Of a DNA stretch of 64,000 bases, positions 1 through 64,000 are shown one piece after another. Every line of letters begins with the position of its first letter. The first letter of the stretch is position 1. This DNA comes from Bradyrhizobium oligotrophicum S58 (GTDB taxonomy: Bacteria; Pseudomonadota; Alphaproteobacteria; Rhizobiales; Xanthobacteraceae). The DNA lies in the NCBI RefSeq assembly GCF_000344805.1, contig NC_020453.1, forward strand, positions 2,232,001 through 2,296,000, read 5' to 3'. The position numbers were made by a program, and so were the translations under genes. The notes below the pieces were generated by a model. The model saw only the letters and a program-made list of their open reading frames with translations. It was not told where the DNA came from and ran no database searches.

Positions 1-1
1 G

Positions 2-988
2 TCGGTGATCGGCGGCGCCGTGCTGCTGTGGATGGCGGGCAAGGCCTCGCCGGGCGACGTCACCTATGTGCTGACCAGCTACTACGTGATCCATGCTTAC
101 CTGCGCGACGTCGGCATGCACATCAACAACCTGCAGCGCGCGGTCAACGACATGGACGAGCTGGTCGCGATCCACAGCGAGCCGATCGGCATCGTCGATG
201 CCGAAGGTGCCAAGCCGATCGCAGTGACCGGCGGGCACATCGTGTTCGATGCGGTGACGTTCCACTATGGCGGCCATCGCACCCCGCTCTACGACCGGCT
301 GTCGGTGGACATCCGGCCGGGCGAGCGGATCGGCCTCGTCGGGCGCTCCGGCTCCGGCAAGACGACCTTCGTCAAGCTGGTGCAGCGGCTCTATGACGTG
401 ACCGATGGGCGGATTCTGATCGACGGTCAGGACATCGCGCGGGTGACGCAGGACTCGCTGCGCAGCCAGATCGCGATCGTGCAGCAGGAGCCGATCCTGT
501 TCCACCGCTCGCTGGCGGAGAACATCGCCTATGGCCGGCCGGGTGCCAGCCAGGCCGCGATCGAGCAGGCTGCGCGGCTTGCCAACGCGCATGAGTTCAT
601 CACGCGCCTGCCGAAGGGCTACGGCACGCTGGTTGGCGAACGCGGCGTCAAATTGTCCGGGGGCGAACGGCAGCGGGTGGCGCTGGCGCGGGCCTTCCTG
701 GCGGACGCACGCGTGCTGATCCTGGACGAGGCGACGTCGAGCCTGGATTCGGAGTCGGAGGCGCTGATCCAGGAGGCGATGGAGCGGCTGATGAAGGGCA
801 GGACGGCGATCGTGATCGCGCATCGTCTGGCGACCGTGCGCAGCCTCGACCGCATCCTGGTGTTCGACCGCGGCCGCATCGTCGAGCAGGGCAGCCACGC
901 CGCGCTGGTCGGCAAATCGGGCGGGCTCTATCGCAGCCTGTTCGAGCGGCAGGCGATCGAGTTCGGCCAGCTCTCGGCGGCAGGATGA
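2..988 (+). CDS. ABC exporter, fused permease/ATPase, 3' part (5' end outside window)
   Basis: This is the C-terminal part of a type-I ABC exporter half-transporter, with membrane domain and ATPase in one chain. The frame is open to the left edge, so the gene starts outside the window. The visible part holds the last membrane helix region, then a full nucleotide-binding domain: Walker A (GRSGSGKTT, about 340-366), signature LSGGERQ (about 654-674) and Walker B with D-loop (ILDEATSSLDSES, about 717-753), followed by an H-loop (IAHRL). All catalytic motifs are intact, so it should hydrolyse ATP. The family exports lipids, peptides or drugs across the inner membrane, and the substrate cannot be told from this fragment. 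A hairpin and the convergent rnpB gene follow it. Confidence 0.93.
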   Translation, partial: SVIGGAVLLWMAGKASPGDVTYVLTSYYVIHAYLRDVGMHINNLQRAVNDMDELVAIHSEPIGIVDAEGAKPIAVTGGHIVFDAVTFHYGGHRTPLYDRLSVDIRPGERIGLVGRSGSGKTTFVKLVQRLYDVTDGRILIDGQDIARVTQDSLRSQIAIVQQEPILFHRSLAENIAYGRPGASQAAIEQAARLANAHEFITRLPKGYGTLVGERGVKLSGGERQRVALARAFLADARVLILDEATSSLDSESEALIQEAMERLMKGRTAIVIAHRLATVRSLDRILVFDRGRIVEQGSHAALVGKSGGLYRSLFERQAIEFGQLSAAG

Positions 989-998
989 TCAAAATGGT

Positions 999-1031
999 GA
1001 GGGGCCCGGCGCTGTCGGCGCCGAGCCCCTC
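999..1031 (-). terminator. Hairpin terminator at the 3' end of rnpB
   Basis: GAGGGGC pairs with GCCCCTC and, after one mismatch, CGGCGC pairs with GCGCCG. Read on the minus strand, the stem is followed by a short T-run (ATTTTGATC). It lies just past the RNase P RNA 3' end and just past the stop of the convergent ABC gene, so it may end both transcripts. Confidence 0.65.
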
Positions 1032-1039
1032 ATGAACAT

Positions 1040-1480
1040 ATCAGCCGGCCTGTAAGCCGGGTTCTGTAGGGCACCGCCACGCTTGCGCATGACGATACGC
1101 GACGGCCATTCCTCTGGGATCGCGCTTGCGCGAGACCTCGGGCAACCTACCCGGACGGCGAGCCTGACATCGCTCCCGCGGACGTCATCGCCTGGCGGTC
1201 GTCTGCCTGGGGCGATTGTCTCCGCGTGGCCGTCCCTATTCGGTTTTGCTCCCGGTGGGGTTTACCATGCCGGTTCCGTTGCCGGCCCCGCGGTGCGCTC
1301 TTACCGCACCTTTTCACCCTTACTGCCTCCCTTGCGGGAGGAAGCGGTTCGTTCTCTGTGGCACTGTCCCTGGGGTCGCCCCCGCCGGACGTTATCCGGC
1401 ACCGCATGTCGATGGAGCCCGGACTTTCCTCCCCGGCGGCCTTTCGGCACCTGCCGGAGCGGCCGTCCGGCCGACTGATG
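1040..1480 (-). ncRNA. rnpB: RNase P RNA (M1 RNA), type A
   Basis: This is the catalytic RNA of ribonuclease P, which removes the 5' leader of pre-tRNAs. On the minus strand the universally conserved GAGGAAAGTCCGGGCTCC lies at 1414-1431. The 3' end has the conserved ACAGAACCCGGCTTACAG (about 1051-1068). The ends form helix P1: AGTCGGCC near 1472-1479 pairs with GGCCGGCT near 1043-1050, with one G-U pair. The length of about 440 nt fits alphaproteobacterial type-A RNAs. The exact ends are inferred from the P1 pairing and from the promoter spacing. Protein frames that cross this region are spurious. Confidence 0.95.
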
Positions 1481-1485
1481 GAGCC

Positions 1486-1514
1486 TGAATGGGACCTCCG
1501 GCGCGGCACGTCAA
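1486..1514 (-). promoter_or_regulatory. Candidate sigma-70 promoter of rnpB
   Basis: On the minus strand TTGACG (1509-1514) is followed after exactly 17 nt by CATTCA (1486-1491). The expected start 6-7 nt downstream falls at about 1480, where helix P1 begins. The -35 box is strong and the -10 box is poor. Confidence 0.5.
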
Positions 1515-1618
1515 GCCATCGATGCGCCAGCGAAAAATATTATGCTCATCGTGTCGTTCCCCGGACGCGCCGTTCGACTGGATGTCGGCGACCCAGCCGA
1601 ACGCAAGGAGCAAATCCC

Positions 1619-1972
1619 ATGCAATATCTGTTGATGATCTATCAGAACGAGGTCGAATACGCGAAGCGTGACAAGAACACCGAGCAGGCGATGCTGGCCG
1701 AGTACCAGACCTTCACCCAGTCGATCATCGCGAGCGGCAATTACAAGGGCGGCGACCGGCTGCAGCCGACCACGACGGCGACGACGGTGCGGGTTCGTGA
1801 CGGCAAGATGCTGACCACGGACGGCCCCTTCGCCGAAACCCGCGAACAGCTCGGCGGCTATTACATGATCGAGGCCAAGAATCTCGACGAGGCGATCGGC
1901 ATTGCTGCCCGGATTCCGGGCGCCCGTATCGGCTCGATCGAGGTGCGGCCGATCTGGCAGTACGATCATTGA
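1619..1972 (+). CDS. YCII/DGPF-domain protein
   Basis: A 117-residue single-domain protein of the YCII-related/DGPF family, a ferredoxin-like fold related to YciI. The family motif D68-G-P-F71 followed by E73 and EQLGGYY is present. The start is the ATG at 1619, preceded by AAGGAG at 1604-1609; a longer frame to the left would run through rnpB and is rejected. It lies 27 nt upstream of an ECF sigma factor on the same strand. Genes for DGPF proteins are the usual partners of ECF42 sigma factors, so it is probably a target or co-regulated partner of that sigma factor. Its biochemical activity is not known. Confidence 0.9.
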   Translation: MQYLLMIYQNEVEYAKRDKNTEQAMLAEYQTFTQSIIASGNYKGGDRLQPTTTATTVRVRDGKMLTTDGPFAETREQLGGYYMIEAKNLDEAIGIAARIPGARIGSIEVRPIWQYDH

Positions 1973-1999
1973 GGCGGCCGGCGCTACGGGCCTGCGAAA

Positions 2000-3250
2000 A
2001 TGTCATCGATGACGCCTGACGCGATCGAGACGGTGTTCCGCGACGAGGCCGGCCGCGCGCTCGCGACCCTAATCAGGCTCGTCGGTGACTTCGATCTGGC
2101 CGAGGACGCGTTGCAGGATGCGTTTGCGGCAGCGCTGCTCAAATGGCGGGGGTCTGACGCCCCCGCCAATCCGCGCGCCTGGCTGGTCAATGTCGCCCGC
2201 AACAAGGCGATCGATCGGATCAGGCGACGGCGCAACTTTCGTGGCAAGGAACAACAGATCGTGCACGCGATCGAGCTCGATGCTGCGGACGAGGAGGAGG
2301 CCGCGCCGCCGGATCTCGACGACGACATGCTGCGGCTGATCTTCACCTGCTGCCACCCGTCGTTTGCGCCGGAGGTCCAGGTGGCGCTCACGCTGCGCAC
2401 GGTGTGCGGCTTGACCACGGCCGAGGCGGCTCGCGCCTTCCTGAGCACCGAGGAGGCGATGTCGCAGCGCCTGGTGCGGGCCAAGCAGAAGATCCGCCTC
2501 GCCGGCATTCCCTACGAGGTGCCGGGACGCGACGCACTCGAGGAACGACTTCGCGGCGTCCTGACCGTGATCTATCTGGTGTTCACCGAAGGCTATCTCG
2601 CGACCTCCGGCACCGAGCTGATTCGCCACGATCTCGCCTGCGAGGCGATCCGGCTCGGGCGGCTGCTTCTTGGCCTGATGCCGGACGCAGGGGACATCAA
2701 GGGCCTGCTCGCCCTGATGCTGCTGCACGATGCGCGCCGGGCCGGACGCACCGATGCGGCGGGCGACATCGTCCTGCTGGAGGAGCAGGACCGCTCGCTG
2801 TGGAATCGTGAGCAGATCGCAGAAGGCCTTGCGTTGGTCGAACAGGCGCTTGGCGTCAAAGGGCGTCCGCAGCCCTATACGGTCCAGGCGGCGATTGCCG
2901 CACTCCATGCCCAGGCGCCCAGCTACGATCAGACGGACTGGCGCCAGATCGTCGGACTTTACGAGGTGCTGCTGCGGATCGCGCCATCGCCCGTCATCGA
3001 ACTCAATCATGCGGCTGCGGTCTCGATGGTCGACGGCCCGGCGCGGGCGCTCGGGCTGGTCGATTCACTGGCCGCGCGCGGCGGCTTGAAGCAGTACGAC
3101 CTGTTGCCGGCGGTGCGGGCGGACCTGCTGCGGCGGCTCGATCGGCGCGAGGAGGCCCGCGCAGCCTATCTCGCGGCGAGCGACGCAACGCAGCTTGCAC
3201 CGCTCAAGCGTCTCTATGCCAGCCGGCTCGCCGAGCTCGATGCGGGGTGA
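2000..3250 (+). CDS. ECF RNA polymerase sigma factor, ECF42-type, with C-terminal TPR-like extension
   Basis: A 416-residue alternative sigma factor. Region 2 lies at about residues 10-75 (DLAEDALQDAF, then PRAWLVNVARNKAIDRIRR, the -10-binding part). Region 4 lies at about 110-165 (TLRTVCGLTTAEAARAFL, helix-turn-helix for the -35). The remaining 250 residues are a helical extension (FTEGY near 195, later TPR-like helices) typical of the ECF42 group and much longer than a classical 180-residue ECF sigma. No anti-sigma gene is adjacent. The DGPF gene directly upstream is the standard context for this group, in which the C-terminal extension is thought to replace an anti-sigma factor. The start ATG at 2000 lacks a strong ribosome site; the in-frame ATG at 2009 is possible. 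Confidence 0.92.
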   Translation: MSSMTPDAIETVFRDEAGRALATLIRLVGDFDLAEDALQDAFAAALLKWRGSDAPANPRAWLVNVARNKAIDRIRRRRNFRGKEQQIVHAIELDAADEEEAAPPDLDDDMLRLIFTCCHPSFAPEVQVALTLRTVCGLTTAEAARAFLSTEEAMSQRLVRAKQKIRLAGIPYEVPGRDALEERLRGVLTVIYLVFTEGYLATSGTELIRHDLACEAIRLGRLLLGLMPDAGDIKGLLALMLLHDARRAGRTDAAGDIVLLEEQDRSLWNREQIAEGLALVEQALGVKGRPQPYTVQAAIAALHAQAPSYDQTDWRQIVGLYEVLLRIAPSPVIELNHAAAVSMVDGPARALGLVDSLAARGGLKQYDLLPAVRADLLRRLDRREEARAAYLAASDATQLAPLKRLYASRLAELDAG

Positions 3251-3251
3251 A

Positions 3252-4103
3252 TCAGACGCGTGGCGCCGAATCCTCTGCCGGCAGGCTCGTCAGCAGCGCA
3301 TGCAACGTCCACAACGTGGAGCGGTCAGCGATGCCGTCGATCTTTTCGGGGCGGAAGTGCCGCTGGAATGCGGTGACGACCTCCATGGTGAGGCCGTCGA
3401 ATTTGCCGGTGATCGGCACGCCATAGCCATATCTGGCGAGCGCCTTCTGCAGGCCCTTGACGTCATCGCCGATGCTGCCGAGCTTCAGCGTCTCGCCCTT
3501 GGTGATCGCCGCCGGCTGCACCCAATGGCCGACGCCCGAATTTGCCAGCGAGTGCCACGGGAATTTCTCGCCAGGATCCTTCTTGCGCGACGGGGCGACG
3601 TCGGAATGACCGAGCACGCGGTGGGCCGGCACGTTGCGGCGGAGCATGATGCCGCGGCACAGCGCGATCACGGCCGCGATCTGCCGCGGCGGAAAATCCG
3701 GATAGCCCCAATCGTGACCGCGATTGACGATCTCGATGCCGATTGAGCAGGAGTTGATGTCCTCCTCGCCGCCCCAGGAGGACAGACCCGCGTGCCAGGC
3801 GCGCAGCGCCTCCGGCACGCATTGCACGATGCGCCCGTCCTCCAGCACAATGTAATGCGCGGACACCTCGGTGCCGGCAGTGCACAGCTTGGTGATCGCG
3901 CCGTCGACGTCGGGCATGCCGGTGTAGTGCAGGATGACCATGTCCGGCTGACGCCCGCCCTTGCGCTCGCCGAAATTCGCCGACGGGATCACGTCGGACG
4001 CGATCGACGAGTCCGGCGTGAACAGGGGCAGGTCTGAAATGCCCTTGGGGATCGGCAGCGCACGGGGGCGCTTCGATTCCGGCTTGTCGGAGGAGCTTGG
4101 CAT
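3252..4103 (-). CDS. N-acetylmuramoyl-L-alanine amidase (AmpD/AmiD type) with peptidoglycan-binding domain
   Basis: A 283-residue zinc amidase that cuts the bond between N-acetylmuramic acid and L-alanine in peptidoglycan or muropeptides. An Amidase_2 domain spans about residues 50-185, with likely zinc ligands H59 (ILHYTG), H166 (LGHSDV) and D176 (KKDPGEKFPW) and catalytic E124 (GIEIVN). A PG_binding_1 domain follows at about 205-270 (LGSIGDDVKGLQKAL, ending VTAFQRHFR). No signal peptide is visible, so it may work in the cytoplasm on recycled muropeptides, as AmpD does, although a wall-binding domain is unusual for that role. It is convergent with the sigma factor and diverges from the dcw cluster. 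Confidence 0.92.
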   Translation of the reverse strand: MPSSSDKPESKRPRALPIPKGISDLPLFTPDSSIASDVIPSANFGERKGGRQPDMVILHYTGMPDVDGAITKLCTAGTEVSAHYIVLEDGRIVQCVPEALRAWHAGLSSWGGEEDINSCSIGIEIVNRGHDWGYPDFPPRQIAAVIALCRGIMLRRNVPAHRVLGHSDVAPSRKKDPGEKFPWHSLANSGVGHWVQPAAITKGETLKLGSIGDDVKGLQKALARYGYGVPITGKFDGLTMEVVTAFQRHFRPEKIDGIADRSTLWTLHALLTSLPAEDSAPRV

Positions 4104-4620
4104 GAACGACTCGAAGCGGACGGCGACGGCAATGGCTCAAATCGAATAGGGCAGGCACTACTCTTTTACATGTGCCAGCCGCAATCGAAATCGCATCCCG
4201 ACCGATCATATTGATCGAGAGGAGGAGAGCGGCTCATCCGCGATCGATTCTGCCGTCCCCACTCAGCCGTGCCCAACATCCGCCACAGACCGTCAACGGT
4301 TTGTTAACGCTAAACGCCGTTACTAAGTGGTGAAGAGCCAAGCCGGCTTTCGGGACGGCAGCGCCACCATGCAAGGTCCTGCACGGGAGATCGCGGTGAC
4401 GAGCGGTGCCGGGAACACCCGGCGGCGCGCGACCGCTGTCGGATCGGGGATGCCGCCGGCACGACCAATGCGTGCCGGCGTTCGCGCATGGGGTTGGCGG
4501 GGCATCGACCGTCCCGGGAGATGGCTTGGCGAGTTGACGGGGCGCGAGGATCGAAGGCGCGATGGGCTCGCTGCCGAGCAAAGTCAGTCTGAAACAGCGG
4601 CATCCTCGCGGGGGTGGCGC
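4104..4620. other. Divergent intergenic region and dcw leader (517 bp), no gene recognised
   Basis: This stretch separates the leftward amidase from rsmH. The place next to rsmH is where mraZ normally lies, but no MraZ-like sequence was found in any frame. An open frame continuous with rsmH runs from 4327 but reads as low-complexity Arg/Gly text without RsmH similarity. A perfect inverted repeat CGATCA-TAT-TGATCG lies at 4203-4217, about 100 bp upstream of the amidase start. A GTTAAC-containing AT-richer patch at about 4300-4325 is a plausible promoter area for the cluster, but no convincing -35/-10 pair was identified. Confidence 0.6.
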
Positions 4621-5616
4621 GTGAGCACGGCTGACCAGCGGCACATCCCGGTGCTGGGTCCGGAAGCGGTCGAGATGCTCGCACCGCGCGACGGCGGAAC
4701 CTATCTCGACGCGACGTTCGGCGCCGGCGGTTACACACGCCTGATCTTGCAGACGCCGGGCACACGCGTGCTCGGAATCGACCGCGACAGCACCGCGATC
4801 GCCGGCGGCGCCGGTCTCGTCGCGGAAGCGGGTGGTCGCCTGACCCTGGTCGAAAGCCGCTTCTCGGCGATCGCCGATGTCTGTGTGTCGCAGGGCCTTG
4901 CCCGGATCGATGGCATCGTCATGGACGTCGGCGTGTCGTCGATGCAGCTCGATTCTGCCGCGCGTGGCTTCTCGTTCAGGTTCGACGGTCCGCTCGACAT
5001 GCGGATGGGCGGTGCGGGACCGACCGCCGCCGACATCGTCGCGCACGCCGCCGAGCGCGACTTGGCTGACGTCATCTACATCTTCGGCGAAGAGCGGCAT
5101 TCGCGTGGCGTGGCGCGCGCGATCGTCGCCGCGCGCAAGGAACAGCCGATCACGACGACGCGGCAGCTCGCCGACATCGTCGCGCGCGTGGTGAGGTCCA
5201 AGCCGGGCGACATTCATCCGGCGACCCGGACATTCCAGGCGCTGCGCATTCTCGTCAATGAAGAGCTCGATGAGCTCGAACAGGCGCTGTCTGCGGCCGA
5301 GCGCATCCTGGCGCCGGGCGGCCGGCTGGCCGTCGTCTCGTTCCATTCACTTGAGGACCGGATCGTCAAGACGTTCCTCGCCGAGCGCAGCAAGACCGGC
5401 GGCGGCTCGCGCCATCTGCCGGAGATCGCCCAGGAGACGCCGAGCTTCCACCTGCTGAACCGCAAGCCGGTCGTGGCTGCGGAGACCGAGATCGAGGCCA
5501 ATCCTCGCGCGCGTTCCGCCAAGCTGCGCGGCGCGGAACGCACGGCAGCGCCGGCGCACGTCCCGCCATCGTCGTCGCCCTGGCCGCGCCTGGCCGATGT
5601 CCTGCGAGGAGGGTGA
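4621..5616 (+). CDS. rsmH: 16S rRNA (cytosine-1402-N4)-methyltransferase
   Basis: RsmH (MraW) transfers a methyl group from SAM to N4 of C1402 in 16S rRNA, in the P-site of the small subunit. The protein begins [13 protein letters not shown], the usual RsmH N terminus. The SAM site follows ([12 protein letters not shown], about residues 30-41), then [14 protein letters not shown] (about 98-111), FDGPLDMRM and [11 protein letters not shown] near residue 245. The GTG at 4621 is chosen because homology begins at residue 7; this gives 331 residues, normal for the family. It heads the dcw cluster, and ftsL starts 3 nt after its stop. Confidence 0.95.
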
Positions 5617-5619
5617 GCG

Positions 5620-6012
5620 ATGCGGCTCCTGCACCTCGTCGTGATCTGCTCGCTGATCTTCGCGGCGGCCTATGTCTATCGCATCAAGATGGACTCGACC
5701 GCGCGCGTCGAGCGCGTGCTGCAGCTGCGCGCCGAAATCCGCGAGCAGCGCGAAGCCATCGCGATCCTGCGCTCGGAATGGGCCAAGCTCGATGCGCCGC
5801 TGCGTTTGCAGGGGCTGGTCGAGCGGCATCTGCCGCTGAAGCCGCTCAATGCCACGCAGTATGACAGCCTGAAAAATCTGCCGGAGCGTCCGCCGCGGTT
5901 CACCCGTCCGGACAATCCGGATCCGATCGGATCGATGATCGATACGATCGACGCGATCAATGAAGAGCCGCCCGTGACCGGATCCGTGCCTCGTCCGGAG
6001 GATCAGCAATGA
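5620..6012 (+). CDS. ftsL: Cell division protein FtsL
   Basis: A 130-residue bitopic inner-membrane protein of the divisome. FtsL with FtsB and FtsQ forms the subcomplex that activates the FtsW-FtsI septal synthase. One membrane helix lies at residues 4-20 and is followed by a periplasmic coiled coil at about 25-60 (RVERVLQLRAEIREQREAI). A proline-rich tail follows, as is common in rhizobial FtsL. Identification rests mainly on size, topology and position between rsmH and ftsI, since FtsL diverges strongly in sequence. The ATG at 5620 is preceded by GAGG, and its stop overlaps the ftsI start as ATGA. Confidence 0.92.
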   Translation: MRLLHLVVICSLIFAAAYVYRIKMDSTARVERVLQLRAEIREQREAIAILRSEWAKLDAPLRLQGLVERHLPLKPLNATQYDSLKNLPERPPRFTRPDNPDPIGSMIDTIDAINEEPPVTGSVPRPEDQQ

Positions 6013-7757
6013 CCGATCAGCTTCGGCCTCGCGTCAAGCCGCAGGAACCCTGGCGACAGCGACTGGTGCGCACGCTGCTGTACGGGCGCAATGTCGATCG
6101 CACCGCCAAGGCGCGCGCGCGCGTCGGCCTGGCGATCATCGCCTTCGCCGCCGTCTATGCCGTCATCGGCGGCCGGCTCGTGATGTTCGCAGTCGGCTCC
6201 GACGGCCCTAGCGCGCGGCGGGCTGCGCAGCAGGACGCCATTGCCACCGCGCGCCCCGATATCGTCGACCGCAACGGCGCCGTGCTGGCGACCGATGTCA
6301 AGACGCCGAGCCTGTTCGCCGAGCCACGCCGCCTCATCGACAAGGATGAGGCGATCGAGCTGCTCACCGCGACCTTGCCCGATCTCGATACGAACGAAGT
6401 GCGCGAGCGCATGATGTCGCGCAAGGGCTTCGTCTGGCTCAAGCGCGAGATGACGCCGAAGCAGCAGCAGGACATCCATCGCCTCGGCCTGCCGGGCGTC
6501 GGCTTCTTGCGGGAAAACAAGCGCGTCTATCCGACCGGCAACGAGGTTGCGCATCTGATCGGCCTGGTGAACATCGACAACCAGGGCATCGCCGGCATGG
6601 AGAAGTGGCTCGACAATCAGGGGCTCGCCGACCTGCACCGCGCCGGCTTCGCCACCGATCGCCTGCAACGGCCGATCGAGCTCTCGGTCGATCTGCGCGT
6701 CGAGCATGCGCTGCGCGACGAACTGCTCAAGGCCAAGGACAAGTTCAAGACCAAGGCGGCCTCCGGTCTCGTCGTCAACGTCAGGACCGGCGAGATCATC
6801 GCGATGGTGTCGCTGCCGGACTTCGATCCGAACAGCCCGAAAGAGGCGCATGATCCGGATCGGATCAACCGCCTGACGACGGGCGTCTACGAGATGGGCT
6901 CGACTTTCAAGGCCTTTACCCTGGCGATGGCGCTGGACAGCGGCAAGTACGATCTCAACTCGCTGTGGGATGCGCGCGGGGCGCTGCATTACGGCAAGTT
7001 CGCGATCCATGACGACGAGCCGAAGGGGCGCTTCCTCAACATGAAGGAGGTGTTCTACTTCTCCTCCAACGTCGGGGCGGCCCGGATCGCATTGGCGCAG
7101 GGCGTGGAAGCGCACAAGGCTTTCCTGCGCAAGATGGGCCAGTTCGACCGGTTGCGCACCGAGCTGCCGGAGAGCGCCTCGCCGATCCTGCCCAAGCGTT
7201 GGAGTGAATTGAACACGATCACGATCTCGTTCGGTCACGGCATGGCGGTGGCGCCGCTGCAGGGCGTGATGGGCGTCAGCGCGCTGGTCAATGGCGGCTA
7301 CCTGATCCCGCCGACCTTCATGAAGCGCACCGAGGCCGAGGCGATGCAGATCGCCAAGCGCGTCATCAAGCCGGAGACCTCGGAGAAGATGCGCTACCTG
7401 ATGCGTCTGAACGCCGAGATCGGCACCGCGAAACATGCCGACGTCAAGGGCTATTACATCGGCGGCAAGACCGGCACCGCCGAGAAGGTGATCAACGGCC
7501 GCTATGCCAAGAAGAAGGTGCTGACCCTCTTCACCGCCGTGATCCCGGCAGACAAGCCAAAATACCAGCTCCTGATCATGCTGGACGAGCCGCAGCCGCT
7601 CAAGGAAACCTACGGCTTCATCACCTCCGGCTGGAACGCGGTGCCGACCGCCGGCAATGTGATCTCCCGGATCGGGCCGTTATTGGGAATCGAGCCCCGT
7701 TTCGATCTGCCGCCGTCCGACCGCCAAATTCTTGCGGCATCGCGGCTGACACAGTAA
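6009..7757 (+). CDS. ftsI: Septal peptidoglycan transpeptidase PBP3
   Basis: FtsI is a class-B penicillin-binding protein that crosslinks septal peptidoglycan next to FtsW. The 582-residue chain has a cytoplasmic N terminus, one membrane helix at about residues 38-60, a dimerisation domain and a transpeptidase domain. All three active-site motifs are present: S298-T-F-K301, S352-S-N354 and K487-T-G489. The start overlaps the ftsL stop by four bases (ATGA), which suggests translational coupling. Its substrate is the lipid II polymer produced by the other genes of this cluster. Confidence 0.97.
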   Translation: MTDQLRPRVKPQEPWRQRLVRTLLYGRNVDRTAKARARVGLAIIAFAAVYAVIGGRLVMFAVGSDGPSARRAAQQDAIATARPDIVDRNGAVLATDVKTPSLFAEPRRLIDKDEAIELLTATLPDLDTNEVRERMMSRKGFVWLKREMTPKQQQDIHRLGLPGVGFLRENKRVYPTGNEVAHLIGLVNIDNQGIAGMEKWLDNQGLADLHRAGFATDRLQRPIELSVDLRVEHALRDELLKAKDKFKTKAASGLVVNVRTGEIIAMVSLPDFDPNSPKEAHDPDRINRLTTGVYEMGSTFKAFTLAMALDSGKYDLNSLWDARGALHYGKFAIHDDEPKGRFLNMKEVFYFSSNVGAARIALAQGVEAHKAFLRKMGQFDRLRTELPESASPILPKRWSELNTITISFGHGMAVAPLQGVMGVSALVNGGYLIPPTFMKRTEAEAMQIAKRVIKPETSEKMRYLMRLNAEIGTAKHADVKGYYIGGKTGTAEKVINGRYAKKKVLTLFTAVIPADKPKYQLLIMLDEPQPLKETYGFITSGWNAVPTAGNVISRIGPLLGIEPRFDLPPSDRQILAASRLTQ

Positions 7758-7825
7758 GCCGTCTCGAATCGCAGGCTTTGGAGCTGCCGCCGACCGGGCG
7801 GAGCCAGGACTGGTACGGAACCAGG

Positions 7826-9286
7826 ATGAAAATTCACGACCTCCTGGGCGATCAGGCAACGCTCGACGCCCGCATCGCCGCAGTCGAGATCTCCGGCCTC
7901 GCCGTCGACAGCCGCGCGGTCCGGCCCGGCGACCTGTTTTTTGCCCTGTCCGGCACCAAGACCGATGGCGCCCGCTTCATCGCGGCCGCTATCGCGGCCG
8001 GTGCGGTCGCCGTGGCCGGTGCGGCGGGCACTGGAACAGGGCTGGCCGTTCCATTCATCGCCCTGGCGAACCCGCGGCGGGCGCTCGCGCTCGCTTCGTC
8101 TCGGTTCTATCCACGGCAGCCGGCGACGATCGCCGCCGTCACCGGCACCAGCGGCAAGACATCGGTCGCGGCGTTCACGCGGCAGATCTGGCAGAGGCTC
8201 GGTCACAGCTCGGCCAGCATCGGGACCATCGGGCTGGTATCGGACAAGCGCACTGTCTACGGCTCGCTGACGACGCCCGATCCGATCGCGCTGCATCGGC
8301 AGATCGACGAAATCACGCAGGATGGCGTGACGCATCTGGCGTTCGAGGCTTCCTCGCACGGGCTCGATCAATTCAGGCTCGACGGTGTCAGGGTGTCGGC
8401 CGGCGGGTTCACGAACCTGTCGCGGGACCACATGGACTACCATCCCGACCTTGCACATTATCTCAATGCCAAGCTCAGACTGTTCCGCGATCTCGTTCCG
8501 CCAGGCGGGCCGGCGGTGATCTCAGCCGATCATGAATGCTCGCCGGAGGTCATCGCCGCGGCGGATGCGCGCGGGCTTCGTCTGATGACGGTGGGGACGC
8601 ACGGCGACGGCGCGGGGGCGGGCATCCGGCTGGTGGCCGCAGCGGTCGATGGATTCGCGCAACAACTCGAAATCCAGCATTGCGGCCGCATCTATTTCAT
8701 CCGGCTGCCGCTGGTCGGCGCGTTTCAGATCGAGAATGCGCTGGTCGCCGCCGGCCTTGCCATCGGCACCGGCAGTGATCCGCAAGCGGTGTTCGAGTCG
8801 CTGGAGAAGCTCGAAGGCGCCAAGGGCAGGCTCGAGCTGGTCGGCGAGCACAATGGCGCACCCATATTCATCGACTACGCGCACAAGCCGGATGCGCTCG
8901 CCAAGGCGCTGCATGCGCTGCGGCCCTATGCCACGCGAAAACTCGTTGTCGTGTTCGGCGCCGGCGGCGACCGTGACACCGGCAAGCGCCCCTTGATGGG
9001 CGCGATCGCGGCCGAAGAGGCCGACAGCATCATCGTCACCGACGACAATCCGCGCAGCGAGGATCCGGCCGCGATCCGCGCCGCGATCCTGGCAGCCGCA
9101 CCCGGCGCGCGCGAGATCGGCGACCGCGCCGAGGCGATCCGGGTTGCGATCAGCGAGCTGCAGCCCGGCGATGCGCTGGTGATCGCCGGCAAGGGCCACG
9201 AGACCGGACAGATCATCGGCAGCAATGTTCTGCATTTCAGCGATCATGAAGCGGTCGCGGACGCGTTGGCATCGAGGGCATCATGA
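7826..9286 (+). CDS. murE: UDP-N-acetylmuramoyl-L-alanyl-D-glutamate--2,6-diaminopimelate ligase
   Basis: MurE adds meso-diaminopimelate to UDP-MurNAc-L-Ala-D-Glu with ATP in the cytoplasm. The protein has 486 residues from the ATG at 7826, normal for MurE. An open frame reaches a TTG 16 codons earlier, but the similarity (KIHDLL) begins at the ATG. The P-loop TGTSGKTS is present, as is the D407-N-P-R410 motif that selects diaminopimelate over lysine, so the wall should be A1-gamma, direct crosslink. A 68-nt gap separates it from ftsI, and its stop overlaps the murF start (ATGA). Confidence 0.96.
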   Translation: MKIHDLLGDQATLDARIAAVEISGLAVDSRAVRPGDLFFALSGTKTDGARFIAAAIAAGAVAVAGAAGTGTGLAVPFIALANPRRALALASSRFYPRQPATIAAVTGTSGKTSVAAFTRQIWQRLGHSSASIGTIGLVSDKRTVYGSLTTPDPIALHRQIDEITQDGVTHLAFEASSHGLDQFRLDGVRVSAGGFTNLSRDHMDYHPDLAHYLNAKLRLFRDLVPPGGPAVISADHECSPEVIAAADARGLRLMTVGTHGDGAGAGIRLVAAAVDGFAQQLEIQHCGRIYFIRLPLVGAFQIENALVAAGLAIGTGSDPQAVFESLEKLEGAKGRLELVGEHNGAPIFIDYAHKPDALAKALHALRPYATRKLVVVFGAGGDRDTGKRPLMGAIAAEEADSIIVTDDNPRSEDPAAIRAAILAAAPGAREIGDRAEAIRVAISELQPGDALVIAGKGHETGQIIGSNVLHFSDHEAVADALASRAS

Positions 9287-10659
9287 CGAGGGCGCTGTGG
9301 ACGGTGGCCGAGGCGGCGCGCGCGCTCGGCCTCGCCGGTGACTATCCGGAAACCCCGATCGATTTCGTCACGCAGGACAGCCGCGCGGTGAAGCCCGGCA
9401 GCCTGTTCGTCGCGCTCAGCGGCACACCGAGCGGCGGGTTCGTGTCGAGCTTTGCCTCCAGCCGCGACGGCTGGGAGTTCGCGGCGAATGCCGAGGCGGC
9501 CGGCGCGGTCGCGATGATCGTGCCGCACAGGATCGAGGGCATCACGGTTCCGCAACTCGTGGTGCCGGATACGCTGATCGATGGATTGTGGGCGCTGGCG
9601 CGCGGCGCACGGGCGCGCTTCCACGGCCCCGTGATCGGGCTGACCGGCAGCGCCGGCAAGACCTCGACCAAGGAGTTCATCGCGGCCTATCCCGGTGCCT
9701 CTGCAAGCCCGTCGAGCTTCAACAATTTCTGGGGCGTGCCGCTGACGCTCTGCAACGCCGATCCCAACGCTTCGGTCTGGGTCGTCGAGATGGGCATGAA
9801 CCAGACAGGCGAGATCGCCCGGCTGACGGAGCTGTCAAAACCGACGGTGGCGCTGGTCGTCAACGTCCAGCCGGTGCACCTGGAGAAGCTCGGCAGCCTG
9901 GAAGCGATCAGGAAAGAGAAGGTCTCGATCGCGTGCGGCCTGCCGGCGGATGGCGTTCTCGTGCTGCCGGCCGATCTTGCGGCGCCGGAATGGACGGGCA
10001 AGGTGATCCGCTTCGGCGGCGATGCGGAGGTGCGCGAAGTCTCGCACATCGCGCGCGGCGAAAGCTGGGATGTGACAGCTGACATCGCCGGCCGCCGCGT
10101 CGCATTCGCGCTGACGCCGGGCGCGCCGCATCGCCTGCACAATGCGCTGGCGGCGCTCGCATCCGTGACGGCGGCCGGACTCGATCCCGCGTTGCTGGCG
10201 CAGGAACTCGGGCAGGTCGGCATCATGACGGGGCGCGGCGTCGAGCAGACCGTCGGCGACATCGTTCTGATCGACGACAGCTTCAACGGCAATCCCGCCA
10301 GCATGGCGGCCGCACTCGACAGCCTGCAGGCCCGGCCGGTGCGGGGACGTCGGATCGCCGTCATCGGCGACATGCTTGAGCTCGGTGCCGAAGCGCCGGC
10401 CTATCATGCCGATATGGTCGGGCATCTCGCTGATATCGACGGCGTCTATTGCGTCGGCCCGCTGATGCGTCACCTGTTCGACAACCTGCCGCGGGAGAAG
10501 CGGCTCGGCTGGCACGAGGATCCGGTGACACTGGATGCCGGGCAGGTTGCGGCACTGCTGGCTCCGGGCGACGTCGTGGTCATCAAGGGCAGCAAGAAGA
10601 TCTTCTGGGTCAACAAATTCGTGTCGAAGCTCGCAGCGGCGCTGCCGGGCAGAAGTTGA
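9283..10659 (+). CDS. murF: UDP-N-acetylmuramoyl-tripeptide--D-alanyl-D-alanine ligase
   Basis: MurF attaches D-Ala-D-Ala to the UDP-MurNAc-tripeptide, the last cytoplasmic step before MraY. The 458-residue protein has the Mur-ligase layout: an N-terminal UDP-binding domain (QDSRAVKPGSLFVAL, about 31-45), a P-loop GSAGKTSTK (K126, T127) in the central ATPase domain, and a C-terminal domain with DDSFNGNPASM (about 330-340). The start overlaps murE by four bases. It works with the ddl product encoded 8 kb downstream in the same cluster. Confidence 0.96.
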   Translation: MTRALWTVAEAARALGLAGDYPETPIDFVTQDSRAVKPGSLFVALSGTPSGGFVSSFASSRDGWEFAANAEAAGAVAMIVPHRIEGITVPQLVVPDTLIDGLWALARGARARFHGPVIGLTGSAGKTSTKEFIAAYPGASASPSSFNNFWGVPLTLCNADPNASVWVVEMGMNQTGEIARLTELSKPTVALVVNVQPVHLEKLGSLEAIRKEKVSIACGLPADGVLVLPADLAAPEWTGKVIRFGGDAEVREVSHIARGESWDVTADIAGRRVAFALTPGAPHRLHNALAALASVTAAGLDPALLAQELGQVGIMTGRGVEQTVGDIVLIDDSFNGNPASMAAALDSLQARPVRGRRIAVIGDMLELGAEAPAYHADMVGHLADIDGVYCVGPLMRHLFDNLPREKRLGWHEDPVTLDAGQVAALLAPGDVVVIKGSKKIFWVNKFVSKLAAALPGRS

Positions 10660-10770
10660 AATCCGGCGATATCGCGGCGCGGCAGAGCGATTTCTTTTCA
10701 CCGGTGGTCAGGGCAGCCATGCCGGACGGATCATTCCCGTCAGGCTATGATTCGCACCCCGGCCCCGATC

Positions 10771-10778
10771 ATGGTTAA
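10771..10778 (-). promoter_or_regulatory. CtrA-like half site upstream of mraY
   Basis: The plus strand reads ATGGTTAA here, the complement of TTAACCAT, a monopartite motif reported for CtrA in Alphaproteobacteria. It lies in the 189-bp murF-mraY gap, 70 bp before mraY. One 8-base match is weak evidence. Confidence 0.25.
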
Positions 10779-10791
10779 AGAGACCGGGCCA

Positions 10792-10809
10792 GATTCGCGA
10801 ATGCGAATC
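10792..10809. repeat. Perfect inverted repeat between murF and mraY
   Basis: GATTCGC-GAAT-GCGAATC forms a perfect 7-bp stem with a 4-nt loop, and ATTCGCGAAT inside it (10793-10802) is itself a palindrome. It lies about 40 bp upstream of mraY. There is no T-run, so it is more likely an operator or an RNA processing hairpin than a terminator. Confidence 0.5.
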
Positions 10810-10848
10810 CGTGTTCGCGGTCTCGGTGAGGCGGCATAGGCGGGTTGG

Positions 10849-11955
10849 ATGTTCTACTGGTTGATCGAGCTGACGAATACGTTTCCGAGCCTGTCGGTGT
10901 TTCGCGGGCTGCTGAACGTGTTCCGCTACATTACGTTCCGGACCGGCGGCGCCGTGGTCACCGGCGCGCTGTTCGTGTTCCTGTTCGGCCCCTGGATCAT
11001 CGATCACCTGCGCTTGCGCCAGGGCAAGGGACAGCCGATCCGCACCGATGGCCCGCAATCGCATATCATCAGCAAGAAGGGCACGCCCACCATGGGCGGC
11101 CTGATGATCCTGTCCGGCCTCGTCGTCTCTACCGTACTGTGGGCCAACCCGCTCAATCCGTATGTCTGGATCGTGCTCGCGGTGACGCTCGGCTTCGGCT
11201 TCGTCGGCTTCTATGACGACTATCTGAAGGTCACCAAGCAGTCGCATTCCGGCTTTGCCGGCCGTGCACGGCTGCTGATCGAGGCCGCGATCGCGCTGGT
11301 GGCCTGCTATGCGCTGGTCAGGCTCGGGCGCGATCCATCCTCGACCGGGCTCGCCATTCCGTTCTTCAAGGATCTCGTCATCAAGTTCGGCTGGCTGTAC
11401 GTTCTCTTCGGCGCCTTCGTCATCGTCGGCGCCGGCAATGCCGTCAACCTGACCGACGGGCTCGACGGCCTCGCGATCGTGCCGGTGATGATTGCCTCGG
11501 CGAGCTTCGGCCTGATCGCCTATCTCGCCGGCAACGCCGTGTTCTCCGACTATCTGCAGATCCACTATGTCGCGGGCACCGGCGAGCTCGCCGTGCTCTG
11601 CGGCGCGGTGCTTGGCGCCGGTCTCGGCTTCCTCTGGTTCAACGCCCCCCCGGCCTCGATCTTCATGGGCGACACCGGCTCGCTGGCGCTCGGCGGCATG
11701 CTCGGCTCGATCGCGATCGCGGTAAAACACGAGATCGTGCTGGCCGTGATCGGCGGCCTGTTCGTGCTCGAAGCGGTGTCGGTGATCGTGCAGGTGGCGT
11801 CGTTCAAGCTGACCGGCAAGCGCATCTTCAGGATGGCGCCGATCCACCATCATTTCGAGCAGCTCGGCTGGACCGAGCCGCAGATCGTGATCCGGTTCTG
11901 GATCATCTCGGTGATGCTGGCGCTGGTCGGCCTGTCGACCCTGAAGCTGCGCTGA
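10849..11955 (+). CDS. mraY: Phospho-N-acetylmuramoyl-pentapeptide transferase
   Basis: MraY makes lipid I by moving phospho-MurNAc-pentapeptide from UDP to undecaprenyl phosphate at the inner membrane. The 368-residue protein has about ten membrane helices. The catalytic aspartates are in FYDDYLK (D123, D124) and in [14 protein letters not shown] (N200, D203, D206); a histidine-rich cytoplasmic loop [12 protein letters not shown] is also present. A 189-bp gap precedes it, longer than elsewhere in this part of the cluster. murD begins 1 nt after its stop. Confidence 0.97.
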
Positions 11956-11956
11956 C

Positions 11957-13357
11957 ATGATCCCCGTCACCTCGTTTGCCGGCAAGACGGTCGCCGTATT
12001 CGGGCTCGGCGGCTCGGGGCTGGCCTCGTGCCACGCGCTCCGTGCCGGCGGCGCCGAGGTGATCGCGGCCGACGACGGCGCCGACCGGATGACGGACGCC
12101 GCGAAGGCGGGTTTCATCACCGCCGATCTGCGCACCGTCTCCTGGGCGCACTTCGCCGCTTTGGTGCTCGCGCCGGGGGTGCCGCTGACCCATCCCGTCC
12201 CGCATTGGAGCGTGCTCAAAGCGCGCGAGGCCGGTGTCGAGGTGATCGGCGATATCGAGCTGTTCTGCCGTGAGCGCCGGCGCCACGCGCCGGATGCGCC
12301 GTTCGTCGCCATCACCGGCACCAACGGCAAATCGACGACGACGGCACTGATCGCGCATCTGATGCGGGTCGCCGGCTACGACACCCAGATGGGGGGCAAT
12401 ATCGGCACGGCGATCCTGTCGCTGGAGCCGCCGCGGATGGGCCGCGTCCACGTCATCGAGATGTCGTCCTACCAGATCGACCTGACGCCCTCGCTCGATC
12501 CGAGCGTCGGAATCCTGCTCAATGTCAGCGAGGATCACATCGATCGCCACGGCACCATCGCGAACTACGCCGCCGTGAAGGAGCGGCTGGTGGCGGGAGT
12601 CAAACCTGCGGGCACCGCGATCGTCGGCGTCGACGACGGTTTTTCGCGCGCGATTGCCGACCGGCTCGATCAGTCCGGTAAGCGTGTTGTCCGCATCTCG
12701 GTCAAGAACCCGCTGGCCGACGGGCTTTATGTCGAGCACGAGGCCATCATGCGCAGCGCAGGCGGGGCGCGCAGCGAAATCGCGCGACTCGGCGGCATCG
12801 GCTCGCTGCGCGGCCAGCACAATGCGCAGAACGCAGCTTGCGCTGCGGCGACCGCGCTTGCGCTAGGCGTAAAGCAGGACGTACTGCAGCAGGGCCTGCG
12901 CAGCTTTCCGGGGCTGGCGCATCGGATGGAGCAGGTCGGTCGGCTCGGCAACGTGCTGTTCGTCAACGATTCCAAGGGCACCAACGCGGACGCGACCGCG
13001 CATGCGCTGTCGTCCTTCGCCGAGATCTTCTGGATCGCCGGCGGCAAGCCCAAGGCGGGCGGCATCACCAGCCTCGCAGGCTTCTTCCCGCGCATCCGCA
13101 AGGCCTATCTGATCGGCGAGGCGGCCTCGGAGTTCGCCGGCACGCTCGGCGACAACGTTCCGCACGACATGTCGGGCACGCTCGAGGTCGCGGTCGCCCA
13201 GGCGGCCGCCGACGCGGAGGCCTCGGGATTGAAGGACGCCGTGGTGCTGCTGTCGCCGGCCTGCGCCTCGTTCGACCAGTTCCGCAACTTCGAAATCCGC
13301 GGCACGCATTTCCGCGAACTGGTGCAGGCGCTGCCGGGCGTGGAGCGGGTGGTTTAA
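11957..13357 (+). CDS. murD: UDP-N-acetylmuramoylalanine--D-glutamate ligase
   Basis: MurD adds D-glutamate to UDP-MurNAc-L-Ala. The 466-residue protein starts with a Rossmann-like UDP-binding domain ([10 protein letters not shown], about 12-21). The ATPase domain has the P-loop GTNGKSTT (K125) and the C-terminal domain contains [13 protein letters not shown]. It is one base downstream of mraY, so the two are surely co-translated. After its stop the cluster is interrupted by a 235-bp gap holding a palindromic repeat and a CtrA-like site before ftsW. Confidence 0.96.
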
Positions 13358-13379
13358 TCGCTCTCCCACCAACCTCTGC

Positions 13380-13483
13380 TGTCGTCCCCCGCGAAAGCGG
13401 GTGACCCAGTATTCCAGAGGCCGATGTGCTTTCGCCGCGCTGCCGCGGCGTACTGGATCCCCCGCTTTCGCGGGGGATGACGA
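13380..13483. repeat. Palindromic intergenic repeat (REP-like), copy 1
   Basis: The element of about 104 bp has arms that read CCCCCGCGAAAGCGGG and the reverse complement near its other end (CCCGCTTTCGCGGGGG). Each arm is a small hairpin, and the two arms also pair with each other. Inner parts CCAGTATTCCAG and GTACTGGA are conserved with a second copy at 30807-30904. Elements of this type are widespread between genes in Bradyrhizobium. The folded RNA could end or stabilise transcripts between murD and ftsW. Confidence 0.85.
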
Positions 13484-13526
13484 GTCTTTGTTGGATCACC
13501 CGCCTGCTCTAATTGATGGGAGTAGC

Positions 13527-13543
13527 TTAACCCTTCGATAACC
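13527..13543 (+). promoter_or_regulatory. CtrA-like bipartite site upstream of ftsW
   Basis: TTAA-N7-ATAACC matches the CtrA consensus TTAA-N7-TTAA(C) at all but one position. It lies 50 bp before ftsW in an AT-richer patch. CtrA controls division genes in Caulobacter, so a site here is plausible, but this is a pattern match only. Confidence 0.4.
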
Positions 13544-13592
13544 ATCCTGGGCGCCAATGGGCTGATTCCTTAAGGCCTCAGGTGGACGCCCG

Positions 13593-14744
13593 ATGCTCTC
13601 CCGTGAAGAACGCAATCCGCTGTCCGACTGGTGGTGGACGGTCGACCGGCCGCTGCTCGGCGCGATCCTGGCATTGATGCTGTGCGGGGTGATCCTGTCA
13701 CTCGCGGCGAGCCCGCCGGTGGCGACCCGGATCGGGCTCGACCCGTTCCACTTCTTCAACCGCCACGTCCTGTTCCTGCTGCCGTCCTTCATCGTGCTGA
13801 TCGGCGTCTCGTTCCTGTCGCCGCGCCAGATCCGGCGCAGCGCGCTGGTGGTGTTCGCGATCGCGATCGTGCTGATCGTGCTCACGCTCGCCATCGGCCC
13901 GGAGGTGAAGGGCTCACGGCGCTGGATCACGCTGGTGGGTGTCAACATCCAGGCCTCCGAGGCGGCAAAGCCGGCCTTCGTCGTGGTGTCCGCCTGGCTG
14001 TTTTCGGAATCGGCGCGGCGGCCCGACATGCCGGCGACGACGATGGCGCTGACGCTGCTGCTGATGCTGGTGTCGCTGCTGGTCATGGAGCCGGATTTCG
14101 GCCAGACCATGCTGATCCTGATGGTGTGGGGCTCGCTGTTCTTCATCGCCGGCATGCGCATGATCTGGGTCGCCGGCCTTGCGGGGGCCGCGGCCGCCGG
14201 GCTGTTCGGCGCCTACCTGCTGGTCCCGCACGTCGCCGGCCGCATCAAGCGCTTCATGAATCCGGCCTCCGGCGACACCTTCCAGGTCGACACCGCGATG
14301 GAGGCGTTTTCGAACGGCGGCTGGTTCGGGCTCGGGCCGGGCGAGGGCATCGCCAAGCGCAGCCTGCCGGATAGCCACACCGACTTCGTGTTCGCGGTCG
14401 CCGCCGAGGAATTCGGGATCATTCTCTGCCTGGCGCTGGTCGCGCTGTTCGCCTTCATCGTGATCCGCACGCTGTCGCGCGCCTATGCCACCGAGGATGG
14501 CTTTTCGCGCTTCGCAGCCTCGGGCCTGGCGATCCTGTTCGGCATCCAGGCGGCCATCAACATCTCGGTCAACCTGCAGCTGATCCCGGCCAAGGGCATG
14601 ACCCTGCCGTTCGTCTCCTATGGCGGCTCCTCGATCGTGTCGCTCGCCTATGGCGTCGGCATGATGCTGGCGCTGACGCGGCAACGGCCGCGGATCGAGG
14701 CCGAGGCGACCGACGCGGCCGGCTCACTGCGCAACTATGCGTAA
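13593..14744 (+). CDS. ftsW: Septal peptidoglycan glycosyltransferase FtsW (SEDS family)
   Basis: FtsW polymerises lipid II into septal glycan strands in partnership with FtsI. The 383-residue protein has about ten membrane helices. The SEDS signatures are visible: KGSRRWI (about residue 108), the large periplasmic loop with NGGWFGLGPGEG and KRSLPDSHTDFVFA (about 240-270), and LPFVSYGGSS near residue 340. The ATG at 13593 is preceded by AGGTGGA. The gene probably has its own promoter, because the 235-bp gap upstream contains a repeat and a CtrA-like site. Confidence 0.96.
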   Translation: MLSREERNPLSDWWWTVDRPLLGAILALMLCGVILSLAASPPVATRIGLDPFHFFNRHVLFLLPSFIVLIGVSFLSPRQIRRSALVVFAIAIVLIVLTLAIGPEVKGSRRWITLVGVNIQASEAAKPAFVVVSAWLFSESARRPDMPATTMALTLLLMLVSLLVMEPDFGQTMLILMVWGSLFFIAGMRMIWVAGLAGAAAAGLFGAYLLVPHVAGRIKRFMNPASGDTFQVDTAMEAFSNGGWFGLGPGEGIAKRSLPDSHTDFVFAVAAEEFGIILCLALVALFAFIVIRTLSRAYATEDGFSRFAASGLAILFGIQAAINISVNLQLIPAKGMTLPFVSYGGSSIVSLAYGVGMMLALTRQRPRIEAEATDAAGSLRNYA

Positions 14745-14790
14745 GCCGCCTCGCTCGCATTGACGACACATTGCCTGTAAACATCAGCGC

Positions 14791-15894
14791 ATGACCTCAT
14801 CTGCGCCTCTCATTCTGCTCGCGGCCGGCGGCACCGGCGGCCATCTGTTTCCCGCCGAAGCGCTCGGCGTCGAGCTGATCAAGCGCGGCTTTCGCGTCCG
14901 TCTGGTCACCGACGCGCGCGCCTTGCGCTACAGCGGGCTGTTCACCAAGGACATGATCGACGTGGTGCCGAGCGAGACGGTGCGCAGCCGTTCGCCGATT
15001 GCGCTCGCGCGCACCGCGCTGCTGCTCGGCACCGGCACCGTGGCTGCTTTCAACCTGATGCGGCGGTTGAGGCCTGCGGCCGTCATCGGCTTCGGCGGCT
15101 ACCCGACCGTGCCGCCCTTGCTCGCCGCTCGTCTTGCCGGCGTGCCCAGCCTGATCCATGACGCCAATGCCGTGCTCGGCCGCGCCAATCGTTTCCTGTC
15201 CTCGCATGTGAAGGCGATCGCGACCTCGCTGCCGGGCGTGCTCGACCGTGATCCCGCGTTGTCGGCCAAGACGACCACGGTCGGCACGCCGATGCGTCCT
15301 GCGATCCTCGAAGCTGCGGCCGTGCCTTACATGCCGCCGGAGACCGCGGGTCCGCTGCGGCTCCTCGTGGTCGGCGGCAGCCAGGGCGCGCGTGTGATGA
15401 GCGACATCGTCCCCGGCGCGATCGAGCGGCTGGAGCCGGCGCTGTGGAGCCGGCTGGTGCTGACCCAGCAGGTCCGCCAGGAGGACATGGCGCGGGTGCG
15501 CGCGGTCTACGACCGGCTCAAGATCAACGCCGAATTGCAGCCATTCTTCACCGACCTGCCGGCGAGGCTGGCGGCCAACCACCTCGTGATCTCGCGCTCC
15601 GGCGCCGGGACCGTGGCCGAGCTCGCCGCGATCGGCCGACCCTCGATCCTGGTGCCGCTGCCCGGCGCCATCGACCAGGACCAGTTCGCCAATGCCGGCG
15701 TGCTGTCGGACGCGAACGCCGCGATCCGGATCGTGCAGTCCGAATTCACGCCCGACCGGCTGGCCTCGGAGATCTCGGCGCTCGCCGCCGAGCCCGCGCG
15801 GCTGGCCGGGATGGCCCAGGCGGCGCGCGCGGCGGGGCGGCTGGATGCCGCAGAGCGGCTGGCCGATCTGGTGATCAGGACGGCCGGCCTCTGA
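14791..15894 (+). CDS. murG: UDP-N-acetylglucosamine--N-acetylmuramyl-pentapeptide transferase
   Basis: MurG is a peripheral membrane GT-B glycosyltransferase that adds GlcNAc to lipid I to make lipid II. The 367-residue protein has the N-terminal glycine-rich loop GGTGGHLFPA (13-22), GFGGYPTVPPLLA, and in the C-terminal UDP-GlcNAc-binding half GGSQGA and SRSGAGTVAELAAIG followed by PLPGAIDQDQFANA. It starts 46 bp after ftsW. A 190-bp gap follows before murC; it contains two adjacent near-copies of AAAATCCGGCC but no recognised gene. Confidence 0.96.
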   Translation: MTSSAPLILLAAGGTGGHLFPAEALGVELIKRGFRVRLVTDARALRYSGLFTKDMIDVVPSETVRSRSPIALARTALLLGTGTVAAFNLMRRLRPAAVIGFGGYPTVPPLLAARLAGVPSLIHDANAVLGRANRFLSSHVKAIATSLPGVLDRDPALSAKTTTVGTPMRPAILEAAAVPYMPPETAGPLRLLVVGGSQGARVMSDIVPGAIERLEPALWSRLVLTQQVRQEDMARVRAVYDRLKINAELQPFFTDLPARLAANHLVISRSGAGTVAELAAIGRPSILVPLPGAIDQDQFANAGVLSDANAAIRIVQSEFTPDRLASEISALAAEPARLAGMAQAARAAGRLDAAERLADLVIRTAGL

Positions 15895-16084
15895 GACTCC
15901 CCGGGCGGCGGGCTAGATGGCAGAAAATCGGCCAAAATCCGGCCGGAACTGCTGAAAATTCGTGGTTTTTCCGGCTTTTGCGGGCTTGTCCCAACCTGCC
16001 ATGTCTTGCATGAAGGGCGCATGATTCGGAGCGCGCGGCCGGACCTCGGCCGGGCGTTCCGCGACACCATGGACGGGATGCCTC

Positions 16085-17488
16085 ATGAGATTGCCGCGCG
16101 AGATCGGACCCATCCACTTCGTCGGGATCGGCGGCATCGGCATGAGCGGCATCGCCGAGGTGCTGTGCAATCTCGGCTACACGGTGCAGGGATCTGACGC
16201 GTCTGACAACGCCAATGTCGCGCGCCTGCGCGAGAAGGGCATCACTGTCAGCGTCGGCCACAAGGCTGAGAACGTCGCCGGCGCTGATGTCGTCGTCGTG
16301 TCGACCGCGATCAAGCGCGACAATCCGGAACTGATGGCGGCGCGCGCCCAGCGCATTCCCGTCGTCCGCCGCGCCGAGATGCTGGCCGAACTGATGCGGC
16401 TGAAGAGCTGTGTCGCCATCGCCGGCACCCATGGCAAGACCACGACCACCTCGATGGTGGCGACCCTGCTCGATGCCGGCGGCCTCGATCCGACCGTCAT
16501 CAATGGCGGCATCATCAACGCCTACGGCACCAATGCTCGGCTCGGCGCCGGCGAATGGATGGTGGTCGAAGCCGACGAGAGCGACGGCACCTTCCTGAAG
16601 CTGCCGGCAGATGTCGCCATCGTCACCAATGTCGATCCCGAGCATCTCGATCACTTCAAGACCTTCGATGCCGTGCAGGAGGCCTTCCGCACCTTCGTCG
16701 AGAACGTGCCGTTCTACGGCTTCGCCGTGATGTGCATCGATCATCCGATCGTACAGGCGCTGGTTGGCAAGATCGAGGACCGCCGCATCATCACCTACGG
16801 CACCAATCCGCAGGCCGACGTGCGGCTGGTCGATCTGACGCCTGCGGGGGGCGGCTCGCTGTTCAAGGTGGTGTTCCGCGATCGCAAGACCGGCGCCACG
16901 CATGAGATCGCCGACATCATGCTGCCGATGCCGGGGCGGCACAACGCCTCCAACGCCACGGCTGCGATCGCCGTGGCGCATGAGCTCGGCCTGTCCGGTG
17001 AGGCGATCCGCAAGGCGCTCGCGGGCTTCGGCGGCGTCAAGCGCCGCTTCACCCGCACCGGCGAGTGGAACGGGGTCACCGTCATCGATGATTACGGCCA
17101 TCATCCAGTGGAGATCGCGGCCGTGCTCAAGGCGGCGCGCGAATCCACCAACGGCAAGATCGTCGCGGTGGTACAGCCGCATCGCTACACCCGCCTGCAA
17201 TCGCTGTTCGAGGAGTTCTGCACCTGCTTCAACGACGCCGATGCTGTGGTCGTGGCGGACGTCTACGCCGCCGGCGAAGCGCCGATCGAAGGCATCGATC
17301 GCGATCATTTCGTGCTGGGCCTGCGCGCCCACGGCCATCGCGAGGTGGTGCCGCTGCCGAAGGCTGCTGACCTCGCCGGCATCGTCAAGGACCTCGCCAA
17401 GTCAGGTGATCTCGTCGTCTGCCTCGGTGCCGGCAACATCACGCAATGGGCCTACGCGCTGCCCGGCGAGTTGAAGGCGCTGGGGTAG
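16085..17488 (+). CDS. murC: UDP-N-acetylmuramate--L-alanine ligase
   Basis: MurC joins L-alanine to UDP-MurNAc, the first amino acid addition of the stem peptide. The 467-residue protein opens with the Rossmann fingerprint [15 protein letters not shown] (11-25). The P-loop GTHGKTTTT (K118) is intact, and the C-terminal domain carries [12 protein letters not shown] and QPHRYTR. The start ATG is at 16085 after a 190-bp gap. murB follows 1 nt after the stop, so the two are co-translated. Confidence 0.96.
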
Positions 17489-17489
17489 G

Positions 17490-18416
17490 GTGGTGACGTT
17501 CCCCGACATCACACCCGAGCTCAAGGCCGCCATGCCGGAGCTGCGCGGGCGGCTGCTTGCGAATGAAATCCTGGCGCCGTTCACCTGGTTTCGCGTCGGT
17601 GGCCCGGCGCAGGTGCTGTTCACGCCGGCGGATGCCGACGACCTCGCCTACTTTCTGAAACACCTTCCAGCTGAGTTGCCAGTGTACGTCATCGGCGTCG
17701 GCTCCAACCTCATCGTGCGCGACGGCGGGGTACCTGGCGTGGTGATCCGGCTGGCGCCGCGTGCGTTCGGCGAGGTCAAAGCGGACGGCGACATCGTCAC
17801 AGCCGGCACTGCCGCGCTCGACAAGCGCGTCGCCGAGGTCGCGGCGTCGGCAAACCTCGCCGGCCTCGAATTCCTGTTCGGCATCCCCGGCACGATCGGC
17901 GGCGCGCTGCGCATGAATGCCGGCGCCAATGGCGGCGAGACCAAGGACATCCTCGTTGAAGCGATTGCGATCGACTGCCGGGGCGAGACGCACCGCTTCA
18001 ACAATGCCGACATGAAGTTCACCTATCGCGCGAGCGGCGTCGATCCGGCGCTGATCTTCACGGCGGCCCGCTTTCGCGGCACGCCGTCGTCGCCGGAGGC
18101 GATCCGGTCGCGCATGGCCGAGGTGCAGGCGCATCGCGAGACGGCCCAGCCGATCCGCGAGAAGACCGGCGGCTCGACCTTCAAGAATCCGCCCGGACAT
18201 TCCGCCTGGAAGCTGGTCGATGCTGCGGGCTGCCGCGGCTTCAAGGTCGGCGGCGCCCAGGTCTCCGAAATGCACTGCAACTTCCTGATCAACACCGGCA
18301 ACGCCACCGCCGATGACATCGAAACGCTCGGCGAGACCGTGCGTGAGCGGGTCAAGGCGAGCTCGGGCATCGCATTGCAGTGGGAGATCAAGCGGATTGG
18401 AATCAAGGCGAGCTGA
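17490..18416 (+). CDS. murB: UDP-N-acetylenolpyruvoylglucosamine reductase
   Basis: MurB is a FAD enzyme that reduces UDP-GlcNAc-enolpyruvate to UDP-MurNAc with NADPH. The 308-residue protein has the FAD-binding segment ([10 protein letters not shown], then [14 protein letters not shown]) and the signature [19 protein letters not shown]. The likely proton-donor serine is S229 in [10 protein letters not shown]. It begins with two consecutive GTG codons (17490 and 17493), either of which could be used, directly after the murC stop. Confidence 0.95.
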
Positions 18417-18484
18417 TCAGTCCGCTGGTTCAAGTGACTTCAGCGCAGTCGCGATCGCGTTTGAGATCAACCGAGAAGACATTG

Positions 18485-19486
18485 ATGCACACTACGATTC
18501 TGTTCGGCGGCTCCAACAAGGAACGGCTCGTCTCGGTCGCCAGCGCCAAGGCGCTGCACGCCGCGCTGCCTGAGGCTGACCTCTGGTTCTGGGAGGCTGA
18601 CGATACGGTGCATCAGGCCAGCGGCAAGGCGCTGGTCGCGCATGCCAAGCCGTTCGAGGAGGCGTTCACCGCCGATGGCGCCACGGTCGGCACTCTCGGC
18701 GAGGCGCTCGATCGCGCCAGGGCCGAGGATCGGGTTCTGGTGCTCGGCCTGCATGGCGGCCGGGCTGAGAACGGCGAGCTTCAACTGATGTGCGAGCTTC
18801 GCGGCGTCCCGTTCACGGGCTCGAGCTCCGCGGCCTCGCACCTCGCCTTCGACAAGGTCGCCGCGAAGCGCTTCGCCGTGCTCGGCGGTGTGACGGTGGC
18901 GGAAGGCGTTGCGCTCGACGACGCCGAGGCTGCGCTTGCGCGCTACGGCAAGCTGATCGCCAAGCCGGTGAAGGACGGATCGAGCTTCGGCCTGATCTTC
19001 GTCAATGCGCTGCAGGACCTCGTCGCCGTCCGCGGCGCCGCCACGACCGAGGAGTATCTGATCGAGCCGTTCGTCACTGGGACCGAGGCGACCTGCGGCG
19101 TGCTCGAACAATCCGACGGATCGCTGATCGCGCTGCCGCCGATCGAAATCCTCCCCGCCGACGGCGCCTTCAACTATTTTGCGAAGTACCTCGCGGCGGC
19201 GACCAAGGAGATCTGTCCGGGCCGCTTCAGTCCGGAGATCACGGCGGCTTTGCAGGAGGAGGCGATCAAGGCCCATCGCGCCTTGTCCTGCGGCGGCTAC
19301 TCGCGGACCGACTTCATCGTCTCGAGCAATGGTCCGGTCTATCTCGAGACCAACACGCTGCCCGGGCTGACCGCGGCCTCGCTCTACCCCAAGGCCTTGC
19401 AGGCTCAGGGGATCGCCTTTGTCGATTTCCTCAATCAGCAGATTGCCTTGGCCGAACGTCGCGTTCGCCGTGAGGGCGTTCGATAG
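18485..19486 (+). CDS. ddl: D-alanine--D-alanine ligase (divergent type)
   Basis: An ATP-grasp ligase that makes D-Ala-D-Ala for MurF. From the ATG at 18485 it has 333 residues. The N-terminal domain has ILFGGSNKERLVSVASA and GLHGGRAENGELQ, equivalents of the usual GG.S.ER..S and LHG..GEDG..Q blocks but with changed residues. The ATP-grasp part has PFTGSSSAASHLAFDK, AKPVKDGSSFGL, and near the end RTDFIV followed by ETNTLPGLTAASLYP. Position and overall plan support ddlB, although the motifs are more divergent than in E. coli. A 68-bp gap follows murB and a 314-bp gap follows this gene. Confidence 0.88.
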   Translation: MHTTILFGGSNKERLVSVASAKALHAALPEADLWFWEADDTVHQASGKALVAHAKPFEEAFTADGATVGTLGEALDRARAEDRVLVLGLHGGRAENGELQLMCELRGVPFTGSSSAASHLAFDKVAAKRFAVLGGVTVAEGVALDDAEAALARYGKLIAKPVKDGSSFGLIFVNALQDLVAVRGAATTEEYLIEPFVTGTEATCGVLEQSDGSLIALPPIEILPADGAFNYFAKYLAAATKEICPGRFSPEITAALQEEAIKAHRALSCGGYSRTDFIVSSNGPVYLETNTLPGLTAASLYPKALQAQGIAFVDFLNQQIALAERRVRREGVR

Positions 19487-19800
19487 ACGCCCCGAAGGAA
19501 CCCGGCCCGGGGTCCCCCGGTGGTTCCTGTAACCTGTAAAATGCTTAAGAATTCCGGGCAAGGTCCTCAAAAATCGGAGAAAAAATTTGTCTCTCCGGAC
19601 CGATTTTACTTTTTGTTTACCAGGACGTCCGAAGGTTAACGCTGGCGCCTCAGTGGTGCTCGGCTGCCTTGAGCTGTCGTGACGAAACGCATCGCGGTGG
19701 TCATCACCGTATCGGGGGTCACCAGCGTCCTGGCGGGTCGGGGGCCGAGGAGCGCGGGTCCGCGACGTATTTGCGGGCGCAACAGTAATGAGCTCGTGCA
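19487..19800. other. Gap between ddl and ftsQ (314 bp), regulatory
   Basis: There is no gene here. A GC-rich hairpin (GGAACC pairs with GGTTCC, 19497-19527) lies just after ddl. An AT-rich hairpin with a competing alternative follows at 19570-19615. A GTTAAC stands at about 19635-19640, before a GC-rich stretch leading to ftsQ. The AT-rich part is the most likely place for an ftsQAZ promoter. Confidence 0.55.
19570..19615 (+). terminator. Terminator-like or attenuator-like double hairpin upstream of ftsQ
   Basis: AAAATCGG (19570-19577) pairs with CCGATTTT (19600-19607), and a T-run (CTTTTT) follows at once. Inside it CGGAGA (19575-19580) can instead pair with TCTCCG (19592-19597). The two helices share bases and exclude each other. 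It could end the murC-ddl transcript or control read-through into ftsQ. Confidence 0.5.
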
Positions 19801-20859
19801 ATGGATGGTGCAGGACGCCTCGCTCGATCGCAGAGGCCCCAAGCTGACCTGAAGGCCGCTGCCCTTGGCGCGGCAATCCTGCTGCGCGAGTACGTGTCGG
19901 CCCGTCTTCCGCGCGTCAGGTTCGCGGTCGGTGGTGCCAGGCAGCGGCACAATGGCCGGTCGGCCCGCCGTGATCGTGCACCGATGCAGGCCGCACTGGC
20001 GCCGATGGTCGAGCGCGAGGCGCCGCCGCGCGTCGTCGCGTTCGTCGAGCGCTATCTGCCGCGTCGCCTCGGCACCGTTGCGACGGTGGCGCTGCTGTTC
20101 GGCAGCGTCTGGCTCGGCATCGTCAAGGGCGGCCACGCCCAGGACGTCAGCGCGGCCCTCTCCGACACCCGCAATGCGCTGGCCAATGCGGCCGGCTTCC
20201 GCATCACGGCGGTCGCGATCAACGGCCGAAAGCAGCTCACTCAGGACGAGATCCTCGCGATCGGCGGCGTCACCGGCCGCTCCTCGCTGCTGTTCCTCGA
20301 TGCCGCCGCCGTCCGCGACAAGCTCAAGGCCAATCCCTGGATCGCCGAAGCGACGGTGCAGAAATTCTTTCCCAGTCAGCTGCAGATCGACATCGTCGAA
20401 CGCAAGGCGTTCGCGCTCTGGCAGCAGGACGGCCGTCTCTCGGTCATCGCCGATGATGGCGCCGTGCTGGAGCCTTATGTATCGCGCCCCTTCCTGACCC
20501 TGCCGCTCGTGGTGGGGAAGGGCGCCGAGAGCCGCGCGCGCGACTTCCTCGCTTTGCTCGCGCGCTATCCGCAGGTCCGCGCCGTGACCAAGGCGGCGGT
20601 CTTCATCGGTGAGCGGCGCTGGAACCTGCGCACCAAGGACGGCCTCGACATCCGCCTGCCCGAGAACGACGTCGGCAACGCGCTGGCTTCGCTCAGCTGG
20701 CTCGATCAGGACGACAAGCTGTTCTCGCGCGACATCGTCGCCATCGACATGCGTCTGCCCGATCGCCTGACCGTGCAACTATCCGACGACGCGGCCAAGG
20801 CCCGCGAGGATCTGTTCAAGGACAAGGCGAAGGCCAAGAAGAAAGCCGGTGACGCATGA
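19801..20859 (+). CDS. ftsQ: Cell division protein FtsQ
   Basis: FtsQ is a bitopic divisome protein that links FtsL/FtsB with FtsA-side components. The 352-residue chain has an Arg-rich cytoplasmic tail, one membrane helix at about residues 90-109, a POTRA domain at about 133-202 (FRITAVAINGRKQLTQDEI, ending IDIVERKAFALWQ) and a C-terminal FtsQ domain ending in a lysine-rich tail. The cytoplasmic tail is long; the ATG at 19981 (residue 61) is an alternative start. Its stop overlaps the ftsA start as ATGA. Confidence 0.93.
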   Translation: MDGAGRLARSQRPQADLKAAALGAAILLREYVSARLPRVRFAVGGARQRHNGRSARRDRAPMQAALAPMVEREAPPRVVAFVERYLPRRLGTVATVALLFGSVWLGIVKGGHAQDVSAALSDTRNALANAAGFRITAVAINGRKQLTQDEILAIGGVTGRSSLLFLDAAAVRDKLKANPWIAEATVQKFFPSQLQIDIVERKAFALWQQDGRLSVIADDGAVLEPYVSRPFLTLPLVVGKGAESRARDFLALLARYPQVRAVTKAAVFIGERRWNLRTKDGLDIRLPENDVGNALASLSWLDQDDKLFSRDIVAIDMRLPDRLTVQLSDDAAKAREDLFKDKAKAKKKAGDA

Positions 20860-22175
20860 CCGGCTTCGATCGCCAGACCCCGAAGACCCGCCCGATGGGC
20901 CAGAAGCGCACCGCGCTGGTGGCCTCACTCGACGTCGGCACCAGCAAGATCGCCTGCATGATCGCGCGGCTGAGGCCGGCACCGCCGAGCGATGCGCTGC
21001 GCGGCCGCACCCATGCGGTGGAGCTGATCGGCTACAGCCAGATCCAGTCGCGCGGCGTCAAGGCCGGCGCCGTGGTCGACCCGGTCGAATGCGAGCAGGC
21101 CGTGCGTCAGGCGGTCGCCCTGGCCGAGCGCATGGCGAAGGTGCGGGTCGAGTCCGTCCTGCTGCCGGTCGCCGGCGGCCGCGTGATGGGTCACCTGATC
21201 GAGGCCACCTCGGACATTCGCGGCGGCGCCGTTACCCAGGCCGATGTCAGCCGCGTCACCTCCACCGGTATGCACCACGCTACCGGCGACGGGCGGGCGG
21301 TGCTGCATGCTCTGCCGGTCGGCTACACGCTCGATGGCGTGAAGGGCATCCGCGATCCCCGCGGCATGCTGGCCCGGCAGTTCGGCGTCGACATGAACGT
21401 GGTCACCACCGACGCCACCGTGGCCAAGAACCTGATGCTCGTGGTCGAGCGCTGCCATCTCAACGTCGAGGCGATGGCGGCAAGCCCGTATGTTGCCGGG
21501 TTGTCGGTGCTGACCGACGACGAGGCGGATCTCGGTGCGGCCGTGGTCGAGATGGGGGCGGGCACCACGACGATCGCGATCTATTCCGGCGGGCGCTTCG
21601 TCCATGCCTCCGGTTTTGCGCTCGGCGGGCATCACGTGACCATGGATCTTGCGCGCGGACTATCAGCGTGCATTGCAGATGCCGAGCGAATCAAGACGTT
21701 ATATGGCACGGTGCTGACTGGCGGGTCCGACGCGCGTGAGTTGATGTCTGTTCCGACGGCCGGTGACAACGAGCGGGATGTTCCGCAGATCGTGTCCCGC
21801 GCCACCATCGCGAACATCGTCAGGCACCGCGCAGAGGAGATATTTGAAATGGTCCGCGACCGGCTGAAGGATTCGCCCTTTGCGGCAGAACCCAAGGCGC
21901 GCGTCGTCCTCAGCGGAGGCGCCTCCCAGCTGACGGGTCTGGTCGAGCTTGCGACCCGGATCCTCGACCGTCCCGTGCGGGTCGGTCGTCCGCTCGGCTT
22001 CGGCCGTCTCCCCAATGAGGCCAAGAACGCCGCCTTTGCGGTGCCCACCGGGCTCCTGGTCTATCCGCAATACGCGCACCTGGAACATGTCGAACCGCGG
22101 CATACGCGGCAGGTCGGGACAGGAACCGACGGCTATTTCGGAAAGGTCGGACGATGGCTACGCGAGGGCTTTTGA
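20856..22175 (+). CDS. ftsA: Cell division protein FtsA
   Basis: FtsA is an actin-like ATPase that ties the FtsZ ring to the inner membrane and recruits late divisome proteins. The 439-residue protein has the actin phosphate-1 loop (ASLDVGTSKIACMI, about 29-42), the 1C subdomain (about 100-185), the phosphate-2 motif AAVVEMGAGTTTIAIYSGG and the adenosine motif VVLSGGASQLTGL. It ends with the conserved amphipathic membrane anchor GKVGRWLREGF. It overlaps ftsQ by four bases and lies 90 bp before ftsZ. Confidence 0.96.
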   Translation: MTGFDRQTPKTRPMGQKRTALVASLDVGTSKIACMIARLRPAPPSDALRGRTHAVELIGYSQIQSRGVKAGAVVDPVECEQAVRQAVALAERMAKVRVESVLLPVAGGRVMGHLIEATSDIRGGAVTQADVSRVTSTGMHHATGDGRAVLHALPVGYTLDGVKGIRDPRGMLARQFGVDMNVVTTDATVAKNLMLVVERCHLNVEAMAASPYVAGLSVLTDDEADLGAAVVEMGAGTTTIAIYSGGRFVHASGFALGGHHVTMDLARGLSACIADAERIKTLYGTVLTGGSDARELMSVPTAGDNERDVPQIVSRATIANIVRHRAEEIFEMVRDRLKDSPFAAEPKARVVLSGGASQLTGLVELATRILDRPVRVGRPLGFGRLPNEAKNAAFAVPTGLLVYPQYAHLEHVEPRHTRQVGTGTDGYFGKVGRWLREGF

Positions 22176-22265
22176 TGACCGAGTTCCGTCCCATGCGAAT
22201 TTCAACAACACAACCCGCGGCCGGCGGCCGGGGCGAACCCACGCGCGCGTGATCGAGAGGCACCC

Positions 22266-24095
22266 ATGGCACTCACTATTACACCTCCTGATATCCACGA
22301 GCTGAAGCCCCGGATCACCGTGTTCGGCGTCGGCGGCGCGGGCGGCAACGCCGTCAACAACATGATCACGGCCGGACTGCAGGGCGTGGACTTCGTCGTC
22401 GCCAACACCGACGCGCAGGCGCTGACGATGTCGAAGGCCCAGCGCATCATCCAGATGGGCACGCAGGTGACCCAGGGCCTCGGCGCCGGTTCGCAGCCGG
22501 ACGTTGGAGCTGCCGCCGCGCAGGAGGTGATCGACGAGATCCGCGATCATCTTTCGGGTGCCAACATGGTGTTCGTGACCGCCGGCATGGGCGGCGGAAC
22601 GGGCACGGGTGCGGCTCCGGTCATCGCCAAGACCGCGCGCGAGATGAACATCCTCACCGTGGGTGTCGTGACCAAGCCGTTCCACTTCGAGGGCGCGCGC
22701 CGCATGCGCACGGCGGAGTCCGGCATCTCGGAGCTGCACAAGGTCGTCGACACGCTGCTGATCATCCCGAACCAGAACCTGTTCCGGGTCGCCAACGAGA
22801 AGACGACCTTCGCGGATGCGTTCGCGATGGCCGACCAGGTGCTCTATTCCGGCGTCGCCTGCATTACCGACCTGATGGTCAAGGAAGGCCTGATCAATCT
22901 CGACTTCGCCGACGTGAGAGCGGTGATGAGAGAAATGGGCAAGGCGATGATGGGCACCGGCGAAGCTTCCGGCGACAAGCGCGCGCTGACCGCCGCCGAA
23001 GCTGCGATCGCCAATCCGCTGATCGACGATTCCTCGATGAAGGGCGCCCGCGGCCTCCTGATCTCGATCACCGGCGGCAAGGACCTCACCCTGTTCGAGG
23101 TCGACGAAGCCGCGACCCGTATCCGCGAAGAGGTCGACCAGGACGCCAACATCATCGTCGGCGCCACCTTCGACGAATCGCTCGACGGCCTGATCCGGGT
23201 ATCGGTGGTCGCGACCGGCATCGAGCAGGCGCAGTTCAACCGGAACGTCACGACGACTGCACAGCCGGCGGCGGCTGTCGCTCCGATTGCCGCCGCCCCG
23301 ACCGCTCATGCGGGCCTTCCCGAAAGCCGTCTTGCCGACCTGACCGCGCGCCTGCGCGCCGACAATCAGCGGCTGGCGGAACGTGCCGCCAAGCTCGAAC
23401 AGCAGGCGTCTCAGGCCCCGGCAGCTCCGATGCCGGCGCCGATGGCTCCCGCGCCACGTCCGGCTCCGAATCTCGAGCGCGATACGCTGGCAGCCGTGGC
23501 CGCTGCGATGGCGAGCGAGCCTGCGCCGGCTCCGGTGCAGCCGACCTCTTATGGGGATGTCACGGTGCGCCCGATCGCGCAGAAGCCGTCGCTCTTCCCC
23601 GAGCCCGAGGCGCAGCGCGCAGCTCCGATCGAGCCGGCTGCTCCGCCGGAGACGTTCATCCCGCAAGCTGCTGAGCGGGTTCCGACCCGGGCGCCGCGCA
23701 TGCCCAAGTTCGAGGACCTTCCGATGCCGGCTCAGGCCGAGATCCGGCAGGCCAGGGGAGACGAAGGCGACGAGCATCCGCAGAAGACCCGCATGTCACT
23801 GCTGCAGCGTCTCGCCAATGTCGGCCTCGGCCGTCGCGACGAGGACAGCGAGCCGCCGATGTCGGTGCGCACCGCGGGGCCTGCGATGCCGCAGATGCCG
23901 CCGCTGCCGGAACGCAAGCCGCAGCGGAACGTTAACCAGCAGGTTGCGAGCCACGAATCGCCTGTCTCGGAATATGCCCGCCGCCCGGCGCCTCAGGGCC
24001 TGGACGTCCATGGCCGCCCTGCGCCTGTGTCGCCCGCGCCACAGGGCGACGACCATTTGGATATCCCGGCCTTCCTCCGCCGGCAGGCAACCTGA
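22266..24095 (+). CDS. ftsZ: Cell division protein FtsZ, long-linker form
   Basis: FtsZ is the tubulin-like GTPase that forms the cytokinetic ring. The GTPase core covers about residues 10-325, with [11 protein letters not shown] (23-33), the tubulin signature G109-GGTGTG115 and the T7 loop NLDFADV near residue 211. A Pro/Ala/Gln-rich linker of roughly 260 residues follows, and the tail ends with the FtsA-binding peptide LDIPAFLRR. At 609 residues it is far longer than E. coli FtsZ (383) but typical of rhizobia. A strong terminator lies 30 bp after its stop, closing the dcw cluster. Confidence 0.98.
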
Positions 24096-24124
24096 GAATT
24101 GTTACAGCCCGGATGGTGCTGAAC

Positions 24125-24154
24125 AGGCCCGGCTCGCGAGAGCCGGGCCTTTTT
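24125..24154 (+). terminator. Intrinsic terminator after ftsZ
   Basis: AGGCCCGGCTC (24125-24135) and GAGCCGGGCCT (24140-24150) form a perfect 11-bp stem with a GCGA tetraloop, followed by TTTTT. This is the clearest intrinsic terminator in the window. Confidence 0.93.
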
Positions 24155-24441
24155 GCTGGGCTTCAGCGAGTCGTTGTGGACTGTTCAACTAACTGATTTT
24201 AAATGATTAATTATTCTTTCGGTGTTTGGATGGGGAACGAGGAGGGTTAAGGCCACGTTCCAGTTTGGTTAAGGGTTGGCGCGAATACGGCAGAGATGGG
24301 GTAACAATCCGTAAAGAAGCGTGAGTTGGCGCTCTTGGGGGCTCTCGTTAAGTTCTGCCGTGACTTGGGGATGCCTGAAACTGAGTCGGTTCGCGAGGGC
24401 GGCCGGTAAAGGGTTCAGGCGGGGGTCTTGGGCGATCGTCG
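24155..24441 (+). promoter_or_regulatory. lpxC upstream region with repeated GGTTAAG
   Basis: A 287-bp AT-richer gap with no gene. GGTTAAG occurs twice, at 24244-24250 and 24266-24272, 22 bp apart and so on the same face of the helix. The complement CTTAACC resembles a CtrA half site. An lpxC promoter must lie here because the ftsZ terminator isolates the gene, but its -35 and -10 boxes could not be assigned. Confidence 0.4.
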
Positions 24442-25401
24442 ATGAAATTCAGCCGGCAAACAACGCTTCGTTCGCAAGCCACCGTCACCGGTGTAGGCGT
24501 CCACTCTGGTGCGCCGGTCAGCCTGACGATGGGTCCTGCGCCGATCGATGCGGGGATCGTGTTCCTTCGGACCGGCCTTGACGGCGCTGACCGCGAGGTC
24601 CAGGCCGCCTTCGGCTCGGTCATCGCTACCGAGCTCGCAACGGTACTTGGCGACCGTAACGGTCCGCTGGTCTCCACCGCCGAGCATGTTCTGGCCGCGC
24701 TGCGCGGCATGGGTGTCGATAATGCCCTGATCGAGGTCGACGGCCCCGAAGTTCCGATCATGGATGGCAGTGCCGCGCCGTTCGTGGCTGCGATCGACCA
24801 GGCCGGGATCGTCAATCAGTCGGCCCCGCGCCGTTACATTCAGGTGCTCAAGCCGGTCCAGGTGACCATGGGCGCCTCGATGGGTGAGCTGCGTCCCAAC
24901 AGCTCCGGCTTCCGGGTCGAGGCTGAGATCGATTTCACCAACCCCGTGATCGGTCGCCAAGCCTACCATTTCGAGCTCAATCCGGAACGCTTCCGCCGTG
25001 AGATCGCCCGTGCCCGGACCTTCGGTTGCATGAGCGACGTGTCGCGGCTGTGGAGCGCCGGTTTCGCGCTGGGCTCCTCGTTCGACAACACCTTGGTGTT
25101 CGACGAGGACCGCTTGCTCAACCCGGAAGGTCTCCGCTACGCCGACGAATGCGCCCGCCACAAGGTGCTCGACGCGATCGGCGATCTTGCGCTGGCCGGC
25201 CTGCCGATGCTCGGAACCTACCGATCGGTTCGTGGCGGTCACAAGCTGAACCACGCCGTGCTGACCGCCCTGATGGCCGATCGCACCGCTTGGCGGGTCG
25301 TCGAGGGTGAGACCGTGCGTCGTCCCCGCGTGGCGGCAGAGGCCGTCGGCGGAATGGTGGGTGGCATGGTGGCTCCGGCCTACGGCCCGGACGTGTCCTG
25401 A
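24442..25401 (+). CDS. lpxC: UDP-3-O-acyl-N-acetylglucosamine deacetylase
   Basis: LpxC is the zinc deacetylase that commits the cell to lipid A synthesis. In this 319-residue protein the three zinc ligands are H82 (STAEHVLAAL), H240 and D244 (ARHKVLDAIGD), and the catalytic base and acid region has E81 and H267. The insert regions and MDGSAAPFV (about 107-115) are normal. The gene follows the dcw cluster behind a terminator, the usual place in Proteobacteria, where it couples outer-membrane lipid synthesis with division genes. Confidence 0.97.
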   Translation: MKFSRQTTLRSQATVTGVGVHSGAPVSLTMGPAPIDAGIVFLRTGLDGADREVQAAFGSVIATELATVLGDRNGPLVSTAEHVLAALRGMGVDNALIEVDGPEVPIMDGSAAPFVAAIDQAGIVNQSAPRRYIQVLKPVQVTMGASMGELRPNSSGFRVEAEIDFTNPVIGRQAYHFELNPERFRREIARARTFGCMSDVSRLWSAGFALGSSFDNTLVFDEDRLLNPEGLRYADECARHKVLDAIGDLALAGLPMLGTYRSVRGGHKLNHAVLTALMADRTAWRVVEGETVRRPRVAAEAVGGMVGGMVAPAYGPDVS

Positions 25402-25804
25402 GTCCAATTGGACTGAACCAGCTGCGAATCTTTCGGCTCGACGGTCGTGAATTGGCCGTTGCGGTCCGGAATTACATCGTTGGCGGGTAGCCGCGTCGAT
25501 GTTCCCACGATATTTTCGTTAGCGATCATTGCCGAGCGCTCGCGCCTCGTCCGGGGTGGTGGCCGCTTCTGTAGCTTTTCCAACGGCTTTTGCTGGGGTA
25601 ACCATGATGCGAGGCGGTAGCCTCGGTGTTGCCTTAATCCGGACGGATTGGCTGCCTATGCGATTGGTTGACGAAGTGTTTTCGGTTAGAGAGGCCGGGG
25701 CCGCGGGATGCGTGCCACCAGCGGGGCTCTTCCTTCGCGCTCATGAGACGATGTTCATGGTGCGCGGCGTAGATCAGATCACAGGCATCGGGTTCTAAAG
25801 AAGC
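25402..25804. other. Gap between lpxC and bamD (403 bp), no gene recognised
   Basis: The region is less GC-rich than its neighbours and no reading frame in it looks like protein-coding sequence by composition. An 89-codon frame at 25529-25798 has no recognisable features and no ribosome site. It presumably carries the bamD promoter, but no clear boxes or terminator were found. Confidence 0.5.
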
Positions 25805-26698
25805 ATGTCGAACCAGCGTCTCACGCGCGAACTCCGTCACCCCACACTATCGGCCGGCCGCGCTCTGCGTCTGAGCGCCTCGCTGGCGCTGTTGGCGCTT
25901 CCGTTGGCCGGCTGCGGCACCGGCGGCCTCTGGGACAAGTTCATGGCGAAGGACGACACGTTCGTCGATGAGCCCGCGGACAAGCTCTACAATGAGGGCT
26001 TGTACCTCATGAACGAGAAGAAGGACGTGAAGAGCGCGACCAAGAAGTTCGAAGAGGTCGACCGCCAGCATCCTTATTCCGACTGGGCACGCAAATCGCT
26101 GCTGATGTCGGCCTATGCCTCCTATCAGGCGGCGGATTACGACGGCTGCATCGGCGCCGCGACCCGCTACGTCACCTTGCATCCCGGCAGCCCGGATGCC
26201 GCTTATGCGCAATACCTGATCGCCGCCTCGCATTACGACCAGATCCCGGACATCAGCCGCGACCAGGGCCGGACCGAGAAGGCGATCGCCGCCCTCGAAG
26301 AGGTGGTGCGCAAATATCCGACCTCCGAATATGCCACCAACGCCAAGGCCAAGATGGAGGGTGCCCGCGACCAGCTCGCCGGCAAGGAGATGGATGTCGG
26401 CCGCTACTACATGCAGAAGCGCGACTACACCGCGGCCATCAACCGCTTCAAGACGGTGGTCACGCAATACCAGACCACCCGGCATGTCGAAGAAGCGCTG
26501 TACCGGCTGACCGAGGCCTACATGACGATCGGCATCGTCGGCGAGGCGCAGACGGCCGCCGCCGTGCTCGGGCACAACTTCCCGGACAGCAAATGGTACA
26601 AGGACGCCTATAACCTCGTGAAGTCGGGCGGCGTCGAGCCCGAGGAGAACAAAGGGTCCTATATCTCGCGGGCATTCAAGAAGCTCGGCCTGGGCTGA
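25805..26698 (+). CDS. bamD: Outer membrane assembly lipoprotein BamD
   Basis: BamD (ComL) is the essential lipoprotein of the BAM complex that folds beta-barrel proteins into the outer membrane. The 297-residue precursor has an Arg-rich start, a hydrophobic helix (SASLALLALPLAGC) and the lipobox LAGC with C37 as the lipidated cysteine. TPR-like helical repeats follow (NEGLYLMNEKK, about 63-73; FEEVDRQHPYSDWARKSLLM; LHPGSPDAAYAQYLIA). Length and order match alphaproteobacterial BamD. Confidence 0.95.
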   Translation: MSNQRLTRELRHPTLSAGRALRLSASLALLALPLAGCGTGGLWDKFMAKDDTFVDEPADKLYNEGLYLMNEKKDVKSATKKFEEVDRQHPYSDWARKSLLMSAYASYQAADYDGCIGAATRYVTLHPGSPDAAYAQYLIAASHYDQIPDISRDQGRTEKAIAALEEVVRKYPTSEYATNAKAKMEGARDQLAGKEMDVGRYYMQKRDYTAAINRFKTVVTQYQTTRHVEEALYRLTEAYMTIGIVGEAQTAAAVLGHNFPDSKWYKDAYNLVKSGGVEPEENKGSYISRAFKKLGLG

Positions 26699-26824
26699 GC
26701 TGTCCCTGAGACAGACGATCTTGATCTCGTTATGTTCTCAATTCTTGTTTTGTTCTCAAAATACTGATAGCGTGGAGTCGTTCGCTCAGGGGCTTTCCGC
26801 CCCCTTACGAAGGACTCTGGCTCC

Positions 26825-28498
26825 ATGCTGGCGCGACTGTCGATCCGTGACATCGTCCTGATCGAACGACTCGATCTCGAGTTTTCCCAAGGGCTTGCGG
26901 TGCTGACCGGCGAGACCGGCGCCGGCAAGTCGATCCTGCTCGATGCCTTTGCGCTCGCTTTGGGAGGGCGCGGCGACGCCAGCCTGGTGCGCCATGGCGC
27001 CGACCAGGGGCAGGTCACGGCCGTGTTCGAGATCGGCAAGGACCATCCGGCCGCCAGGATTCTCTCCGCCAACGGCCTGGACGCCGATGGCGAAATGATC
27101 CTGCGCCGCGTCCAGTATGGCGACGGCCGCACCCGCGCCTTCATCAACGATCAGTCGGTGAGCGTGCAGACCCTGAAGGCGATCGGCGCCACCTTGGTCG
27201 AGATCCATGGCCAGCACGACGAGCGCGCGCTGGTCGATGCGGCCACTCACCGCCGTCTGCTGGATGCCTTCGCCGGGCTGGAACGCGATGTTGCCGCGGT
27301 CGAATCGCTCTGGGCGGCCCGCCGGACTGCGGTCACTGCGCTGGAACAGCATCGCGCGGGCATGGAGCGCGCCGCCCGCGAGGCCGATTATCTGCGGCAT
27401 GCCTCGGACGAGCTGAAGACGCTGGCGCCGAAGGAGGGTGAGGAGACGCAGCTCGCCGCCCGGCGCACCGCGATGATGCAGGGCGAGAAGATCGCGGGCG
27501 ATCTGCGTGACGCGCAGGATGCGGTCAGCGGCCACCAGTCGCCGATCGCAGCACTGGCCGCGGCGGTTCGCCGGCTGGAGCGGCGCGCGGTCAGCTCGCC
27601 GGCGCTGGTCGATCCGGCGGTGAAGGCGATCGATTCGGCGATCAATGCGCTCGAGGAGGCCGACCAGCATTTGACGGTGGCGCTTGCGGCCACCGATTTC
27701 GATCCGCTGGAGCTGGAGCGCATCGAGGAGCGGCTGTTCGCGCTGCGCGCCGCCGCGCGCAAATATTCGACGCCGGTCGGCGGGCTCGCCGCACTGGCTG
27801 CCAAATATGCTGCCGACGTGGTGATGATCGATGCCGGCGCCGAGCAGCTGAAGAAGCTGGAGGCGGCGGCGACGGCGGCGGATGCCCGCTATGCCGCGGC
27901 GGCGGCCAAGCTGTCGGCGGCGCGGACCAAGGCTGCGGAGAAGCTGAACCGGGCCGTCCATGCCGAGCTCGCCCCGCTCAAGCTCGAACGCGCCAAGTTC
28001 ATGACCCAGGTCGACAGCGATGCGGAGGCGCCGGGGCCGGAGGGCATCGACCGGGTCGAGTTCTGGGTCCAGACCAACCCGGGCACGCGGCCGGGCCCGA
28101 TGATGAAGGTCGCCTCGGGCGGCGAGCTGTCGCGGTTCCTGCTGGCGCTCAAGGTGGTGCTGTCCGACCGCGGCTCGGCGCCGACCCTGGTGTTCGACGA
28201 GATCGATACCGGCGTGGGCGGTGCGGTCGCCGACGCCATCGGCGCCCGGCTGGCGCGGCTCGCGCACGGGGTCCAGGTGATGGCCGTGACGCATGCGCCG
28301 CAGGTCGCCGCGCGGGCGGACCAGCATCTGCTGATCTCCAAGGATGCGCTCGATCGCGGCAAGCGCGTCGTCACCCGGGTCAATACGCTCGCCACCCTGC
28401 ACCGCCGCGAAGAGATCGCGCGCATGCTGGCCGGTGCCGAAGTCACCGCCGAAGCCCGCGCCGCCGCCGACCGGCTGCTGGAGGCGGCGGCCGCATAA
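26825..28498 (+). CDS. recN: DNA repair protein RecN
   Basis: RecN is an SMC-like ATPase that holds DNA ends during double-strand break repair. The 557-residue protein has an N-terminal Walker [13 protein letters not shown] (K35), a central coiled coil (about 150-370, rich in Ala, Arg and Glu), then the signature [13 protein letters not shown], Walker [13 protein letters not shown] and the [12 protein letters not shown] segment in the C-terminal lobe. It is encoded between bamD and ligA, an arrangement common in Rhizobiales. No LexA box was recognised in the 126-bp upstream gap. Confidence 0.96.
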
Positions 28499-28547
28499 GT
28501 TGAGGGTTCGGGCCGAACGCTTTGGCTCCGGCGCGCGCATTGTGTAA

Positions 28548-30755
<2,208 letters not shown>

Positions 30756-30806
30756 CAGGTCCCGCGGTGCTGTTTGCTGCGGACGCCGGTTGCAACATCC
30801 ACGGCT

Positions 30807-30904
30807 GTCATCATCCGCGAAAGCGGATGATCCAGTATTCCAGAAGCCGTACTGATAGAGTCGATAGGCCTCGGCGTACTGGAACCCGCCTTCGCGGGTA
30901 TGAC
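30807..30904. repeat. Palindromic intergenic repeat (REP-like), copy 2
   Basis: The layout matches the element at 13380-13483: a small hairpin arm (ATCCGCGAAAGCGGAT), then CCAGTATTCCAG, a variable centre, then GTACTGGAACCCGCCTTCGCGGG. It lies between the convergent ligA and MFS transporter genes and may act as a two-way terminator. Confidence 0.85.
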
Positions 30905-30934
30905 ACCGAGAGGCACGCGAGTGCGTACAATCCC

Positions 30935-32212
30935 TCACATCACCCCGGCTTCATCCTCCTCCGCCGTCTCGATCAGCTCCTTCGTCACCTTCATCTGCGT
31001 GCGCGGGACCAGGAAGATCATGCTGCAGGCGCAGGCCAGGGACAGCGTGAGCATCGCCGATGTCAGCGGCAGCGTGCTGCCGAAATGGCCGCCGAGCCAG
31101 GCGCCGAGCTGCGAGGTCAGCGCGCCCACGCCCATCTGCAGGAAGCCCATCGCGCCGGACGCGGTGCCGGCCGCGCCTGGCCGGACGCTGATGGCGCCGG
31201 CGGCGGAGTTCGCCATGACGGCCGCGTTGGCGAACATCAGCAGCATCTGCGTGCCGAACAGCACCGAAGGCACCTGGTTGAAGCCGAAGATGCTCCACGC
31301 GAAGTTCAGCGCCGCGCTCGTGAGCTGCAGCACCAGCCCGAACCAGATCAGCCTGTCGAGCGAATGACGCGGCGCGTAGCGCACGCAGAACAGGTTGCCG
31401 ACGAAATACGCAAAGCCGGTGGTCGCGAACCAGGCGCCATATTCCGCCGAGGAGCGTCCCATCTGCACTTCGACGATGTAGGGGCCGCCGCCGGCAAAGG
31501 CGAAGATGATCTGCGACGCCAGCACCTGGCAGAGCATGTAGCCGAGGAAGGCGCGGCTCTTCACCAGCATGGCGATGTCGCGGCGGAAGCTCGCGCCTTC
31601 GACCCGGGCGGGGCGTGTCTCCGGCAGCGCCAGCGTCACCGCCGCAGCGATGGCAATCGACAAGGCCGCGACGACGTAGAAGATCGCGTGCCAGCCGAGC
31701 GCGATCTCGATCAGGCCGCCGGTCAGCGGCGACAGCATCTGCGCGATCATCATGACCGCGACGACCAGGCTGATCATCGCGCCGATGCGCTCCCGCGGGT
31801 AGAGATCGCGAATGATGGCGCGGCTGATCACCATGCCGCTGGCGCCGCCGAGCGCCTGGAAGAAGCGCGCCGCGATCAGCTGGGGCAGGGTGGCGGCGAA
31901 GATGCAACTGACGCTCGCGACGATCGACAGCGAGAGCCCTGCGAGCATCACGGGACGGCGGCCGAAACGGTCGGACAATGGGCCGAGCAGCAACTGCGAG
32001 ATGGCGATGCCGGCCATGTAGAACGACACCGTCATCTGCACGACGGACGCGTCGCGGTCGAACGTGGTTGCCAGCATCGGCAGCGCCGGCACCAGCAGGT
32101 ACAGTGAGATTGGCGCCAGCCCGGTCATCACGACGAGGAGGATCAGCACCATGCGGGAGGGAGTCTCGCGCTGTGGCGCGGCCACGAGCGGTCTACTGAT
32201 CATTCCGTGCAT
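30935..32212 (-). CDS. MFS drug exporter, Bcr/CflA type
   Basis: A 425-residue major facilitator with 12 predicted membrane helices. The cytoplasmic loop between helices 2 and 3 has the MFS motif A, GPLSDRFGRRPVML (about 78-91), and the helix-4 region has SRAIIRDLYPRERIGA, which fits the DHA1 family that includes Bcr/CflA multidrug exporters. The likely role is proton-driven efflux of small molecules across the inner membrane. Substrates cannot be predicted. The start could be the first ATG or the third residue later (MISRPL). No linked regulator is seen. Confidence 0.88.
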   Translation of the reverse strand: MHGMISRPLVAAPQRETPSRMVLILLVVMTGLAPISLYLLVPALPMLATTFDRDASVVQMTVSFYMAGIAISQLLLGPLSDRFGRRPVMLAGLSLSIVASVSCIFAATLPQLIAARFFQALGGASGMVISRAIIRDLYPRERIGAMISLVVAVMMIAQMLSPLTGGLIEIALGWHAIFYVVAALSIAIAAAVTLALPETRPARVEGASFRRDIAMLVKSRAFLGYMLCQVLASQIIFAFAGGGPYIVEVQMGRSSAEYGAWFATTGFAYFVGNLFCVRYAPRHSLDRLIWFGLVLQLTSAALNFAWSIFGFNQVPSVLFGTQMLLMFANAAVMANSAAGAISVRPGAAGTASGAMGFLQMGVGALTSQLGAWLGGHFGSTLPLTSAMLTLSLACACSMIFLVPRTQMKVTKELIETAEEDEAGVM

Positions 32213-32428
32213 GAGAGGCGTTGCTCAGGTCGTTGGCTCGGGTCATTGCCGACGCCTTCGACTGTAGCGACCTGCCGCGCCGCGGAAATGCCTGTTTCCG
32301 CATGCGGCCATACCGGGAGCGGGACAGTTGCAACCCGGATCAATCATCGCGCCGCCCGGCATTTCTCAGTGAGCATCCAGAGACGGTAAGGCTCGGGCGA
32401 GCCGATGGTGTAGTTCGTGGCATGAGCC

Positions 32429-32565
32429 GTAGGGTGGGCAAAGGCGCAGCCGCGCCGTCTCCTCATCCGAGATCGTGGTGGCGCCGTGCCCACCGTCCAG
32501 CCGATGAATTCCGTGATCGGCGGTGGGCGCGCTGCCGCCTTCGGCGGCCGCCTTGCCCACCCTAC
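32429..32565. repeat. Inverted-repeat element with GTAGGGTGGGCAA ends
   Basis: The ends are GTAGGGTGGGCAAAGGCG and CGCCTTGCCCACCCTAC, near-perfect inverted copies about 137 bp apart. Inner GTGCCCACC and GGTGGGCGC can also pair. This is a second type of dispersed element familiar from Bradyrhizobium intergenic DNA. It fills part of the 370-bp gap between the MFS gene and pepP; the rest (32213-32428) holds nothing recognisable. Confidence 0.8.
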
Positions 32566-32582
32566 AGCTCTTCGCTTGACGG

Positions 32583-34406
32583 CTAGAGCGGCGCGGTCGC
32601 CTGGTCGAGCCAATGCTGGTCGCTCTCGTCGAGCGCAGCTCGGACCGCCTCTCTCACACGCGCGTGGTAAGCGTCGAGCCACGCCCACTCGTCGTGGCTC
32701 AGCATCGCGACGTCGATCAGGCGGCGGTCGATCGGCGCCAGGGTCAGCGCCTCGAAGCCGTTCATCGGCTTCTCCGCACCCGCGACGTCCTTCGCCACCA
32801 CCAGCTCGAGGTTCTCGATGCGGATGCCGAAGGCGTCGGTCTTGTAGTAGCCGGGCTCGTTGGACAGGATCATGCCGCGCTTCAGCGGCGTCGTGCCGAG
32901 CTTGGAGATCCGCGCCGGCCCCTCGTGCACCGACAGATAGCTGCCGACGCCGTGACCGGTGCCATGCTCGAAATCGAGACCAGCCTGCCACAGGAACTGG
33001 CGCGCCAATGTATCGAGCTGCGCGCCGGTGGTGCCGTCCGGGAAGATCGCGCGCGCGATCGCAAGATGCCCGCGCAGCACGCGGGTGAAGCGGTCGCGCA
33101 TCTCGTCGGTCGGCGCGCCCACGGCGATCGTGCGCGTCACGTCGGTGGTGCCGTCCTGATATTGCGCGCCCGAATCGATCAGCAGGAGATCGCCCGGCAT
33201 GATGCGGCGGTTGCTCTTGCGGGTGACGCGATAATGCACGATGGCGCCGTTCGGGCCGGTGCCGGAGATGGTCGGGAACGACACGTCCTTGAGTGCGCCG
33301 GTGTCTCGGCGGAAGCTTTCAAGCGCTTCGACGGCATCGATCTCGGTCAGCGCCCCCTTCGGCGCCTCGCGATCGATGAAGGCAAGGAAGCGCGCCAGGG
33401 CCACGGCGTCGCGCCGGTGCGCGCGCCGCGTGCCTTCGATCTCGACCGCGTTCTTGGCCGCCTTGAGCAGGCTGACGGGATCGGCGCCGCGCACCGGCTT
33501 GCCGCCGGCGCCCTGGATCAGGCGCGTCAGGGCGTCGGCCGCCGTGGCGCTGTCGAGCGCGATCGCCGCGCCTGACTGGGCCAGCTGGGTCAGGCGCAAG
33601 GTCAGCGCGTCCGGCTCCGCGACTTCGGCGCTCTGTTCGAGATGATCGCGCGTGATGTTCGAGAGCTTGCGGGAATCGATGAAGATCGTCGGACGCCCGG
33701 TCTTCGGCACGACGGCATAGGACAACGGCAGCGGCGTGTGCGAGACGTCGCTGCCGCGGATGTTGAAGGTCCAGGCCACATTGTGCGAATCCGACAGCAC
33801 CAGCGCCTCGACGCCGAGCCGCTCGATCTCCTGGCGGATGCGGGCGAGCTTGTCCGCCTCGATCTCGCCGGAGAGGTCCGCGCCATGGATCGATACGGCG
33901 CCGAGCGGCGGCAGCGGGCGCTCCGTCCAGATGCTGTCGATCGGATTGCCCTCGACCGGCACCAGCTCCGCGCCGGCCTTGGCGCAGGCGGCGGCGAGAC
34001 GTTCGGCCGCGGCGGTCGTATGCAGCCAGGGATCGAAGCCGATGCGGTCGCCGCTCTGCAGATGGCGGGTCAGCCAGCTCTCCGGCGGCGGTTCGATCAG
34101 CGACTCCACCGTCCAGGCCTTGCCGTCGACCTGCTTGCCGGCCTGCAGCGTGTAACGGCCGTCGACGAAGATCGCGGCCGCCTGTGGCAGCACCATCGCG
34201 AGTCCCGCCGAGCCGGTGAAGCCGGTGAGCCATGCCAGGCGTTCGTCGGAAGGCGGCACATATTCGTTCTGCTGCTGGTCGGCGCGCGGCACGATGAAGC
34301 CCGTGAGCTTGCGCCGGGCGAGCTCTTCGCGGAGCGCGGCCAGTCGCGCCGTCAGCGCGACACCGGTTTCAGGTTCTTCGAACGTCTGGAACACAGCTTC
34401 GAACAT
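32583..34406 (-). CDS. pepP: Xaa-Pro aminopeptidase (aminopeptidase P, M24B, three-domain type)
   Basis: This enzyme removes the first residue from peptides with proline in second position. It has two creatinase-like N-terminal domains (about 1-310) and a C-terminal pita-bread M24 domain. Metal ligands are visible: D in LLLIDSGAQY, D in DGTTDVTRT, H in GHGVGSYLSVHEGP, E in LSNEPGYY and E in IRIENLEL. At about 607 residues it is the long eukaryote-like APP1 form rather than the 440-residue E. coli PepP. The start at MFEAVF (34406) is preferred; an ATG three codons earlier is possible. It is probably cytoplasmic. Confidence 0.92.
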   Translation of the reverse strand: MFEAVFQTFEEPETGVALTARLAALREELARRKLTGFIVPRADQQQNEYVPPSDERLAWLTGFTGSAGLAMVLPQAAAIFVDGRYTLQAGKQVDGKAWTVESLIEPPPESWLTRHLQSGDRIGFDPWLHTTAAAERLAAACAKAGAELVPVEGNPIDSIWTERPLPPLGAVSIHGADLSGEIEADKLARIRQEIERLGVEALVLSDSHNVAWTFNIRGSDVSHTPLPLSYAVVPKTGRPTIFIDSRKLSNITRDHLEQSAEVAEPDALTLRLTQLAQSGAAIALDSATAADALTRLIQGAGGKPVRGADPVSLLKAAKNAVEIEGTRRAHRRDAVALARFLAFIDREAPKGALTEIDAVEALESFRRDTGALKDVSFPTISGTGPNGAIVHYRVTRKSNRRIMPGDLLLIDSGAQYQDGTTDVTRTIAVGAPTDEMRDRFTRVLRGHLAIARAIFPDGTTGAQLDTLARQFLWQAGLDFEHGTGHGVGSYLSVHEGPARISKLGTTPLKRGMILSNEPGYYKTDAFGIRIENLELVVAKDVAGAEKPMNGFEALTLAPIDRRLIDVAMLSHDEWAWLDAYHARVREAVRAALDESDQHWLDQATAPL

Positions 34407-34642
34407 CGTTCTCATACTTTAGAAGTGGGACTCGTTAAGCGGACAAATACTCCTCCAGGGAGCAGTGCAGTGCACGAAGAATCTCCTTGCATTCGCCTGT
34501 GCAAAAAGATTTGCTGTCGTATGCCGGTCATCCAAAAGAGATGCGGCGGGGAAACGTATGGATGTGATGACCACGATCGTAAAGATCATCCACGGTCGCA
34601 CAATCCGGGGAGTGCCTCAACTCAATGGCGAGGGGATGCACG

Positions 34643-34825
34643 ATGCCTGCTTTTACCTTCGAGAAACTGTCGGCGCCGACGCCACGCGCACCGGCAAACG
34701 CGCCTGTCGAGAAGCCGCGCAGCGCGCTGGCAGATCTCGTCAATCGTCTGGTCGAGCCCCGTCTTCGACGCGCCGCTCGTGATCAGTCCGAATCCGGCTC
34801 TTCCAACAATCAGCCGAAGACGTAA
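34643..34825 (+). CDS. Small hypothetical protein (60 aa)
   Basis: The ATG at 34643 is preceded by GAGGGG at 34631-34636, a good ribosome site. The peptide begins MPAFTFEKLSAP and continues with a Pro/Ala segment, then an amphipathic Arg-rich helix (SALADLVNRLVEPRLRRAA) and a polar end. I recall similar short proteins of Bradyrhizobium that start MPAFTFEK, but that is memory, not a search. It has no membrane segment, no known domain and no assigned function. Confidence 0.55.
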   Translation: MPAFTFEKLSAPTPRAPANAPVEKPRSALADLVNRLVEPRLRRAARDQSESGSSNNQPKT

Positions 34826-34894
34826 AAGTCACAGTGCTTGAATTTACAGAACTCCGCCGACAGGCCCGAACCATTGCCGTGAGTTGATCCGCCC

Positions 34895-35812
34895 TCACTG
34901 CCGCTTCTGCAGGAGCAGGCTGCTCCAGCCCTCGATTTTCAGATGCCGCACCGGAACCAGGCCGCGCGCACGATAGGCGGCGAGGACGCCGCGCGCCTGA
35001 GGCGTCAACAGGCCCGACAGGATGACGAAGGCTCCGGGCGCCAGATGGCGCTGCATCGGGGCCGCCAGCTGGCGCAGCGGGTTGGCGAGGATGTTGGCCA
35101 GCACCAGGTCGAACGGGCCACGGCGGCCAAACTCAGCCGCCGCAAAGCCGGTGGCGCGGATCACCTGGACCAGGGGGCCAGCGCCGTTCAGCCAGGCATT
35201 GTCCCGCGCGACCACCACAGATGGTGCATCGATGTCGCTGGCCAGCACCGCGCGATGGGTCGCCTTGGCGGCGGCGATGGCGAGCACCCCGGTGCCGGTG
35301 CCGAGGTCCAGCACCCGCCGCGGCGGGCGAATTTTCAACACGTGGTCGAGCAGCAGCAGGCAGCCGCGGGTGGTGCCGTGATGGCCGGTGCCGAACGCAA
35401 GCGCCGCCTCGATCTCGATCCCCAGCTTGTTGCCGGGAACGCGCTCCCGGTCGTGTCCGCCATGGACCATGAAGCGGCCGGCCGGCACGGGGACGAGGTC
35501 GTCCAGGCTGGCCTTGACCCAGTCCTTGGCTTCGACCACCTCGAACGTGAGACTTTGGGCAACCTCCGGGCCTGCCGCCCCGCCCACCAGCTCGCGCACC
35601 AGCGCCTGATCCGGGGGATCGGCGAAGTGAACCGTGACATCCCAGCGCCCGTCCGCCCGCTCGAAGGCGGCAACCGCCGCATCGCCGTCGAAGAACACTT
35701 CGGTCAGGACGTCGACCGCCGGCCGCGCGGTGGCTTCATCCGCGACCGAGAAGCTGGCCTTGTGGGTCGGAGGTGGTGAAGCTGATGTCATCTGGATCAA
35801 GTCCGCGCTCAT
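34895..35812 (-). CDS. prmA: Ribosomal protein L11 methyltransferase
   Basis: PrmA trimethylates ribosomal protein L11 using SAM. The 305-residue protein has an N-terminal substrate-recognition domain (about 15-115), then AFGTGHHGTTRGCL (about 139-152), the SAM motif VLDLGTGTGVLAIAAAK, ASDIDAPSVVVARDNAWLN, and the ANILANPL motif that corresponds to NILA.PL in known PrmA proteins. An in-frame ATG seven codons downstream could also be the start. Confidence 0.93.
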   Translation of the reverse strand: MSADLIQMTSASPPPTHKASFSVADEATARPAVDVLTEVFFDGDAAVAAFERADGRWDVTVHFADPPDQALVRELVGGAAGPEVAQSLTFEVVEAKDWVKASLDDLVPVPAGRFMVHGGHDRERVPGNKLGIEIEAALAFGTGHHGTTRGCLLLLDHVLKIRPPRRVLDLGTGTGVLAIAAAKATHRAVLASDIDAPSVVVARDNAWLNGAGPLVQVIRATGFAAAEFGRRGPFDLVLANILANPLRQLAAPMQRHLAPGAFVILSGLLTPQARGVLAAYRARGLVPVRHLKIEGWSSLLLQKRQ

Positions 35813-36001
35813 TTCACGGCGTGGTTAAGCAATTTGACCGCTGGTGCAAGCTTTTTGCCTGCAACGCGCGGAATTTGCGCAGCTTTCGGTTGTGATCCGG
35901 CCCGGGAAACGCCGCCGTTAAAAGTTGCGCGGTAATTGCCGCGAAATATTCGACGAGTTGAACGGGCGTCATTAGACGGCTTTTAGGATTTTACCACCTA
36001 T

Positions 36002-36046
36002 GGTTCCGGCCGTGGGAACCGGACAATCCTCGGTTCCAGGCTGGAA
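36002..36046 (+). repeat. Two small hairpins in the flp leader
   Basis: GGTTCC (36002-36007) pairs with GGAACC (36015-36020), and TTCCAG-G-CTGGAA (36034-36046) is a 13-base palindrome ending 11 bp before the pilin ATG. GGTTCC occurs in both. They may be operator sites or leader RNA structure. Confidence 0.45.
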
Positions 36047-36057
36047 ACGAGGTACAG

Positions 36058-36222
36058 ATGAAGACTGTTGTCTTGAAGTTCTTGCGTGATGAGTCCGGTG
36101 CCACCGCCATCGAATACGGCTTGATCGCAGCCGGTATTTCGCTGGCCATCATCGCGGCCGTGAACGGCCTGGGTAGCTCGCTGAGCAGCAAGTTCGACTC
36201 CATCAACACGTCCCTGAAGTAA
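36058..36222 (+). CDS. Flp/Fap-type pilin
   Basis: A 54-residue type IVb (Flp) pilin subunit. It has a short basic leader, DESGATAIEYGLIAAGISLAIIAA with the conserved Glu-Tyr of Flp pilins (E19, Y20), one hydrophobic helix, and a short Ser-rich end. Prepilin peptidase should cut after the glycine in ESG. No tad or cpa genes for secretion are nearby, so this is a solitary pilin gene that would need a Tad system elsewhere. It has its own terminator, and the codons look highly adapted, which suggests strong expression. Confidence 0.93.
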   Translation: MKTVVLKFLRDESGATAIEYGLIAAGISLAIIAAVNGLGSSLSSKFDSINTSLK

Positions 36223-36248
36223 CCGGATCAACGCGGCGTTCTCGAAGG

Positions 36249-36271
36249 ACCGGGCCTGGCGCCCGGTTTTT
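36249..36271 (+). terminator. Intrinsic terminator of the Flp pilin gene
   Basis: ACCGGGC (36249-36255) pairs with GCCCGGT (36261-36267) around a 5-nt loop and runs into TTTTT. It lies 26 bp after the pilin stop. Confidence 0.9.
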
Positions 36272-36417
36272 CGTGCCGGCGCGGACGATGCGGGGCAGCT
36301 GATCCGGAGGGCCCACAGGCTTATTCACAGCCTTTGGGCGGGTCTTCCACATGCTTGACCGCAGCTTTTGCACATCTTGCCGACAGACTTGCCCGCAAGC
36401 CTTTCCACGGCCTGTTC

Positions 36418-38019
36418 TCAGCCGAACAGCGCGCGGTGGTCGGTGAGGATGGCCTGCGCCGCGTTATGACCGGGGGCACCCGTGACGCCGCCGCCGGGAT
36501 GGCTGCCCGACCCGCAGTGATAGAGCCCTCGCAGCGGCGAGCGATAGTCGGCGTGGCCGAGCATCGGTCGGGCCGAGAACAGCTGGTTCAAGCTGAGCGC
36601 GCCGTGGAAGATATCACCGCCCAGCAGGCCGAATTGCCGCTCCAGATCCAGCGGCGACAACACCTGCCGGCCGATCACGCTCGCCGCAAATCCGGGCGCA
36701 TAGCGATCGACCGTCGCGATCATGAGGTCGGCGACCTCGTCGCGGTGATCGTCCCAGGACCGGCCGTCCGGCAGCTCCGGCGCGACATGTTGGCAGAACA
36801 GGCTGGCGACGTGCTGCCCGGGCGGGGCGAGCGTGGCATCGAGCGTCGACGGAATCAGCAGCTCGACGATGGGGTCCCGGCTCCAGCCATGGGCCCGCGC
36901 ATCGAGATAGGCCTGCTCCATGTAGCCGAGGCTCGGGCTGAGGATGATCCCGGCCGACAGATGATCACCCTCGCCGGGCAGGGCGCTGAACGAGGGCAGG
37001 CGGCTGAGCGCCACGTTCATGCGGAACGTGCCGGAGCCGTTGCGCCAGTTGCGGATGCGGCTCAGGAACGGCGCGGGCAGGGCGCCGGCCGGCACCAGCC
37101 GCGTGTAGAGCAGCTTCGGATTGACGTTGGCCGCGACGTAGCGGGCGCGGATGGTTCGGCCGTCCTCGAGCACGACGCCCACGGCGCGGTCGCGCTCGAC
37201 GATCACCTCGCGGACGCTGCAATCCACTTCGATCAGCGTGCCAAACTCGTGAAGCGCACGCGCCATCGCCTGCGTGATCGCGCCCATGCCGCCGATCGCA
37301 TGGCCCCACACGCCCTTCTTGCCGTTCACCTCGCCGAAGGCGTGATGCAGCATCACGTAGGCCGAGCCGGCGGCGTAGGGGCTGGCATAGTTGCCGACGA
37401 TGGCGTCGAAGCCGAACAGCGCCTTCACTAGGTCGGTCTCGAAGATCTCGTCGAGCATCTCGCCGGCGGAGCGCGTGAACAGATCGAGCAGGTCGCGCTG
37501 CTGCTCCAGCGACAGCGCCCGCAGCGTGTTGGCGGTGCCGAGCGCGTTGAAGGCCTCGCGAATCGCAGGCAAGCCGAACTGGGCAACGAGATTCGGCGGC
37601 GCCCGCAGCACGAGGCTGCGCAGCACGTCGGCGATGGCCTCGAGGCGAGCCGAGAACGGGCCGATTGCCTCGGCATCGCGGCTGCTGAGCCTCGCCACGG
37701 CGGCTTGCGTGCGACCTTCGCCGGTCAAGAGATAGCGGCCATCGGGCGAGGGCAGGAAATTCTGCGCGCGGCGCTCGACGATCTCGAGCCCATGCTCGTG
37801 CAGCTTCAGGTCCTTGATCACGCGCGGATTGAGCAGGCTCACCGTGTAGGAGGCGACCGAGTTGCGGAAGCCGGGGTGAAACTCCTCGGTCACCGCGGCG
37901 CCGCCGACCACCTTGCGGCGTTCGACCACGTGCACGCGCAGGCCCGCCATCGCGAGATAGGCCGCGCAAGTCAGGCCGTTGTGGCCGGCACCGATGATGA
38001 TGACGTCGGTTTCGTTCAT
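36418..38019 (-). CDS. FAD-dependent oxidoreductase, phytoene-desaturase/PYROXD2-like
   Basis: A 533-residue flavoprotein of the phytoene dehydrogenase superfamily. The N-terminal FAD Rossmann motif is VIIIGAGHNGLTCAAYLA (6-23) followed by VVERRKVVGGAA, and the C-terminal FAD motif is YHCGSGSHPGGGVTGAPGHNAA. The subgroup resembles PYROXD2-type proteins rather than true carotenoid CrtI. No carotenoid genes are adjacent, so a carotenoid role is not supported. The substrate is unknown. It is transcribed away from the divergent membrane/spermidine-synthase gene. Confidence 0.87.
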   Translation of the reverse strand: MNETDVIIIGAGHNGLTCAAYLAMAGLRVHVVERRKVVGGAAVTEEFHPGFRNSVASYTVSLLNPRVIKDLKLHEHGLEIVERRAQNFLPSPDGRYLLTGEGRTQAAVARLSSRDAEAIGPFSARLEAIADVLRSLVLRAPPNLVAQFGLPAIREAFNALGTANTLRALSLEQQRDLLDLFTRSAGEMLDEIFETDLVKALFGFDAIVGNYASPYAAGSAYVMLHHAFGEVNGKKGVWGHAIGGMGAITQAMARALHEFGTLIEVDCSVREVIVERDRAVGVVLEDGRTIRARYVAANVNPKLLYTRLVPAGALPAPFLSRIRNWRNGSGTFRMNVALSRLPSFSALPGEGDHLSAGIILSPSLGYMEQAYLDARAHGWSRDPIVELLIPSTLDATLAPPGQHVASLFCQHVAPELPDGRSWDDHRDEVADLMIATVDRYAPGFAASVIGRQVLSPLDLERQFGLLGGDIFHGALSLNQLFSARPMLGHADYRSPLRGLYHCGSGSHPGGGVTGAPGHNAAQAILTDHRALFG

Positions 38020-38231
38020 GTCCGCTTCAAAAAGCCCTGATTAATGACCAACACGTCTCGGCTGCGGGGAACTGCTCCTGGAGATCGTGCTGTCGCCCCG
38101 GATCGGCGCGCCGTCAAGGGAAACTCCATTTCCGTGGCTTCTCGCCATACCGCCCCGCGATCCGCTATGTGTCGTCGGCACGGCGCGGTCCGCCCCCACC
38201 TGAGGCCAGCCGAGCCGCTGCTGGAGTTGTC

Positions 38232-40514
38232 ATGACCTCAATCGCCTCGTCCGCTGCCGTCGTACAGCCTTCCGCCGCCCGCAATCGGCTCGTTCTCGTC
38301 ATCTATACCGCCGCGATCTTCGTCAGCGCGCTGCTGCTGTTCTCGGTGCAGCCGCTGTTTACCAAGATGGTGCTGCCGCGGCTCGGCGGCTCGCCGGCGG
38401 TGTGGTCGGTGGCGATGGTGTTCTTCCAGACGCTGCTTTTGGCGGGCTATGCCTATGCGCATTTCCTGACCCAGCTGCGCAGCCGGGTGCTCCCGATCGC
38501 GATCCATCTGCTGCTGCTCGGCTTCGCCCTCCTGACGTTGCCGCTGTCGATTGCTGGCCATTGGGGCGATCCGCCGACATCGGGCTATGCGCTCTGGCTG
38601 CTCGGCCTGTTCACGGTGTCGATCGGCCTGCCGTTCTTCGCGCTCGCCGCCAACAATCCGCTGCTGCAGGCCTGGTTCGTGCGAACAGGCCATCCGGCGG
38701 GGCCCGATCCGTACTTCCTCTACGCGTCGTCGAACATCGGCAGCTTTCTCGCGCTGTTGTCCTATCCCCTGCTGATCGAGCCGATCTTCAGCCTGCGCAC
38801 GCAGAACCTGATCTGGACCGGCGGCTATGGCCTGCTGATCGCGCTGATCGCCGGCTGCGGCGTGCTGCTGCTGCGTTCGCCTGTGACCGTTGCCAGCCTG
38901 CTGCAGGGCGATGACAGCGACGCGCCGGCGCCGAGCTGGCTGTTGCGGGCACGCTGGATCTTCCTTGCCGCGGTGCCCTCCGGCCTGCTGATCGCGGTGA
39001 CCGCGCACATCTCCACCGACGTCGCAGCCGCGCCCTTGCTCTGGGTGCTGCCGCTGTCGCTCTATCTGCTGACCTGGGTGCTGGTGTTCCAATCGCGGCC
39101 GCTGCTGCCGCACAAATGGATGCTGGCGCTGCAACCGCTCGCGATCGCCGGCGTCGTGGTGCTGCTCGCTTTCGGCGGGGAACAGAATCTCGCGCTGACG
39201 CTCGGCGGCCATCAGCTCTGTTTCTTCGTGATCGCGATGGCCTGTCATGGCGAACTCGCGCGCACGCGTCCGCCGGCAAAATATCTCACCGGCTTCTATG
39301 TCGCGCTGTCGTTCGGCGGCATGGTCGGCGGCCTGTTCGCCGGGCTGATCGCGCCCTTCACCTTTTCCTGGGTGGCCGAATATCCGATCCTGCTTGCGCT
39401 GGCGGCGCTGTGCCGTCCGGCCGACAAGGCCGAGCGGCTGCCGCAGGTCACGCGTTGGTACTGGATCGTGCTGGCGGCAGTCGCGGTCGCGTTGCTGGTG
39501 CCGGCCGGCATGACCGGCAAGGTCACAACCTATCTGGAAGATCATCGCGTTTATGTCGCCGGCGCAGTCGGCGTGCTCGCGGCGCTGCTCGCAGTGCTCT
39601 TGAACGGCGGCCGCTGGAAGGTGTTCGCAACGGCGGCGCTTGCGCTCGTCCTGATCCGCGCCTATCCGGCCGACGATGGCCGCGTCGAGACGGTGCGCAG
39701 CTTCTTCGGCGTGCACAAGATCGTGGTGACTTCCGATGGGCACTACCACGTGCTGATGCACGGCACGACGATCCACGGCGCGCAGAAATATCTCAATGCC
39801 GACGGCTCCAAGGTCGCGGGGCGGCCCGAGCCGATCACCTATTACCACAAGGACGGCGGCATCGGCCGCGCCATCACCGCGATCCGCGAGCGCAAGGGCG
39901 CGCCGCTGAAGGTCGCCGTGATCGGCGTCGGCGCCGGCACGCTCACCTGCGCAGCCGAGCCTGGCGAGAGCTGGAAATATTTCGAGATCGACCAGACCAT
40001 GGTCGATACCGCCAGCGACCCGAAATATTTCAGCTACATCAGGAACTGCGCGCCCGACTTCAAGCCTGTCATCGGCGATGCCCGGTTGACCTTTGCCAAG
40101 GAGCCGGACGGCGCCTACGATCTCATCATCGTCGATGCCTATTCCTCGGATGCGATTCCGATCCATCTGGCAACCGAGGAAGCGATGGCAATCTACAAGG
40201 CCAAGCTGGCGCCGCAGGGCGCCGTCGTGATGCACGTCTCCAACCGCCATCTGGAGCTCGAAAGCGTCGTCGTCGGCATCGCCGATGCCAACGACCTGAA
40301 AAGCTGGGTCTACAATGAGGACTCCGGCCGCGACGACGAGTACATCTTTTCGACCGACGTCGTCGTCAGCGCGCGCGAGGATGCAGACGTCGGCAAGCTC
40401 GCATCGTCGGACAAGTGGACCGAGACCGAGCCGACCGACGGCGAGCGGGTCTGGACCGACGACTATTCCAACGTTCTCGGAGCCGTGTATCGGCGGCTGC
40501 GCGACGGCGAGTAG
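38232..40514 (+). CDS. Membrane protein fused to a spermidine-synthase-like methyltransferase-fold domain
   Basis: A 760-residue protein. The first two thirds hold many membrane helices (from LVLVIYTAAIFVSALLLFSVQ, about residue 20), resembling an MFS-like membrane domain. The last third is a cytosolic Rossmann domain like spermidine synthase: VAVIGVGAGTLTCAA, YFEIDQTMVDTA and YDLIIVDAYSSDAIPIHL. The usual spermidine synthase GGGDG motif is changed to GVGAGT, so classical aminopropyl transfer is doubtful. The start ATG at 38232 follows a stretch without similarity. The substrate and role are unknown. Confidence 0.85.
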   Translation: MTSIASSAAVVQPSAARNRLVLVIYTAAIFVSALLLFSVQPLFTKMVLPRLGGSPAVWSVAMVFFQTLLLAGYAYAHFLTQLRSRVLPIAIHLLLLGFALLTLPLSIAGHWGDPPTSGYALWLLGLFTVSIGLPFFALAANNPLLQAWFVRTGHPAGPDPYFLYASSNIGSFLALLSYPLLIEPIFSLRTQNLIWTGGYGLLIALIAGCGVLLLRSPVTVASLLQGDDSDAPAPSWLLRARWIFLAAVPSGLLIAVTAHISTDVAAAPLLWVLPLSLYLLTWVLVFQSRPLLPHKWMLALQPLAIAGVVVLLAFGGEQNLALTLGGHQLCFFVIAMACHGELARTRPPAKYLTGFYVALSFGGMVGGLFAGLIAPFTFSWVAEYPILLALAALCRPADKAERLPQVTRWYWIVLAAVAVALLVPAGMTGKVTTYLEDHRVYVAGAVGVLAALLAVLLNGGRWKVFATAALALVLIRAYPADDGRVETVRSFFGVHKIVVTSDGHYHVLMHGTTIHGAQKYLNADGSKVAGRPEPITYYHKDGGIGRAITAIRERKGAPLKVAVIGVGAGTLTCAAEPGESWKYFEIDQTMVDTASDPKYFSYIRNCAPDFKPVIGDARLTFAKEPDGAYDLIIVDAYSSDAIPIHLATEEAMAIYKAKLAPQGAVVMHVSNRHLELESVVVGIADANDLKSWVYNEDSGRDDEYIFSTDVVVSAREDADVGKLASSDKWTETEPTDGERVWTDDYSNVLGAVYRRLRDGE

Positions 40515-41021
40515 CGGGGCGGTCGCTCGTCGCTTCTCCCTCAGATCAGCTCGGCCTCGACTGCATTGAGCCGTGAAGACCGTATATGACCTGCGAGGTG
40601 CGTGCCTCGCGGGGGCGATGTTGTGTTGCGTTGCGGCATTGGTCTTCCCAGCCCGCATTTCCCTGAGAATGGCGCCGCACCGCAAAATGCAGCACTTTGG
40701 CGCTTTCTGCTCGGGCATCTGTTGCGGGCCGATGACCACCATGCTACCTTGAGGTGCGCCCCTCATCAGAAGTCGATGCTGAGCGTCTTCAGGTGGACGG
40801 CGGTTGGGGGACGTGCGCAGCAGAATGGGATGAAGATCCGAGCGGCGAGGCTTTGACTGGATTCGCCGCGCGATCTGTCACCCGATGCTGCCCAGTTTGA
40901 ACTGAGATGTGTGTTGTCCGTCCGAGCCGAGCGTGCCTGCCGGACAACGACAGAGTGTGTGTTTCTCGATTGCAAAAATGCCGGCTGCATCAAGCAAGCT
41001 GGCTCACATGGGAGGGGTTCG
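40515..41021. other. Gap of 507 bp upstream of the sugar ABC operon
   Basis: No gene is recognised. Short open frames here have no ribosome sites, no domains and mixed composition. AGGGGTTCG directly before 41022 serves the binding-protein gene. The transporter promoter should be in the last 150 bp, but no boxes could be assigned with confidence, and no regulator gene is adjacent. Confidence 0.5.
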
Positions 41022-41975
41022 ATGAAGCGTCTTTGGATTGCCGGTGCGTCTGCCTTGTTGTCGATGGCGCTCGGTCTCGGCTCGGCGGGAGCCGCGGACA
41101 AGAAGGTGCTCGCCTTTGTGGTCAACGGCGCGTCCGACTTCTGGAAGATCGCCGAAGCCGGCGTCAAGAAGGCGCAAGGCGAACTGCCCGACTACAACCT
41201 GCAGCTCAAATATCCCGAGCAGGCGGCAGCCGCCGTGCAGCAGCGGATGCTGGATGACCTCGTCGCTGCCGGGGCTGCCGGAATCATGGTGAGCGCCGTC
41301 GATCCGAAGAATCAGACCGAGCACCTCAACAAGATCGCCGGGCAGACGGTTCTGCTCACCACCGACAGCGACGCACCGCAGTCCAAGCGCGTCGCCTATA
41401 TCGGCTCGTCCAATGTCGAGCTCGGCAAGGACGCCGGCAAGCTAATGCTGAAGGCGCTGCCGAACGGCGGCAAGTGCGTCGGCTTCGTCGGCCTGCTCGG
41501 CGCCGATAACGCCCGCGAGCGCATCGAAGGTGTGAAGGAAACCATCAAGGGCTCGAAGGTCGAACTGGTCGACGTGCGCGGCGACGAGATCGATCAGACC
41601 CGGGCCAAGCGCAATGTCGAGGACGCGCTGGCCGCGATGCCTGACGTGAGCTGCCTGGTCGGGTTCTATTCCTACAATACCCCGCGCATCTACGAGGTGC
41701 TGAAGGAGGCCGGCAAGCTCGGCAAGATCAAGATCATCGGTTTCGACGAGGATCCGATCACGCTCGGCGGCGTCAAGGACGGCGCGATCGACGGCACGGT
41801 GGTGCAGCAGCCGTTCGAGTGGGGCTACCAGGGCATGAAGCTGATGGCGAAGGTGGTGCAGGGCGACAAGTCGGGCGTTCCGGCCAACGGCATCATCATC
41901 GTACCCGGCAAGGTCATCGACAAATCCAACGTCGACGACTTCATGGCACAGATGAAGCAGATGCTGAAGAAGTGA
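41022..41975 (+). CDS. Sugar ABC transporter periplasmic binding protein (Peripla_BP_4 type)
   Basis: A 317-residue periplasmic receptor that delivers a solute to the membrane permease. The signal peptide is MKRLWIAGASALLSMALGLG, with cleavage after SAGA (about residue 24). The two-lobe fold is that of ribose/galactose/autoinducer-2 binding proteins: VVNGASDFWKIAEAGVKKA (about 32-50), AAGIMVSAVDPKNQ, TDSDAP (about 117-122, typical of sugar contacts) and KIIGFDEDPITLGGVKDGAI near the C terminus. The ATG at 41022 is chosen because it begins the signal peptide. The ATPase gene starts 13 bp after its stop. No catabolic gene reveals the ligand. Confidence 0.93.
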   Translation: MKRLWIAGASALLSMALGLGSAGAADKKVLAFVVNGASDFWKIAEAGVKKAQGELPDYNLQLKYPEQAAAAVQQRMLDDLVAAGAAGIMVSAVDPKNQTEHLNKIAGQTVLLTTDSDAPQSKRVAYIGSSNVELGKDAGKLMLKALPNGGKCVGFVGLLGADNARERIEGVKETIKGSKVELVDVRGDEIDQTRAKRNVEDALAAMPDVSCLVGFYSYNTPRIYEVLKEAGKLGKIKIIGFDEDPITLGGVKDGAIDGTVVQQPFEWGYQGMKLMAKVVQGDKSGVPANGIIIVPGKVIDKSNVDDFMAQMKQMLKK

Positions 41976-41988
41976 CGCGACGGCCGGC

Positions 41989-43491
41989 GTGCGCGAACCC
42001 TTCCTCGAGCTCATCGACATCGGCAAGACCTATCCTGGCGTGGTCGCACTCGACCACGCCAGCCTGGCGGTCGTGCCCGGCGAGGTGATCGCGCTGCTCG
42101 GCGAGAACGGCGCCGGCAAGTCGACCTTGATGCGCGTGCTCGGCGGCGTCGTGGCGCCGAGCAGCGGCGAGATCCGGATCGATGGCGTGGCGCGGACGAG
42201 CTACACCGTGGCGGATGCGATCGCGGCCGGCATCGCCTTCGTGCATCAGGAACTCAATCTGTTCGACAACCTCGACGTCGCTGCCAATGTCTTCATCGGC
42301 CGCGAGCCGGTCTATGGCGGGCCGTTGAGGCTGATCGATCGCAAGAAGCTGCGGGCACAGGTGCGCCCGCTGATCGCGCGCCTTGCTGCCGATTTCGAGC
42401 CGGACACGCCGCTCGCCGAATTGTCGCTGGCGCAACGCCAGCTGGTCGAGATCATCAAGGCGCTGTCGCTCGATGCGCGCTGCGTCATCATGGACGAGCC
42501 GACCTCGAGCCTCACGCTGTCCGAGACCGAGCGGCTGATGCAGGTCATCGCCAGCCTGAAGGCCGATGGCGTCAGCGTCATCTTCATCACCCATCGCCTG
42601 AACGAAGTGATGCAATGTGCCGATCGTGCGATCGTGTTGCGCGATGGCCGCATGGTCGGCGCGCTCGCGCGTGACGAGCTCAATCCCGCAGCCATGATCC
42701 GGCTGATGATCGGCCGGGACCTGCGCTCGCTCTACGTGCCGCCGGCGGCGCCGCCCGGGGAAACTGTGCTCGACGTCGTGGAGGCCGTCACCGCCACGTA
42801 TCCCAGCCGGGCCGTCAGCCTGCAACTGCGGCGCGGCGAGATCCTCGGGCTCGCCGGCCTCGTCGGCTCGGGCCGGACCGAGTTGGCGCGCGCCATCTTC
42901 GGCGTCGATCCGCTGCTGGCCGGCGGCATCAGTCTCGAAGGCGAGCCGATCCGCGTCTCGTCCCCGCGCGCGGCGATCGATCGCGGCATCTATCTCATCC
43001 CGGAAGACCGCAAGGGCTGCGGCCTGCTGCTCGATCTCTCGATTGCCGAAAACATCTCGCTGCCGGATCTCGCGTCCTATTCGAGCCTTGGATTGGTGGA
43101 CACGGCGCGAGAGCACGAGAATGCCGACCGGCAGCGCGAACGGCTGAAGATCCGGACGACCGATGTGAGGACGTCCGTCAGCACATTGTCCGGCGGCAAC
43201 CAGCAGAAGGTCGTGCTCGCCAAATGGCTGTCGATGCGGCCGAAAGTCCTGATCTTCGACGAGCCGACCCGCGGCATCGATGTTGGCGCCAAGCAGGAGA
43301 TCTATGACATGCTGCGGCGGCTGGCCGATTCCGGCGTCGCCATCCTGATGATCTCGAGCGACATGGAAGAGGTGATCGGCGTGAGCGACCGCATCGCGGT
43401 GATGCATGAAGGCAAAATTTCGGGCTTCCTGGCCCGCGACCGGTTCAGCGAGCACAACGTGCTTCAGCTCGCCGTCGGCCATACCGTCTGA
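41989..43491 (+). CDS. Sugar ABC transporter ATPase with two nucleotide-binding domains (RbsA/MglA type)
   Basis: A 500-residue protein that powers sugar import. NBD1 has Walker A GENGAGKST (about 37-45), a weak signature LSLAQRQ and Walker B CVIMDEPTSSLT. NBD2 has a degenerate Walker A (GLVGSGRTELARAIFG), a good signature LSGGNQQKVVLAKW and Walker B LIFDEPTRGIDVGAK. This asymmetry is normal for the RbsA/MglA/XylG group. The start is GTG at 41989. It is in an operon with the binding protein and the permease, which begins 11 bp downstream. Confidence 0.94.
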   Translation: MREPFLELIDIGKTYPGVVALDHASLAVVPGEVIALLGENGAGKSTLMRVLGGVVAPSSGEIRIDGVARTSYTVADAIAAGIAFVHQELNLFDNLDVAANVFIGREPVYGGPLRLIDRKKLRAQVRPLIARLAADFEPDTPLAELSLAQRQLVEIIKALSLDARCVIMDEPTSSLTLSETERLMQVIASLKADGVSVIFITHRLNEVMQCADRAIVLRDGRMVGALARDELNPAAMIRLMIGRDLRSLYVPPAAPPGETVLDVVEAVTATYPSRAVSLQLRRGEILGLAGLVGSGRTELARAIFGVDPLLAGGISLEGEPIRVSSPRAAIDRGIYLIPEDRKGCGLLLDLSIAENISLPDLASYSSLGLVDTAREHENADRQRERLKIRTTDVRTSVSTLSGGNQQKVVLAKWLSMRPKVLIFDEPTRGIDVGAKQEIYDMLRRLADSGVAILMISSDMEEVIGVSDRIAVMHEGKISGFLARDRFSEHNVLQLAVGHTV

Positions 43492-43502
43492 ACGAGGCGC
43501 CC

Positions 43503-44528
43503 GTGCAAAAGAAAGATCTCAGCCTGCTGATCCTGATCCTGGTGGTCGGCGCCGTGGTGGCCTTCATCAATCCGCGCTTCCTGCTGGTCGGCAACCTCTC
43601 CAACACCGCCAACCAGGTCGGGATGTTCGGCATCTTCTCGATTGCCGAGGCGTTCGTCATCATCGTCGGCGGGATCGAGCTGGCGGTGGGCTCGGTGATC
43701 GCGCTGCTCGGAGTGCTGTTCATCGATCTGATCGTCAACCGCGACGTCGACTGGGTCGCCGCGCTGCTGCTCATCATTGCCGGCGGCGTCGCGATCGGGA
43801 CCGTGCACGGGCTGCTCACCACCAAGATGCGCATCCAGCCCTTCGTCGTGACGCTGTGCGGACTTTTGATCTATCGTGGCGCGGCGCGCTACTACACCGA
43901 GGACGCCACCGCCGGTTTCGGCTATGGCGCGAGCTTTCCGACCTTGGAATGGCTCGCCGCGGGCCGCACCAACGTGCTCGGCTTTCCGTTGCCGCACAGC
44001 GTCGTGGCGCTTGCGATCGTGGCCGGGATAGCGTGGCTGGTGCTGCACCGCTCGGTGTATGGCCGCTATTTCTACGCGGTCGGAAAGAATGAGGAGGCGG
44101 CGCGCTATTCCGGCATCCGGTCCGATCGCGTCGTCATCGCGGCCTACGTGATCTGCGGCGGGTTGACCGCGCTCGCTGCGATCCTGATTGCGATGTACAC
44201 CCGCTCGATCTCGCCGGCCGTGCACGGCTCGTTCTATGAGCTCTATGCCATTGCCGCGGCCGTGCTCGGCGGCTGCTCGCTGCGTGGCGGGGAGGGGTCC
44301 ATCATCGGTGTCGTGCTCGGTACGGTCCTGCTGCAGGTGCTGCAGAACCTCGTCAACCTGCTGGGAATACCGAGTTCGCTGAACTTCGCGGTGATGGGGA
44401 CGGTGATTCTGATCGGCGTGCTCGCCGATCAGTATTTCGTCCAGCGCCGCAAGCGGGCGCCGTCTGCTCGCGGCCAAGCCAGTTCCGAGGCCGCGCCCGC
44501 TTCGCTCGATGGCGTCAGTGCCGAGTGA
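43503..44528 (+). CDS. Sugar ABC transporter permease (RbsC type)
   Basis: A 341-residue inner-membrane permease of the BPD_transp_2 family, with about nine to ten membrane helices. Family blocks are visible: GIFSIAEAFVIIVGGIELAVGSVIAL (about 43-68), VTLCGLLIYRGAARYYTE, the coupling-loop sequence GRYFYAVGKNEEAARYSGI, and YELYAIAAAVLGGCSLRGGEGSI. It starts with GTG at 43503 and ends the operon; a GC hairpin follows. With the two upstream genes it makes a complete importer without enzymes or regulator. Confidence 0.93.
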   Translation: MQKKDLSLLILILVVGAVVAFINPRFLLVGNLSNTANQVGMFGIFSIAEAFVIIVGGIELAVGSVIALLGVLFIDLIVNRDVDWVAALLLIIAGGVAIGTVHGLLTTKMRIQPFVVTLCGLLIYRGAARYYTEDATAGFGYGASFPTLEWLAAGRTNVLGFPLPHSVVALAIVAGIAWLVLHRSVYGRYFYAVGKNEEAARYSGIRSDRVVIAAYVICGGLTALAAILIAMYTRSISPAVHGSFYELYAIAAAVLGGCSLRGGEGSIIGVVLGTVLLQVLQNLVNLLGIPSSLNFAVMGTVILIGVLADQYFVQRRKRAPSARGQASSEAAPASLDGVSAE

Positions 44529-44548
44529 TCGGCATCGGCACAGGCGGA

Positions 44549-44576
44549 GCCGGGCGCGCCACAGAGGCGGCCCGGC
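44549..44576. terminator. GC hairpin between convergent genes
   Basis: GCCGGGC (44549-44555) pairs with GCCCGGC (44570-44576), and inside it CGCC pairs with GGCG around an ACAGA loop. It lies between the permease stop and the stop of the convergent L,D-transpeptidase gene. There is no T-run on either side. Confidence 0.5.
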
Positions 44577-44594
44577 AGCTCGGTTGATCCTGGA

Positions 44595-45386
44595 TCAGTC
44601 CTGATAGGTATAGTAGCCGCGCGGCTGATAATATGATCGCGGCTGGTAGTAGCGCGGCTGCGCGTAGCTCGGATTGCCGTTGTCGTAGGAATATTGCGGC
44701 TGTTGCTGCGGATAGGCCTGCGCATCATAGACCCGACGGCTGGTGCCGCCCGGCGCCGGATAGCGTGCGCCGGTGTCGCTGCCGTCAGCCGGATAGATGT
44801 ATCCGTCATCCGGCCGCTGCTGCGGAACGACCTGGCGTCCCGGCAGCAATTGCGGCTGCGGCGTCAGCACGACCGGCTCGCCGCTGTCGTCATATTGCTG
44901 GGGTGCCTCGCGACGCGCCACCGCCGTCCCGCGGCGCGGATTGCGCGCCAGCGCCACTTCGGCCGATCCGGTCAGGGTCACCGTGGTGTTGAGCACGCCG
45001 TCCTTCTGCACGAGGTCGTAGAGCGTCGTTGCGTTTGCCTTCGAAAGCCGGACGCAGCCATGCGAAGCAGGCGTGCCGAGCCGGCCTTCCGAATCGGTGC
45101 CGTGAATGGCGTGACCGACCTTCGTGAAGAAGATCGAGTGCGGCATCGGCGCGTCGTCGAATTCCTTGGAGAAGTGATCGGCTTCCATGCGGAAGGCGCG
45201 GAACGCGCCGTTCGGCGTCTCGCGCGAGGGAATGCCGGTCGACACCGGCCAGCGATAGCGCTCGACGCCATCGACTGCGACCGTCATGATCTGGTTGTTC
45301 TTATCGACCGTGATGTCGATCTTGGCCAGCGCGGGCGTCGCAGACAGGAAGGCAAAGCCGGCAACGGCAAAAAGAGTGGTACGCAT
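44595..45386 (-). CDS. L,D-transpeptidase (YkuD) with Pro/Gln/Tyr-rich tail
   Basis: A secreted cysteine transpeptidase that makes 3-3 crosslinks in peptidoglycan or attaches proteins to it. The signal peptide covers residues 1-21 (cleavage ALA-K). The catalytic domain (about 22-150) has HAIHGT with H92 and H95, and SHGCVRL with nucleophile C111. The remaining 110 residues are a low-complexity Pro/Gln/Tyr tail with repeats such as YYQPR near the end, probably a disordered wall-associated segment. Total length is 263. It could add to the wall functions of the dcw genes. Confidence 0.93.
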   Translation of the reverse strand: MRTTLFAVAGFAFLSATPALAKIDITVDKNNQIMTVAVDGVERYRWPVSTGIPSRETPNGAFRAFRMEADHFSKEFDDAPMPHSIFFTKVGHAIHGTDSEGRLGTPASHGCVRLSKANATTLYDLVQKDGVLNTTVTLTGSAEVALARNPRRGTAVARREAPQQYDDSGEPVVLTPQPQLLPGRQVVPQQRPDDGYIYPADGSDTGARYPAPGGTSRRVYDAQAYPQQQPQYSYDNGNPSYAQPRYYQPRSYYQPRGYYTYQD

Positions 45387-45705
45387 CTAACCTCTGGCCT
45401 CCGGGCCCTCGACTTTGGAGAGACCTTCAAACGGGACTACAAAAACGCCGCGGCTCAATCGTCTCGGCCTGCACTATGTCGGAAATCCGCACTTTGTTCC
45501 AGCCAAGGGCAGCCTCAACCTTAATGGTGGCCGCTGATCAGGCATAGGCTTCCGCCCGTTCATCTGAGCTGACATTTTCGCGACCGCAGGGCCGCAGCGC
45601 CGGTGTTTAGGAGCTCTCTAATCCAGCCATTTTGTCATGGCCGCGCAACTTTTTGGCCGCATCTGCGTTTCAGGAATTCCCTCCATGCGGTTCCCAGGAT
45701 TCAAA
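45387..45705. other. Divergent gap between L,D-transpeptidase and a small secreted protein (319 bp)
   Basis: This should hold promoters for both neighbours. No gene, repeat or clear promoter boxes were recognised. An AGGAT at 45697-45701 is the likely ribosome site of the rightward gene. Confidence 0.45.
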
Positions 45706-46056
45706 ATGTTGACGATGAAAGCGAAGACGGCGGTGCTCGACGACCGTGCGCCGCAGCGGCTGACCTATCTGCTCGCCGCGCTTGCCCTGTTCATCCTGGC
45801 GCTGGCCTGGCTGGCGCTGCCGCAGTTCGCCCATGCCCAGGGCATCATCCGTGGCGCCCATGAAGGAGCTCACGAAGGCAATCGCATCGCCGGGCCGGTG
45901 GGAGGCGTCGTCGGGGGCGCGGTCGGCGCCGGCGTCGGCGGAGCGGTTGGAGCCGTCGAAGGCGTGCTCGGCGTCCCGCACCGCGCCTATTACCATCGGC
46001 ACTATCATTGCCGCGGTTACCGCGACGGTTATGGTCGCTTCCATTGCTACCGCTGA
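45706..46056 (+). CDS. Small secreted glycine-zipper protein with His/Tyr-rich tail
   Basis: A 116-residue hypothetical protein. A hydrophobic signal segment (LTYLLAALALFILALAWLALP) ends at AHA-QG. A glycine zipper follows (AGPVGGVVGGAVGAGVGGAVGAVEGVLG), then a short His/Tyr/Arg-rich tail with two cysteines (YYHRHYHCRGYRDGYGRFHCYR). Glycine zippers of this kind occur in outer-membrane or pore-associated proteins. The ATG at 45706 is preferred because AGGAT stands six bases upstream; ATGs at 45685 and 45715 are possible. The function is unknown. Confidence 0.7.
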   Translation: MLTMKAKTAVLDDRAPQRLTYLLAALALFILALAWLALPQFAHAQGIIRGAHEGAHEGNRIAGPVGGVVGGAVGAGVGGAVGAVEGVLGVPHRAYYHRHYHCRGYRDGYGRFHCYR

Positions 46057-46093
46057 GCCGCTGAGCTGAAAGACCGGCGGATCGGTTGCCGGC

Positions 46094-46855
46094 TCAGTGC
46101 TTGAGCCGGTAGCCGGTCTTGAAGATCCACCAGATGACGGTCATGCAGATGGCGAGGAACGTCAGCGTCATGGCGACGCTGATTTCCACCCGGACGTCCG
46201 CGATCTCGTAGAAGCTCCAGCGGAAGCCCGAGATCAGGTAGACGACCGGATTGAGCAGCGCGATCGAGTGCCAGGTCGGCGGCAGCATGTTGACCGAGTA
46301 GAAGCTGCCGCCGAGAAACGTCAGCGGCGTCACCACCAGCATCGGGATCATCTGCAGCTTCTCGAAACCGTCGGCCCAGATGCCGATGATGAAGCCGAAC
46401 AGGCTGAAGGTGACGGCCGTCAGCACCAGGAACGACAGCATCCACAACGGGTGCATGATGTGCAGCGGCACGAACAGCCCGGCGGTGGCGAGGATGATCA
46501 GGCCGAGAATGATCGACTTCGTCGCGGCCGCGCCGACATAGCCGAGCACGATCTCGAAATGCGAGATCGGCGCCGACAGGATCTCGTAGATCGTGCCGAT
46601 GAATTTCGGGAAGTAGATCCCGAACGAGGCATTGGCGATGCTCTGGGTCAGCACCGACAGCATCACCAGGCCAGGCACGATGAAGGTGCCGTAGCTCACG
46701 CCCTGGACTTCGCTGATGCGCGAGCCGATGGCGGCGCCGAACACGACGAAGTAGAGCGAGGTCGACACCACGGGCGACACGATGCTCTGCAGCAGCGTGC
46801 GCCAGGTGCGCGCCATCTCGAATTTGTAGATCGCGGCGACTGCTCGAAAATTCAT
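46094..46855 (-). CDS. ABC-2 type exporter permease
   Basis: A 253-residue membrane subunit with about six helices, paired with the ATPase encoded just upstream. Family features are [22 protein letters not shown] (about 18-39), [19 protein letters not shown], and [24 protein letters not shown] followed by [18 protein letters not shown], typical of NodJ/YadH-like permeases. The start ATG overlaps the stop of the ATPase gene as ATGA, which marks translational coupling. A longer frame to the right belongs to another frame of the ATPase gene and is not real. Confidence 0.92.
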
Positions 46856-47772
46856 TGCCGCACCAAGCTCACGAAGATGTCTTCCAGGGATGATTGCTTG
46901 GTCTCGAGATCGACAAAGCGGATGCCGGCCGTCCTGAGATCGCCGAGCAGGCTGGTGATGCCGGTGCGCTCGCCCTTGGTGTCGTAATCGTAGGCGAGCC
47001 GCCAGCCGTCGTCCGACAGCGCGAGATGATAGGGCGCGAGCGCCTCGGGGACGGCGTCGAGCCTTTGCTGCAGATGCAGGCTCAGCCGCTTGCCGCCGAG
47101 CTTCGCCATCAGCTTCGCCTTGTCCTCGACGAGCACGATCTCGCCCTTGTTGATGACGCCGACCCGGTCGGCCATCTCCTCGGCTTCCTCGATGTAATGC
47201 GTGGTGAGAATGATGGTGACGCCGGCGGCCTTGAGCTCGCGCACGATGTCCCACATGCCCTTGCGCAGTTCGACGTCGACGCCCGCGGTCGGCTCATCCA
47301 GGAACAGCACCTGCGGCTCGTGCGAGAGCGCCTTCGCGATCATCACGCGGCGCTTCATGCCGCCGGACAGCGTGATGATCTTGGCGTCCTTCTTGTCCCA
47401 CAGCGACAGGTCCTTGAGGATCTTCTCGATCAAAGCGGGGTTCTTCGGCTTGCCGAACAGGCCGCGGCTGAAGCTGACGGTCGCCCACACGCTTTCGAAC
47501 GAATCCGTGTGCAGCTCCTGCGGCACCAGCCCGATCAGCGCCCGCGCGGCGCGGTAGTCGCCGTCGATGTCGTGGCCGCCGACCGCGACCTTGCCCGAGG
47601 AGGCGTTCACGATGCCGCAGATGATGCTGATCAGCGTCGTCTTGCCGGCGCCGTTCGGACCGAGCAGCGCGAAGATCTCACCGCGCTCGATTTCGAGATT
47701 GACGTTGTTGAGCGAGGTGAAGCCCGAAGCATAGGTCTTCGACAGGCCGGAAACAGAAATGACGGGAGCCAT
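46852..47772 (-). CDS. ABC-2 type exporter ATPase
   Basis: A 306-residue ATPase of the DrrA/NodI/YadG group. Walker A is GPNGAGKTT (K44), the signature is [15 protein letters not shown], Walker B is [12 protein letters not shown], and the H-loop is [16 protein letters not shown]-terminal domain of about 80 residues follows and ends in [13 protein letters not shown], as in this group. The ATG at 47772 is chosen because the domain begins immediately ([12 protein letters not shown]). The pair exports an unknown substrate, possibly a drug, polysaccharide or lipid. Confidence 0.93.
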
Positions 47773-48061
47773 CACGGGGGATTCGATGCAAGGGGATTCG
47801 AAAACGATTCGGGGGGCTGCGCGTTCGACAGGCGCAGGGCGGGCGAAGCGCTGAGATAGGAACGGCCCTGCGCTCCCGCAATCGCGCCAGCCGCGGTCAA
47901 TCATGTCGTTTGTCGGACTTTTGTGTGGTTGATGTGGCGAGTGTTGCTGCACGGCCACGTCCACGACGCGAACGCGCCCTGCGATGCGGGACGATGTTGC
48001 GTCCGCGAGCATCTCGGGTACGGTCGCGCCGTCTCGACATTTCCGCCGCGGAGAAGGACCG

Positions 48062-48793
48062 ATGTCGCCACGCGCCAGCACCGTTCGAACCAATTCGAAG
48101 CGCAGCCTTCCTGCGCGCTGGATTGGCATGGTCGCTCTTGCCCTCTCGCTGGCCTTGCCGCTCGGGACCGGATCGGTGCGCGCTGCGCCGAGCCCGTTGG
48201 CCGCAAGCGCCGCAAGCACGACCCATGTCTATCTGCTGCGCGGCGTGCTCAACATCTTCTCGCTCGGGCTCGACGATATCGCCGCCAAGCTGGATTCGCA
48301 GGGCATCCCGAACACGGTTGCCAATTTCGTGTCGTGGTCGTCGCTGGCCGACGAGGCGGCAACGGCCTACCGGGCCGGCCGCATCAAGACCATCATCCTG
48401 GTCGGGCATTCCTCCGGCGCCACCGCGCTGCCGGACATGATCAACAAGCTCGGCCAGCTCGGCGTCCCGGTGAAGCTCGCGATCGGGCTCGATTCGGTGT
48501 TCAAGACCAAGCTCGTCGGCGGCAACGCCGAACGCTACATCAATTTCTACATCGCCAGCGGCGCCGGCGAGCCGGTCCGCCGCGACGACGGCTTCCGTGG
48601 CAAGCTCGAGAACGTGGACGTCCAGGCGGTTCCCGGCGTCGGTCACGTCACCATCGAGAAGAACCAGATCATGCAGCAGAAGGTGATCGGCGCGATCGAC
48701 GGGGTCGTGTTCGGTGGGCGGGGCAGGCCGGCTGCGCCGCCGACCCGCATGGCCGCTCCGCAGCGCGCCGCCAGCGCCACCGGTTACCGGTAG
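48062..48793 (+). CDS. Secreted alpha/beta-hydrolase-like protein (GHSSGA)
   Basis: A 243-residue exported protein with a basic N terminus and a signal helix ([16 protein letters not shown]), cleaved around residue 41. The mature part resembles a small lipase/esterase-like alpha/beta hydrolase. The nucleophile elbow is G115-H-S117-S-G119, with possible acid D144 (GLDSVF) and base H195 (GVGHVTIEK). GGAGAAGGA stands 5 nt before the ATG at 48062. The next gene encodes a related protein with the same order of motifs, so the two are probably tandem paralogs. The substrate is unknown. Confidence 0.75.
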
Positions 48794-48904
48794 CTCGCGG
48801 CGGCGCCGACGGGCGCGCCCCAAAATGCTCCCATTCCACGGCGACAAGCGGCCCAGCAGGACTTACCTTTTCCTGCTGCGGATGAGCTTTGCAGGGATGC
48901 ACGC

Positions 48905-49933
48905 ATGATCGGCGGCAGGGCGCTGATGGCCAGGATCCACCTCGGCCGGGCCATTTCAGGGCCATTCCTGGCCGTGCTGCTTGCGGCCGGTCTCGCCATC
49001 TCCGTGCCGCAGGCCGCGGTCGCAGGCGCCGCTTCGGCCACCGCTCCCACCAGGTCGGCCAAGGCGGCCGCTACACCGACGCCAGCCGCCATCCGCCCGG
49101 TTCCGGCGCCCCCGCCGCCCGAGATCACCCAGCCGCTGCCGCCACCGCGGGTCTACCTGTTCCGCGGCGCCCTTGGCCCGTTCTTCTCGACCGGCATGGA
49201 CCGCCTCGCCGAAAAGATCGAGAAGGCCGGGTTCTGGGCGAGCGTCTATGAATTCACGCTGTGCGACCTGATCGCACTCCAGGTTGCCAAGAACTACCGC
49301 CAGGAGGGCGGGCCGATCGTGCTGATCGGCCATTCGATGGGCGGGCTGTGCAGCGTCCGCATCGCGATCACGCTGCAGGAGCAGAACATTCCGGTCGCTC
49401 TCGTCGTCACCGTCGATCCGGCGCATGCGACCAAGAGCGTGCCGCTGAACGTGCAGCGCTTCATCAACCTGTTCCTGTCCGACAACATTCTCGGGGGCGG
49501 CGACGTCAAGCCGGAGCCCGGCTTTCGCGGTCATTACGCCAGCTTCGACATGAAGGATCATGACGAGGTCACGCACATCAACATCGACAAGATGGAGGAT
49601 GTGCACGCCCAGCTGGTCGCGATGATCAGCCAGCTGTCGCAGACTTCGGCCACCGCCGAGGCCGATCCGGTCCAGCTGCGCTATCTCGTGCCGCCGAAAG
49701 CATCCGTGGAGCTGTGGGACAGCGGGGTTCCGGTGCCGGTGCGGCCGGGCGAGACCCTCGACCAGATCGCCGCCAATTATCGCGTTCCGCTGTGGGCCTT
49801 GCAGCAGTCCAACCGTGGGCTTGCCACCATGCCGATCGTCCCCGGCCAGCGCATCATCCTGCCGCGCCATCTGCTGCCGCAGGCCGCCAACCAGCCGGTG
49901 CCGCAGATGCCAGAGACGTCGGTCCGGCGCTGA
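48905..49933 (+). CDS. Secreted alpha/beta-hydrolase-like protein with C-terminal LysM domain
   Basis: A 342-residue exported protein with a signal peptide (about 1-40), a Pro/Ala-rich linker (about 45-80), a hydrolase-like domain with G142-H-S144-M-G146, possible acid D171 (VTVDPAH) and base H224 (VTHINID), then a LysM domain at about 275-320 (PVRPGETLDQIAANYR, then VPGQRIILP). LysM binds peptidoglycan, so the enzyme is probably held at the wall. It is a longer relative of the protein encoded just upstream, which lacks LysM. Its stop lies 3 nt from the end of the convergent ICMT-like gene. Confidence 0.8.
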   Translation: MIGGRALMARIHLGRAISGPFLAVLLAAGLAISVPQAAVAGAASATAPTRSAKAAATPTPAAIRPVPAPPPPEITQPLPPPRVYLFRGALGPFFSTGMDRLAEKIEKAGFWASVYEFTLCDLIALQVAKNYRQEGGPIVLIGHSMGGLCSVRIAITLQEQNIPVALVVTVDPAHATKSVPLNVQRFINLFLSDNILGGGDVKPEPGFRGHYASFDMKDHDEVTHINIDKMEDVHAQLVAMISQLSQTSATAEADPVQLRYLVPPKASVELWDSGVPVPVRPGETLDQIAANYRVPLWALQQSNRGLATMPIVPGQRIILPRHLLPQAANQPVPQMPETSVRR

Positions 49934-49936
49934 GCG

Positions 49937-50560
49937 TCAGCCCGGCGGCAGGAACGGGATGATCATCGGCACGCGCTGGCGATAGGTGACATAATCCGGG
50001 CCGAGCTCCTGGCCCAGGAAGACCTCCTCCATCTTTGCCTTCCAGGCCATGCCGAGCGAAATCAGGAGGGCGCCGAGCACCGCGGTCACGGTGCCCACGG
50101 CAAGACCGGTCGCGAGCATGCCGAGGATCAGCCCGGTATAGATCGGGTGGCGGACCATGCCGTAGGGGCCGGTGTCGATGACCTTGTGGCCTTCCTTGTG
50201 GGTGATCGCGTTCGACCAGAAGCGGCCGAGATGGATGCGCGCCCACCAGGTGAAGGCGATGCCCGCCAGCGTGACGACGGTGAGCAGGTAGACGCCGGTC
50301 TCGCCGGGGTGCCAGAACGGCTTCTCGCCCAGGAGGCGCGAGGTCCAGGGCGTGAACAGGATACCGCCGAGCACGATCAGCGCGTGATAGCGGCTGGTCC
50401 TGATCACCGTGACATGCTTTCGGGTCTGCCCCGACCAGAACGAGGCTCCGACCCAGCTGGCGAGCCAGATCAGCCAGATGATGGCCAACAGCGACGTCGG
50501 CCAGGTGGTGGTCCATCCGCTGAACGCAACCGACGAGATGGGACTGGCATCACCGGACAT
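49937..50560 (-). CDS. Isoprenylcysteine carboxyl methyltransferase (ICMT/PEMT)-family membrane protein
   Basis: A 207-residue integral membrane methyltransferase-like protein with about five helices. The family signature is near the C-terminal half: LGRFWS (about 112-117), then TGPYGMVRHPIYTG (SAM-binding HP motif) and GPDYVTYRQRVPMIIPF. Bacterial members methylate lipids or small molecules, and the actual substrate is unknown. It is the last gene of a minus-strand set with the epimerase (41 bp upstream) and the Mpo1-like gene, which suggests lipid modification. Confidence 0.85.
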   Translation of the reverse strand: MSGDASPISSVAFSGWTTTWPTSLLAIIWLIWLASWVGASFWSGQTRKHVTVIRTSRYHALIVLGGILFTPWTSRLLGEKPFWHPGETGVYLLTVVTLAGIAFTWWARIHLGRFWSNAITHKEGHKVIDTGPYGMVRHPIYTGLILGMLATGLAVGTVTAVLGALLISLGMAWKAKMEEVFLGQELGPDYVTYRQRVPMIIPFLPPG

Positions 50561-50601
50561 GTCTTGGAACCGCTATGAGACGTGGGATCGGCCGCTCTTA
50601 C

Positions 50602-51627
50602 CTATTCGGCCGCCGTGCGAAAAGGGTGTTGTTTCTCGTCGAGCCGTTTTCCCGGCTCGGCATCGAGCAGGAAGGCGATGGTCTCGCGCAAGGTCGGCTC
50701 GATCGGGCGGGGCGCGTAGCCGAGCTCCCGCTTCGCCCTGTCGATCGACAGGTCCGAGGCCGACCGGGCGATCCTGACGCCTTCAGCGGTGCCCGATGGC
50801 GTCTGCTTGGTCAGGTGATCGGAGATGAATTCGAGCATGCCGGCGGACAGCTCAGCCAGCCGGCCGGGCACGGAAATGGCCACATGCTTGCGGCCGCTGA
50901 TCGCCGCCATCAGCTCGAGGATTCGGCTGAGGCGCAGGCTCTCGCCGCCGAACACGTAGCGGCCGCCGACCTTGCCGCGTTCCATTGCCAGGATCAGGCC
51001 TGTGGCGACGTCACGGACGTCGACCAGGTTGACGACGAAATCGAGGTAGAGCTGCACCCGGCTGTCCAGGAAGTGGCGCAACATCTGTGACGGCGGTGTC
51101 AGGTTGCTGTCATGCGGCCCGATCGGCATCGTCGGCGTGCCGATCACGACTGGAAAGCCGTCCGCCGCAGCCGCCATGGCGCGGGCCTCGGCCAGGGCCT
51201 TCGACCGGGTATAGGCACCCGGCATGGCCTCCGCCGGAGGCGCGGTCGCAGCTGACGCAGCGCCTGCCGACCCCGGATAGTCGAACAGGATCGACTCGGT
51301 CGAACAGTGCAGGAAGCGGCGGACCCGGCTGGCGCGCGCCGCCGCCAGCACCGTCTCGGTGCCCAGGCAGTTCACCCGGTAGAAGTCCTCGCGGTCCGGC
51401 ATCCACATGCCGGGCAGCCCGGCCAGGTGATAGACCTGATCGACGCCGGCGACGGCCTGTCGCACCAGGCCCGCATCGAGCACGGAGCCCTCGAGATACT
51501 CCACCTCGGTGATCATGTGGGTAGGACAGCGGATGTCGAGCACGCGCACCTCGACGCCCCGGGTGACGAGCGCCGAGACGAGGTGATGTCCGATAAAACC
51601 GCTGCCGCCTGTGACGAGGACTTTCAT
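50602..51627 (-). CDS. NAD(P)-dependent epimerase/dehydratase (extended SDR, HpnA-like)
   Basis: A 341-residue extended short-chain dehydrogenase. The NAD(P) motif is VTGGSGFIGHH (GxxGxxG at 7-13) and the catalytic pair is Y139-x3-K143 (YTRSK) with Ser/Thr at STES (109-112). The segment DREDFYRVNCLGTETVLAAA resembles sugar epimerases and HpnA-like hopanoid-associated proteins. A short Ala/Pro-rich insert (about 118-135) sits between the Ser and Tyr. Its start codon shares one base with the stop of the upstream Mpo1-like gene (TAATG), so the two are translationally coupled. Confidence 0.88.
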   Translation of the reverse strand: MKVLVTGGSGFIGHHLVSALVTRGVEVRVLDIRCPTHMITEVEYLEGSVLDAGLVRQAVAGVDQVYHLAGLPGMWMPDREDFYRVNCLGTETVLAAARASRVRRFLHCSTESILFDYPGSAGAASAATAPPAEAMPGAYTRSKALAEARAMAAAADGFPVVIGTPTMPIGPHDSNLTPPSQMLRHFLDSRVQLYLDFVVNLVDVRDVATGLILAMERGKVGGRYVFGGESLRLSRILELMAAISGRKHVAISVPGRLAELSAGMLEFISDHLTKQTPSGTAEGVRIARSASDLSIDRAKRELGYAPRPIEPTLRETIAFLLDAEPGKRLDEKQHPFRTAAE

Positions 51628-52178
51628 TAGGGGCGTGAGTGCTGATCGCCTTGAAGATGGTCCGATGCGTGCCGATCCGACGACCAGTCCGGCGCGATGA
51701 GGTCGGCCACCGAAGGCCTGAAGCCGAGCGCCATGTACAATTTCGCCATCACGAACATTGGTCCGAGAAAGAGATGCGCCGGATGATCCAGCAGAGACGG
51801 ATTGTTGCGCTCGAACAGCTTGTGGCCGACGGCTTGCGACACCAGGCCAAGGATCACGAGCGCGGCAAACAGAGCCCACAAGGCCATTCCGTGGACGTGA
51901 TCGGCAATCATCATGGCCGCAGCAAGGAACAGCACGGCGAAGGCCAGGATGCCCGCACCGAGTGCGGCATCGAGCAGCAGCCAATACAGCAGGACGGGCA
52001 GCGCCAGTACGGCGCCCAGGCTGATCGGGATGCCGAACGCGTCGAAATGCCACAAGCTCAGCGGCAGCACCGCCCCGAGGAACAGCAGGATGATCCCGAG
52101 CACATGCATCAGGCCGTTGCGCGGATCGCGATGATATTGGACGTAGTCGATCATCTGGCGTCGGAACATGGCGTTCAT
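51627..52178 (-). CDS. Mpo1-like (DUF962) membrane protein
   Basis: A 183-residue membrane protein of the DUF962/Mpo1 family. Yeast Mpo1 is an iron(II) dioxygenase that oxidises 2-hydroxy fatty acids. The family motif is at the N terminus: YVQYHRDPRNGLMHVLG with H16, N21 and H25. The second conserved block follows the helices: SQAVGHKLFERNNPSLLDHPAHLFLGPMF. About four membrane helices lie between. The start ATG at 52178 directly precedes the motif. It heads a coupled set with a sugar-nucleotide-type epimerase and an ICMT-like methyltransferase. Confidence 0.88.
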   Translation of the reverse strand: MNAMFRRQMIDYVQYHRDPRNGLMHVLGIILLFLGAVLPLSLWHFDAFGIPISLGAVLALPVLLYWLLLDAALGAGILAFAVLFLAAAMMIADHVHGMALWALFAALVILGLVSQAVGHKLFERNNPSLLDHPAHLFLGPMFVMAKLYMALGFRPSVADLIAPDWSSDRHASDHLQGDQHSRP

Positions 52179-52431
52179 GTCTGGCTCGCTCGTCAATGAG
52201 ACCGACGACCGCTCAATCGACGGCCGTAAAGACGGGGCTATACCATCAAGCGGCTGCATCGACAAACCCGGCAATCGCGGCCCAGCCGTCCGCCGCAGGC
52301 TGGCGTTGCCGCGCGAGGGTGATAACGGGTTCCATTTGCGTCTCGCGGGCGGCCGATCGCGTCATGTGCTGAAGTGACAGTCGCGCCGAGACGGCCACAG
52401 GTTCATGGCCCCCGCGCAGGTCTTACTTGCA
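52179..52431. other. Gap of 253 bp between the OmpA pair and the Mpo1 set
   Basis: All flanking genes run leftward. The gap must hold the promoter of the Mpo1-epimerase-ICMT set. No terminator or promoter boxes were recognised. Confidence 0.4.
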
Positions 52432-53115
52432 TCAATTGCGATGCTTGCGCGGAGCCTGCTTGCCCGGCGCCGCCGGCGCAGGGGCCGGAGGTGGGGCGGC
52501 CGCCTCTTCGGCGGCCTTGGCGACCGTGATGATCTGGATCTGCTGATTGACGGGCGCGGTCGGCTTCGACGGATCGAGCAATTGCTCCTCGCCGAGCCCG
52601 ACCGACTGCAGGCGCTTGACCGAGATCTTGAAGGTATTTGCCAGGATGTCGCGGATCGCGTCGGCCCGGCGTTGGCTCAGGATGACGTTGGACTCGCGCT
52701 TGCCGTTGGCTTCGACATGGCCGACGATCAGGAACGTGTAGGGCAGGAGGTCGGAATACACCATCGCGTCGGCGATCCGTCCCACGGCCTGGTACGATTC
52801 GGGACGCACGATCGGCGTGTCCTGGTCGAACTGAATGTCGACGTTGAAGGCCGGCAGATTCATCAGCTCCGGCGCGATCGGCGTGCGCTTCTGCGGCGGT
52901 GGCTCATTGCGGCTGCGAATTTTCGAGCGTTCCTGGGTCTGCTGCTTCAGCGCCGGCAGATCGAGCGTGGGCGCGCTCTCGAAGCGGCTGAGCTGGCGCA
53001 CGATGTCCTCGCGGGTGATCTCCTGCGACCGCGCCGGCGCGCTCGCGACCATCAACGAAGCGGCAAGCAGGCTTGGGAGCAGTCCTGGCAGCAGTGATGT
53101 CGCCGTCCGCTGCAT
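52432..53115 (-). CDS. OmpA-domain secreted protein
   Basis: A 227-residue exported protein with a signal peptide ending near ARS-QE (about residue 30). A charged linker leads to an OmpA C-terminal domain (about 90-200): FNVDIQFDQDTPIV, LIVGHVEANGKRESNVILSQRRADAI and VGLGEEQ. The usual GHTD is GHVE here, and the invariant Arg region is SQRRADA. A Pro/Ala tail with basic end follows. The fold normally binds diaminopimelate in peptidoglycan. The start ATG overlaps the stop of the upstream cysteine-rich gene (TGATG), so the two are co-translated. Confidence 0.85.
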   Translation of the reverse strand: MQRTATSLLPGLLPSLLAASLMVASAPARSQEITREDIVRQLSRFESAPTLDLPALKQQTQERSKIRSRNEPPPQKRTPIAPELMNLPAFNVDIQFDQDTPIVRPESYQAVGRIADAMVYSDLLPYTFLIVGHVEANGKRESNVILSQRRADAIRDILANTFKISVKRLQSVGLGEEQLLDPSKPTAPVNQQIQIITVAKAAEEAAAPPPAPAPAAPGKQAPRKHRN

Positions 53116-53531
53116 CAGCGATACCCCGCCTCGCCCATCGCCTGCTGGCACCGCGCGTTCACGCCGTTGGCGGTCAGCAGGCACGGAATCGACTTGCTGG
53201 TCTCCTTGGTGGAACCGCCGCACAGTTTGACGATCTCGCGCTGGCAGGCATTGGCAACCGTCACCCGTGCCGCGATGCGCTTCTGGATCGCCTCGAAGGC
53301 CTTGAAATAGGTGGCCTTGCACTGCGCGGAGACCACGTCCTGGTTGCGCGAGAGGCACTCCTTGAGCCGGTTGGAGTCGAGATTGACGCCGCGGCAATTG
53401 GCGGTGATGTCGGCGCCGCAGCTCGATGCGATCAACCCGGCGGAATCGCCGAAGCTCATCGTCTGCGCCATCGCAAGCGACGGTGCACCCAGCAGTACCG
53501 CAACAAGAAGCAGAATGTATCCCCGGACCAT
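53115..53531 (-). CDS. Secreted protein with two cysteine-rich repeats
   Basis: A 138-residue exported protein, signal peptide cut after AMA (residue 22). The mature part has eight cysteines in two sets of four: C38, C46, C59, C71 and C96, C104, C117, C128. The spacing is nearly the same in both sets (x7, x12, then x11 or x10), so it is a tandem repeat resembling the Golgi GLG1-type cysteine-rich repeat (PF00839). It likely forms disulfides in the periplasm. It is directly coupled to the OmpA-domain gene. Function unknown. Confidence 0.78.
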   Translation of the reverse strand: MVRGYILLLVAVLLGAPSLAMAQTMSFGDSAGLIASSCGADITANCRGVNLDSNRLKECLSRNQDVVSAQCKATYFKAFEAIQKRIAARVTVANACQREIVKLCGGSTKETSKSIPCLLTANGVNARCQQAMGEAGYR

Positions 53532-53647
53532 GGTTGCATCTCATACGACGCAAGCTGCCACGGTCAAGGCCTAACGAAGGCGAAGCTTGAAGTTCGATTG
53601 CCACGATCCGCTTGCCGCGCGACGGCAAGCGCACAGTGTCCCTCAGG

Positions 53648-56230
53648 TCACGCCCGCTCGACGAAGCTGTCGACGACCTTCTTCTCGCCGGCCTTGTCGA
53701 AGGCGATGGTCAGCTTGTTGCCGTCGATCTTGACGACGCGGCCATAGCCGAACTTCTGGTGAAACACGCGGTCGTCGAGTGCGAATTCCGACGTGGTGCC
53801 GGTCGATTTCGCGACCAGCTCGCCCTCGATGGTCAGCGGTCCGCGCTTGCTCCGGCCAAAATTACCGCCAAAGCCGCCGCCGAAAGGATCGCGCCCCGAG
53901 AATGGCGATTGCTCTTCCTTGAAGCCGCCTTCGGTCGCCCCGCGCGCTGCGCCGGGGCGACGCGCCTGCGCGCGCTGCCAGCCCGGCGTGGAATAGCTCG
54001 ATCCGAAGGATTCGACATTGTCGAAACGCGACGGGCCATAGCCGCCGGCGCCGCCCCAGCCGGAGCCGCCCTTGGATTCCGTGATCTCGACGCTGCCGGC
54101 CGGCAATTCGTCGAGGAAGCGCGACGGAATCGTCGTGGTCCAGGTGCCGTGGATGCGGCGGTTGGTGGCGAAATAGAGCTTGGCGCGACGGCGCGCGCGG
54201 GTCAGCCCGACATGGGCGAGGCGGCGCTCCTCTTCGAGCCCGGCACGGCCCTGTTCGTCGAGCGTGCGCTGGCTCGGAAACAGACCTTCCTCCCAGCCCG
54301 GCAGAAACACGTTGTCGAACTCCAGCCCCTTGGCCGAGTGCAGGGTCATCAGCGACACCGCGTCCTCGTCCGCGGCGCCCTCGCGGTCCATCACCAGCGA
54401 GATGTGCTCGAGGAAGCCGTGCAAATTCTCGAACTCCTCCATCGAGCGGATGAGCTCTTTCAAATTGTCGAGGCGCCCGGCCGCATCGGCCGAGCGGTCC
54501 TTCTGCCACATCTCGGTATAGCCGCTCTCGTCGAGCACGATCTCGGCGAGCTCGGTGTGCGGCGTCACCTCGCGCTGGGCGCGCCAGCGCTCGAACTGCA
54601 GCACGAGCTGGCGCAGGCTCCCGCGCGCCTTCGGCTTCAGCTCGTCGGTCTCGACCACGGCGCGCGCCGCCTCGAACAGCGGGATACGGCGCTTGCGGGC
54701 GTGATCGTGCAGCATCTGCACGGTGGCATCGCCGAGCCCGCGCTTCGGCACGTTGACGATGCGCTCGAAGGCGAGGTCGTCGGCCGGCGAGTTGATGACG
54801 CGCAAGTAAGCCAGCGCATCGCGGATCTCGGCGCGCTCGTAGAAGCGGGGACCGCCGATGACGCGGTAGGGCAGGCCGAGCGTGACGAAACGGTCCTCGA
54901 ATTCGCGCATCTGGTATGAGGCGCGCACCAGGATGGCGATGTCGTTGAGATGCTCGCCCTTGCGCTGCAGCTCCTCGATCTCCTCGCCAATGCCGCGGGC
55001 TTCCTCCTCGGAGTCCCACGCGCCGGTGACGGTGACTTTCTCACCCTCGACGTCCTCGGTGCGCAGCGTCTTGCCGAGCCGGCCTTCATTGTGCGTGATC
55101 AAATGCGAGGCGGCCGCCAAGATGTGGCCGGTCGAGCGGTAGTTGCGCTCCAGCCGGATCACCTTGGCGCCGGGGAAGTCGTGCTCGAAGCGCAGGATGT
55201 TGTCGACCTCGGCGCCGCGCCAGCCATAGATCGACTGATCGTCGTCGCCGACGCAGCAGATGTTCTTGGGTGGAGGGGTGGCGCCAGGAACCGCAACGCT
55301 CTTCTCGTCATCGCCGGGCCGACGCGCTGCGTCGTGGCCCGGTGATCCATCTTCGTCCGAAGCCGCGATGGATTGCCGGGTCGAGCCCGGCAATGACGAG
55401 CCGGACGACGATGGGGCCTGCGACAGCAGCCGCAGCCAGAGATATTGCGCGACGTTGGTGTCCTGGTACTCGTCGACCAGGATGAACTTGAAGCGGTTCT
55501 GATACTGCCGCAGCACGTCCGGGTTCTCGCGAAACAGCCGGATGCACTCCAGCAGGAGATCGCCGAAATCGGCGGCGTTGAGGATCTTCAGCCGCTCCTG
55601 ATAGCTCGCATACAGCTTGCCGCCCTTGCCGTTGCCGAACACGGCGGCTTCGCCAGACGGCACCTGGGACGGCATCAGGCCACGGTTCTTCCAGCCGTCG
55701 ATCAGCCCGGCCAGCATGCGCGCCGGCCAGCGCTTGTCGTCGATGTTCTCGGCCTGCAGCAACTGCTTGAGCAGCCGGATCTGGTCGTCAGTGTCGAGCA
55801 CGGTGAAGTTGGACTTCAGCTGCACCAGCTCGGCATGGCTGCGCAGGATGCGGCCGGCGATCGAGTGGAAGGTGCCGAGCCACGGCATGCCCTCGACCGC
55901 CTGGCCGAGCATCTCGGCGAGCCGCGTCTTCATCTCGCGCGCGGCCTTGTTGGTGAAGGTCACCGACAGGATTTCACCCGGGCGTGCGCGGCCCTGGCTC
56001 AGGATATGCGCGATGCGCGTCGTCAGCACGCGGGTCTTGCCGGTGCCTGCACCGGCCAGCACCAGCACCGGGCCGTCGAGCGTCTCGACCGCGTCGCGCT
56101 GCTCCGGATTGAGGCCCGCGAGATAGCGCGCCCCGCCGCTCGCAGCGGCACGGGCGCGCGCGGCGATGCCGCCGGCGACGGGCTGGTGGTCGGGCGCAGG
56201 AAAAGGGCTCAGGCGGTTGGGCTCGGTCAT
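53648..56230 (-). CDS. uvrD: UvrD/PcrA-type DNA helicase with a repeat-encoded insert
   Basis: A superfamily 1A 3'-5' helicase for nucleotide excision and mismatch repair. The start ATG at 56230 gives 860 residues. Motif I is AGAGTGKTR (60-67), Ia is TFTNKAAREM, II is LVDEYQDTN (251-259), III is CVGDDDQSIYGWRGAE, and IV-VI follow (LERNYRS, VSLMTLHSAKGLEFDNV, VGLTRARRR). The C-terminal tail ends in a Tudor-like part (VFHQKFGYGRVVKIDGNKLTIAFD), typical of PcrA/UvrD. Between motifs II and III, where homologs have only a few residues, there are about 50 extra residues (272-321); 33 of them are encoded by a palindromic repeat. Confidence 0.95.
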   Translation of the reverse strand: MTEPNRLSPFPAPDHQPVAGGIAARARAAASGGARYLAGLNPEQRDAVETLDGPVLVLAGAGTGKTRVLTTRIAHILSQGRARPGEILSVTFTNKAAREMKTRLAEMLGQAVEGMPWLGTFHSIAGRILRSHAELVQLKSNFTVLDTDDQIRLLKQLLQAENIDDKRWPARMLAGLIDGWKNRGLMPSQVPSGEAAVFGNGKGGKLYASYQERLKILNAADFGDLLLECIRLFRENPDVLRQYQNRFKFILVDEYQDTNVAQYLWLRLLSQAPSSSGSSLPGSTRQSIAASDEDGSPGHDAARRPGDDEKSVAVPGATPPPKNICCVGDDDQSIYGWRGAEVDNILRFEHDFPGAKVIRLERNYRSTGHILAAASHLITHNEGRLGKTLRTEDVEGEKVTVTGAWDSEEEARGIGEEIEELQRKGEHLNDIAILVRASYQMREFEDRFVTLGLPYRVIGGPRFYERAEIRDALAYLRVINSPADDLAFERIVNVPKRGLGDATVQMLHDHARKRRIPLFEAARAVVETDELKPKARGSLRQLVLQFERWRAQREVTPHTELAEIVLDESGYTEMWQKDRSADAAGRLDNLKELIRSMEEFENLHGFLEHISLVMDREGAADEDAVSLMTLHSAKGLEFDNVFLPGWEEGLFPSQRTLDEQGRAGLEEERRLAHVGLTRARRRAKLYFATNRRIHGTWTTTIPSRFLDELPAGSVEITESKGGSGWGGAGGYGPSRFDNVESFGSSYSTPGWQRAQARRPGAARGATEGGFKEEQSPFSGRDPFGGGFGGNFGRSKRGPLTIEGELVAKSTGTTSEFALDDRVFHQKFGYGRVVKIDGNKLTIAFDKAGEKKVVDSFVERA
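55305..55400. repeat. Palindromic repeat inside the helicase gene
   Basis: A 96-bp palindromic element lies inside the helicase coding region. On the minus strand it begins CTCGTCATTGCCGGG and ends CCCGGCGATGACGAG; inside are the hairpin GCCGGGCTCGACCCGGC and the pair CAATCCATC/GATGGATCA. This is the Bradyrhizobium REP-like type that normally lies between genes. Its length is a multiple of three and the frame used has no stop, so the helicase stays open across it. Confidence 0.85.
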
Positions 56231-56512
56231 CAGCGAATCAGTCTCATCCCTCTGATGCCACCATACGACGGCATCGAGAGGTCTGCAGGAAGGAGCCCTC
56301 ATAGCAGGGATTGACGGCTATATGGGGCCGTCGGGCGCGTTTTACAGCCCTAAATCGGGCGCTGCGCCGGCTCCACGCGGCTTTTGTTCCTGCGAACCGC
56401 GAATTTTTAGCGGCGCACGCCGCCGGAACCTTTGTTCCCGGCCACGATTGTCCCGGCAACGGCGCAAGCTCCGCGTCGCTTTGAACCGCAATCGAGAGAC
56501 AGAGGTCGTGTC

Positions 56513-56686
56513 ATGTTAAGCTGGGTCGTTACCTTCCTGGTTATCGCATTGATCGCCGGCATCCTCGGCTTCGGCGGCGTCGCCGGTGCCTCCATCGAGA
56601 TCGCCAAGATCATCTTCTTCATCGCCATCGTGCTGTTTCTGGTGTCGGCCGTCGTGGGCCTCGCCCGCGGCCGCTCCCGCGTGTAG
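56513..56686 (+). CDS. UPF0391 (DUF1328) small membrane protein, copy A
   Basis: A 57-residue protein with two hydrophobic helices: [21 protein letters not shown] (2-22) and [21 protein letters not shown] (30-50), and a basic C terminus ARGRSRV. This matches the UPF0391/YtjA family. It is preceded by AGAGGT. Copy B differs at three residues (L18P, I39L, S55T). Function is unknown; in other bacteria members are often stress-induced. Confidence 0.92.
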
Positions 56687-56718
56687 TCGGCCTCATCCCC
56701 TGACAAATGAGGTCGGCG

Positions 56719-56754
56719 AAGGGCGCAGTGCCTCGCAAGGGGCGCTGCGCCCTT
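56719..56754 (+). terminator. Hairpin terminator after UPF0391 copy A
   Basis: AAGGGCGCAG (56719-56728) pairs with CTGCGCCCTT (56745-56754), followed by TT. The same hairpin with one mismatch is found after copy B. Confidence 0.7.
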
Positions 56755-56918
56755 TGCGGCTCCTGCGACCCAGTTGGAGCCGGCGTGCCGGGCATCTCGG
56801 AGCGCGCGGATCGACTTGGGGGCGGTGCGGACGAAAGGGAGGATCCGATTGCGTCCGTTCGGGGCGTGACCTCGATCCTCGGAAGTGCGGTCCGTTTGCG
56901 CCAGCGGATCGATTCGGA

Positions 56919-58157
56919 TCAGCTCGAACAATTGATGATCCTGAGTTCGACGCGACGGTCGAGTGCGTCGCTCGGATCGTCGCGGCCGGTACCGACGATC
57001 ATTTCTCGAGATCCGCGGCCGCTGGCGATCAGCCGGCCCTCGAGGCTTCTGTCCTCGGCCAGGATCTGATCCCTGACATAAGCGGCGCGCAGGACGGACA
57101 GCCGGTCATTGACGCCGGCATATCCCGTCGCGCTGGTATGACCTGCCACTTCGAGGCAGACATGATTGGCGGCGGTTCGTTGCGCGATCTTGCCGATCCA
57201 GGCCTGATAGGGCGCGCGCACCTCTGGATCGGCGTAGAGCAACGTCGAGCCCGGCTTGAACAGAAACTTGATCGCGAGCCGATCGCTGTTCTTCAGCCCG
57301 AAATCGAGCAGCCGGTCGAATGCCTGCATGGCGAGTTGCGTGCGGCCGAGCTTGAGGGCCGAGAGGTAGATTCCGCTGTAGATGCGCAGCTGCTCGCCAC
57401 CGTCCATTCGCAGCGCGGTCTGATAGAGCTCGAGCGCGGCCTTGTAGCGGCCGGCATTGTAGGCCTCGATTCCCTCGTTGACCTGAGCCGAGGCGAGGAT
57501 GTGATTGGTATAGATCTGGTCGACGGCGTCGCCCGGCTTGGCGCCCTGGCAGCTTCTCACATAGGCCTCGGTGGCGGGGTCGTTGGTGTGGACCGGGCTA
57601 TCCTTGAAGAAGGGGACCGGTGTCGGATCGACGTCGTCGGGCAGCGCGCGCGCGACGCCCTTTGAGACGACCGTGTTACTGTTCAGATCGGCGATCGCAA
57701 GGCAGATCCGGTAGGCGTCGCGGGGGCCCGTAGGCAAGCCGTCGTTATTGATCGGGGTGAGGGTGCCGATCAGGACCAGCGGCTTTCGTAACAGCGAGGC
57801 CACCGTGAACGGCAGGGTGCGGATCCGGGGGTAGTTGGCCGCGATGAGCGCGGTGATGCGTTGCTGCTCCAGCAACGTTGCTGCCGATTGCACCCGGGTG
57901 ACGCCGTCGATCAACGGGTCGATCACCAGTTCGAGTTGGCCCGGCGCAGCGTCGTCCTCGAATTTGGACAGCAGGTCATGGGCCGCTTTCGACAGCGCAT
58001 TTTCGAGCGGCACGGGCGTTGGAGGAGGCGCGATCGCTGCCAATGGCGGCGTTGCCTGTGCCGACGGCGAGATCTCCAGCGCCCGGATCGCCGGAGCCGG
58101 ACACGCGACGATCAGCCAACAAAGTGCGAGCCCGATCGGGCCCTTGCGAAGAAACAC
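56919..58157 (-). CDS. Secreted TPR and OmpA-domain protein
   Basis: A 412-residue exported protein with a signal peptide (about 1-26, ending AIRA-LE). The middle has a domain resembling FlgO/LpoB-like lipoprotein regions (ALIAANYPRIRTLPFTVASLLRKPLVLIGTL), then TPR-like helices (EGIEAYNAGRYKAALELYQTA, about 235-255). The C terminus is an OmpA domain (IKFLFKPGSTLLY, CLEVAGHTSATGYAGVNDRLSVLRAAYV, DALDRRVELRI). It probably binds peptidoglycan in the periplasm. It lies between the two UPF0391 copies on the opposite strand, with its own promoter presumably in 58158-58300. Confidence 0.8.
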   Translation of the reverse strand: MFLRKGPIGLALCWLIVACPAPAIRALEISPSAQATPPLAAIAPPPTPVPLENALSKAAHDLLSKFEDDAAPGQLELVIDPLIDGVTRVQSAATLLEQQRITALIAANYPRIRTLPFTVASLLRKPLVLIGTLTPINNDGLPTGPRDAYRICLAIADLNSNTVVSKGVARALPDDVDPTPVPFFKDSPVHTNDPATEAYVRSCQGAKPGDAVDQIYTNHILASAQVNEGIEAYNAGRYKAALELYQTALRMDGGEQLRIYSGIYLSALKLGRTQLAMQAFDRLLDFGLKNSDRLAIKFLFKPGSTLLYADPEVRAPYQAWIGKIAQRTAANHVCLEVAGHTSATGYAGVNDRLSVLRAAYVRDQILAEDRSLEGRLIASGRGSREMIVGTGRDDPSDALDRRVELRIINCSS

Positions 58158-58822
58158 GACGTGCTCTCGTCAGAAGACAGATTTCAACCCATGGAATGAT
58201 TGAGGAATTTCTTGTCGAAAGCAGGTCGCTCAACCGTGGTTGGTGGATTTTCAAGTTGCACGAATCTTGCGCCCAGCGGGGGGTCTGGCCCAGACTCGCC
58301 ACACCTTCGCTGGATTTCGAATGCCCCACGGGCGTCCCACTGCCGCTCCTCGATCGCCTGATCCTGTTGAATGCATGACGATCGCGGCGGCTGCGCATTG
58401 CGCCGGCGATCGCATTTCGTCGCCTAGATTATGGCGGTCGGATCCAAGGCGTATGGAGGCGCCGCCCAGGTGTTGTCCGATGTTTGCTGAAAGTGTGGCT
58501 TGGGCAGGGTCCGTGAATCGTTTGCCGCGTGAGGATGTCTCGGCCGGCCCGCAGCTGTATTCCCAGTGAACTCGTTCGTGCAAGCGCGCTGCCCGATGAA
58601 CTCCGACGACGCGGTGCTGCAAGTCGAGAACGACCCGCGCGACGCGATGACGAGGCATTGCGGCCTAGCCAGAGGTCCTCCGGGAGCGATTGGCGCGTCG
58701 TCTGCGCCTCGCGTTCTGATCGGCGGAGTTCGCACGTCCCATATCCTCTCGTTGGCTCGACGTAACTAACAATGAGCAAGGGAGGTTGGCACCGGATGCC
58801 CACGTCGATCTCATTTCGGAGG
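58158..58822. other. Gap of about 665 bp, no gene recognised
   Basis: This region between the TPR/OmpA gene and UPF0391 copy B is less uniform in codon-position composition than its neighbours, and no frame has a domain, signal peptide or ribosome site. It must hold the promoter of the leftward OmpA gene and sequence upstream of UPF0391 copy B. It has no counterpart upstream of copy A, so it is outside the duplicated unit. Confidence 0.5.
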
Positions 58823-58869
58823 AAGCTCCGCGTCGCTGTGAACCGCAATCGAGAGACAGAGGTCGTGTC

Positions 58870-59043
58870 ATGTTGAGCTGGGTCGTCACCTTTCTGGTTA
58901 TCGCATTGATCGCCGGCATCCCCGGCTTCGGCGGCGTCGCCGGTGCCTCCATCGAGATCGCCAAGATCATCTTCTTCATCGCTCTTGTGCTGTTCCTGGT
59001 GTCGGCTGTCGTGGGCCTCGCCCGCGGCCGCACCCGCGTGTAG
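58870..59043 (+). CDS. UPF0391 (DUF1328) small membrane protein, copy B
   Basis: A 57-residue paralog of copy A with the same two hydrophobic helices. Proline at position 18 (AGIPGFGG) replaces leucine at the end of helix 1, position 39 is Leu, and position 55 is Thr (GRTRV). Many of the other differences are silent, which suggests the coding sequence is still under selection. The leader just upstream is nearly identical to copy A, so both may be expressed the same way. Confidence 0.92.
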
Positions 59044-59074
59044 TCGGCCTCATCCCTGACAAATGAGGTCGGCG

Positions 59075-59110
59075 AAGGGCGCAGTGCCTCTTGCGAGGCG
59101 CTGCGCACTT
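59075..59110 (+). terminator. Hairpin terminator after UPF0391 copy B
   Basis: AAGGGCGCAG (59075-59084) pairs with CTGCGCACTT (59101-59110) with one mismatch, and the inner GCCTC/GAGGC pairs perfectly around TTGC. TTT then TTTT follow at short distance. The convergent roadblock-like gene ends 33 bp later. Confidence 0.6.
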
Positions 59111-59142
59111 TGCGTTTTGGGCCTGAGCGTTTTGGGCCTCAG

Positions 59143-59787
59143 TCAGGCTGGTGCGGTCAGGGCCACCTGGACCTTGGCGAGCGCGGGATCGAGCGCCACG
59201 GAGGCAAGCCGCGCATCGTTGGAGAGTGCGGTCAAGGTGAGCGTCTGGTCCTGGACACGGAAGATCCGGCACAACGTCGTCGCCTCCGAGGCATCGCGCA
59301 GCATCACCGACAGCGGCGCGATGTGGTTCTCGTCGGCGATCTTCTCCGCGACGAGCGCAAGCCGCGTCGCCGCGGCTGCAAGCTGCTCGGTGTGATGGGC
59401 GGTGGTATTGGCGGCGAGCGGCAAGCCTTCCTCGTTGGTCAGCAGCACGGTCTCGAAGCGTCCGACATCGGCGATCTTGTCGAGCAGCGGCACCAGCTCG
59501 CGCCGCCGTCCCGGACGGCTTGCCAGTTGCGCGAGATCCAGCGAGATGCGCTCGCGTTCGACCAGCGGCGCCAGCACATCCTCGATCGCGCTGCGCAGGC
59601 TGGTTTCCCGCTCGGTCGCGTCGAGGCTGCTCCGCTCCTGCAACTGGTCGAGGCTCGCGGCCTGCAACTGCACCTGCCGCCGCAGCAGGTCGCGCGCCAG
59701 CACGCCCTGTCGGGCCCCGAACAGATAGCCCGAGGTGAGCAGGAGAATGGCGGCGCCCAGGCCGCTCACGATGGCATAGATCGTCAT
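59143..59787 (-). CDS. Membrane-anchored coiled-coil protein with roadblock-like domain
   Basis: A 214-residue protein: one N-terminal membrane helix (residues 1-24), a Gln/Leu/Arg-rich coiled coil (about 30-95: LLRRQVQLQAASLDQLQE), then a domain at about 100-210 that resembles roadblock/LC7 proteins (FETVLLTNEEGLPLAANTT, then LAAAATRLALVAEKIA). The assignment is by pattern and is supported by a true roadblock gene in the same set. The start ATG overlaps the stop of the upstream OmpA-domain gene (ATGA). It is the last gene of a four-gene leftward cassette. Function unknown. Confidence 0.72.
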   Translation of the reverse strand: MTIYAIVSGLGAAILLLTSGYLFGARQGVLARDLLRRQVQLQAASLDQLQERSSLDATERETSLRSAIEDVLAPLVERERISLDLAQLASRPGRRRELVPLLDKIADVGRFETVLLTNEEGLPLAANTTAHHTEQLAAAATRLALVAEKIADENHIAPLSVMLRDASEATTLCRIFRVQDQTLTLTALSNDARLASVALDPALAKVQVALTAPA

Positions 59788-60569
59788 GGTCGTTTCGCCG
59801 CTGTGAGTTGATCGCAATCGTCGACGCCGGCGATGCGCAGCACGGCCTTGCGATCGCCTGCGACCGCACCGGCATCGCCGCGCGCCTCGCCGGCTCCGGC
59901 GGCCCGCACCGAGATCCGCCGCGCCGGGATGCCGTCGTGCTTCAGCAGCTCCGCGATGGCCTTCGCCCGCGAATAGCTCAAGAGCACGTTCAGCTCCTCG
60001 CTGCCGCTCGCATCGGTGTGCCCCTCGATCACGAGCATCGCGTCGCCGTGTCGCGACAGCGCCTTGTGCAGGATGGCCAGCGACCGCTTCACGTCGGCCG
60101 GATCCGGTCGTGCGCTGCCGCGCTCGAAGCCGATCGCCAACGGTGCGAAGCATTCGGTCGTGGCCTTGCGCATAGGGCTCGGCGGTTCTGGAATCGCAAC
60201 TGTCGGCGGGGGAGCTGCCGCCGGCTCCGGCGGCGCAGCAGGTTTGATCGGCGCCGGTGCTGGTACCGGCATGTCCTGCAGTTTCGGCAGCGGGTCCGCG
60301 ATGCGCTCCTCGCGCACGGGCACGGGCGGTGCCGCGAGAGGTGTGCTTGCGATCGCGACCCTTGGTGGGCTCGCGAGGCCCTGCTGCCAAAGCGCGGCCG
60401 ACATCACGGCGATGAGCGTGCCCGCCACGCCGAAGGCAACAGCGAGCCAGGCGGGCGCCTCTTCGCCTGATACGGCGCAGGCATCGACCCGCGCTGCGGC
60501 CGGAGGCAACGGCACGCTCCGCGTCAGTGACGCCGCGGACGAGGACAGGTTCGGGGAGGGCGCCAGCAT
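59784..60569 (-). CDS. Inner-membrane protein with periplasmic OmpA domain
   Basis: A 261-residue protein with a cytoplasmic N terminus of about 38 residues, one membrane helix (PAWLAVAFGVAGTLIAVMSAALW, about 39-61), a long Pro/Ala-rich linker, and an OmpA C-terminal domain (about 140-250: IGFERGSARP, VIEGHTDASGSEELNVLLSYSRAKAI, RRISVRAAGAGEA). The layout is like MotB-type or other anchored peptidoglycan-binding proteins. It starts 1 nt after the stop of the di-iron MBL gene and overlaps the next gene, so it is part of one translational unit. Probably a wall anchor for the cassette. Confidence 0.83.
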   Translation of the reverse strand: MLAPSPNLSSSAASLTRSVPLPPAAARVDACAVSGEEAPAWLAVAFGVAGTLIAVMSAALWQQGLASPPRVAIASTPLAAPPVPVREERIADPLPKLQDMPVPAPAPIKPAAPPEPAAAPPPTVAIPEPPSPMRKATTECFAPLAIGFERGSARPDPADVKRSLAILHKALSRHGDAMLVIEGHTDASGSEELNVLLSYSRAKAIAELLKHDGIPARRISVRAAGAGEARGDAGAVAGDRKAVLRIAGVDDCDQLTAAKRP

Positions 60570-60570
60570 G

Positions 60571-61332
60571 TCAGCCCGCAGGCACCTTGAACATCGGCGT
60601 GATCAGGTCGATGCCGCATTCGAGCCCGGCGCACCACTCGATGAACTGGCGCGACATCGCCGCGTCCGGAAACAGCGCGCCGTGCTGCGGGGCGATGATC
60701 TCGATGTCGAGCGGCCGCACCATCTGCGCCCACGCCTTCATGACGCGGTTCGAGCACATGTAGCGGCGGTGGAAGCCTTCCATGAAGCGGATATGCGCCT
60801 TGAAGTCGCGCGTGACCGTGTAGTCGATGCCGATCGAAGCGCCGAGGTCGCCGCTGTAGAGGATCTTCGACACGGGATCGTAGAGCTGGAAATTGCCTTC
60901 GCTGTGCAGGAAGTGCGCCGGCAGCGCATACAGCTTGCTGCCCGCGAGATCGAACACCATGCCCTGGTCGGGAATGGGCTTCAGCCGGTCGGCGACGATA
61001 TGGTCGAAGCCGAAATGCGGCACGAAGCGGGTCCATAGCTCGGAGATGTAGGCGTCGGCATCGGTCGTCATCAACCATCCGTTGATGGCGGCCACGATGT
61101 CTGGATCCTGGTGCGACAGGAACAGATATTTTAGCCGCCCGCCCGAGAGCTGGCTGAAGGTCTCGCTAAGCACTCTGGAATAGACCTTGTGGCCGCCCGG
61201 ATCGAGCAGCATGCCGACACGGTCGTGGATGATCAGATGCTGGTTCGCCTGCACCGCGAGGTCGCCGGCGCCGAAATCCTCCAGCAGGATGTTCTTGTGA
61301 ACGCCGTCGTCATAGAGGACGGTATTGGCCAT
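60571..61332 (-). CDS. MBL-fold di-iron protein without flavodoxin (ODP-like oxygen-binding family)
   Basis: A 253-residue metallo-beta-lactamase-fold protein close to the di-iron half of flavodiiron proteins. Likely iron ligands are H74, D76 and D78 (SHQDPD), H143 (LHSEGN), D162 (YSGDLG) and H217 (APQHGALF); the H143-D162 spacing of 19 matches flavodiiron proteins. The His that follows the second Asp in flavodiiron proteins is Ile79 here. There is no flavodoxin domain, so reduction must come from elsewhere, or the protein acts as an oxygen or peroxide sensor, as the related Treponema ODP does. It is encoded between a roadblock gene and an OmpA-domain gene. Confidence 0.82.
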   Translation of the reverse strand: MANTVLYDDGVHKNILLEDFGAGDLAVQANQHLIIHDRVGMLLDPGGHKVYSRVLSETFSQLSGGRLKYLFLSHQDPDIVAAINGWLMTTDADAYISELWTRFVPHFGFDHIVADRLKPIPDQGMVFDLAGSKLYALPAHFLHSEGNFQLYDPVSKILYSGDLGASIGIDYTVTRDFKAHIRFMEGFHRRYMCSNRVMKAWAQMVRPLDIEIIAPQHGALFPDAAMSRQFIEWCAGLECGIDLITPMFKVPAG

Positions 61333-61386
61333 GAAACTACTCCCGCCGGCGCCGCGCTATCGCAGCGCGCCGGCTCTTTGACTGTG

Positions 61387-62217
61387 CTACAGCACCTTCT
61401 GCAGCGACCTGACGGCTTCGCGCATGTCGAAGAAGGTCAGCCCGAGCTTGCTGTTCTCGTTGGTGAGCGCGAGCAGCAGCGCGCCGCGCCCGGCGCTGAC
61501 CAGCACCGCATAGCCGGACTCGCCGCGGATGATGACCTCCTGCAGATGGCTGCGCCCGAGCTCCATCGCGGCGCGGCCGCCGAGCGACAGCAAGGTGGCC
61601 GTCATGCCGGCGACCCGCGTCTCCTCCATGTCGGCGGCGAGCACGCTCGCGATCATCAGCCCGTCCTCCGAGATCAGCGCGCAGGCTTCGACGCCGAAGG
61701 AGTCGCTCTGCAGCTTGCGCAGCACGCGGTTGATTTCATCGAGACGGGACATCGGCTTCTCCTCGACGGCGCGCGGGGCAAACTTGGAATGAAACTGACT
61801 TTGAGCCATGGCGGGATCCTGGACGTCATCGACTGTTGAAAGGGAAACGGGGGGACTATCGGCACGTTCGGCAAAAGAAGGGAGCGGATCGTCGGGCACC
61901 AGCGCCGTCGGGAGCGCCGGACTGTCCTCCGGCACCGTCAGCGCGCGGGTTTCGATGGTCTCGACGGCGTCGTCGAGCGCGCGTTGCTCCGCCTTGATGC
62001 GTGACCTGGAGACGGGCGGATCCATCGCCTGGAGCTGGGTCACCAGCGCCTGGCGTGCCGACTGATAGACTTCGGCCCGACGTTCGGGACGGGAGTCCGG
62101 AAGGTTCTCCATCGCGCGCGACAGCAGGATGAAGTAGTCGGCGGTGGTCGCGGGGACGGTCGCCACATCGTCCTGCGGGTCGTGCGCTCTGCTGAGCAGG
62201 CTTGCGAGGCGTCCCAT
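61387..62217 (-). CDS. Roadblock/LC7-domain protein with N-terminal helical module
   Basis: A 276-residue protein. Residues about 20-95 form a charged helical module (ADYFILLSRAMENL, then ARQALVTQLQAMDPPVSRSR) like an N-terminal domain that I recall from several rhizobial membrane proteins. A variable linker follows. The C-terminal 115 residues are a roadblock/LC7 domain (LDEINRVLRKLQ, then CALISEDGLMIASVL, GESGYAVLVSAG and LLLALTNENSKLG). Roadblock proteins usually control small GTPases such as MglA, but no GTPase gene is adjacent. The ATG at 62217 is preferred; a TTG 8 codons earlier is possible. It heads the cassette; a 54-bp gap separates it from the di-iron gene. Confidence 0.85.
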   Translation of the reverse strand: MGRLASLLSRAHDPQDDVATVPATTADYFILLSRAMENLPDSRPERRAEVYQSARQALVTQLQAMDPPVSRSRIKAEQRALDDAVETIETRALTVPEDSPALPTALVPDDPLPSFAERADSPPVSLSTVDDVQDPAMAQSQFHSKFAPRAVEEKPMSRLDEINRVLRKLQSDSFGVEACALISEDGLMIASVLAADMEETRVAGMTATLLSLGGRAAMELGRSHLQEVIIRGESGYAVLVSAGRGALLLALTNENSKLGLTFFDMREAVRSLQKVL

Positions 62218-62479
62218 CGCTCTCTCGTCAACTCTATGCAACTAACGATGCGTAAGGTTAGGTCGGCACCAGAGACGGCGCGAATGATCTGAATCAAATT
62301 AACTAAATTCGTGATGAGGCGGCGCATTCCCGCCTTCTTGTCAGCCGGGTCTGACCATCGTACCGCCTTGCTTGTCTCCGATGCGCCGTATTGCCGCCGC
62401 GATCGGCGCAACTGCGCCTCTGTTGCAGCCAGAATCAGCTACGATGACGTTCGGCTGATTGCGGTGCGGGGAGGGAATT

Positions 62480-63979
62480 GTGAACGTCCTGGAGTATCTG
62501 CAGCGCGATGCGGTCGCCCTGGCCGAAGCTGTCCGCGCCGGTGAAACGACCGCCGCCGAGCTCCTGCAGCTCGCCCTCAAGCAGAGCGAGCGGGCGCAGC
62601 CGCGGACCAATGCGATCTGCAGGCTGATGGAGCACGAGGCGCGCGGGCAGCTGGCCAAGCCTGCGACCGGCCCCTTCACCGGCGTGCCGTTCCTGATCAA
62701 GGACTGCGCGCAGGACTATGCGGGCCTGCCGACCGCCTATGGCAGCAAGGCGCTGTCTGGCGTCGTCGCGGGCGCGCATGCGCATGTGGTGCGGCGGTAC
62801 CTCGACGCCGGCCTCGTGATCTTCGGCAAGACCAATCTGCCGGAGCTCGCGCTCAAGGGCGTCTCGGACTCGCGCGCCTTCGGGCGCGTCAACAATCCCT
62901 GGAATCCGGCGCATACGCCGGGCGGCTCCAGCGGCGGCGCCGCGGCAGCGGTCGCCTCGGGCGTGGTGCCGATGGCGGCCGGCAATGATGGCGGCGGCTC
63001 GATCCGGATTCCCGCTGCCTGCTGCGGCCTGTTCGGCTTGAAGCCGTCCCGCGGCCTGGTCTCGTCCGGTCCCGGCTTCGCCGAGTATTGGTATGGCGCG
63101 TCCAGCGAGGGCGTGATCTCACGCAGCGTGCGCGACACGGCGCTGGCGCTTGACGTCATCGCGGGCGCAGAGCCCGGCGATCCTTTCCTCTGCGCCGAGC
63201 CCGGCGTGGTGTTCGCGAACGCCGCGCTGCGCGATCCGCCGCGCCTGCGCATCGGCATCAGCACGGCCTCGCCGATCGGCACCGAGGTGCATGCCGAGGC
63301 GAAGCTTGCGGTCGACAACGCCGTGAAGCTGCTGCAGAGGCTCGGCCACGAGGTCGAGGAGGCCACGCCCGACATCGATGGTGCGGCGCTGGCGACCTCG
63401 TTCCTGCACATCTATTTCGGCCAGGTCGCAGCGCTCGTCGCCGATGCACGCGCCAAGGGCGCCAAGCGGGAGGAGTTCGAGCTGCTGACGCGGGTGCTGG
63501 CGACGCTCGGCAGCGCGATCTCGGCCGGTGCGCTGACCACGCAGCTGCTCAAATGGAACGGCTTCGCCCGCGCGCTGGCGCGCTTCCATGCGCGCTACGA
63601 CATGCTGCTGACGCCGACCTTGGCGCATCCGCCGATCCGCCACGGAGAGGGCGATCCGAGCACGGCCGAGCAGACCTTGCTCGACATGCTCGACCGCGTC
63701 GGCCTGCTCGGGCTGTTGACCCGCTACGGTCTGCTCGACGGCATGATCGACAAGATCGCCCGCGACAGCCTGCAATATGTCCCGTTCACGCAGCTCGCCA
63801 ACCTGACCGGCACGCCGGCGATGAGCGTGCCGCTGCACTGGACCGCCGACGGCCTGCCGCTCGGCGTGCAGTTCATAGGCCGGCTCGGCGATGAGCTCAG
63901 GCTGTTGCAGCTCGCCCGCCAGCTCGAGCAGGCGCAGCCCTGGTTTGCGCGGCTGCCGGACTGGGTGATGCCGAGCTAG
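62480..63979 (+). CDS. Amidase-signature family hydrolase
   Basis: A 499-residue serine amidase. The Ser-Ser-Lys triad is visible: K74 (FLIKD), S150 (TPGGSSGG) and S174 (GNDGGGSIRIP), with the 24-residue spacing between the two serines seen in this family. The rest shows normal amidase blocks (GLFGLKPSRGLVSSGP, then FTQLANLTGTPAMSVP). Start GTG at 62480 with GAGGGA upstream. The family includes GatA, acylamidases and fatty-acid amide hydrolases; without GatB/GatC neighbours this is not GatA. The substrate is unknown. It diverges from the roadblock cassette. Confidence 0.92.
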   Translation: MNVLEYLQRDAVALAEAVRAGETTAAELLQLALKQSERAQPRTNAICRLMEHEARGQLAKPATGPFTGVPFLIKDCAQDYAGLPTAYGSKALSGVVAGAHAHVVRRYLDAGLVIFGKTNLPELALKGVSDSRAFGRVNNPWNPAHTPGGSSGGAAAAVASGVVPMAAGNDGGGSIRIPAACCGLFGLKPSRGLVSSGPGFAEYWYGASSEGVISRSVRDTALALDVIAGAEPGDPFLCAEPGVVFANAALRDPPRLRIGISTASPIGTEVHAEAKLAVDNAVKLLQRLGHEVEEATPDIDGAALATSFLHIYFGQVAALVADARAKGAKREEFELLTRVLATLGSAISAGALTTQLLKWNGFARALARFHARYDMLLTPTLAHPPIRHGEGDPSTAEQTLLDMLDRVGLLGLLTRYGLLDGMIDKIARDSLQYVPFTQLANLTGTPAMSVPLHWTADGLPLGVQFIGRLGDELRLLQLARQLEQAQPWFARLPDWVMPS

Positions 63980-64000
63980 CTATTTGTTCGCCGGCATGCC
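63980..64000 (-). CDS. Possible 3' end of a leftward gene cut by the window edge
   Basis: Read on the minus strand from the edge, six sense codons (GMPANK) end in TAG at 63982-63980, directly against the amidase stop. This could be the tail of a convergent gene, but six codons give no real evidence. Confidence 0.15.
   Translation of the reverse strand, partial: GMPANK

Follow-up and report, generated by a model that had tools for sequence, protein, structure and literature searches.

Recurrent capture and long maintenance of palindromic repeats as a likely origin of an in-frame REP-type element in uvrD of Bradyrhizobium

What is a REP-type palindrome doing inside the reading frame of a DNA-repair helicase, and how did it come to stay there? 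The question arises in a 64,000-nucleotide stretch of the Bradyrhizobium oligotrophicum S58 genome (contig NC_020453.1, positions 2,232,001 to 2,296,000; hereafter the window), where a sequence-only reading had proposed that such a palindrome lies in frame within uvrD. This proposal was confirmed. A 96-bp element at 55304-55399 (minus strand; 2287304-2287399 of the contig), which we call family A, is matched at 101.1 bits by a covariance model built from 12 uvrD copies, the present one included, and is read without a stop as 32 codons in frame with uvrD, SSLPGSTRQSIAASDEDGSPGHDAARRPGDDE.

The host open reading frame (ORF; 53648-56302, minus strand) encodes 884 amino acids from its first ATG, while the database protein has 860, its start lying about 24 codons downstream, near 56230. 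Pfam matches to UvrD-helicase (285.9 bits) and UvrD_C (232 bits) identify a UvrD/PcrA-type helicase, and the best NCBIfam model is pcrA, at 765.5 bits, below its cut-off of 911.2. Elsewhere in the window, two minus-strand ORFs at 56407-56931 and 58665-59108 have a long peptide stretch in common, and the plus strand at the same two places may carry two copies of a small membrane-protein-like gene.

The element is an inverted REP dimer, the hairpins and CGTC tags of both units facing outwards. The first REP has its tag at 55395-55398 on the coding strand and its hairpin at 55372-55394 (minus strand; helix 2 of the pair counts), with a 9-bp stem (ATTGCCGGG/CCCGGCAAT) and a 5-nt loop, within the 8-9-bp stems and 4-5-nt loops of CGTC-type REPs. 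The second REP, in the opposite orientation, has its tag on the plus strand at 55306-55309 and its hairpin at 55310-55346 (minus strand; helices 5 and 6); its stem (ATCACCGGG/CCCGGCGAT) spans nine positions with one A-C mismatch in the present uvrD, and its loop, enlarged to about 19 nt and so outside the 4-5-nt range, contains a hairpin of its own at 55320-55334. Between the two REPs, at 55347-55371 (minus strand), lies a central stem, CCATC/GATGG, with a fast-evolving loop. Four tag pairs are present in all 12 rows compared, one row having a U-G pair.

Pairing was counted in 12 family-A copies, 7 in uvrD and 5 elsewhere (2 in uvrA, from loci L199 and L200, and 3 not in coding frame). A cloverleaf fold has 95.7% of 396 cells paired and 9 of 33 pairs changed on both sides, which none of 500 shuffles reached. 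The long-rod fold preferred by energy models, with both-side changes at 5 of 34 pairs, was set aside. The surrounding segment, 55280-55425, folds better than any of 200 shuffles both as DNA (z -3.9) and as coding-strand RNA (z -3.0). At default settings the repeat finder listed no inverted repeat at 55200-55500, and no curated RNA family of Rfam falls on the palindrome. The window's sole match above a gathering threshold is a bacterial RNase P RNA (class A) at 1037-1478 on the minus strand.

Where in the protein does the element fall? The sequence-only reading had placed it in a loop of about 50 residues between helicase motifs II and III and credited it with 33 of them; the loop length holds, but the element's share is 32 codons. 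Aligned with the chains 1PJR (PcrA) and 3LFU (DNA helicase II), the product shows a gap at query residues 294 to 346-348, with about 50 residues here against 3 in 1PJR and 5 in 3LFU. The loop follows the helix after motif II and precedes the strand leading to motif III. In an AlphaFold2 model made from 52 sequences (mean pLDDT 71.3, pTM 0.42), residues 271-322 of the 860-residue protein (55265-55420, minus strand) have no secondary structure, with ten-residue pLDDT means of 29-46 across 271-320; further stretches of the model, such as 362-395 and 722-810, also fall below 50. Together with the length variation among relatives, the model points to an unstructured loop, and the proposed likeness to the palindromic elements of Rickettsia is upheld.

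The remainder of the UvrD core is far more uniform, its segments varying by at most 8 residues among the 165-188 loci in which the motifs were found. The exception is a C-terminal linker of about 110 residues, which ranges from 77 to 166. Repeat-type peptide was recognised in this linker in 1 of 181 loci, compared with 89 of 125 enlarged loops, a comparison that favours the loop because the peptide pattern was derived from loop inserts. By eye, the C-terminal linkers of loci L054, L147 and L165 each contain a further repeat-looking stretch.

The insert is not specific to this strain, a point that the sequence-only reading had left to be checked. A linker of 65-91 residues is present in all of the first 30 genus loci fetched, the present one included, and an enlarged loop was seen in each of the 56 genus genomes in which it was read, out of 265 searched. 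Across the wider set it could be parsed in 188 of 190 loci (L112 and L151 gave no parsable loop; L027/L047, L049/L125, L051/L131 and L114/L159 are likely duplicate records), with 20-29 residues in 63 and 32-246 in 125. Short loops include those of Rhizobium, Methylobacterium, Ancylobacter, Stappia, Bosea and Roseibium loci, and enlarged ones those of Bradyrhizobium, Rhodopseudomonas, Nitrobacter, Rhodoplanes, Pseudolabrys and Tardiphaga, the last with 41 residues and no recognised repeat. Enlargement also occurs in other families of the order, in Mesorhizobium (L106 and L113), Tianweitania (T. populi, L102), Aurantimonas (L101) and Aminobacter.

What fills the enlarged loops differs from locus to locus. 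By peptide pattern, the 125 loops hold family A in 29 cases, B in 29, D in 17, E in 9 and C in 8, while 4 are F-bearing and 29 are other, so that loops with no recognised repeat are common (29 of the 188). The 120 nearest UvrD proteins listed divide into A 80, B 26, C 8 and D 6, a share of A that is inflated because the lists were ranked by likeness to family-A-bearing queries. As DNA queries, the uvrD inserts had matches in seven of eight genomes (B, 51-79; C, 5-104; D, 25-78; E, 25-78), with 55, 25, 55 and 25 for B, C, D and E in their own genomes. All counts are for both strands, and those for a source genome include the query. The eighth genome (G277), which has a 20-residue loop, gave 0, 0, 0 and 1. 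The inserts of families B to E match their dispersed copies at about 68-96%, and a Tianweitania insert outside the peptide patterns has 18 matches in its genome, itself included. The uvrD inserts of families B to E that were tested, and the Tianweitania one, are dispersed repeats.

Unlike families also occupy the same site in closely similar genes. Among ten near loci with pairwise flank identities of 0.90-0.95, the occupant is A, B or C. On a FastTree phylogeny of UvrD made without the loop, with "empty" scored as a state and "other" left out, the fewest changes of occupant label number 45, or 29 when branches with support below 95 are collapsed; changes between empty and enlarged number 10, or 7 with weak branches collapsed. 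Homologous recombination of uvrD may explain part of these counts. The view of the insert as a one-off event therefore had to be given up, since the same loop holds several repeat families in relatives and family A occurs in uvrA of three of them as well. The longest loop, of 246 residues in L147 (genome G301), is one open frame with two tandem family-A copies and other repeat-like pieces, and in the UvrD proteins P0067, P0069 and P0077 the first hairpin of family A seems to be interrupted by a further insert.

Repeat load and frame choice were also tallied. At most one family-B match was found in 12 of 16 genomes of the family with a 20-residue loop, compared with 9 of 36 with a loop of at least 39, in a tally that is confounded by kinship, draws on 54 of 61 genomes and on matches among 14 scored candidates, and leaves out one 27-residue genome and one with no parsed loop. 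Four genomes with 20-residue loops (G319, G276, G293 and G279) nevertheless carry family-B repeats. The frame used in uvrD is the most acidic open frame of the element in four of the five families, C being one unit off; when the whole insert is taken, the frame used ranks as most acidic in 57 of 101 loci, where 37.8 would be expected, and as least hydrophobic in 48 loci. As the rows are not independent, a choice of frame by charge is suggestive only.

Within the palindrome, arms and loops have diverged to different degrees. Among 26-27 family-A copies in uvrD (L054 and L147 excluded for their extra inserts, L047 included in some counts and dropped in others), divergence is 0.047-0.049 in the arms and 0.24-0.26 in the loops, and the central loop (0.314 pairwise) stands out against the stem of the left hairpin (0.025) and the central stem (0.066). 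At four-fold sites it is 0.23-0.25 in the flanks and 0.06-0.07 inside the arms, which hold just 12-14 or so such sites per sequence pair; in the element's loops it is 0.21-0.23 under the rod fold and 0.137 under the cloverleaf, the latter below the 0.24 of the flanks. Hairpin arms thus evolve more slowly than neutral sites.

Fresh reinsertion as the sole source of this similarity is disfavoured: loop distance tracks flank distance among the family-A copies (Mantel r 0.55, p 0.0002), so the element in uvrD seems to be mostly inherited rather than freshly inserted. Some reinsertion of family A, drawn from copies whose loops already differ, could still contribute. Compensatory change is rare in this family (1 of 650 cells, with 17 broken), which suggests that the feature kept may be sequence rather than pairing. 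D inserts in uvrD show 27 compensatory and 4 broken of 364 cells and B inserts 30 and 5 of 322; the copies of these two families may be separate insertions.

Does the same happen in other genes? In three relatives, uvrA (L199, 1099-4092; L200, 2-3565; L204, 3-2426) carries an in-frame family-A palindrome in the orientation opposite to that in uvrD, and the frames read in the two genes differ, each resembling open frames of the element. As in UvrD, a single loop is concerned. Among 120 listed homologues this loop could be parsed in 116, with lengths of 26 to 79 residues; two downstream spans do not vary, having 41 and 576 residues in all 120. In this set, ordered by similarity to a family-A-bearing query, the occupant is A in 60 (reverse orientation), G in 11, E in 7 and D in 2; a remnant-like form is seen in 12, 14 are empty (26-29 residues), 10 are other and 4 gave no match. 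By peptide pattern, then, families A, D and E appear in UvrA too. Even an "empty" Bradyrhizobium UvrA has 26 unaligned residues where chain 2R6F has two. The 12 remnant-like loops (P0199, P0201, P0210 and nine others, several of them from Rhodopseudomonas) have 39 residues and retain what may be one end of family A, a form that would fit the deletion of most of the element. Of the genes whose motifs were sought in the fetched sequences (uvrA, uvrB, mutS, recA, mfd, recG and polA), uvrA alone was found.

The element had been taken for a type found between genes in Bradyrhizobium, of which the genome should hold further copies, perhaps some of them in frame. Relatives do have full-length copies outside uvrD, but the full 96-bp form was not found between genes in the present genome, where blastn, a strict core pattern and the covariance model (150 of 20111 candidates scored) yielded weaker relatives and partial copies but no second full-length family-A copy. 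The model gave 28 matches among the candidates scored, the best besides uvrD at 55.9 bits; blastn gave three matches of 31-32 bp at 91-97% and one of 83 bp at 69%; and the core pattern hit uvrD only. The same model, with 150 candidates scored in each of 20 genomes, found the uvrD copy at 91-115 bits in eight and at 60-66 bits in G301, whose loop holds further inserts. Outside uvrD, seven copies reached at least 70 bits, three of them coding, all in uvrA in the opposite orientation to uvrD, and four not. None of eight weaker copies tested is coding.

No other in-frame copy emerged among those listed for the present genome. Judged by codon bias, 51 further copies of families A-E all fall outside coding frames, and the uvrD copy tests positive. 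These copies are the best matches listed rather than every copy, and represent 51 of the 54 distinct places among them, three of family E being left out. The test was gauged on 34 ORFs of the window, picked for their third-position GC: it called 1152 of 1281 positions in held-out ORFs and 11 of 6393 in the wrong frame. Eight ORFs score less clearly across repeats; six of them have no Pfam domain, and the other two (an acyl-CoA dehydrogenase and PriA) have domains on one side of the repeat only. These observations suggest that the DNA-repair genes uvrD and uvrA are unusual landing places for palindromic repeats.

The explanation that we favour, with a probability of roughly 0.7, is recurrent capture and long maintenance of palindromes in the loops of UvrD and UvrA. 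The insert would consist of two CGTC-type REP palindromes in inverted arrangement, translated into a disordered UvrD loop with net acidic charge. Dispersed palindromic repeats of families A to G would enter one loop in UvrD and one in UvrA time and again; a copy would survive if it preserved the frame and encoded a hydrophilic peptide, and captured repeats would be inherited for long periods before being replaced, nested into, deleted or eroded. The UvrD protein is presumably made with its loop. Either selection on a hairpin, in DNA or RNA, or a process by which the element maintains itself, for example conversion, probably keeps the arms, and the choice of two excision-repair genes as hosts probably reflects targeting or selection beyond mere tolerance. 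Our leading guess for the role of the hairpin is a cis effect on uvrD and uvrA expression.

How far could tolerance by itself go? It is possible, though improbable in our judgement, that selfish palindromes insert anywhere, that the loop is one of few bearable places and that only frame and solubility are selected. The UvrD loop is unstructured in the AlphaFold2 model and variable in length, the elements have 3-4 of six frames open, remnant-like and unclassified linkers exist, and the available text of a 2007 review sees neutral tolerance in the Rickettsia case that was tested (PMC2229807). The earlier suggestion that the insert may be harmless can stand on this footing, but arm conservation (0.05 against 0.24 at four-fold sites of the flanks) and the 51 listed copies lying outside coding frames speak for something more. 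Tolerance also sits poorly with the C-terminal linker, in which repeat-type peptide is so rare, even allowing for a pattern biased to the loop, and with a second host, uvrA, that is again an excision-repair gene. A still more doubtful proposal is that selection keeps the palindromes as cis-acting hairpins, at the mRNA or DNA level, through which uvrD and uvrA are tuned jointly. Low arm divergence at four-fold sites and the presence of family A in both genes, in opposite orientations, would fit, as would the pairing kept by D inserts (27 cells compensatory, 4 broken) and B inserts (30 and 5), which may be separate insertions. However, no palindrome can be recognised in the loop of several lineages, family A shows one compensatory cell in 650, and the orientation differs between uvrD and uvrA.

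A bolder form of the cis-acting idea, which we regard as unlikely, is that uvrA and uvrD each keep a hairpin insert as a shared cis-acting sensor or brake, different families being drafted to the same role in each lineage; such a hairpin might stall polymerase or ribosome, or be bound by repair proteins. Least credible of all is a single ancient insert from which families A to F have diverged, the turnover being only apparent. A and B have CGTCAT/ATGACG ends in common, inheritance within family A looks mostly vertical, and the same idea appears in the available text on RPE-4/6/7 of Rickettsia (PMC3767692). Yet by eye C, D and E lack these ends, the B to E inserts each match dispersed copies of their own, unlike inserts occupy near loci with flanks up to 94.9% identical, and tandem and seemingly nested inserts occur. 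Recurrent capture with long maintenance therefore remains our preferred account. One protein loop with many changes of occupant, and a second in a partner of the same pathway, amount to a repeatable natural experiment, and they show a way in which scattered non-coding repeats can turn into protein sequence in bacteria such as Bradyrhizobium.

Parts of this picture are already in print. CGTC REPs were described in 2013, and the available text of that paper reports REPs inside uvrA, uvrB, a UvrD/REP helicase, recBCD and other repair genes, doubting them as fortuitous (PMC3733652); REP inserts in uvrA and uvrD are thus not new. Our search, made in titles and abstracts and mostly outside subscription journals and supplements, found no report of a UvrD/UvrA loop hotspot, of the reuse of one loop or of arm conservation. 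The suspicion voiced in 2013, that REPs do not strike DNA-repair genes at random, becomes directly testable. The present element shares with the CGTC superfamily, as far as the available text describes it, the CGTC tag, the 8-9-bp stem and the arrangement in dimers, and differs in the enlarged loop of its second REP with a hairpin of its own; families C, D and E lack the CGTC tag by eye. The tags are unpaired in that description, whereas in the energy-free fold used here the two tags pair with each other (PMC3733652). Genes of the same category are there said to carry REPs at different sites, Xanthomonas recB excepted, while in the present case several families share a single site in each gene. 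Inverted pairing of REP-like hairpins is also a feature of the REP/RAYT system, and Table 1 of the same paper gives no transposase association for CGTC repeats (PMC3733652).

A second parallel is with the palindromic elements of Rickettsia and Wolbachia, whose Rickettsia cases were reviewed in 2007. As portrayed in the available texts, these too are palindromes of about 100-150 bp fused in frame and solvent-exposed (PMC2229807, PMC3767692), and the uvrD insert likewise lies in frame in a conserved gene. Different RPE groups occur near one site in Rickettsia orthologues, with a hotspot weighed against common origin as one of two possibilities (PMC3767692). What sets the present case apart from those accounts is that the hosts are Hyphomicrobiales, that unlike families occupy one site, that two excision-repair genes are involved and that conservation of the arms has been measured.
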